NCBI GenBank assembly: GCA_903902075.1
Contig: CAIUTH010000255.1
Coordinates: forward strand, 1-32,236
Reading direction: 5' to 3'
Length of the DNA stretch: 32,236 nt
Source: an uncultured Alphaproteobacteria bacterium
Lineage (GTDB): Bacteria; Pseudomonadota; Alphaproteobacteria; Micropepsales; Micropepsaceae
The notes under the pieces are model-generated. The model was not told where the DNA came from. It saw nothing but the letters and a program-made list of their open reading frames with translations, and did no database searches. Each line of letters starts with the position of its first letter. Within the stretch, counting starts at the first letter, position 1. The position numbers were made by a program, and so were the translations under genes. Shown here piece by piece: positions 1 through 32,236 of this stretch.

Positions 1-55
1 AGTTGCGAAACGGAGTACAAATATCGCCGATCTGCGCGCCACAGGCAAACCGCAC

Positions 56-781
56 TTGTTGTTCAAAAAAACACCCGTTCCCCGTCATGAATTGCTCAAG
101 ATTGACGGCCGCATGCTGGAAGTGCGGTTGCGCCTCAATCCGCGCGCCCGGCGCATGATCGTCAAGGTCAATCCCACCACCGGCGAAGTCAGTGTTACCG
201 CGCCGTCACGCCGCGGACTGGCGCATGCGCTGGATTTTGCGCGCGGCGAACAGGATTGGATCCGTGGCCAGCTTGCCAAGGTGCCGGGCCCGGTCTTGCT
301 GGGCGCGGGCGCGATGATTCCGTTCATGGGCATGGCGCATGAAATCCGTGCCGCCGCCAAAGGTCCCGCGCCGGTCTGGGCGGATGACGGCATCATCTGG
401 GTGCGCGGGCGCGAGGCCCATGCCTCGCGGCGGGTTCAGGATTTCCTCAAGAAGCAAGCGCGCGCGGTGCTGGAAGCGCGGGTGCTGGAACATGCGCCCA
501 AGCTGGGCGCCAAGCCGGCGCGCATCACGATCCGCGACACCGCCAGCCGCTGGGGCTCCTGTTCTTCGGGCCGTTCGTTGTCATTCTCGTGGCGATTGAT
601 CCTGGCGCCGGATTTTGTGCTGGATTATGTGGTGGCGCATGAAGTGGCGCATCTGCGGGAAATGAACCACAGCCCGCGCTTCTGGGCGCATGTGAAGAGC
701 CTGGTCGCCGACATCGATACGCCGCAAGACTGGCTCAAGCGTCACGGTCGCGAGCTGCAGCGCTACAGCGCCAAAACCTAA
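56..781 (+). CDS. YgjP-like zinc metallopeptidase (M48/DUF45 family)
   Basis: A predicted zinc-dependent peptidase of the YgjP/DUF45 group. The sequence shows the family signature RWGSC near residues 165-169, then HEVAH at 195-199 (two zinc ligands and the catalytic Glu) and a third ligand in NHSPRFW near 204-210. There is no signal peptide or membrane segment, so a cytosolic role is likely; the physiological substrate of the family is not settled. The start is uncertain. TTG at 56 gives 241 residues, close to the family's usual length, and an in-frame ATG lies at 113. The frame is also open to base 2 with no stop, so the true start could lie outside the window. The gene converges on the PBP1A gene and overlaps it by 4 bases at the stop codons. 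Confidence 0.85.
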
Positions 782-2814
782 GTCCCGCCAAACAGTCCGT
801 TGAGCAGGCGCTGGAAGGTGTCCGGCTTGGACTTCTCTTCCGGCGCGGGTGCGGCACTCTGTTCTGTTGCGGGTTGCTCAGCCGACGCCATCAGTGCCGT
901 GCCCGTCAACGGCCGCACCGGCAGGCCCTGCTGCGCCTCGCTCATAAAGGCATGGAACATGCGCGCCGGCAGCGTGCCGCCGGTCGCCTTGATCATGGGC
1001 TTGTTGTCGTCGTTGCCGATCCACACGCCGCAAACCAGGTCGGCGGTAAAGCCGACAAACCAGGCGTCGTGGAAATCCTGGGTGGTGCCGGTCTTGCCGG
1101 CGGTGGGCCGATCCTCCAGCCGCGCCGCCTTGCCGGTGCCCGTGGCTGTCACTTCGCTCATCAGCCGCGTCATCTGCATATCGTCCTGGGCGCTCATCAC
1201 GCCGCCGGGGCTCACGGCCTTGCGCTGATACAGAAGCTTGCCGGATCGCGTCTTCACACGCAGCACTCCGAACGGGGTCACGCCATTGCCGCCATTGGCG
1301 AAGGGGGCATAGGCGCCAGTCAATTCCAGCGGCGTCACGCCCGACGTGCCCAGCGCCAGCGAAGAAACTTCCACCAGCGGCGAGGCGATGCCCAGCCGTC
1401 GCGCGGTGCGGGCGACTTCCCTGGGCCCCACTTCGGCGGTGAGCTGGGCGGCGACGGAGTTGGACGATTCCGCAAAGGCCTGAATCAGCGGCATCTGGCC
1501 CTTGAAATGGCCTTCGAAGTCGGTGGGCTGCCAGCCACGAATGTTCACCGGCGCGTCATTCACCGTCTCGTCGATGGTGTGGCCATGTTCCAGCGCGGTG
1601 AGATAGACGAAAGGCTTGAAGGCGCTGCCGGGCTGGCGCACCGCATCGGTGGCGCGGTTGAAACCCGAGCCGCCATAGGTCCGGCCGCCCACCATGGCGC
1701 GCACCGCGCCGTCCGGCGTCATCGCCACCAGCGCCGCCTGATGGGCGTTGTATTTCTCGCCTTCGATGTCAAGCCCGCTCGCCACGGCGCGTTCGGCCAT
1801 GGCCTGGATTTCCAGGTCGTAACTGGTTTCCACGATCACCGGTCCACCGGACGGCGGGGTCACATCGTTCAGATGCGCCATGATCCAGTCGGCGAAAAAG
1901 CCCGATCCCGGCGTGGCATTGGCGCGCACGATGCGCGGGCGCGTCGCTTCGGCCTGGGCGCGGCTGTTCTCGTCGATGATGCCGGCATCCTGCATCGCCC
2001 GCAGCACCACGCGCGCGCGTTTCAAACCGGCATCGATATCGGACAAGGGATTGTAGCGGGCGGGTGCCTTGACGCTGCCGGCAATCATGGCGGCTTCGGT
2101 CAGGCCCAGCTCACTGGCATGCTTGCCGAAGAATTTCTGCGCCGCCGCCTCGATGCCGTAAACGCCGGCGCCGAAATACACCCGGTTGAGATACAGGGTC
2201 AGGATCTGGTTCTTGGTGTAGCGGTGCTCCAGATACAGGGCCAGCATGGCCTCCTGCATCTTGCGTTCAAAGGTGCGGTTGGCGGACAGGAACAGGTTCT
2301 TGGCCAGCTGCTGGGTCAGGGTGGAACCGCCCTGCACGACATGACCGGTCATCGCGTTCTGGAACGCGGCACGCGACAGGCCGATGGGATCGATGCCGAA
2401 GTGCGAGCGGAAGCGCCGGTCTTCAATCGCAATGAAAGCGCCCGGCACATATTCAGGCAGGTCTTCGGCCCGCACCATCTGGCCTTGCGTCAGCCCGCGC
2501 CGCGCGATCAGCCGGCCGCGGTCATCCAGGATGGTGACGTCCTGCGACGGGCCGCTGATCATCAGGTTGCCGACATCGGGCAGGCTGGAGAGGAAGTGCG
2601 AAAAGAACAGTCCGCCGAAGATCACGCCCCAGGCGCCCAGCATCATCAGCACATAGGGCCAGGTGGCCCGTGCCTTGGATCGGGCCGGCGTGGCGGCGGC
2701 TTTCGCCCGCTTGGGCTTGGCCGTTTTGGGCGGGACCGGCGCATCGTCAGCCTCGGGCGCGCGGGCTTTCTGGCGCGGCCGGTAAATGACGGGTTTTACG
2801 GGTTTTTTGCCCAT
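778..2814 (-). CDS. Class A penicillin-binding protein 1A (glycosyltransferase/transpeptidase)
   Basis: A bifunctional peptidoglycan synthase of 678 residues that polymerises lipid II and cross-links the stem peptides. A basic, Lys/Pro/Ala-rich cytoplasmic tail (1-50) precedes one membrane helix (about 52-75). The GT51 domain follows, with catalytic Glu131 in the EDRRF motif and GGSTLTQQ at 162-169. The transpeptidase domain has the SxxK motif S397-AFK, the SxN motif S450-S-N and KTG at 574-576. The C-terminal tail is Glu/Pro/Ala-rich. All catalytic motifs are intact. The gene starts 52 bases after the end of the OmpR-like regulator on the same strand, so the two could be cotranscribed. A TTAACG/CGTTAA inverted repeat sits just upstream of its start. 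PBP1A and PBP1C are hard to separate without alignment; the intact motifs and tail favour 1A. Confidence 0.93.
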
Positions 2815-2837
2815 CCCCCGTTTTAGGGACGGGCTGG

Positions 2838-2851
2838 TTAACGGGCGTTAA
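2838..2851. promoter_or_regulatory. Perfect inverted repeat TTAACG-2-CGTTAA upstream of the PBP gene
   Basis: Two perfect 6-base arms around a GG centre, 24 bases upstream of the PBP1A start and inside the 52-base gap after the regulator gene. The size and symmetry fit a dimeric repressor or activator site. It resembles TTAA-rich CtrA boxes, but the TTAA spacing is 6 rather than the 7 of the Caulobacter consensus. Which protein binds it is unknown. Confidence 0.35.
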
Positions 2852-2866
2852 ACAAAGTCTTAATGC

Positions 2867-3496
2867 CTAGGCGGAGAGACGGTAACCGCCGCCCTCGGTG
2901 AGCAGGATCTGGGCCTTGGCCGGGTCCTGCTCGATCTTCTTGCGCAGGCGGTAAATGTGGGTTTCCAGGGTGTGGGTCGCCACCGCCGGGCCATAACCCC
3001 AGACTTCATGCAGCAGGATGTCCCGCGGCACGGTGCCCGCGCTGGCATGCAGGAACTTCAGGATATTGGTTTCCTTCTCGGTAAGCCGGACCTTGCGGCC
3101 TTCAGCCTGCAGAAGCTTGGCGCTGGGATGGAAGGTATAGGGCCCGATCCGCACCGCCGCGTCGTTGGCCGGGGCATGATGGGTGTTCAGGGCATGCAGC
3201 CGCTGCAACAGGGTGGAAAAACGGAACGGCCGGACCAGGGATTCGCAGGCCGTTGCCGCTTCGCCGTTGGTCAAAAGCAGCACCGGGCAGGACAGGCCTT
3301 GCCCGCGCAAGGACACCGCAAGCTGCTCGCCCCCGTCCAGGCCGATGATAGCGAAAGCCAGGGGTTCGCGCACCGCATCCCGCACGGCTTGCGCATCAGC
3401 CGCCGCCACCACGTCATAGCCTTCATGTGCAAGCTGCTCGGCCAGGCCGGCGCGCAATACATCGTCACTTTCGGCCAAAAGAATTCGGGTCGCCAT
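2867..3496 (-). CDS. OmpR-family response regulator with degenerate receiver
   Basis: A 209-residue DNA-binding regulator. The C-terminal half (about 110-209) is a well-kept OmpR/PhoB winged helix, with LTEKETNILKFL, HEVWGY, THTLETHIYRLRKKIE and a final GGGYRL. The N-terminal half keeps the receiver start (RILLAESDD), but the acidic pair is E9-S10. The phospho-acceptor region reads AIIGLD, so Asp54 aligns only with a one-residue shift. The segment between the LT and PF motifs is about 9 residues shorter than in PhoB, and the conserved Lys of TKPF is Arg. This suggests phosphorylation-independent activity (inference). ATG at 3496 was chosen because the receiver begins there; a longer frame to 3577 lacks homology-like sequence. 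No histidine kinase is adjacent. Confidence 0.85.
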   Translation of the reverse strand: MATRILLAESDDVLRAGLAEQLAHEGYDVVAAADAQAVRDAVREPLAFAIIGLDGGEQLAVSLRGQGLSCPVLLLTNGEAATACESLVRPFRFSTLLQRLHALNTHHAPANDAAVRIGPYTFHPSAKLLQAEGRKVRLTEKETNILKFLHASAGTVPRDILLHEVWGYGPAVATHTLETHIYRLRKKIEQDPAKAQILLTEGGGYRLSA

Positions 3497-3641
3497 GCGG
3501 TCACGGGGGTTGGGGTGACGAAGATTAACCCGGCCCGGGCCAAAGCGGCAAATATTGCCGGTTGCATCCGGTCGCACGTCGATGAAATTCCAGCAATAGC
3601 GCCAAAAAATTCTGGCGTGGCGCTTGCTTTGTACAGCTGCG

Positions 3642-4256
3642 ATGAGCGTCTACAGCCCCGTCTATCATGCCATGGTCAGCTCCCCGGTTTCCGGGGTCAG
3701 CGAAGCCGTGACTGTGACCGCGAACAAGGATGCGTCTTCGGACGCGGGCAAAGGCGAGGATTTCTTCCATCACATTCTGGACGTGATAAATCCGCTGCAG
3801 CACCTGCCCGTGGTCGGCACCATCTATCGGGCCATGACCGGCGAACATATCGGCGCCATCGAGAAGATCGCCGGCGACACGCTGTATGGGGGCCTGTGGG
3901 GCGCGGTGAGCTCGATCGCCGATGTGGCGTTCGAAGGCATAACCGGCAAGAGTTTCGAAGATACCGCGATGTCCTGGATCAAGGGCGATGGCACCACCGC
4001 CGTCGCCAGCGTCAAGGTCGGCGTGCGCGAAACGGCCTTGAACATGCCGGCGCTGTCTGCGGACACGCCGTCGCTGCCGTTCCAGGACATGTCTGTCGCC
4101 ACCGCTGCGCCTGCCGCCGCTGGTCCCGACATTGCAGCCCTGACCAGCGCCCTGTCATCCAAGGGCGTGGACAACGACACCGCCAGCCGCGCGCTGTACG
4201 CCTATCGCCGCTCCATGGGAGTCATGGCCCAGCCGGTGTTCGCCAGCGTCAACTGA
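3642..4256 (+). CDS. Conserved hypothetical protein
   Basis: A protein of 204 residues that I cannot assign to a function. The central part, about 45-115, is the most ordered. It contains a DVINPLQHLPVVGTIYR segment followed by Gly/Ala-rich helices (GDTLYGGLWGAVSSIADVAFEGITG). I believe I have seen the INPLQHLPVVGTIYR stretch in other alphaproteobacterial hypothetical proteins, but that is memory and not a search. The C-terminal third is Ala/Pro/Ser-rich and looks linker-like, ending in a short helical segment. No signal peptide is evident. ATG at 3642 is preferred; an in-frame TTG at 3624 would add six residues. The gene is divergent from the OmpR-like regulator and 15 bases upstream of the L,D-transpeptidase-like gene. 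Confidence 0.7.
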   Translation: MSVYSPVYHAMVSSPVSGVSEAVTVTANKDASSDAGKGEDFFHHILDVINPLQHLPVVGTIYRAMTGEHIGAIEKIAGDTLYGGLWGAVSSIADVAFEGITGKSFEDTAMSWIKGDGTTAVASVKVGVRETALNMPALSADTPSLPFQDMSVATAAPAAAGPDIAALTSALSSKGVDNDTASRALYAYRRSMGVMAQPVFASVN

Positions 4257-4271
4257 CGCTATAACCGTTTC

Positions 4272-4775
4272 ATGAATCTCATCGTCACCTCGGACAAGGA
4301 CGGCGCATGGCTGGACTGGGGCGCGGGCAAGCGCCGCGCCGCCATCGGACCGGGCGGCATCGCCATCAAGGGCGGCGAGGGCGACGGCGTCACCCCGCGG
4401 GGCGCTTTTCCCATCCGCGAAGTCTTTTACCGCGCCGACCGGGTGAAAAACCTGCAGATCGCCTTGCCGCTGTGGAAGATCGCCAAGGATGACGGCTGGT
4501 GCGATGCGCCGGAAGATCAGCTCTACAACCGCCTGGTGAAGCTTCCCTATCCCGCCAGCGCCGAGACTATGTGGCGCGACGATCACCTGTATGACGTGGT
4601 GGCGGTGATTGGCTTCAATGACGATCCGGTTTATCCCGGCAAGGGCAGCGCGATTTTCCTGCACTATGCCAAGCCCGATTTTTCGCCCACCGCCGGCTGC
4701 GTGGCGCTGAAGCGCGAAGACCTGGTCGAAGCGCTGGAGCAGCTTGTGCCCGGCGATCAGATCGTGATCGGCTGA
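4272..4775 (+). CDS. YkuD-type L,D-transpeptidase family protein
   Basis: A 167-residue protein with the YkuD catalytic signature: His131 in IFLHYAKPDF and Cys143 in SPTAGCVAL, with the TPRGAFPIREVFYR segment of the fold near 41-54. Family members form 3-3 peptidoglycan cross-links or attach proteins to the wall through a catalytic Cys. This one has no recognisable signal peptide or membrane helix: it begins MNLIVTSDKDGAW. Either export uses an unusual route or it acts on a cytoplasmic substrate such as a recycled muropeptide (inference). In the motif the usual SHGC is TAGC. It follows the unknown gene at 3642-4256 by 15 bases and overlaps the convergent yggS by 19 bases. Confidence 0.85.
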   Translation: MNLIVTSDKDGAWLDWGAGKRRAAIGPGGIAIKGGEGDGVTPRGAFPIREVFYRADRVKNLQIALPLWKIAKDDGWCDAPEDQLYNRLVKLPYPASAETMWRDDHLYDVVAVIGFNDDPVYPGKGSAIFLHYAKPDFSPTAGCVALKREDLVEALEQLVPGDQIVIG

Positions 4776-5440
4776 TCTGTTTTTTGGCGCGTGCCGAAGA
4801 TCGCGGTGCCGACCCGTACATGGGTGGCGCCGAACTTCACCGCCAGCTCGAAATCCCCGCTCATGCCCATGCTGAGATTGGCAAGGCCGTGATCGCGGGC
4901 GAGCTTTGCGAGAAAGGCAAAATGCGGCGCCGCGTCGTCATCGGCGGGGGGAATGCACATCAGCCCCTCCAGCGGCAAGTCCAGCTTGCGTGCCTGGGCG
5001 ATCAGGGCGGCGGTCTCCGCGGGCAACACGCCGGCCTTTTGTGGTTCCTCGCCGGTGTTGACCTGGATGAACAGGCGCGGACAGCGGCCTGACTTTTCGC
5101 GCTCGGCAGCCAGGGCATCGGCAAGCCTGGGGCGGTCAAGAGACTGGATGACGTCAAACAGCGCCGCCGCCTCCTTCACCTTGTTGGTCTGCAAGGGACC
5201 GATCAGGTGCAATTCCAGGTCGGGATAGTCGTTCTTCAAAGCGGGAAACTTGGACATTGCTTCCTGCACCCGGTTTTCGCCGAACAGGCGCTGGCCAGCG
5301 TCCAGCACCTCGCGAATGCCCGCTTCATCCACCGTCTTGGACACCGCCACCAGCATGGTCGCGGGCGCCGGCTGTATGGCGGCCTTTCGCGCCGCATCGA
5401 TGCGCGCCAGTATATCGCCGAGATTCTGTGAAACCGTCAT
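4757..5440 (-). CDS. yggS: YggS/PROSC family pyridoxal phosphate homeostasis protein
   Basis: A 227-residue cytosolic single-domain TIM-barrel protein that binds pyridoxal 5'-phosphate and helps balance B6 vitamers without known enzymatic activity. The PLP Lys is K35 in LVAVSKT. Other family segments are FGENRVQE, HLIGPLQTNK, IQVNTGEEPQKAG, LMCIPP and LSMGMSGDFELAVKFGATHVRVGTAIFG. The length matches the family. The N-terminus MTVSQNLGDIL is typical, so the ATG at 5438-5440 is trusted. That start codon overlaps the start of the divergent ThiE-like gene. The 3' end overlaps the convergent L,D-transpeptidase-like gene. Confidence 0.95.
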   Translation of the reverse strand: MTVSQNLGDILARIDAARKAAIQPAPATMLVAVSKTVDEAGIREVLDAGQRLFGENRVQEAMSKFPALKNDYPDLELHLIGPLQTNKVKEAAALFDVIQSLDRPRLADALAAEREKSGRCPRLFIQVNTGEEPQKAGVLPAETAALIAQARKLDLPLEGLMCIPPADDDAAPHFAFLAKLARDHGLANLSMGMSGDFELAVKFGATHVRVGTAIFGTRQKTDQPITI

Positions 5441-5993
5441 GCGCGCGAACCTAGCCAGATATCAGTCGCTTCTCAACGCCGACATGCCGTTGGTGCTGAT
5501 GACCGATGCGCGCAAGGCCGATTGGGCGGCTGCGGCGCGCCGCATGCCGCATGGCAGCGTGGTGGTGGTGCGCGGGCACGATACCGAAAAACGTCTGGCG
5601 CTGGCGGAAACGCTGCGCGGCATCGCCCCGATGCTGATCGCCGATGATCCGGCGCTGGCGGCACGGATTGGCGCGGCGGGTCTCCATTTGCCGGAAAAAC
5701 GCATGAAGGAAGCCGGCCATTGGCGGGCGCTTTTTCCGCACTGGATCATCACCGCGTCGGCGCACTCGCTCAGGGCGCTGATGGGCGCACATCTGCTGGA
5801 CGCGGTGTTCCTGTCGCCGGTCTTCGCCACCACCAGCCACAAAAATGCCAGGCCGCTGACACCGCTGCGCGCCGCATTCATCGCAAGCCATGCGCCCGTG
5901 CCGGTCTATGCGCTGGGCGGCGTCACGGCGCAGAATGCGGCGCTGCTGGCACCGGCCTTCGGCGGCATTGCGGCGATCTCGTCACTCTTGTGA
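5439..5993 (+). CDS. Thiamine phosphate synthase-like (ThiE/TenI family) protein
   Basis: A 184-residue small TIM-barrel protein of the ThiE/TenI superfamily. Recognisable blocks are LVLMTDAR at the start of the barrel, GAAGLHLPEKR, TASAHS, DAVFLSPVFATTSHKN (the phosphate and pyrophosphate loop region) and YALGGVTAQNA. The QLREK block of true ThiE enzymes is VVVRGHD here, and the protein is shorter than most ThiE. It may therefore be a TenI-like or otherwise divergent member rather than the main thiamine phosphate synthase. ATG at 5439 overlaps the divergent yggS start by two bases; an in-frame ATG at 5484 is an alternative. No thiamine operon lies nearby. The 3' end overlaps the frameshifted barrel gene on the other strand. 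Confidence 0.75.
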   Translation: MRANLARYQSLLNADMPLVLMTDARKADWAAAARRMPHGSVVVVRGHDTEKRLALAETLRGIAPMLIADDPALAARIGAAGLHLPEKRMKEAGHWRALFPHWIITASAHSLRALMGAHLLDAVFLSPVFATTSHKNARPLTPLRAAFIASHAPVPVYALGGVTAQNAALLAPAFGGIAAISSLL

Positions 5994-6506
5994 CGTGTGC
6001 AGATTGAGATGCAGGTAGACCGCATCCATCTTCAATTGCCGGCTGCCGTCGAGAAAAGCGCCACTGCTGCGGCCATAGCTCAGATGCTGATAGCCGGTGC
6101 CGAGGTTGATGCTGGGTGAAATCCTGTATCCCAGTGACGCTTGCGTGCCGTTCAGGCCCAGGCGCGGGAGCGCGGCAATCGTTACTTCCTTTGCGACGCC
6201 GTGGCGCCTTCCTGGCCCGGCAGCTTGTGCTCGGCGCGCGATTCCGACACCGTGCCATAACCGGCCAGCGACAGCGCGCCGATGTCGGTCTCATAGCGCA
6301 GCGCCGCTGGCCCGCGCCCTGCTCCAGCCCGGCTGGCGGGGACCAAAAAGCGCCCCCGAGACTTCGCCGTCCAGGCGCAGCTGGGCATTGCCGGCCGGCC
6401 AGAACGGCTGGGTCAGGGCCCAGGTCTGCGTCTGGGCCACCGCTGGGTTCAGGGCGGTGCCCGCCGCCGCCAGAAGGGCCGGCAAGAAGAGGTTACGGAC
6501 CGGCAA
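5982..6506 (-). pseudogene. Frameshifted outer-membrane beta-barrel protein
   Basis: Three pieces in two frames together read as one exported barrel of about 170 residues. The first (6506 to about 6310) starts at TTG 6506 behind a perfect AGGAGG, has a signal peptide (NLFLPALLAAAGTALNPAVAQ) and continues with WALTQPFWPAGNAQLRLDGEVSG. The second (about 6310 to 6190) carries ALRYETDIGALSLAGYGTVSES in another frame and stops at 6182. The third (about 6200 to 5982) returns to the first frame with LGYRISPSINLGTGYQHLSYG and ends in alternating residues typical of a last strand. Two compensating frameshifts are needed. Either the gene is decayed or the base sequence has indel errors. The family is not recognised. 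Sequence between roughly 6190 and 6310 should be rechecked first. Confidence 0.65.
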
Positions 6507-6531
6507 TGCGTGGACCTCCTAAGTCTTTGCT

Positions 6532-6561
6532 GTATAAGCTAAACCCTGCTTTACGGGGCAA
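6532..6561 (-). promoter_or_regulatory. Possible sigma-70 promoter for the barrel gene
   Basis: On the minus strand TTGCCC (6561-6556) is followed after 18 bases by TTATAC (6537-6532). A start point near 6525 would give a short leader with the AGGAGG ribosome site at about 6515-6520. The spacing is acceptable but the match is by eye only. Confidence 0.35.
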
Positions 6562-6661
6562 GGTTAGCGCCGTTGCGCGCGCAAGGCCCCGCCGCTATAA
6601 GCCGTGGGGTCGGCGCTCACTGACCATCAGCAGCGGCCCGCCCCAAAGGAAAAGACGCCCA

Positions 6662-7111
6662 ATGCGAGTTCTGCCTGCCTTGTTGTGTGCGTTGGTCCTG
6701 GCCGGCTGCGGCGGCTCGTCGAATGACGGCACCCGGGAGATGGACACCGGCACCTCCATCGCCAGCGGCTCCACCCGCATGACCCTGGGCGTGAACTCCT
6801 ATCTGTGGCACGCCTCGCTGGACACGCTGTCCTTCCTGCCGCTGCAATCGGCCGATCCGTTCGGCGGCGTGATCATTTCGGAATGGTATGTCGCGCCCAC
6901 CAGCCCCGATGAGCGGCTGAAAGTCACCATCTACATCATGGACCGCTCCTTGCGCGCCGACGGCCTGAAGGTCGTGGTGTTCCGCCAGGTGCGCGCTGGC
7001 AACGCCTGGCAGGATGCGGCGCCCAGCGCTGACACCGCGCACAAGCTGGAAGACTCGATCCTGACCCGCGCCCGCGAGTTGCGCCTGGCCACGCTCGGCC
7101 AGCAGGGCTAA
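6662..7111 (+). CDS. DUF3576 lipoprotein
   Basis: A 149-residue predicted lipoprotein. The N-terminus has a short hydrophobic signal and a lipobox LVLAGC with lipidated Cys16. The mature part contains the DUF3576-like blocks GVNSYLWHASLDTLSFLPLQSADPFGGVIISEWY and ERLKVTIYIMDRSLRADGLKVVVFRQ. Its biochemical role is unknown. In Alphaproteobacteria a DUF3576 gene is often found just ahead of leuS, as here with a 12-base gap, so it likely shares the leuS-lptE-holA transcript. ATG at 6662 was chosen because the lipobox falls at the right distance and AAAGGAAAA lies upstream. The frame stays open far to the left without meaningful sequence. Likely in the outer-membrane inner leaflet or periplasm. 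Confidence 0.88.
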   Translation: MRVLPALLCALVLAGCGGSSNDGTREMDTGTSIASGSTRMTLGVNSYLWHASLDTLSFLPLQSADPFGGVIISEWYVAPTSPDERLKVTIYIMDRSLRADGLKVVVFRQVRAGNAWQDAAPSADTAHKLEDSILTRARELRLATLGQQG

Positions 7112-7123
7112 GGAGCAGCGCTG

Positions 7124-9667
7124 ATGGCGCGCTACAACGCCAAGGAATCGGAAAAGCACTGGCAGGCAGAATGGGACGCGCGCGCCCTGTTCGTCACACC
7201 CGCGCATTCGGACAAGCCCAAAGCCTATGTGCTGGAGATGTTCCCCTATCCATCGGGGCGCATCCATATGGGCCATGTGCGCAACTACACCATGGGCGAT
7301 GTCATCGCCCGCTTCCGCCGCGCCCAGGGCTATAACGTGCTGCATCCCATGGGCTGGGACGCGTTCGGCCTGCCGGCGGAAAATGCCGCGCGCGACAAGG
7401 GCGTAAGCCCGCGCGACTGGACGTATGAAAACATCGCGGCGATGCGCGAGCAGCTCAAGATGATGGGCCTGTCGCTGGACTGGTCGCGCGAATTCGCCAC
7501 CTGCGATCCGGAATATTATCACCAGCAGCAGAAGCTGTTCCTGGATTTCTACAAGGCCGGCTTCGTCTATCGCAGCGAAGCGGATGTGAACTGGGATCCC
7601 GTCGACATGACCGTGCTCGCCAACGAGCAGGTGATCGACGGCCGCGGCTGGCGTTCGGGTGCGCTGGTGGAACGGCGCAAGCTCAGCCAATGGTTCTTCA
7701 AGATCACCGGCTTTGCCGATGAGCTGCTGCAGGGGCTGGACACGCTGGACCGCTGGCCGGAAAAAGTCCGCACCATGCAGAAGAACTGGATCGGGCGCAG
7801 CGAAGGTCTGCGCTTCCAGTTCACCTTGTCGAACGCGCAGACGCTGGATGTGTTCACGACACGGCCAGACACCCTGTTCGGCGCCTCCTTCGTGGCGCTG
7901 TCGCCGGAACATCCCCTGGCGCAGGAACTGGCGAAGACAGATTCCAAGCTCGCCGCCTTCATCGAGGAATGCCGCCATGTCGGCACCGCCGAAGCCGATA
8001 TCGAAAAGGCAGAGAAGCGCGGCTATGACACCGGCCTGACCGCGGCGCATCCGTTTGATGCGAACTGGAAGCTGCCGGTGATGGTGGCCAATTTCGTGCT
8101 GATGGGCTACGGCACCGGCGCGATCTTCGGCTGCCCGGCGCATGACCAGCGCGACCTGGATTTTGCCCGCAAATACAAGCTGACGGTGACCCCGGTGGTG
8201 GTGCCGTCGGATGCCGATCCCAAGATATTCGCTGTGGCCGCGGAGGCCTATACCGGTCCCGGCAAGCTGGCCAATTCGCGCTTCCTGGACGGCATGACGG
8301 TGGAAGCGGCCAAGGCCGAGGTCGCCGCGCGCCTGGAAAAGGACGGCATCGGCGAGCGCACGGTCAATTACCGGCTGCGCGACTGGCTGGTGTCGCGCCA
8401 GCGTCCCTGGGGCTGCCCGATTCCGATGATCCATTGCGCCAAGTGCGGCGTGGTGCCGGTGCCCAAGGACCAGCTGCCGGTGAAGTTGCCCGATGTGATC
8501 AACTTCAACGTCAAGGGCAATCCGCTGGATGCCGACACGGCGTGGAAGACCACGACCTGCCCGACCTGCAAGGGCGCGGCGACCCGCGACACCGATACGC
8601 TGGATACCTTCGCGGACTCGTCCTGGTATTTCGTGCGTTTCACCAATCCGGCCGCGGACGAGCCGGTGGACAAGGCGGCGGCGGATTACTGGCTGCCTGT
8701 GGACCAGTATATCGGCGGCATCGAGCACGCCATTCTGCATCTTCTGTATGCGCGCTATTTCACCCGTGCCATGGCCAAGCTGGGCATGGTCAATGTGGCC
8801 GAACCTTTCGCCGGTCTTTTCACGCAAGGCATGGTCTGCCACGAGACCTACAAGGATGCGGCCGGCAACTGGGTCCAGGCCGACGAGATCGAAAAGCGCG
8901 ACGGCAAGGCGTTCCAGCGCGACACCGGGGCGGAGATCACCATCGGCGCGTCCGAGAAGATGTCCAAGTCGAAAAAGAATGTGATCGCGCCGGAAACCAT
9001 CATCGCCGATTACGGCGCCGATACCATACGCTGGTTCATGCTCTCGGATACCCCGCCGGAGCGCGACATTGAATGGACCGATGCCGGGGCCGAAGGCTGC
9101 TGGCGTTTCGTCAACCGCATCTGGCGGCTGTGCACCGAAATCGAAGGCCTGGCGGCACCCGGAACGCCGGCGTCCGGCGATGACGAAGTTTCCAAAACGC
9201 TGCGCCAGGCGGCGCACAAGGCCATCGCCGCGGTGACCGATCACTTGGACAATCTGCGCTTCAACAGCGCGGTGGCCCAGCTTTATACCCTGGCCAACAC
9301 CATCGGCAGCTCTGAAGCGGCCAATCCCTCGGCGCGCCGTGAAGCCCTGGAAGCCCTGGTGCTGCTGTCGGCGCCGATGATGCCGCATCTGGCCGAAAGC
9401 TGCTGGCAGGCACTGGGTCATACGAAGCTGGTGGCGGAAACCTCCTGGCCCAAGCACGATCCGGCCCTGACCGTGTCCAACAGCGTCACCCTGCCGATCC
9501 AGGTCAACGGCAAGCGCCGCGGCGAAATCACCATGGCCAAGGATGCCCAGCCCGCGGCGGTGGAAGCCGCCGCGCTGGCGGACGAGGGCGTGATCCGTGC
9601 CCTGGAAGGCAAGACGCCCAAGAAAGTGATTGTGGTGCCCAACAGGATTGTGAACATAGTCGTATGA
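7124..9667 (+). CDS. leuS: Leucyl-tRNA synthetase
   Basis: A class I aminoacyl-tRNA synthetase of 847 residues that charges tRNA-Leu in the cytosol. The HIGH motif reads HMGH at 48-51 within [18 protein letters not shown]. The CP1 editing region includes the threonine-rich [12 protein letters not shown]. The KMSKS motif is exact at 612-616. A zinc-knuckle-like pair of CxxC motifs occurs in [11 protein letters not shown] and TTCPTCKG. The C-terminal anticodon-binding and Leu-specific domains are complete and end in IVNIVV. ATG at 7124 follows an AGGAG that overlaps the stop of the DUF3576 gene. The stop overlaps the lptE start as ATGA, indicating translational coupling. Confidence 0.98.
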
Positions 9668-10146
9668 AGAGAACGGCCATCATCGCAGCGTGTGTACTGC
9701 TGGCGGGTTGCGGTTTTCGTCCCATGTATGGCCGTTCCAACCTGGCGCCGGAAATGGCCTCCATCTTTGTCGAGCCGATTGCCGACCGCGACGGCTATGA
9801 ACTGCGCAATACCCTGATCGACCTGCTGCATTCGGACGGCGAGACCTCGGGCAAGGTCTATCGTCTCAAGATCGTGCTGAACGAAAACAGCCAGGGCATC
9901 GCGCTGCAGAACGACGCCACCATCACCCGCTACAATACCACCCTGGACGCGCGCTATACGCTCAGTGACGCGCGCGGCAATATGCTGACCACCGGCAACC
10001 AGACCGAATTGTCGGCCTATAACGGGGTCAATTCGCCTTACGCCAGCCTGGTGGCGCAGCAGGATTCCACCAAGCGCGCGGCCCAGGATATCGCCCAGCG
10101 CATCCAGCTCGATCTGGGCGTCTGGTTCCGGCAGCACAGAAAATGA
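9664..10146 (+). CDS. lptE: LPS-assembly lipoprotein LptE
   Basis: A 160-residue lipoprotein, the plug partner of LptD in the outer-membrane translocon that inserts lipopolysaccharide. The signal ends in the lipobox LLAGC (Cys16), followed by GFRPMYG, a stretch typical of alphaproteobacterial LptE. The mature part has the mixed strand pattern of the family, for example [13 protein letters not shown] and [33 protein letters not shown]. The position between leuS and holA is the conserved location in Proteobacteria. It overlaps leuS (ATGA at 9664-9667) and holA (ATGA at 10143-10146). Confidence 0.92.
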
Positions 10147-11168
10147 TCGTCAAGAGTCACGAGGCCGACCGCTATGTGGCGAGCCCGCCCAAGGGCCTGA
10201 CCCTGGCGCTGGTCTATGGCCCCGATGCCGGCCTGGTGCAGGAACGGGCCGAGAAGCTGCTCAAAAGCGTGGTGCCCGACCTGACCGACGCCTTCAATGT
10301 CGCCGACCTCAGCGAAAGCACCTTGCTGGCCGATCCGGCGCGGCTGGCCGACGAGGCCGCCGCCATTTCCATGATGGGTGGGCGCCGGGTGGTGCGGGTG
10401 CGCGGCGCCGGCAACGATCTGGCGGACTTGCTGGAATCCTTTGCGGACGATCCCAGGGGAGATGCTTTGGTCGTGATCGAGGCGGGCGATCTGGCTAAGA
10501 CTTCCGCCCTGCGCAAGATCTTCGATGCCCACAAGACCGCCGCGGCTGTGCAATGCTATCCGGACTCGGTACGCGACCTGGGCGATGTGGTGCGCGATGC
10601 GTTGCGGGCCGAAGGCCTGTCGATTGCGCCCGATGCGCTGGAAGACGCGGTGTCGCGTTTGGGTTCGGACCGCGGCGTGACGCGGCGGGAAATCGAAAAG
10701 CTGCTGCTCTACATGCATGGCAAGAAACAGGTCACGCTGGAAGATGTGCGCGCCGTGATGGGCGATGAGGCCGAGGCGCGCAGCGAAAGCGCCTGTGATG
10801 CGGCGGCCGGCGGCGATCTGGTCAAGCTGGACCGCGAGCTCGAAAGATTATGGGTGTCGGATGTCGCGCCGGCCCAGGTGTTGCGCAGCGCCATGGGGCA
10901 TTTCCAGCGCTTGGTGCAGGCGCGCGAAAGCGCCAACCGCGGCGAGACCATCGACAATGTGATGAAAAGGCTGCGGCCGCCGGTGCATTTCTCGCGGAGC
11001 CAGGCGTTCAAGAACCAGGCGCAGCGCTGGAACACCGACAAGCTGGGCGAGGCGCTGGACATGCTGCTGGACGCGGAAAGCCTGACCCGCACCACCGGCG
11101 TTCCGGCCGAAGCGGTGACGGGGCGCGTATTGATGAACATCGCCGCCATGGCGAAGGGACGTATGTAA
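10143..11168 (+). CDS. holA: DNA polymerase III delta subunit
   Basis: The clamp-loader delta subunit, 341 residues, which opens the beta sliding clamp within the replication machinery. The N-terminal AAA+-like domain starts with [21 protein letters not shown] and includes [13 protein letters not shown] and [22 protein letters not shown]. The C-terminal collar domain has [38 protein letters not shown] and [12 protein letters not shown]. As expected for delta there is no working Walker A motif. It is translationally coupled to lptE. Its stop overlaps the hisF start by one base (TAATG), so the operon continues into histidine biosynthesis. Confidence 0.95.
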
Positions 11169-11929
11169 TGTTGAAGGTCCGAATAATTCCCTGCCTGGAC
11201 GTGAAGGACGGCCGTGTCGTCAAGGGCGTCAATTTCGAAGGCCTGCGCGACGCCGGCGATCCGGTGGAGCAGGCCATCCTTTACGACAAGGAAGGTGCCG
11301 ACGAACTCTGTTTCCTGGACATCACGGCCAGCCACGAAAACCGGGGCACCCTGCTGGATGTCGTCCATCGCACCGCGGAAGTCTGCTTCATGCCCCTGAC
11401 GGTAGGTGGCGGAGTGCGCACCCTGGAAGATATCCGCGCGCTTTTGCTGGCCGGCGCCGACAAGGTCTCGATCAACACTGCCGCCGTGTCACGGCCCGAA
11501 TTTGTGAAAGAAGCCTCCGAGAAGTTCGGCAGCCAGTGCATCGTCGCGGCGATCGACGCCAAGAAGGGCGAAAAGGGCAACTACGAAATCTTCACCCATG
11601 GCGGGCGCAAGCCCACCGGCATCGATGCCGTGGAGCATGCCAAAAAGCTGGTCGGCTATGGCGCGGGCGAAATCCTGCTCACGTCCATGGACCGCGATGG
11701 GGTTAAGTCCGGCTATGACCTGGACCTGACCCGCGCCGTGTCGGATGCGGTGTCCGTGCCGGTGATCGCCTCGGGCGGGGTGGGCAATGTCCAGGACCTG
11801 GTGGATGGCGTGAAAAAGGGCCATGCCAGCGCTGTGCTGGCCGCTTCCATCTTCCATTTCGGCGAAGTCAGCATCGCGGAAGCCAAAATGGCACTAAAAA
11901 GCGCCGGATTGCCCATTCGGCCCATCTAG
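11168..11929 (+). CDS. hisF: Imidazole glycerol phosphate synthase cyclase subunit HisF
   Basis: A 253-residue TIM barrel that uses ammonia from HisH to convert PRFAR into imidazole glycerol phosphate and AICAR. Catalytic Asp11 (PCLDVKDG) and Asp130 (VAAIDAKKG) are both present. The phosphate loops GGGVRTLED and [11 protein letters not shown] and the LTSMDRDG strand are intact. ATG at 11168 overlaps the holA stop by one base. In many Alphaproteobacteria hisF sits with hisB, hisH, hisA and hisE. Here it is the last gene of a leuS-lptE-holA transcript, with no other his gene in the window. It is followed after 33 bases by a CHAD protein. Confidence 0.97.
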
Positions 11930-11962
11930 CGCGATTGCACCCCGCCGCGCGTTGCGTCTAGC

Positions 11963-12940
11963 GTGGCCAACATGGACGATCCCCGCGCCACAATTCATTC
12001 CCTGGTCCGCCGCAATCTGGGGCCGATCAAGCCGGTGAAGGCGGCTCCCGCGCACCTGTCCCGTTCCATGCGGCCGGAAGATGCCTTCCGCACCACTCTG
12101 CTGGATTGCCTGGCCCAGATCACCGCCAACGCCGCCACCTTGCGTGCCGGGCGTTCGGTGGAAGGCTTGCACCAGCTGCGCGTCGCCTTCCGCCGGCTGG
12201 AAGTCGTGCTGGGCGCCTTCGGACAGGAGTTCGAGCAGGACTGGCTGGAAGATCTTCGCGGCCGCGCCAAGATATTGTCGGGGCGGCTGGCGCCGGCGCG
12301 CGACCTGGACGTGTTTGTCGGCAAGCTTCTGGAAGGCTCCCCCCAGTTCAGCGTCAAGTCCGGCGTCGGCGATGGGCTTGCGGCTTTGCGTGCCCGCGCG
12401 GAAAGCGCGCGCGACGAGGCCTGGAGCGCGGCGGCGGCCTGCATTGCCAGCGCCGATTTTGAACTTTTCACCGATGATGTCGCCGGCCTGGCCTCGTCGC
12501 AATTGCCGCTGAGTCGGGACAAGCGCCTGCCGCGCGCGGCGCGCCGCATGATGGACCGCCAGGTGGCGCGGGTGAAAAAGCGCGGGCGTACGGCGCGCAG
12601 CGCCGAAGAAGGCGACATGCACCGGCTGCGCATCGCCCTGAAAAAGCTGCGCTACACCGCCGAATTCTTCGCGCCCATTTACCGCAAGCGCAAGGTAAAG
12701 GCTTACCTGAAAAAGCTGCGCGCCCTGCAGAACCATCTGGGTGATCTCAATGACACCGCCAATGTGCGCCGGGTGGTCGGCGACCTGCTTCGCGGCAAGC
12801 CCAGGAAGGACGAAGACGTCGCACTGCGCTATGCCGCCGGCGCGATGGTCGGCTGGTATGGGGCACAAGCTCCGGGCGCCATCGCCAGCGCGCTCAAGCG
12901 TTACAACAAGTTCAAGCGTGTGAGTCCATTCTGGCGGTGA
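11963..12940 (+). CDS. CHAD domain protein
   Basis: A 325-residue basic, all-helical protein with the conserved-histidine CHAD fold in two copies. The first helix pair is VEGLHQLRVAFRRLEVVLGAF near 65-86 and the matching second one is MHRLRIALKKLRYTAEFFAPIY near 213-235. Each has the H-x-x-R-x-x-x-x-R/K-x-L pattern. CHAD proteins bind polyphosphate and often localise to polyphosphate granules. Many are fused to or paired with a CYTH phosphatase; none is present here. The start is GTG at 11963, with an ATG three codons on. It converges on the phosphatase gene across a hairpin-rich gap. Confidence 0.88.
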   Translation: MANMDDPRATIHSLVRRNLGPIKPVKAAPAHLSRSMRPEDAFRTTLLDCLAQITANAATLRAGRSVEGLHQLRVAFRRLEVVLGAFGQEFEQDWLEDLRGRAKILSGRLAPARDLDVFVGKLLEGSPQFSVKSGVGDGLAALRARAESARDEAWSAAAACIASADFELFTDDVAGLASSQLPLSRDKRLPRAARRMMDRQVARVKKRGRTARSAEEGDMHRLRIALKKLRYTAEFFAPIYRKRKVKAYLKKLRALQNHLGDLNDTANVRRVVGDLLRGKPRKDEDVALRYAAGAMVGWYGAQAPGAIASALKRYNKFKRVSPFWR

Positions 12941-12949
12941 GAGTAGCGG

Positions 12950-13010
12950 CGCGCCGAAGGCGCGTGAGCAGGTCCGGTGGACCTGCGAAAGCTACGAGCG
13001 CGGCGAGCTT
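12950..13010. repeat. Cluster of short perfect hairpins between convergent genes
   Basis: CGCGCC-GAA-GGCGCG (12950-12964) and GCAGGTCC-GGT-GGACCTGC (12968-12986) are perfect hairpins with 3-base loops. They are followed by AAGCT (12989-12993) with its complement AGCTT (13006-13010). There is no T-run, so they are not classic intrinsic terminators. The layout resembles small dispersed palindromic elements of alphaproteobacterial genomes, and the last part forms the C-terminal codons of the phosphatase. Copies elsewhere in the genome cannot be seen from this window. Confidence 0.5.
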
Positions 13011-13615
13011 GGGCGGGCCGCAATGCCGTCCCACACCGCGAATTCCAGATTGAGCGCTTCAATCCTCACCGCGCCGTTCGCGTCCAGCGTCAGCAACAGG
13101 ATCTTCGATACATCCAGATCGGCGGGCATCGGCGTCGCCATGTCCCAGGCGGTAGCCAGCGTATAGGCCGCGCGCAGCACGCCCAGATGCGCGATGGCCA
13201 CGGCATCGTCGCCGCCTTGCGCCACATCCGTCAGGAATGCCGCCACCCGCGCATGCATCTCGCCGGTGGATTCCCCGCCGCCGGGACGAAAAGCTTCGCC
13301 GGCTTTCGAACCGGCTTTCTCGAACGCATCGCTGCCGTGGCGGGAAAAAATCTCCTCCCGCGTCAAACCTTCCCAGGCGCCCCAATTCTGTTCCATCAGC
13401 CGCGCATCCAGCACCGCTTCGTCAAGCCCCAGCGCTTCCACCGTCTGGCGGGCGCGCAGCAAGGGGCTGGCATAGAGGCGCGGATGGGCGAAGGGCAGGC
13501 GCAGGCCGCACATCCTGGCCAGGCCCGCATCGCTGAGCGGAATGTCGGTATGACCCTGGATACGCCCCGCCGCGTTCCATTCGGTCGGGCCGTGGCGCAG
13601 CAGCGCGATCTTCAA
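12992..13615 (-). CDS. Histidine phosphatase family (phosphoglycerate mutase-like) protein
   Basis: A 207-residue cytosolic phosphatase of the branch-1 histidine phosphatase superfamily. The N-terminal motif LLRHGPTEWN carries the phospho-accepting His8 next to Arg7. Arg54 (LYASPLLRARQT), Glu75 (MEQNWGAWEG) and the second His143 (IAHLGVLRA) complete the active site. The substrate cannot be told; cobalamin ribazole phosphatases and general sugar phosphatases share this layout. TTG at 13615 is chosen because the conserved sequence starts there and the codon overlaps the xthA stop as TTGA, implying coupled translation. A longer in-frame start at 13786 would run back through xthA and is not supported. 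The last residues (RPSSPRS) come from the hairpin cluster. Confidence 0.88.
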   Translation of the reverse strand: MKIALLRHGPTEWNAAGRIQGHTDIPLSDAGLARMCGLRLPFAHPRLYASPLLRARQTVEALGLDEAVLDARLMEQNWGAWEGLTREEIFSRHGSDAFEKAGSKAGEAFRPGGGESTGEMHARVAAFLTDVAQGGDDAVAIAHLGVLRAAYTLATAWDMATPMPADLDVSKILLLTLDANGAVRIEALNLEFAVWDGIAARPSSPRS

Positions 13616-14400
13616 ACCGAAAGCTCCACCACCACAGGAACGTGATCCGAAGCCTTCTGCCAGCCGCGCATCTTCTTGACGATCTTCTGCGAGGTCAGCG
13701 CACCCTTCAGGCCGGGACTGGTCCAGACATGGTCCAGGCGACGGCCGCGGTCTGACGCTTCCCAGTCGGCGGCGCGATAGCTCCACCAGCTATAGATTTT
13801 CTCGTCCGGCGGAATGAAATGGCGGGTGGCATCGGTCCAGTCCAGCGCCGCCTGCGCCGCGCCCAGCAGTTTGGTTTCCACCGGCGTGTGGCTGACAATG
13901 TCCAGCAACTGCTTGTGGCTCCACACGTCATTTTCCAGCGGCGCCACGTTCAGGTCGCCTACCAGGATGGCGGGATCGCTCTTCTTGCGTTTGGCGAAGA
14001 ACTTTTCCATCTCCGCCAGGAAGTGCAGCTTGTGGGCGAACTTCTCGTTCTTGGCGGGGTCGGGAATGTCGCCGCCGGCCGGGACATAGAAATTGTGCAG
14101 CGCCACGCCATTGTCCAGGGTCACGCCCATGTGGCGGGCATGGCCTTCGCGGCAGAAATCCTGGATGCCGCTTTCGCGGAACGGCTTTTTCGCCAGGATC
14201 GCGACCCCGTGATAGGCCTTCTGGCCGTGGATCGCCTGGTGGACATATCCCAGCTTGCGAAAAGCCTCCGCCGGGAAAAGCTCGTTCAGCACCTTGGTCT
14301 CCTGCAGGCACAAAACGTCCGGCTGCTCATCGCGCAGGAAGCGGGTCACCAGATGGATGCGATGCCGCACCGAATTGATGTTCCAGGTCGCGATTTTCAA
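13612..14400 (-). CDS. xthA: Exodeoxyribonuclease III
   Basis: A 262-residue member of the exonuclease III/AP endonuclease family that cuts at abasic sites in base-excision repair and removes blocked 3' ends. Active-site residues are visible in order: Asn in TWNINS (residues 7-9), Glu34 (CLQETK), Asp149 and Asn151 (VGDLNVAP), Asp223 (RRLDHVW), and Asp252-His253 (SDHVPV). The length is normal for the family. ATG at 14400 starts directly at the conserved MKIATWNINSVR. It is the first gene of a two-gene unit with the phosphatase. Confidence 0.96.
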   Translation of the reverse strand: MKIATWNINSVRHRIHLVTRFLRDEQPDVLCLQETKVLNELFPAEAFRKLGYVHQAIHGQKAYHGVAILAKKPFRESGIQDFCREGHARHMGVTLDNGVALHNFYVPAGGDIPDPAKNEKFAHKLHFLAEMEKFFAKRKKSDPAILVGDLNVAPLENDVWSHKQLLDIVSHTPVETKLLGAAQAALDWTDATRHFIPPDEKIYSWWSYRAADWEASDRGRRLDHVWTSPGLKGALTSQKIVKKMRGWQKASDHVPVVVELSV

Positions 14401-14550
14401 ACTTTCCGTTCCTTCTGTGCTGATAGGCAGGGCATGCGCACAAGATAATTGCTATCGTGACATTTCAAAGGGTTAAACGCCTTCTCTGACTCAACCCATT
14501 CGCCAAACGAATAACTAGCATTCATCTATTTGCAATTCTCACGAGCTTAT

Positions 14551-14616
14551 ATGCGCCGCAGCAAAGAGTTCCTCAAGCCTGTGTTTTGGGGCGAATGCCG
14601 AAGAAGTAGCACATGA
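14551..14616 (+). CDS. Possible 21-residue leader ORF
   Basis: A short frame, [21 protein letters not shown], starting at ATG 14551 in an AT-rich upstream region (14440-14550) that could hold a promoter. Its TGA overlaps the ATG of the 45-residue membrane peptide (ATGA at 14613-14616), the same coupling arrangement seen throughout the window. No clear ribosome site was found, so it may be untranslated leader. Confidence 0.3.
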   Translation: MRRSKEFLKPVFWGECRRSST

Positions 14617-14750
14617 AGAACCCCACTATCCGTACCCAGTCCCCCCTGCCGGGCGAACGCGGCAATAACCTTGTCGCCGAAGTCTTCCAGGCCGCCACCA
14701 TCACCCTGGTAGGCGTGATGGGCCTGCTGACCATCGCGGCCTCGATCTAA
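14613..14750 (+). CDS. Small single-span membrane protein, 45 residues
   Basis: A small gene read directly from the sequence. A polar N-terminal half ([19 protein letters not shown]) leads into one hydrophobic helix from about residue 20 to 45 ([25 protein letters not shown]). The stop TAA at 14748-14750 overlaps the tsaD stop on the other strand by exactly four bases, the pattern other convergent pairs in this window show. It fills what would otherwise be a 346-base gap between xthA and tsaD. The function is unknown. The ribosome site is weak (AGAAG), and translation may be coupled to the preceding 21-codon frame. Confidence 0.6.
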
Positions 14751-15787
14751 GCCGTCGTTTCGGCCAGGGGCCATCTGGCTCTTGGAGAGGTCGACAGCGC
14801 ATCGCCCGCGCCGCCGGCTGACAAACGTTCCACCCCCGCCCAGGCGATCATCGCCGCATTGTCGGTGCAGAGCCTGGGGGGTGGAATGAGGGCGGTAAAA
14901 TCTTCATCCGCGCAAAGCCGGTTCAGGCCGGCGCCGATCGCCTGGTTGGCGGCGACGCCGCCGGCGACCACCAGCGTGTTGCCCTCCGGAAAATCTTTGC
15001 GGAACATCTGCATCGCAATGCGCGTGCGATCGCGCAGGATATCGATCACCGCGGCCTGGAAACTGGCGCTGGCATCCTCCACGCTGATGTCCGTTTCGGC
15101 CAATTGGCGCAGCGCCGTTTTCAAGCCTGAAAAGGAAAAGTCCGCGCCGGCGCGGCCTTTCATGGGACGCGGCAATTCATAGGCGCGCGGATTGCCATTC
15201 CTTGCCGCTGCTTCCACCGCGGGGCCGCCCGGATATGGCAGGCCCAAGATCTTCGCCGTCTTGTCGAAGGCTTCGCCCACCGCATCGTCGATGGTCGATC
15301 CATACAGGCGAAAATCATGGATCCCGCCCACGCCGACCAACTGGCAATGGCCGCCCGATACCAGCAAAAGCACGAAGGGAAATTCCACGCCATGGGTCAG
15401 CCGCGCCGTCAGCGCATGACCCATCAGGTGATTGACCGCAACCAGTGGCTTGCCGGTGCCCAGCGCCAGCGCCTTGGCGGTGGTCAGTCCCACCATCACC
15501 CCACCGATCAGCCCGGGCCCGGCCGTGACGGCAATGCCGTCCAGTTCGGAAAGGCTGATCTTGGCTTCGGCCAGGGCGCGGTCGACGATATTGTCCAGTA
15601 TTTCCAGATGCGCGCGGCTGGCGATTTCCGGCACCACCCCACCATAGGGTGCATGCGCCTCGATCTGGCTGAACACCACATTGGACAGGATTTCGCCTGG
15701 TCCTGGCGCGGACCCTCGCACCACCGCGGCCGCGGTTTCATCGCAGCTGGTCTCGATGCCTAGAATTGTGAGAGGCTTGCCCGTCAT
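14747..15787 (-). CDS. tsaD: tRNA N6-adenosine threonylcarbamoyltransferase TsaD
   Basis: The catalytic subunit that transfers threonylcarbamoyl onto A37 of ANN-decoding tRNAs, working with TsaB and TsaE in the cytosol. The ASKHA fold is visible: [17 protein letters not shown] at the start, the metal-binding HxxxH as H120-LMG-H124, [12 protein letters not shown], and [11 protein letters not shown]. Near the C-terminus are [12 protein letters not shown] and [16 protein letters not shown] at 15787 gives 346 residues, normal for the family. A TTG extension to 15817 adds nothing conserved. It is divergent from hemD across a 53-base gap that must hold both promoters. Confidence 0.96.
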
Positions 15788-15840
15788 TGCGGGGTGCTTT
15801 ACGCCGAAATTCCCCAAAGCGCCAAATTGAGAGCGCCCCT

Positions 15841-16533
15841 ATGAGAATTCTCGTCACCAGGCCCCTGGCAGACGGCCGGGAAATCGCAGCTCGCTTGGCC
15901 GAGCACGGCCATGCCGCGCTACTGGCGCCCTTGCTGACGCCGCGTTTCGAGGACGGGCCCGAGCTGGACCTGGACGGTGTCGAGGCGGTGCTGGCCACCA
16001 GCGCCAACGGCATCCGCGCACTGGTCCGCCGCACCAAGCGGCGCGATCTTTCCATCTTTGCGGTGGGACCGCAGACCACCGAAGAAGCCCAGAGAAGCGG
16101 GTTCACCGAAGTCCGCAATGCCGATGGCGACGCCAAGGCGCTGGCGGAAGCGGCCACCCGTTGGGCCGCGCACAAGGGCGTGTTGCTGCATGTCTGCGGC
16201 CATGACGCGCCGGGGACCCTGGCGGAAAATCTCGGTTTGCGTGGCTTCAAGGTGCAGCGCTGCGCCCTGTACGGCATTGAACCGGCCACGCGCCTGCCGG
16301 ATGACGCGCGAAAAGCCCTGCAGGAAAAGGCGCTGGATGCGGCGATGTTCTTCTCGCCCCGCAGCGCGCGCATCTTCGGCGTGCTGGCCGATGGCTTGCC
16401 GACCGAAAACCTCACCGCCATGTGCATCAGTCCCGCCACGGCCCAGGCACTGACCCAGATATCGTTCGCGCAGGTTGCGGTGGCGGCGCGGCCCAACCAA
16501 GCGGCCATGCTGGCCCTGGCCGACCAGGTCTAG
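15841..16533 (+). CDS. hemD: Uroporphyrinogen-III synthase
   Basis: A 230-residue enzyme that closes and inverts ring D of hydroxymethylbilane to give uroporphyrinogen III in heme and cobalamin synthesis. The family diverges strongly, but the bilobed pattern is clear: MRILVTRPLADGREIAARLAEHGH at the start, AVLATSANGIRAL, FAVGPQTTEEAQRSGF, HVCGHDAPGTLAENL, AALFY-like ALYGIEPA, AAMFFSPRSARIFG and CISPATAQAL. ATG at 15841 begins at the first conserved strand. hemC, which often precedes hemD opposite tsaD in relatives, is absent here. Confidence 0.85.
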   Translation: MRILVTRPLADGREIAARLAEHGHAALLAPLLTPRFEDGPELDLDGVEAVLATSANGIRALVRRTKRRDLSIFAVGPQTTEEAQRSGFTEVRNADGDAKALAEAATRWAAHKGVLLHVCGHDAPGTLAENLGLRGFKVQRCALYGIEPATRLPDDARKALQEKALDAAMFFSPRSARIFGVLADGLPTENLTAMCISPATAQALTQISFAQVAVAARPNQAAMLALADQV

Positions 16534-16703
16534 AACCCATTTAGATTCAATGATTTGGGTAGATGATCCGTCCTTGTACCGATAGATGAAACGCCGTGCG
16601 CGGCGGCTGCTCCGATCTGCCGCACCCGACAGCTGCACTCTGCGTTATCCCAAAATGCTTTCAACGCTTGCGAGACGCCCCGGCCTCTGCGCAGACTTCG
16701 CTT

Positions 16704-18224
16704 ATGCAGCATGAAGTTTTCGCGAATACCGAAGATTTTGGCGGGCCCGATATCGTGGCCGGCACCGGACGTATCTCTCAGCCCGGGGTCGATGCGCCTT
16801 ACGCCAATTACGAACTGGGCAAACCCTTTGACGAAATGTTCTCGCGCGATGGCCAGGCCCGCGCGACCTATGCCGCCATCGACTCCAGAGTTTCCAGCCT
16901 GCCGCTGGAAGAGCTGAACCGCCGCCAGCAGGCGGTGGAGCAGAGCTTCCTGCACCAGGGCATCACCTTCACCGTCTACAACGACAACCAGGCCACCGAG
17001 CGGATCATCCCCACCGACCTGTTGCCGCGCATCGTCACCGCCCGCGAATGGGACCGCATCGAGCGCGGACTGACCCAGCGCATCCATGCCCTGAATCTTT
17101 TCCTGCGCGACATCTATACCGATGGCCGGGTGCTGAAGGACGGGGTGGTGCCGCGCTCCATGATCTACGGCTCCAAGCATTACCGCCGCGAGATGCGTGG
17201 CATCCCGGTGCCGCACGGCGCCTATGTGAACATCTGCGGCAGCGATCTGATCCGCAACGAAGCCGGCGACTTTGTCGTGCTGGAAGACAATCTGCGCGTG
17301 CCGTCGGGCGTCAGCTACATGCTGGCCAACCGCGACGTAGCGCGCCGCGCTTTCCCGGCGGTGTTCCGCTCCATGGGCGTGCGCCCGATTGAACATTATC
17401 CGCTGGAGTTGCTGGCGACCCTGCGTTCGCTGACGCCGTTCCACGAAGACGTCTCCATCGCCATCCTGACGCCGGGTGTTTTCAACAGCGCCTATTTCGA
17501 GCATGCCTTTTTGGCGCGCCAGATGGGCGTGGAGCTGGTGGAAGGCCGCGACCTGCTGGTCAACGACAATGTCGTCTATACCCGCACCACATCAGGCCTG
17601 AAGCGCATCGACGTCATCTATCGCCGCATTGATGACGATTTCATCGACCCCTTGATCTTCCGCGAAGACTCCGCGCTGGGCGTGCCCGGCCTGTTCAACG
17701 CCTATCGCGCCGGCAATGTGATGATCGCCAATGCGCTGGGCACCGGCGTGGCCGACGACAAGGCCGTCTATGCCTATGTGCCGCGCCTGATCCGCTATTA
17801 TCTGGCCGAAGAGCCGATTCTGGACAATGTCGAGACCTTCCTGTGCCGCGAAGAGAAGTCGCTGCAGCATGTGTTGGGCAATCTCGACAAGCTGGTGGTC
17901 AAGGCGGTGGGCGAATCCGGCGGCTATGGCATGCTGATCGGCCCGCATGCTTCCACCAAGGAACGCGAGGACTTCGCCGAGAAGATCCGTGCCGATCCGG
18001 AAAATTATATCGCCCAGCCCACCATCCAGCTTTCCACCGCCCCCACCTTTGTCGGCAACGGCATCGAAGCTCGACATGTGGACTTGCGTCCCTTCATCCT
18101 GCATGGCGCCGAAACCAAGTTGGTGCCGGGCGCCCTGACGCGCGTCGCGCTCAAGCGCGGCAGCCTGGTGGTGAATTCCAGCCAGGGCGGCGGTTCCAAA
18201 GATACCTGGGTGCTGAGCCAGTAG
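16704..18224 (+). CDS. Circularly permuted ATP-grasp protein (type 2)
   Basis: A 506-residue predicted amide ligase of the circularly permuted ATP-grasp class (formerly DUF404/DUF407). Seen in order: SFLHQGITFTVYNDNQATERIIPTDLLPRI, then REWDRIERGLTQRIHALNLFLRDIY, then GSDLIRNEAGDFVVLEDNLRVPSGVSYMLANR (about 190-220). The nucleotide-binding part follows, with LDKLVVKAVGESGGYGM at about 394-410 and YIAQPTIQLS further on. The family is predicted to form peptide-like bonds using ATP. The substrate is not known. No signal peptide is present. ATG at 16704 precedes the conserved region; upstream in-frame codons to 16596 look non-coding. The stop directly abuts the alpha-E start. Confidence 0.92.
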   Translation: MQHEVFANTEDFGGPDIVAGTGRISQPGVDAPYANYELGKPFDEMFSRDGQARATYAAIDSRVSSLPLEELNRRQQAVEQSFLHQGITFTVYNDNQATERIIPTDLLPRIVTAREWDRIERGLTQRIHALNLFLRDIYTDGRVLKDGVVPRSMIYGSKHYRREMRGIPVPHGAYVNICGSDLIRNEAGDFVVLEDNLRVPSGVSYMLANRDVARRAFPAVFRSMGVRPIEHYPLELLATLRSLTPFHEDVSIAILTPGVFNSAYFEHAFLARQMGVELVEGRDLLVNDNVVYTRTTSGLKRIDVIYRRIDDDFIDPLIFREDSALGVPGLFNAYRAGNVMIANALGTGVADDKAVYAYVPRLIRYYLAEEPILDNVETFLCREEKSLQHVLGNLDKLVVKAVGESGGYGMLIGPHASTKEREDFAEKIRADPENYIAQPTIQLSTAPTFVGNGIEARHVDLRPFILHGAETKLVPGALTRVALKRGSLVVNSSQGGGSKDTWVLSQ

Positions 18225-19166
18225 ATGTTGTCGCGCGTCGCAGACTCCCTCTATTGGATGAGCCGCTATATCGAGCGGGCCGAGCACACCGCCCGGCTGA
18301 TCGCGGTGAAGCTGGAATCCATGGTGGAGCAGACGCCCGAGGATGCCGCCGCCAGCTGGGCGCGCGTCACCCAGTCCCTGACCGGCGTCAAGAACGCGCC
18401 GCTGCACCTGGACGCTTTCGCCATCACCCGGCACCTGGCCTTTGACCGCGACAATGACAATTCGCTGATTACCTCGCTGTCGCTGGCGCGCGACAATGCC
18501 CGCCAGGTGCGCGAGGCCCTGTCCAACGAAGTGTGGGAAAATCTCAACCGGCTGTATCTGCGCCTGGCGCCCGTCACCATGGACTCCATCTGGGTCCATA
18601 CGCCGGCCAGGCTGTTCCGCGAATCGCTGGAGGAAATGCACGCCCTGGAAGGGGTGACCTATTCCACCCTCAGCCACGGCGAAGGCTGGTACTTCCTGGA
18701 ACTGGGCCGCCACATCGAGCGGGTGCAGCAGCTGGGCCGGCTGCTGGATATTCATTTCACCGCCGCGCAGACCGGCAATGGGCCCAAATATGTCGACTGG
18801 CTGGTGCTCCTGAAATTCTGCACCGCCTTCGAGCCCTATACCAAGCAATATACCGCTTCGATCCGGCCGCAGAAGATCGCCGAATTCCTGCTGTTCGATT
18901 CCGAATTCCCCCATTCCATTTGCTTCTCGGTAGACCGCATGACCGAAGCGCTGGCGCGCGTGGTGCCGGGCGCGCCGCCGGCCCGCCGTGCCGCGGTCGA
19001 ACGCCTTGCCGGCCGGCTGAAGGCGGCGGTGGATTTCGGACAAGTGGATGAACTGATGAGCGGCGGTGTTGCCGCTTTCATCGCCGACATCACCAAGCAG
19101 TGCGAGCAGATTCACAAGGCGCTGTATTCGTCCTACATCACATATGGCGCGGAGACGGTTCTGTAA
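18225..19166 (+). CDS. Alpha-E domain protein
   Basis: A 313-residue, almost entirely helical protein of the alpha-E family (DUF403). Diagnostic blocks are MLSRVADSLYWMSRYIERAEHTARLIAV at the N-terminus, NSLITSLSLARDNARQVREALSNEVWENLNRLY, and GWYFLELGRHIERVQQLGRLLD. The biochemical function is unknown. It nearly always travels with the circularly permuted ATP-grasp protein, sometimes fused to it, which implies one complex. The ATG follows the upstream TAG with no gap, and the TAA shares one base with the next ATG (TAATG). Confidence 0.93.
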   Translation: MLSRVADSLYWMSRYIERAEHTARLIAVKLESMVEQTPEDAAASWARVTQSLTGVKNAPLHLDAFAITRHLAFDRDNDNSLITSLSLARDNARQVREALSNEVWENLNRLYLRLAPVTMDSIWVHTPARLFRESLEEMHALEGVTYSTLSHGEGWYFLELGRHIERVQQLGRLLDIHFTAAQTGNGPKYVDWLVLLKFCTAFEPYTKQYTASIRPQKIAEFLLFDSEFPHSICFSVDRMTEALARVVPGAPPARRAAVERLAGRLKAAVDFGQVDELMSGGVAAFIADITKQCEQIHKALYSSYITYGAETVL

Positions 19167-20131
19167 TGTTCTACTCCATCCGCCATGTGACGCGCTTTCG
19201 CTATTCCGGGCCGGTCCGCGAGTCGGTGATGGAGCTGCGCATGCAGCCGCGTTCCGAAGGCCCGCAGACCTTGCGCTCCTTCCAGATTTCCACCAATCCG
19301 CGCGCCCAGCTCTATGCCTATACCGATCACCTGGGCAACGCGGTCTACCACTTCAACCTGCTCCGCGAGCATGAAGAGCTGCGCATCGAGGCCCAGGCCA
19401 CCGTCGAAATCGGCCAGATGCCGGCCTGGCCGGATGCGCTCGATCCCCTGGAGTGGAGCCGCTACAACGGCTTCAATCTCAGCGACGATCATTTCGACAT
19501 GCTGGAAGATTCGCGTTTCGCGCGCATGTCGCCGGAGCTGGAAAGCTTCATGAAGATTGCCGACCTGCAAAAGCCGGTTGGCGACCCCCTCAGCGCGCTG
19601 AAAGCCCTGCAGCGCGGCATCTACGATTCCTTTGAATATGAACCCGGCGTCACCGAAGTGAATTCGCCCATCGATGTGGCACTGGAACAGCGGCGCGGCG
19701 TCTGCCAGGACTTCGCCCATATCATGACGGCGATCGCGCGCAGCTGGGGCATCCCCTGCCGCTACGTCTCCGGCTATCTCTATCACAAGGGCGCACGCGA
19801 CCGATCCGCCGCCAATGCCACCCATGCCTGGGTGGAAGCCTATCTGCCGTCGCTGGGCTGGGTGGGTTTTGATCCCACCAACAATATCATGGCGGGCGAG
19901 CGCCATATCCGCGCCGCCGTCGGCCGCGATTACGCCGATGTGCCCCCCACCCGCGGTACCTACAAGGGTGACGCCGACAGCGAGCTTTCCATCGCCGTGT
20001 CGCTGGAACCGACCCAGGCGCCGGTGCGTCACGAGGATTTCCTGAAAGTGGCGCGCCCCATGGTGACGCCGACGTCGACCGCCTCCATGCCGGAACGGCT
20101 GTATCACCAGCAGCAACAACAGCAGCAATAG
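19166..20131 (+). CDS. Transglutaminase-like cysteine protease
   Basis: A 321-residue protein of the bacterial transglutaminase-like family. An N-terminal strand domain (YSIRHVTRFRYSGPVRESVMELRMQPR) precedes the papain-like core. The triad is Cys180 (RRGVCQDFAHIM), His220 (ATHAWVEAYLP) and Asp236 (GWVGFDPTNN). Such proteins are thought to be peptidases or amide-exchange enzymes. In this operon the enzyme may cleave or transfer whatever peptide bond the ATP-grasp partner makes (inference). There is no signal peptide. The C-terminus ends in seven glutamines (CAG/CAA codons), an unusual tail. ATG at 19166 overlaps the alpha-E stop; upstream extension to 19100 lies inside that gene. Confidence 0.93.
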   Translation: MFYSIRHVTRFRYSGPVRESVMELRMQPRSEGPQTLRSFQISTNPRAQLYAYTDHLGNAVYHFNLLREHEELRIEAQATVEIGQMPAWPDALDPLEWSRYNGFNLSDDHFDMLEDSRFARMSPELESFMKIADLQKPVGDPLSALKALQRGIYDSFEYEPGVTEVNSPIDVALEQRRGVCQDFAHIMTAIARSWGIPCRYVSGYLYHKGARDRSAANATHAWVEAYLPSLGWVGFDPTNNIMAGERHIRAAVGRDYADVPPTRGTYKGDADSELSIAVSLEPTQAPVRHEDFLKVARPMVTPTSTASMPERLYHQQQQQQQ

Positions 20132-20192
20132 GCTCTTCGAGGCCGCGCAGCAGGCGTAGCGCCGTTTGTGCGCCCCTGTGGTATGAACGGCC

Positions 20193-20573
20193 ATGACCAA
20201 GCGCACGAACAGGAAATTGGGCGGCCAGCTGACGGTGGACGGCATCGCGCTGATCTGGCACGTCAAGAGCGAGCCGGCCTGGGGAACCACCCATGGCGAT
20301 ATCGGGTTGCGCCTCAGTGTCATGAAGTATGACGAAGCGCTCACCCGCCATGGCGAGCGCAAGGTCTGGCGCGAGCTGGTCCTGCAATTTCCCTTTGAGA
20401 AGCAGCGCCACGCGTCGCGCTTTCCCGAAAAGCCCAAAGTCACCGCCGACATGCTGACCGCCGGCGTGCGCCTGGCCATCGAGGCGGGCTGGAGCCCGGA
20501 TGGGCGCGGCCGCCCGTTCGAGCTGGTCCTGGAAGAAGCCGATTTGCCGAGCTTCCGCAATTCTCATGTTTAA
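20193..20573 (+). CDS. Conserved hypothetical protein
   Basis: A 126-residue cytosolic protein with no recognised domain. It has a strand-rich first half (GGQLTVDGIALIWHVKSEPAWGTTHGDIGLRLSV), a basic middle (KVWRELVLQFPFEKQRHASRFPEKPKV) and a helical C-terminal part (TADMLTAGVRLAIEAGWSP) ending in FELVLEEADLPSF. It reads as a real gene because codon usage matches its neighbours and antisense frames are poor. It lies 61 bases after the transglutaminase and 88 before flbT, and could belong to either unit. Its stop overlaps a TTAACCAT box. Confidence 0.65.
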   Translation: MTKRTNRKLGGQLTVDGIALIWHVKSEPAWGTTHGDIGLRLSVMKYDEALTRHGERKVWRELVLQFPFEKQRHASRFPEKPKVTADMLTAGVRLAIEAGWSPDGRGRPFELVLEEADLPSFRNSHV

Positions 20574-20577
20574 CCAT
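20570..20577. promoter_or_regulatory. TTAACCAT box upstream of flbT
   Basis: An exact TTAACCAT, 85 bases upstream of the flbT start, with a second TTAACC at 20613-20618. The same octamer occurs at 29323-29330. It resembles the half-site form of the CtrA cell-cycle regulator box known in Caulobacter, which would suit a flagellar gene. The match is by eye and the assignment is inference. Confidence 0.35.
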
Positions 20578-20589
20578 TCGTAAATAACT

Positions 20590-20614
20590 GCCTGCAAAGT
20601 GACAGGCTTTTGTT
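20590..20614 (+). terminator. Possible weak intrinsic terminator
   Basis: GCCTG (20590-20594) and CAGGC (20603-20607) form a 5-bp stem with an 8-base loop, followed by TTTTGTT. It follows the 126-residue unknown gene and precedes flbT. The stem is short, so this is tentative. Confidence 0.35.
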
Positions 20615-20661
20615 AACCGCCGCATGCGTACAGTCGTCTTCGATTGAAGGGGAAGCGCATT

Positions 20662-21057
20662 ATGCCGCTGAAATTGTCCTTAAAGCCTGGCGAGAAATTC
20701 GTGCTGAATGGCGCGGTTCTGGCCAATGGCGACAAACGCACCAGTCTGGTGATCCAGAACAAGGCGTGCGTGCTGCGTGAAAAGGATATCATGCAGCCCG
20801 AAGGCGCCAACACACCGGCGCGGCGCATCTATCTGGCCATCATGATGATGTATCTGGACGGCGAAGCCAGCGAAGAACCCTATAACGAATTTGCCCTGCG
20901 CATGACTGAGTTCATGGGTGCCATCAACACGCCCGCCATTCTGGGCACCTGCGTGGACATCAGCCGCGATGTCGCCCAGGGCGCCTATTACAAGGCGCTG
21001 ATCGCCTGCCGGAAGCTTTTCGACTTGGAACAGGAGCGTCTCAGCTATGAGCCTTAA
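20662..21057 (+). CDS. flbT: Flagellin biosynthesis repressor FlbT
   Basis: A 131-residue post-transcriptional regulator. In Caulobacter FlbT associates with the 5' leader of flagellin mRNA and limits flagellin translation until the hook is complete. The family N-terminus MPLKLSLKPGEKFVLNGAVL is clear, followed by DKRTSLVIQNKACVLREKDIM, ARRIYLAIMMMYLDG and DISRDVAQGAYYKALIACRKLFDLE. ATG at 20662 starts at the conserved MPLKLSLKPGE and has AAGGGGAAG upstream. An in-frame TTG at 20644 is not needed. It overlaps flaF by 11 bases and lies upstream of the flagellin gene it presumably controls. Confidence 0.95.
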   Translation: MPLKLSLKPGEKFVLNGAVLANGDKRTSLVIQNKACVLREKDIMQPEGANTPARRIYLAIMMMYLDGEASEEPYNEFALRMTEFMGAINTPAILGTCVDISRDVAQGAYYKALIACRKLFDLEQERLSYEP

Positions 21058-21394
21058 CGCCTATAAGGCCACCCAGGCCGCCACCGAAGATTCGCGCGTG
21101 ACCGAATACCGACTGTTCGGCCAGGTCACCGGCGCGCTGCTCACCGCCAAGGAATCCAACGCCGCCGGCGCTCCCTTGGTCGAAGCGGTGGACTGGAATC
21201 GCAAGCTGTGGCGCACGCTCGCCGCCGACTGCATGGACGACCGCAACACCCTGACCCAGGATGTGCGCGCCAAGATCATTTCGCTGTCGCTGTGGGTCGC
21301 CAAATATTCGCGCAGTGTCACGCGCGAAAAGGCGCCGCTGGATCCGCTGATCGAGATCAACCGCACGATCATGCAAGGTCTCCAGGCGTCGTAA
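21047..21394 (+). CDS. flaF: Flagellar biosynthesis regulator FlaF
   Basis: A 115-residue protein needed for flagellin synthesis or secretion in Alphaproteobacteria and acting opposite to FlbT. Conserved blocks are SLNAYKATQAATEDSRVTEYRLFGQVTGALL, AVDWNRKLWRTLAADCMDDRNTL and LSLWVAKYSRSVTREKAPLDPLIEINRTIMQGL. ATG at 21047 lies inside the end of flbT and has CAGGAG at 21031-21036, so the pair is translationally linked. A strong terminator follows at 21422. Confidence 0.95.
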   Translation: MSLNAYKATQAATEDSRVTEYRLFGQVTGALLTAKESNAAGAPLVEAVDWNRKLWRTLAADCMDDRNTLTQDVRAKIISLSLWVAKYSRSVTREKAPLDPLIEINRTIMQGLQAS

Positions 21395-21421
21395 ACCCGC
21401 CGCTCAAAGACTTGAGAATTC

Positions 21422-21452
21422 AAAACCGGCGCTGGCAACAGCGCCGGTTTTT
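21422..21452 (+). terminator. Intrinsic terminator after flaF
   Basis: AAAACCGGCGCTG (21422-21434) pairs perfectly with CAGCGCCGGTTTT around a GCAA tetraloop, followed by T residues. It separates flbT-flaF from the flagellin gene, which has its own promoter. Confidence 0.9.
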
Positions 21453-21466
21453 TCTTGCCCGGTCGG

Positions 21467-21515
21467 ACCGGCAATAACTGCCTCAACCGGCAAGGGATGC
21501 CTAATGGTAACCGGC
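21467..21515. repeat. Three ACCGGC direct repeats upstream of the sigma-54 promoter
   Basis: ACCGGCAA at 21467-21474 and 21486-21493, and ACCGGC at 21510-21515, all in the same orientation with 19- and 24-base steps. They lie roughly 75-125 bases upstream of the expected flagellin start point, where NtrC-type activators of sigma-54 (FlbD in Caulobacter) bind. The binding protein is inferred. Confidence 0.45.
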
Positions 21516-21566
21516 TGATTAAGGAAATTAACCGCGTAATATCAATGGTTTGCGCAGTTAACGGAG

Positions 21567-21582
21567 TGGCACGGGCGTTGCA
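21567..21582 (+). promoter_or_regulatory. Sigma-54 (RpoN) promoter of the flagellin gene
   Basis: TGGCACG, four bases, then TTGCA: an exact match to the sigma-54 -24/-12 consensus, with GG at 21568-21569 and GC at 21580-21581 correctly spaced. Transcription should begin near 21592, giving a leader of about 65 bases before the flagellin ATG at 21657, the region FlbT would target. A GGAGA ribosome site lies just before the start. Confidence 0.88.
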
Positions 21583-21656
21583 AAAGTTCCTGCGGGTCAT
21601 CTGTCCCAAGGACCCGCAGAACGCGTGGTCCACCACCAGAAGAACGGAGAATTCGT

Positions 21657-22409
21657 ATGTCTTTTAGCGTCAACACCAACACCGGCGCGCAAGTTGCGCT
21701 GCAGTACCTGAATGCCACCCAGGGTCAGCTTGATCAGACCCAGGCTCGCATCAATAGCGGTCTCAAGGTCGCAACGGCGAAGGATGATGGCGCGATTTAC
21801 GCTATTGCCCAAAACCAGCGCGGCTCTGTGGCCGGCTATTCCTCGGTGATCAACAGCCTCAATAACGGTTCGTCCGCCATCGACGTCGCCCTTTCGGCCG
21901 GCCAGTCGATTTCGGACTTGTTGATCCAGTTGAAGCAGAAGGCGCTGTCCGCTGCTGACCCCTCGCTGGATACCGCGAGCCGTCAGGCGCTGAACGCGAA
22001 CTTCACGGCCCTGCGCGATCAGATTTCCACGATCGTCAAGAACGCCGTCTTCAACAATTTCAACCTGGTCGACGGTTCGACGAATCAGGTTCAGGCCCTG
22101 GCGTCCTCGGACGGCACCCGCCGTATCACGGCCCAGGCCCAGAACCTGAAGCTGTCGGGCTCGATCGTGACGATCAAGACCACGTCCACGATCTCCACCC
22201 AGGCCAAGGCCTCTGCCCTGATCTCCGTGATCCAGACCTCGCTCACCAACGTCAACTCGGCCCTGGCCAAGCTGTCGTCGGGCGCCGCGAAGTTCTCGAT
22301 CCAGGCGACCTTCACGCAGAAGCTGTCCGATATCCGGCTTCTGCCTTTGTGGTACGCGCATGTCTTTGCCAGTTTCGTGCCGGACGGGTCGCGAAAATAT
22401 TCCATTTAA
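21657..22409 (+). CDS. Flagellin, C-terminally truncated with foreign tail
   Basis: A short alphaproteobacterial flagellin resembling Caulobacter FljK. Residues 1-140 match the N-terminal D0/D1 helices (SVNTNTGAQVALQYLNATQ, RINSGLKVATAKDDGAIYAIAQNQ, SSAIDVALSAGQSISDLL). The variable middle and the start of the C-terminal domain continue to about residue 225 (FTQKLSD). Family members then have about 50 more residues ending in the D0 helix (for example NLVDADLAKESA, KQQLGVQALSIANQ). Here they are replaced by 25 unrelated residues ending in GSRKYSI. Without the C-terminal D0 helix the protein should not polymerise normally. GCAGAAGC/GCTTCTGC inverted repeats (22316-22323, 22337-22344) flank the junction. 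The promoter and leader are intact. Confidence 0.85.
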   Translation: MSFSVNTNTGAQVALQYLNATQGQLDQTQARINSGLKVATAKDDGAIYAIAQNQRGSVAGYSSVINSLNNGSSAIDVALSAGQSISDLLIQLKQKALSAADPSLDTASRQALNANFTALRDQISTIVKNAVFNNFNLVDGSTNQVQALASSDGTRRITAQAQNLKLSGSIVTIKTTSTISTQAKASALISVIQTSLTNVNSALAKLSSGAAKFSIQATFTQKLSDIRLLPLWYAHVFASFVPDGSRKYSI

Positions 22410-22469
22410 ATCAATTGCTTGAACAGTGTTCGAAATGGCCGGCCCGGCGGGCGGCAAGTCTTGCCGATC

Positions 22470-23735
22470 CTAAGCTGCCGCCGGGGCGTGATCGGTGCCC
22501 CTGGTGCTGATCATCAGGGCCAGGAAGGCGGCAGCCAATGCCACGAAGCCGGCGATGACAAACGAGTCCAGGTAAGACCCGGTGGCGGTGCGCGAGGCAC
22601 CCGCGAAGAAGGCGGCGCTGGCCGCCCCGATCTGGTGGCTGGCCGAAATCCAGCCGAACAGGATGGGCGCCTTTTTGGTGCCGAACACCTTGTTGGCGAT
22701 GGCCAGGGTCGGCGGCACGGTGGCGATCCAGTCCAAGCCATAGAACACCGCGAACAGCGACAGGCCATAGAAGGTGAAATTGGCGAAGGGCAGGTAGATC
22801 AGCGACAGCCCGCGCAGCCCGTAATAGGCGAACAACAGCTTGCGCGGGTCGATGCGGTCGGTCAGCCAGCCCGAAGCGGTGGTGCCGACCAGATCGAGCA
22901 GGCCCATGATGGCCAGCAGTCCGCCCGCCGCCACCGCTTCCATGCCGTGATCGTGGCACAGCGCGATCATGTGCGTGCCCACGAGCCCATTGGTGGTGAA
23001 GCCGCAGACAAAGAAGGTGATGGCCAGGAGCCAGAAGGGCTTCGACTTCACGCCTTCGCCCAATGCGCCAAACGCGGCCTTCAGGGGATTCTTGCGCTCC
23101 CGGATTTCGGGCGGGTGACCGGGATCGGCGCCGAACGGCACCTGGCCGACATCGGCGGGCCATTCCGGCAACAGGAAAAACACCACCGGAATCAGCAGCG
23201 CCATGGCGATCGCGACGCAGCTCACCACCAGCTGCCAGCCGTGATCCTGGGCGATGGCCGACAGGATGGGAATGAAAACCAAAGTGCCGGTGGAGGTGGA
23301 GGCGGCAAACAATCCCATCACCAATCCGCGATTTTTTACAAACCAGCGATTGACGATGGTGGCCGACAGCACATTGGTGATGCAGCCCGAACCGATGCCG
23401 GAAAACACGCCCCAGCTCAGCACCAGCTGCCAGCTCTGGGTCATGAACAGGCTGGCGGTGGAGGAAAGCCCCATCAGCGCCAGCGCCGCGATCACGGTGG
23501 CGCGGATGCCGAAGCGCTGCATGGCGGCGGCGGCGAAAGGCCCGGTCAGGCCGAACAGGAAGATGCCGCAGGCCGCGGCAAAGCTGATGGTCTGGCGCGA
23601 CCAGCCAAAGGCCTGTTCCCAGGGCACCATCAGCACGCCGGGGGTGGAGCGCAGCCCGGCAGCCGCCAGCAGCGCCACGAAGATGATGGCGACCACGGCC
23701 AGGGCGTAATGCCGCCCAAGGAAGCTGCGCTGCAT
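22470..23735 (-). CDS. Major facilitator superfamily transporter
   Basis: A 421-residue inner-membrane carrier with the usual 12 hydrophobic helices in two halves separated by a charged loop near residues 195-225 (GADPGHPPEIRERKNPL). The first loop motif is FGWSRQTISFAAACGIFLFGLTGPFAAAAMQRFGIR. The second half carries ASGWLTDRIDPRKLLFAYYGLRG. The overall look is that of the oxalate/formate antiporter and monocarboxylate porter-like MFS group. The substrate cannot be inferred. ATG at 23735 has AGAGGG upstream and begins MQRSFLGRHYALAVV; a longer frame to 23855 is rejected. It is transcribed toward the broken flagellin, so the junction lies 60-140 bases beyond its end. Confidence 0.9.
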   Translation of the reverse strand: MQRSFLGRHYALAVVAIIFVALLAAAGLRSTPGVLMVPWEQAFGWSRQTISFAAACGIFLFGLTGPFAAAAMQRFGIRATVIAALALMGLSSTASLFMTQSWQLVLSWGVFSGIGSGCITNVLSATIVNRWFVKNRGLVMGLFAASTSTGTLVFIPILSAIAQDHGWQLVVSCVAIAMALLIPVVFFLLPEWPADVGQVPFGADPGHPPEIRERKNPLKAAFGALGEGVKSKPFWLLAITFFVCGFTTNGLVGTHMIALCHDHGMEAVAAGGLLAIMGLLDLVGTTASGWLTDRIDPRKLLFAYYGLRGLSLIYLPFANFTFYGLSLFAVFYGLDWIATVPPTLAIANKVFGTKKAPILFGWISASHQIGAASAAFFAGASRTATGSYLDSFVIAGFVALAAAFLALMISTRGTDHAPAAA

Positions 23736-23863
23736 GCCCTCTTTATAAGTCAAAATGGGCGGTGCGCCATGCGGCGATGCGCATGGCCAGCTTGCCCTTG
23801 AGGCGGGTAAGGCCCTATTTTCCGGCTTGTTATTGATCCCCATCTTCCGGACCACACGGCCGC

Positions 23864-24445
23864 ATGTCCGATCTCTTGCTTCCCCCCATCCCCACCTTTG
23901 TCGTCTGGGATGACGCCTTCACGCCGGCCGAACTCGCCAGTCTCACCGCCTTTGGCGATGGGCTGACAGCGGAGACCGCGACATTGAAAACCGGCAGTCC
24001 TGATGACGCCATCCGCAAGGACATCCGCATCACCCAGACCGCCTGGATTGCGCCTTCGCCGCAAAGCCAGTGGATCTATGACCGCGTCCAGCGCGTTGCC
24101 CGTGCGCTGAATGACCGGTCCTATCAGTTCGACCTGCGCGGCTTTTCCGAAAATCTGCAATACACGATCTATAACGGCACCGAAGGCGGCCATTATGACT
24201 GGCATGTCGATCACGGCCCGCTGAAGGTGCAGCGCAAGCTCTCCATTTCGGTGCAGCTCAGCGACCCATCCGATTACGACGGCTGCAACCTGGAGTTCCA
24301 GGCCGGCAACAAGATCGAAACCGCGCCGCGGACCCTTGGCGCGGTCGTCGCCTTTCCCTCCTATGTCCTGCACCGCGTCACGCCCTGCACCTGGGGCACG
24401 CGCAAGGCGCTGGTGGCCTGGACAACCGGGCCCAAGCTGCGATGA
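23864..24445 (+). CDS. 2-oxoglutarate/Fe(II) oxygenase, first of a tandem pair
   Basis: A 193-residue non-heme iron hydroxylase of the prolyl-4-hydroxylase/PKHD-like type, with a double-stranded beta-helix. The iron triad is H114-x-D116 (HYDWHVDHG) and H170 (FPSYVLHRV); Arg180 (GTRKALVAW) should bind 2-oxoglutarate. FTPAELASLTAFGDGL is the usual N-terminal helix. The substrate is unknown. It is divergent from the MFS gene across 128 bases. Its stop overlaps the start of a paralogue (ATGA at 24442-24445), so both are made together. Confidence 0.9.
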   Translation: MSDLLLPPIPTFVVWDDAFTPAELASLTAFGDGLTAETATLKTGSPDDAIRKDIRITQTAWIAPSPQSQWIYDRVQRVARALNDRSYQFDLRGFSENLQYTIYNGTEGGHYDWHVDHGPLKVQRKLSISVQLSDPSDYDGCNLEFQAGNKIETAPRTLGAVVAFPSYVLHRVTPCTWGTRKALVAWTTGPKLR

Positions 24446-25029
24446 GCGAACTCAAGACGGCGCCTGTCGTAATCGGCGAACATAAAGTGGCAGTGTGGAA
24501 GGATGTTTTCACGCCGGCTGAGCTGGACAGGATCATTGCCATCGGCGACGGCCTGTCGCCGATGCGCGCCCAGCTGGATTATGGCAAGGACGCCGCCGAA
24601 CATCACCGCATCACCCGTGTCGCCTGGATCAATCGTGATGCCGACAGCGATTGGCTTTTCGCCAGGCTGGAGGAGGTGGCGCTTCGCCTGAACAACGAAG
24701 TGTTCCACTACGAGCTTTATGGGCTGGAGAAAGGCCTGCAATACACCATCTATGAAGGCGCCGAAGGCGGCCATTACAACTGGCATGTGGACATGGGCGT
24801 CCACAATCCGGAACCGCGCAAGATTTCGCTCAGCCTGCAGCTGTCCGATCCGGCCGATTATGAAGGCGGCCGCCTGGTGATCGAGGCCGGCGACGGCGCC
24901 TATCCGGCGGAAACCGCCCGGGGAACTGTCATAGCCTTCCCCTCCTATGTCCTGCACCGGGTGTCGCCCACCGAATCGGGCGTGCGCAAGTCGCTGGTGA
25001 CCTGGGTGGCAGGCCCGGAATTCCGCTAA
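24442..25029 (+). CDS. 2-oxoglutarate/Fe(II) oxygenase, second of a tandem pair
   Basis: A 195-residue paralogue of the preceding oxygenase. It shares its architecture and many blocks: VFTPAELDRIIAIGDGL, LQYTIYEGAEGGHYNWHVD, ISLSLQLSDPADYEGG, and VIAFPSYVLHRVSP. Iron ligands H115, D117 and H172 and the 2-oxoglutarate Arg182 are all present. The two proteins differ throughout and not only at the ends, so the duplication is old and both active sites have been kept. This suggests two substrates or a heterodimer (inference). It is 63 bases upstream of gpmI. Confidence 0.9.
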   Translation: MSELKTAPVVIGEHKVAVWKDVFTPAELDRIIAIGDGLSPMRAQLDYGKDAAEHHRITRVAWINRDADSDWLFARLEEVALRLNNEVFHYELYGLEKGLQYTIYEGAEGGHYNWHVDMGVHNPEPRKISLSLQLSDPADYEGGRLVIEAGDGAYPAETARGTVIAFPSYVLHRVSPTESGVRKSLVTWVAGPEFR

Positions 25030-25092
25030 GCTGATAGACATCGCTGCCGGGGCTTCCTATTTTCGCTCAACGCTTTGTTTTCAGGATCCTTC

Positions 25093-26622
25093 ATGCCCAC
25101 CACGCTGCTTTGCATTCTGGATGGCTGGGGCTGGCGGCCCGATCCCGCGCCCGACAATGCCATCACCGCAGCCGTCACGCCCAACTACACGCGTCTTCTG
25201 GCGGAATGCCCCCATGCGCTGCTCGCGACTTCGGGGAACGCGGTGGGATTACCCAAGGGGCAAATGGGCAATTCCGAAGTGGGCCACATGAATATCGGCG
25301 CCGGACGGGTGGTGGCCCAGGACCTGCCGCGCATCGACGTCGCCATCGAGGATGGATCGCTGGCGCGCCGCCCCGTTCTGCTGGCGCTGATTGACAAGGC
25401 CAAAAGCGCAAAGCGTGCGGTGCACATCATGGGCCTGATGTCGCCCGGCGGGGTGCATTCCCACCAGGATCATATCGCTGCGCTGGTGAAGATCGTCAGT
25501 GCCGCCGGCGTGCCGGTGTTCGTGCATGCCTTCCTGGATGGCCGCGATACCCCGCCCAGGAGCGCGCGGGAGTTTGTCGCCAAATTCCTGGGCGACATCC
25601 AGGGGCGGGCCGGTGTGCGCCTCGTCACTTTATCGGGGCGCTATTACGCCATGGACCGCGACAAGCGCTGGGACCGGGTGCAGCAATGCCATGACGTCAT
25701 TGTGGATGCGTCGGGCCGCCGTTTCGACGACGCGGCAGAGGCCATCCAGACCTCCTATGACGCCGATATCACCGACGAGTTTCTGGTGCCGTGCGTGCTG
25801 GGCGATTATTCCGGGGTTGAGGACGGCGATGTTTTGCTGTTCGCCAATTTTCGCGCCGACCGGGCACGGGAAATTTCGGCTGCCTTGCTGGACAGGGGTT
25901 TTGCCGGCTTCACGCGAAGCCGCGCGGCGCCTTTCGCCGCCGCCGCGGGCCTCACCGAATATTCCGAGGCACTCAAGCCGCTGATGGGCGCGGTGTTCCC
26001 GCCCGAAGATGTGCGCGAGACCCTGGGCGAGGTGATCGCCGCCCATCACATGAAGCAGCTGCGGATCGCCGAGACCGAAAAATACGCCCATGTCACTTTC
26101 TTCCTGAATGGCGGGCGCGAGGATGTGTTTGAGGGCGAGGATCGCATCCTGGTGCCCAGCCCCAAGGTCGCAACCTATGACCACAAGCCGGAAATGAGCG
26201 CCTATCAGGTAACGGACAAGCTGGAAGAGGCGATTGTATCGGGCGGGTACGACCTGATCGTCTGCAACTATGCCAATCCGGACATGGTGGGCCATACCGG
26301 CATCATGAGTGCCGCGATCAAGGCGGTGGACACGATCGACGAATGTCTGGGGCGCCTGCGCATTGCGCTGGAGAAGGTCGGCGGCCGAATGCTGCTGACT
26401 GCTGACCACGGCAATATCGAGATGATGGAAGACCCGCACACCCATGAGCCTTATACGGCCCACACAACGCTGGACGTGCCGATTTTCGTGTTCGGCGCGC
26501 CGCCGGGCAGCCGGCTCAAGAATGGCCGGCTGGCCGATGTCGCGCCCACGGTATTGGACATGATGGGTCTGGCGCAGCCTGCGCTGATGACCGGTCATTC
26601 GCTCCTGGTGCGCAGCGCGTGA
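25093..26622 (+). CDS. gpmI: 2,3-bisphosphoglycerate-independent phosphoglycerate mutase
   Basis: A 509-residue manganese-dependent glycolytic enzyme interconverting 3- and 2-phosphoglycerate. Asp10 (LCILDGWG) is the first metal ligand. The phospho-acceptor is Ser61 in GQMGNSEVGHMNIGAGR. Further metal and substrate residues appear in HSHQDHI, FLDGRDTPP, LSGRYYAMDRDKRWDR and LLTADHGNIEMMEDP. Length and domains are complete. ATG at 25093 follows AGGATC and begins directly at the conserved strand. Its stop overlaps the envC-like start as GTGA. The gpmI-envC-ctpA order is common in Alphaproteobacteria. Confidence 0.97.
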   Translation: MPTTLLCILDGWGWRPDPAPDNAITAAVTPNYTRLLAECPHALLATSGNAVGLPKGQMGNSEVGHMNIGAGRVVAQDLPRIDVAIEDGSLARRPVLLALIDKAKSAKRAVHIMGLMSPGGVHSHQDHIAALVKIVSAAGVPVFVHAFLDGRDTPPRSAREFVAKFLGDIQGRAGVRLVTLSGRYYAMDRDKRWDRVQQCHDVIVDASGRRFDDAAEAIQTSYDADITDEFLVPCVLGDYSGVEDGDVLLFANFRADRAREISAALLDRGFAGFTRSRAAPFAAAAGLTEYSEALKPLMGAVFPPEDVRETLGEVIAAHHMKQLRIAETEKYAHVTFFLNGGREDVFEGEDRILVPSPKVATYDHKPEMSAYQVTDKLEEAIVSGGYDLIVCNYANPDMVGHTGIMSAAIKAVDTIDECLGRLRIALEKVGGRMLLTADHGNIEMMEDPHTHEPYTAHTTLDVPIFVFGAPPGSRLKNGRLADVAPTVLDMMGLAQPALMTGHSLLVRSA

Positions 26623-27926
26623 GGCGTGCGCTGTTCCTGTCGCTGCTGATTGCCGCCTCGCCGGTGACGGCTAAGGCTGTGAAGCCTGCAAAAAAAAATA
26701 CGCGCGTCGATGTCATCCGGCCCATGCCCAGGCCCGCGCCCGTTGTCGCCGCCCAGGCGCCCGAACCGGCGATGGATCTCAGCCATGCCTTGCCCGGAAA
26801 GTCGCTGGCGAAATTGCCGTCAAGTTCCCAGCAGCTGCAAAGCCTGTCGTCGGAATTGAAACAGGGCCAGCCGCAGCTGGCCAACGCCCGGGAGAAGAGC
26901 GAGAGCCTGGCCAGTGAAGCCGCCGCCTTGCGCAAGAAGCTGATCGCCACCGCGGCGCGCATCGGAGATCTGGAACGCCAGCAAGTGGACAACAACGCTC
27001 GGATTGCAAAGCTGACGGCGGAAGATGCGCGCCTCAGCGCCGGCTTCGCCAATGACCGGGTAGCGGTGACCAAACTGATCGGCGTGCTGGAACAGTTGCA
27101 GCATGACATGCCGCCGGCGCTGGCCATGCGCCCCGATGATGCGCTGGGCGCGGCGCGCGGCTCGATGCTGATCGGCGCAACCCTGCCGCCCGTCTATGCC
27201 CAGGCCGCCAGACTGTCGCGGCGCATTGATGCCCTCAAGCGCACGCGCAAGGAACTGGAGCAGCAGCAGGCGCAAGCCGCAGACACCGCCGCGCGGCTGA
27301 CCATCGCGCGCGGGGAACTGGATGAACTTCTGGCAAGGAAGGAACAGGAGGCGGCGGGCGCTGCCCAAAGCTATGGAACCCTCAAGTCACAGATGGAACT
27401 GGTGGCGCGCCAGGCCGCCGACTTCCAGGCGCTGCTGGCGCGGGTCAAGCAGTTGCGCCAGGGCGGAGCGGGCGCTCCCGACCAGAGCGTGGTGGTGGTG
27501 ACCGCGGAAAACACCGGTTCCCTGGGGGGCCTGGCCAGGAATTCCCTGCTGGAACCGGTGGTGGGTTCGGTGGTGGGCGGCACAGATGCGGCCAATTCCG
27601 GGCTTTATTATGCAACCGCCCCGGGAGCCCAGGTCATCGCCCCGGCGGACGGAAAAGTTCTTTACGCCGGCCCTTACCATAAGACCGGACAAGTGTTGAT
27701 CCTGGAGATAACCACCGGCTACGATGTGGTGTTGGCGGGACTGGGACGCGTGACGGTAAAGCCAAACGATCAGTTGCTGGCGGGGGAGCCGGTTGGAACT
27801 ATGGCCCCCTCAGCCGCCGACGACCGGCTCTATTTTGAAGTGCGCCATGGCGGACATGGCCAGTCGCCGGCACCGTGGTTGAAATTGAATCTGCGCCCTG
27901 CGTTTGGAAAGGCGAACGGTACATGA
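26619..27926 (+). CDS. EnvC-like murein hydrolase activator (degenerate M23 domain)
   Basis: A 435-residue periplasmic protein. A signal peptide (ALFLSLLIAASPVTAKA, cleavage near residue 20) and a Pro-rich stretch precede long coiled coils at about 70-145 and 195-280. The C-terminal LytM/M23-like domain covers about 325-425. That domain keeps the fold (VIAPADGKVLYAGPYHKTGQVLILE, LLAGEPVGTM, LYFEVRHGGHGQSPAPWL) but lacks the usual HxxxD zinc ligands, as in EnvC-type activators. It should therefore regulate amidases at division rather than cut peptidoglycan itself. The start is GTG at 26619, overlapping the gpmI stop. The stop overlaps ctpA as ATGA. Confidence 0.9.
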   Translation: MRRALFLSLLIAASPVTAKAVKPAKKNTRVDVIRPMPRPAPVVAAQAPEPAMDLSHALPGKSLAKLPSSSQQLQSLSSELKQGQPQLANAREKSESLASEAAALRKKLIATAARIGDLERQQVDNNARIAKLTAEDARLSAGFANDRVAVTKLIGVLEQLQHDMPPALAMRPDDALGAARGSMLIGATLPPVYAQAARLSRRIDALKRTRKELEQQQAQAADTAARLTIARGELDELLARKEQEAAGAAQSYGTLKSQMELVARQAADFQALLARVKQLRQGGAGAPDQSVVVVTAENTGSLGGLARNSLLEPVVGSVVGGTDAANSGLYYATAPGAQVIAPADGKVLYAGPYHKTGQVLILEITTGYDVVLAGLGRVTVKPNDQLLAGEPVGTMAPSAADDRLYFEVRHGGHGQSPAPWLKLNLRPAFGKANGT

Positions 27927-29233
27927 AGAAGTTTGCGCTCGTTGGTCTGGGTCTGCTGGGCGGTTTCGCCACGGCGATGATCGCGTTGCCCGAAGCCAAG
28001 GGCGCCAATGACGCATCCGCCTATGGCCAGCTCGACCTGTTCAGCGACGCCTTCGAGCGGGTGCGCTCCAATTATGTGCGTCCGGTCAAGGACAGCGAGC
28101 TGATCGACGCCGCCATCCAGGGCATGGTGTCCAACCTGGATCCCCATTCCAGCTACATGGACGCCAAGATGTATGGCGACATGCAGATCACCACCAAGGG
28201 CCAGTTCGGCGGCGTTGGCATCGAAGTCACCCAGGAAGACGGGCTGATCAAGGTGATCTCGCCCATCGACGGTACGCCTGCGTCGCGCGCCGGCATCAAG
28301 ACCGGCGACCGCATCGCCGGCATCGACGGCAGCTCCATTGCCGGACTGCAACTGAACGAAGCCATCGACAAGATGCGCGGCCCGTCCGGCAGCAAGATCA
28401 CCCTGACCATCCTGCGCGAAGGCGAAAAGAAGCCGTTCGACGTAACCCTGGTGCGCGCCATCGTGTCGGTGGATGCGGCCTCGTATCGCCGCGAAGGCGA
28501 TATCGGCTATATCCGCATGCCCGGCTTCAACGAGCAGACCGCCGATGGTCTGGAAAGGGCCGTGCGCGATCTGAAAAAGCAGATCGGCCCCGGCATCAAG
28601 GGCTATGTGCTGGACCTGCGCAACAATCCGGGCGGCTTGCTCGACCAGGCGATCCAGGTGTCGGATGATTTCCTGTCTGCCGGCGAGATCGTGTCCACCC
28701 GCGGCCGTCATCCCGAAGATACCCAGCGTTATGACTCCAAGGGCGGCGACATCACCGACGGCAAGCCGGTGGTGGTGCTGATCAATGGCGGCACCGCCTC
28801 GGCTTCGGAAATCGTCTCCGGCGCGCTGCAGGATCACAAGCGCGCCACCGTCATCGGCCTGACAAGCTTCGGCAAGGGTTCGGTGCAGACCATCATCCCG
28901 CTTGGCGAAAATCGCGGCGCGCTGCGCCTGACCACGGCGCGCTACTACACGCCCTCCGGTCATTCCATCCAGGCTCAGGGCATCATCCCCGACATCCAGG
29001 TGGCGCAGGGCGATGAAGCCAATGTCCCCAAGCTGGCGCGTCCGTCCGAAGCCGATCTGCGTGGCCATCTCACCGGCGAGCCGGTCCCGGCCAAGCGGTT
29101 GAATGCCCCGGTGATCAAGCCGGCGGCCGGCCAGAAGTATGACGACTTCCAGCTGTCCTATGCCCTGGACCTGCTGCACGGGAAGATGACGGTGGCCTCG
29201 GCCGCGGTGCCGGCCCCCGACAAGAAGCAGTAG
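27923..29233 (+). CDS. ctpA: Carboxy-terminal processing protease (S41)
   Basis: A 436-residue serine protease with an N-terminal signal or anchor (ALVGLGLLGGFATAMIALPEAKG) and a PDZ domain at about 90-175 (GQFGGVGIEV, GTPASRAGIKTGDRI). The catalytic S41 core has Ser293 in GGTASASEIVSGAL and Lys318 in SFGKGSVQT. The 25-residue spacing equals that of the Ser/Lys dyad of E. coli Tsp. It is expected to trim periplasmic or envelope proteins. Coupling to the envC-like gene by ATGA suggests a shared role in cell-wall hydrolase control. A strong terminator follows. ATG at 27923 is chosen over an upstream start inside the envC-like gene. Confidence 0.96.
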   Translation: MKKFALVGLGLLGGFATAMIALPEAKGANDASAYGQLDLFSDAFERVRSNYVRPVKDSELIDAAIQGMVSNLDPHSSYMDAKMYGDMQITTKGQFGGVGIEVTQEDGLIKVISPIDGTPASRAGIKTGDRIAGIDGSSIAGLQLNEAIDKMRGPSGSKITLTILREGEKKPFDVTLVRAIVSVDAASYRREGDIGYIRMPGFNEQTADGLERAVRDLKKQIGPGIKGYVLDLRNNPGGLLDQAIQVSDDFLSAGEIVSTRGRHPEDTQRYDSKGGDITDGKPVVVLINGGTASASEIVSGALQDHKRATVIGLTSFGKGSVQTIIPLGENRGALRLTTARYYTPSGHSIQAQGIIPDIQVAQGDEANVPKLARPSEADLRGHLTGEPVPAKRLNAPVIKPAAGQKYDDFQLSYALDLLHGKMTVASAAVPAPDKKQ

Positions 29234-29255
29234 GAATCCCGGTACCCCAATAACG

Positions 29256-29285
29256 AAGGCCCGCCCTCCGGCGGGCCTTTTTGTT
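29256..29285 (+). terminator. Intrinsic terminator after ctpA
   Basis: AAGGCCCGCC (29256-29265) pairs perfectly with GGCGGGCCTT (29270-29279) around CTCC, followed by a run of T. It ends the gpmI-envC-ctpA transcript. Confidence 0.92.
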
Positions 29286-29303
29286 TCAGGCTCACCGAAA
29301 GGG

Positions 29304-29330
29304 TTAATTCTTTTAACAAGTCTTAACCAT
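29304..29330. promoter_or_regulatory. TTAA-rich box cluster upstream of the deacetylase-like gene
   Basis: Three TTAA elements at 29304-29307, 29313-29316 and 29323-29326, the last within TTAACCAT, just after the ctpA terminator and 20 bases before the next ATG. Gaps of 5 and 6 do not fit the TTAA-N7-TTAA CtrA consensus. It may simply be an AT-rich promoter. TTAACCAT is identical to the octamer upstream of flbT. Confidence 0.3.
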
Positions 29331-29349
29331 CACAGGGCCTAATGGCCCC

Positions 29350-30411
29350 ATGGCTGCTGCTGCCGATTTCGCAGAAGGCTTGCTCGCGTCCAAAGCCGGG
29401 CGCGCGCTGGCCTTTGCCGCGTCCTTCACGATCTGCCTGCTGGCGGCGGGCATGCTGGCCATCACCCTTTTGGGTCATGCCCATGGTCCCACCATCGTGC
29501 TGGATCTGCCGGAAACTGCCGAGAACACACCCAAGCCGCCCACCAGCACCGCCTATTCCATCTCCGATGACGGCGCCGTGGTCGGCCCGGTGACCAAGCC
29601 GATCTATGCGGGCAAGGCGCTGCTGGCCGATCCCGCCCTGGTGGAAAACACACCGCAAGGCCCGTTGCCGCGCATTGCCGATGATGGCCGAAAACCCATG
29701 ACGGCCTATGCCGCTCCCGCCGCCGCCGGCACCAAGTTCAAGATCGCGATTGTGGTCAGCGGGCTGGGACTGTCCTCGACCGCCAGCAAGGCCGCGTTGG
29801 ACAGCCTGCCCGCGGCAGTGACCCTGGCCTTTGCGCCCTATGCCGGCGATGTCGGCCAGTGGGCAGCCGAAGCGCGCCAGCATGGCCATGAGATCCTGCT
29901 GGAAATTCCGATGGAGCCGTTCGATTTCCCCGACAGCGATCCGGGCCCGCACACTCTGCGCGCCGGACAGGACGAAGATGCCAACATCCAGCGCCTGACC
30001 TGGGCGCTGACCCGCTTCACCGGTTATGCCGGCGTGACCAATCTTCTGGGCCAGCGCTTCTTGTCTGACAGCGCGGCATTGTCGCCGACCCTGACCTATC
30101 TCAATCGCCGCGGACTGTATTTCTTCGACAATGGCGCGGCCAGCCAGTCGGTGGTTCCCACCGTGGCCGGCCAGGTCGGTATCCCCGCCGTGCAGAGCGG
30201 GGCGGCGCTGGACAGCATACAGACGGCGCTGGAAATCGACCGCCGCCTGTCGGAACTGGAAACCCAGGCCCGCGCCAATGGCAGCGCAGTGGGTTCGGCC
30301 TTCCTGTATCCCGTCAGCCTGGCGCGCATCGCCGCCTGGGCGAAGGGTTTGGAATCGCGCGGCTTTGTTCTGGTGCCGGTTTCCGCCATAGTGAACACGC
30401 CAAAACAATAA
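29350..30411 (+). CDS. Divergent polysaccharide deacetylase family protein
   Basis: A 353-residue protein with one N-terminal membrane helix (about 18-42), a Pro-rich periplasmic linker, and a C-terminal NodB-like barrel of the divergent polysaccharide deacetylase family (YibQ type). Visible blocks are KFKIAIVVSGLGLS at 130-142, LPAAVTLAFAPYAG, HGHEILLEIPMEPF, GVTNLLGQRF, LYFFDNGAA and GFVLVPVSAI. At the position where active deacetylases have an Asp-Asp pair, this protein has Ser137-Gly138 (SGLG), so catalysis is doubtful. It sits after envC-ctpA in the order common to Alphaproteobacteria, hinting at a cell-envelope role. rppH follows after 11 bases. Confidence 0.82.
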   Translation: MAAAADFAEGLLASKAGRALAFAASFTICLLAAGMLAITLLGHAHGPTIVLDLPETAENTPKPPTSTAYSISDDGAVVGPVTKPIYAGKALLADPALVENTPQGPLPRIADDGRKPMTAYAAPAAAGTKFKIAIVVSGLGLSSTASKAALDSLPAAVTLAFAPYAGDVGQWAAEARQHGHEILLEIPMEPFDFPDSDPGPHTLRAGQDEDANIQRLTWALTRFTGYAGVTNLLGQRFLSDSAALSPTLTYLNRRGLYFFDNGAASQSVVPTVAGQVGIPAVQSGAALDSIQTALEIDRRLSELETQARANGSAVGSAFLYPVSLARIAAWAKGLESRGFVLVPVSAIVNTPKQ

Positions 30412-30422
30412 AAAGCGCGTGT

Positions 30423-30893
30423 ATGTCTTCCTCCTCCGATCTGCCCTACCGGCCCTGTGTCGGCATCATGCTGTTCAACGCGGACGGCAAGGTGTTTGTC
30501 GGCAAGCGCATCGACCAGAGCGTGGAAGGCTGGCAGATGCCGCAGGGCGGCATCGACAAGGGCGAGACGCCCAAGCAGGCAGCCATGCGCGAATTGCAGG
30601 AAGAGGTCGGTACCGACAAGGCCGAGATCATGGCCGAGATGGAAGATTGGGTGACGTATGATTTGCCCGAGCACCTGATCGGCGTGGCGTTTCACGGCAA
30701 GTACAAGGGTCAGCGCCAGAAATGGTTCGCCATGCGCTTCACCGGCAAGGATGCCGATATCGACCTGACCGCCCATGAACCAGAATTCTCGGACTTCCAG
30801 TGGGTCAGTCTTGCGGAATTGCCGGGCCTTATCGTGCCCTTCAAGCGGCAAACCTATAAGGCGGTGATTGCCGCGTTCCAAAACCTGGCATGA
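30423..30893 (+). CDS. rppH: RNA pyrophosphohydrolase
   Basis: A 156-residue Nudix enzyme that removes pyrophosphate from 5'-triphosphate ends of RNA and so starts mRNA decay. The Nudix box occupies residues 42-64 and fits GX5EX7REUXEEXGU exactly (GGIDKGE to REL-EEVG). RppH-type features are YRPCVGIMLFNADGKVFVGKRID at the start, WQMPQGGID, KGQRQKWFAMRF and FSDFQWVSL near the end. ATG at 30423 is chosen; little leader exists, so it is probably cotranscribed with the deacetylase-like gene. The stop overlaps the next gene as ATGA. Confidence 0.94.
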   Translation: MSSSSDLPYRPCVGIMLFNADGKVFVGKRIDQSVEGWQMPQGGIDKGETPKQAAMRELQEEVGTDKAEIMAEMEDWVTYDLPEHLIGVAFHGKYKGQRQKWFAMRFTGKDADIDLTAHEPEFSDFQWVSLAELPGLIVPFKRQTYKAVIAAFQNLA

Positions 30894-31654
30894 GCAAATC
30901 TCCTGTTGTGATGATCCACGGGGCCTTCTGCGGACCCTGGTCATTGGATGGGCTGAAGGAAAGATTCGAGGCCGCCGGTTATGCCGTCACCGCGCCGCCC
31001 CTGCGCTTTCATGACGAAAAGCGATCGTCTCCCGCATTGGCCACCACCGGCCTGGCCGATTATGCCGCCGACCTGGAAGACGAAATCCGGGCGCTGAAAG
31101 CCCCGCCCATATTGGTGGGACATTCCATGGGCGGGCTGCTGGCGCAGATGCTGGCGGCGCGCGTCAAGGTTGCTGCCCTGATATTGCTGGCGCCGTCACC
31201 ACCCTGGGGCGTGGCACCCACCACCCTGTTTGAAATTGGCGCCGCCCACGCGATGCATCTGCAGCCCGGTCACTGGAACCAGGTGCTGGAGCCCAATCGC
31301 GACGTGGCGCTGGCTCATTCCCTGGACCGGCTGCCGCGCGACAAGCGCGATGAAGTCTATGGCCGCTTCGTGGCCGAATCGGGCCGCGCCATGTTCGAAG
31401 TGATGAACTGGGCTCTGGATTTCAACCAGTCCAGCGCGGTGGATGCCAAATCCGTGACCGCGCCGATGCTGTTTCTCACCGGCAGCGAGGACAAGATCAA
31501 TCCGCCTTCGACTGTGGAAAACATCGCCAAGTTATACGGTGACCGCGCCACCGCCGAAGTGCTAGACGGCATGGGCCATTGGCTGATCGGTGAACCAGGC
31601 TGGGAAAAGCTGGCGCAACGTGCGCTGGATTGGCTGAAGGCCCAGAGGCTTTAG
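30890..31654 (+). CDS. Alpha/beta hydrolase
   Basis: A 254-residue cytosolic alpha/beta hydrolase with a complete triad: Ser79 in VGHSMGG, Asp201 in GSEDKINPP and His230 in GMGHWL. HGAFCGPWSLDGL at residues 10-22 forms the oxyanion region. The cap sequence (WGVAPTTLFEIGAAHAMHLQPGHWNQVL) does not identify a substrate. It is translationally coupled to rppH by ATGA. It converges on the repeat-protein fragment and overlaps its stop by four bases. Confidence 0.9.
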   Translation: MSKSPVVMIHGAFCGPWSLDGLKERFEAAGYAVTAPPLRFHDEKRSSPALATTGLADYAADLEDEIRALKAPPILVGHSMGGLLAQMLAARVKVAALILLAPSPPWGVAPTTLFEIGAAHAMHLQPGHWNQVLEPNRDVALAHSLDRLPRDKRDEVYGRFVAESGRAMFEVMNWALDFNQSSAVDAKSVTAPMLFLTGSEDKINPPSTVENIAKLYGDRATAEVLDGMGHWLIGEPGWEKLAQRALDWLKAQRL

Positions 31655-32121
31655 CTCTTGGCGTCGGACTTGCGCTTGGCGAAATCCTTCATGAAAGACT
31701 GCAAGGTATCGATGGACGCGATCTTGGCCGCGGCCTCGCGGAAGGCCAGGCCATGCTGGTCGATATCGGACGACAGCACTGCGAACAGATTGGCGTCGGG
31801 CGTGCCTTTCATCTTGGGCGCGAAATGTGCGCGCACCCGCGCCAGGCTCGCTTCGTCATTGGCCAGGCTATAGGCCACGGCCGTCCGCATCACCTGGGCG
31901 CGGTCACTATCGCTCAACGGCACCGTGTCGCTCCAGCGCGCATCCAGCATCTCCTCGGCCTTCTGGCCGGCAATGGCCCAGTTGCCGCTTTCCCAATAAA
32001 TGTCGGCACGCAGGTGCTTGGTGTCCTCGGCCTGGTCCACCGCGATCAGGTCCAAGGCATTGTCCCATTGCTTGAGGGCGGCAAAGGCGCGCGCTTCCAG
32101 CAGCATGCGCTGATGCATTTC
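31651..32121 (-). pseudogene. C-terminal part of a TPR-like helical repeat protein, 5' end missing
   Basis: About 155 residues from MHQRMLLEARAFAALKQWDNALDLI to KDFAKRKSDAKS, helical and repeat-like, with TPR-style pairs such as HLRADIYWESGNWAIAGQKAEEML and RTAVAYSLANDEASLARVRAHF. It looks like the end of a longer protein. The frame stays open to 32232, but the codons right of about 32121 are antisense to an flgH-like fragment and read as non-native (Cys, Arg and Ser-rich). The gene is therefore cut by a junction rather than starting there. An ATG near 32117 could start a shortened product. The family is unidentified. Confidence 0.6.
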
Positions 32122-32126
32122 CTCAG

Positions 32127-32195
32127 GGCACGGTGAGCGACGTGCAGCAGCCGCGCTATGGCAGCCAGCTGCTCGACATCGTGATGCCCTGGTAA
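32127..32195 (+). pseudogene. flgH: 3' fragment of flgH (flagellar L-ring protein)
   Basis: The last 22 codons of a gene, reading GTVSDVQQPRYGSQLLDIVMPW then TAA. This closely resembles the C-terminus of alphaproteobacterial FlgH as I remember it (a GxxTDVQQPRYGxQxLDxxLPF ending); FlgH forms the outer-membrane L-ring bushing. Upstream of 32127 the frame runs into the antisense of the repeat protein, so the rest of flgH is missing here. The fragment is followed by a hairpin that runs off the window. Recognition rests on one short motif, without a search. Confidence 0.6.
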
Positions 32196-32215
32196 TCAGA
32201 ATATAGTGGGGAAAC

Positions 32216-32236
32216 AAAAAGCCCGGTCGCAAGACC
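32216..32236 (+). terminator. Half of an intrinsic terminator at the window edge
   Basis: AAAAAGCCC-GGTC-GCAA-GACC: the GGTC/GACC stem closes on a GCAA tetraloop like that of the flaF terminator. The outer arm would continue beyond the window as GGGC and T residues. It lies 20 bases after the flgH fragment, where a terminator is expected. Confidence 0.6.

Follow-up and report, generated by a model that had tools for sequence, protein, structure and literature searches.

The window analysed here is the whole of contig C255, 32,236 nucleotides long, from a MAG of the Micropepsaceae (386 contigs, 2.68 Mb, 93.8% complete). At base 32124, 112 nt before the contig ends, two gene ends meet directly: on the minus strand the 3' part of a large gene that belongs to a flagellar cluster in relatives and, on the plus strand, the last codons of flgH. 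The features of this locus, together with a second break in flagellar sequence further to the left, are listed below, where L numbers denote loci or stretches and G numbers denote genomes.

21657-22332, plus strand: truncated flagellin gene, with a frame that runs to 22409 (Flagellin_N, E 3.4e-23); the last 50 residues are missing
29350-30411, plus strand: divergent polysaccharide deacetylase, conserved left flank (PF04748, E 9.5e-62; synteny)
30423-30893, plus strand: conserved left-flank gene (synteny), which we take to be RppH-like, here and in the relatives' loci
30890-31654, plus strand: alpha/beta hydrolase, directly left of the remnant, the two genes being convergent (Abhydrolase_6, E 1.1e-20; synteny as in L089, L090 and L092)
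31654-32124, minus strand: 3' remnant (last ~156 codons) of a flagellar-cluster protein of ~1180 aa in relatives (tblastn and nucleotide identity)
32124, no strand: joint with a 1-nt overlap, probably left by deletion; 8862 bp are absent when projected on the intact relative L090
32124-32195, plus strand: 3' end of flgH (final 23 codons plus stop), in native orientation (NCBIfam profile, alignments to G011 and L090)
32216-32236, plus strand: first arm, loop and start of the second arm of a hairpin, seen in the sequence; the contig ends inside it

Read on the minus strand, window 31654-32124 corresponds to the C-terminus, residues 1026-1181, of a protein that is 1181 residues long in G011 (81% identity, E 3.3e-72 by tblastn), and the remnant is 96.8% identical to L089 at the nucleotide level over 473 nt. 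The N-terminus is missing, as the original prediction held, for the gene in relatives starts ~1,000 residues further upstream rather than near 32,117. The product had been described as a helical repeat protein, a label left without confirmation by its full-length relatives, which have no Pfam, NCBIfam or PDB sequence match. Its gene neighbourhood suggests that this repeat protein may be a MotK-like periplasmic motor protein; an AMIN domain with a repeat region would mark such a protein, and Pfam gave no match for it.

On the right, the plus strand from 32124 to 32192, with the stop that follows, encodes QGTVSDVQQPRYGSQLLDIVMPW. This tail matches positions 217-239 of the 239 in the NCBIfam FlgH profile NF001305 (E 2.4e-5, far under the cut-off that the family sets for whole proteins, as a fragment of 23 residues would be) and residues 218-241, stop included, of the FlgH of G011 (87.5%, E 4e-9), and the right side is 84.5% identical to L090 over 116 nt. 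Pfam alone gave no match for the 26 tail residues tried. The tail is therefore the C-terminus of FlgH on the plus strand, as had been claimed, with 23 residues in place of the 22 first counted; a functional FlgH would need an open frame of ~240 codons, of which these 23 remain. The incomplete hairpin has a matching terminator-like counterpart in L030, at 2911-2942 between flgH and dksA, and the L030 alignment extends to window 32232.

The alignments of the two sides to their nearest relatives, L089 on the left and L090 on the right, overlap in the single base 32124. Both genes are thus cut at the same point and the layout is abnormal, a junction of two cut genes, as had been proposed; the breakpoint formerly put at about 32,121 and 32,127 is real, and its exact base lies 3 nt from each figure. 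A 194-codon open frame crosses the joint on the minus strand and was considered as a new gene created there; this seems doubtful, its upstream part being antisense flgH and terminator sequence.

The second break lies ~9.8 kb from the first, in agreement with the claim of two junctions in flagellar sequence within 10 kb. Compared with three flagellins of G011 and G008, each 275 residues long, the truncated gene covers residues 1-225 (81-89%), its DNA homology to four relatives ends at 22313-22332, and an MFS transporter gene then follows on the other strand. It is the sole flagellin gene found in its own genome; among nine congeners searched, seven have one to three flagellin matches and two, G002 and G005, have none. 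Elsewhere in the window, at 23864-25029 on the plus strand, two adjoining genes of 193 and 195 codons each carry a 2OG-Fe(II) oxygenase domain and are perhaps tandem copies.

The uncut cluster of relatives and the other contigs of the genome

Read in the window's orientation, the left part of the locus in relatives consists of the deacetylase, RppH and hydrolase genes on the plus strand, followed on the minus strand by those for the repeat protein, a MotE-like protein, a DUF6468 protein, FliM and FliL; the right part comprises FlgF, FlgG, FlgA and FlgH on the plus strand and then, on the minus strand, a gene that we take to be dksA. The repeat protein gene and flgH stand ~8.9 kb apart, with fliL, fliM, flgF, flgG and flgA between them, and the hydrolase adjoins the repeat protein in some intact loci, not all. 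Pfam supports FliL, FliM, DUF6468, FlgA and FlgH in these loci; the MotE-like label is tentative, with MgtE_N and FlbB matches below cut-off only. Both flanks of the joint keep this ancestral order and orientation and the middle is gone, which points to deletion rather than inversion. The flgH tail had been called inverted, a claim that does not hold, its orientation relative to the repeat protein being native, as in relatives. The junction that the original prediction observed is confirmed, and its interpretation as a whole is partly supported.

It had also been suggested that a full flgH and a full repeat protein gene be located in the same assembly, and neither was found. FlgH has no Pfam match in the 386 contigs, no part of the repeat protein was found other than that at the window end, and FlhA was not found. 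The rod-domain proteins of the genome are FlgB and FlgC only, and of the proteins with the Flg_bbr_C domain, of FlgE/F/G type, the single one found is FlgC by length and place. Within the missing segment this search covered FlgH, the Flg_bbr_C proteins and the repeat protein, and the missing copies of these three were found nowhere else in the genome (93.8% complete). DksA, expected to the right of the joint, was not found in the genome either, which suggests that the assembly lacks the adjoining segment on that side; the absence of genes may be partly due to the incompleteness of a fragmented MAG. On contig C163 of the same genome (G000), flgB, flgC, fliE, fliQ, fliR, flhB and fliP are still open (stretch L064, 3968-8520) and colinear with G011. 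With seven flagellar genes still open, the loss of flagellum genes is partial and probably young.

Cut clusters in other MAGs

When the remnant's family was run against 84,980 species genomes, 73 loci emerged. Of these, L089-L134 (46 loci) were studied, as were the window and 15 stretches taken from relatives; L135-L161, 27 weaker ones, were set aside. The bait was the C-terminal part of the repeat protein, so scars that had lost that part could not appear. The repeat protein is cut in five of the 46 loci, and in four of the five it is joined to FlgH, at breakpoints other than that of the window:

L120 (same contig as G005): repeat protein cut at 829 or somewhat before, joined to FlgH 103; DksA follows
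L094: repeat protein cut at 949, joined to FlgH 148; the contig ends inside FlgH
L116: repeat protein cut at 959, joined to FlgH 160; a shortened DksA follows
L098: repeat protein cut at 984, joined to FlgH 178; DksA follows
L091: repeat protein cut at ~810, preceded by 147 nt of other sequence, not FlgH

In L091 the sequence at 1-147, which has no Pfam match, is presumably the start of an IS3-type transposase, and the locus suggests insertion as one route of loss. At 1441-1986 of L116, DksA is shortened to its first 95 residues and stands directly beside the flgH remnant, as if a further deletion had taken the terminator and the end of dksA. Ranked by how much of the repeat protein remains, the window, L098, L116, L094 and L120 fall into the same order as when ranked by what is left of FlgH, an agreement with a chance of 1 in 120 that was noticed afterwards.

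The cut genomes also lack other flagellar genes. FlhA is present in 15 of 20 locus genomes, those without it being the genomes of L098, L116, L094, L091 and the uncut L095; among four further genomes, G011 and G008 have it and G000 and G005 do not. By the state of the cluster, FlhA occurs in 0 of 6 cut against 16 of 17 uncut genomes (Fisher 7e-5, which ignores kinship, completeness and project), where 'uncut' means a cluster uncut as far as seen, L089, L103 and L104 showing only part of it. L106, in which the contig ends inside the gene and whose genome has FlhA in two pieces, was left unscored. Flg_bbr_C matches number 0 or 1 in the six cut genomes, compared with five in G011, G007, G008 and the genome of L090 and four in those of L089 and L095. 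The seventh comparison genome, that of the congener G002, has none, and no cluster was found in it; searches there for FlgH, the repeat protein, FlhA, rod proteins and flagellin gave no match, nor did its DksA stretch match the window at the DNA level. G002, which was not counted among the cut genomes, is a possible case of complete flagellum loss. Cut genomes measure 2.2-2.7 Mb and uncut ones 1.8-4.2 Mb (Mann-Whitney p 0.007, again ignoring kinship, completeness and project); genomes reached through loci carry no completeness value. The names of L091, L094, L098 and L120 suggest a common project, which makes them weaker as independent assemblies, and that of L116 suggests another; the uncut L089 and L095 bear names in the same style as those four.

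Whether the cuts go back to one event was judged from trees of neighbour genes, in which each row needed at least two of the genes. One tree held 40 of 49 loci and included the remnant's own columns; the other, of 37 rows, was built without those columns, without L089 and without two identical copies. Both need five changes, all five forced by supported branches, so that the cut genomes are not one clade, at least five changes are required, and a single ancestral deletion for all six is ruled out. L120, L094 and L098 each have an uncut sister, and L091 branches next to a group made up of the window, L116, L089 and L090. L116 stands as sister to the window (99/88 and 100/100), and one event may account for both, the smaller deletion of L116 falling inside that of the window.

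The remnant in the window shows no decay, with 12 synonymous and 3 non-synonymous differences from L089. Amino-acid change, calculated as pairwise branch estimates in a three-way comparison of each remnant with an intact sister, was as follows (remnant/intact sister):

Window: 0.000/0.009
L091: 0.031/0.035
L094: 0.031/0.052
L098: 0.062/0.061
L120: 0.114/0.108
L116: 0.039/0.021

Three of the six remnants have thus changed less than the sister, two (L098, L120) slightly more and L116 clearly more, the last compared on 106 codons only, with a 1-nt gap and an internal loss. The L120 value is high against its own synonymous estimate (0.114/0.165), as under relaxed constraint, and the estimate is noisy. 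The estimates establish neither neutral decay of the remnants, which was rejected, nor selection after the cut. Either the cuts are young or the C-terminal part is still in use. In L089, 98% identical in the remnant, the gene is uncut back to residue 96, and its genome has FlhA (positions 1-227, at a contig edge); a relative so close and yet uncut implies that the deletion in the window is very recent or restricted to some strains.

Origin of the joint and comparison with known systems

We consider that the joint is a recent, genuine chromosomal deletion scar from flagellum loss, with a probability of roughly 0.83. An ancestor would have carried the full cluster, from the deacetylase, RppH and hydrolase genes through the opposed repeat protein gene to flgH and the convergent dksA; one or more deletions would have removed ~8.9 kb, starting within the repeat protein gene and ending within flgH, and the two outer 3' ends, with 1 nt of common sequence, would have been united by illegitimate end joining. 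Within 60 nt of the two breakpoints in L090, the sides have no word in common that reaches 8 nt, whether direct or inverted, which leaves both a repeat-mediated deletion and a k-mer misjoin without footing there; the 1-nt overlap without a repeat suggests illegitimate end joining rather than recombination between repeats. We infer that the DNA molecule itself has the joint and that end joining made it. A real deletion is favoured by the colinearity, the lack of a shared word in a relative, the searched missing genes found nowhere else and the similar junctions in other MAGs. With flagellin cut and other flagellar genes not found, the cell is probably non-flagellated and non-motile, a phenotype predicted from sequence.

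An assembly chimera, in which two true but separate pieces were joined near the contig end while the population retains the full cluster, would suit a fragmented MAG with its joint 112 nt from a contig end, the uncut gene of L089 (98% identical, open back to residue 96), the failure to find DksA and the prospect that most of the parallel cases come from one pipeline. Yet a random misjoin would hardly bring together both extremes of a single 9-kb cluster with their order and orientation preserved, and at the joint, judged on the relative L090, a k-mer assembler would have had no shared word to misuse. No other contig was found to carry FlgH, FlgF/FlgG-type proteins or the remainder of the repeat protein. 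Junctions of the same type also occur in L116 and in three MAGs apparently from a different, common project, and all four lack FlhA; we regard the chimera as quite unlikely.

A mixture of strains, some cells with the deletion and others with the cluster intact and the contig representing one form, overlaps with the preferred reading of a recent deletion scar. The undecayed remnant and the close, uncut L089 fit a young deletion that is perhaps still segregating, but no intact copy was found in the binned genome, and we hold such a mixture to be possible, if rather unlikely. A true inversion that placed the flgH tail beside the repeat protein gene has in its favour the oddity of a head-to-head pair of cut genes when seen without relatives; the identical relative orientation in the relatives' intact loci rules it out by synteny and leaves it scarcely conceivable. 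It is very doubtful, too, that the locus is a recurrent deletion site for shedding the flagellum in large steps while the repeat protein's C-terminal part is retained for a separate function; the matching ranks of the five double breakpoints and the remnants that changed less than their sisters would fit, but the bait of the scan was that very part.

Under the deletion reading, a suspected misassembly becomes a readable step in flagellum loss, and two cut genes meeting at the end of a contig can be biological in origin. The joint, the layout of the uncut cluster and no fewer than four further events within a single clade are now available, and from them the order and speed of flagellar gene erosion become measurable.

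Such losses have parallels beyond this clade. The Methylophilaceae are not Alphaproteobacteria. The likeness lies in their planktonic strains, which, in the part of the report available, lost motility with genome streamlining, during genome reduction, single joints being no subject there (PMC6794327); in cultured freshwater bacteria motility genes are linked with larger genomes, according to the accessible part of that study (PMC12381374). A further likeness concerns the MotE/MotK region of Cereibacter sphaeroides and Caulobacter CC_2058, where a gene for a large periplasmic protein stands beside fliL/motE-type genes and MotK is predicted, in the sections consulted, to resemble tetratricopeptide-repeat proteins; the repeat protein here differs in being likened to MotK by neighbourhood only, with no Pfam, NCBIfam or PDB sequence match (PMC10954123). 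Among the literature matches listed, which covered few subscription papers, none dealt with flagellum loss in the Micropepsaceae/Rhizomicrobium neighbourhood. In the Rhodobacterales, the available portion of one paper, which is silent on deletion joints, describes how the fla1 flagellar gene cluster was lost sporadically and independently, a likeness in being repeated within flagellated clades and a difference in taxonomic order (PMC12363192). Convergent loss of flagellar genes is described, in the portion at hand, for the Caulobacteraceae (Acaudatibacter, Phenylobacterium immobile), likewise as separate alphaproteobacterial lineages nested among flagellated ones and including some freshwater MAGs; those genomes lack such genes completely, whereas here cut ends mark the site of the cluster and seven flagellar genes are kept (PMC12700997). 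Convergent and repeated flagellum loss having already been described, the present event is a further example of a known process.
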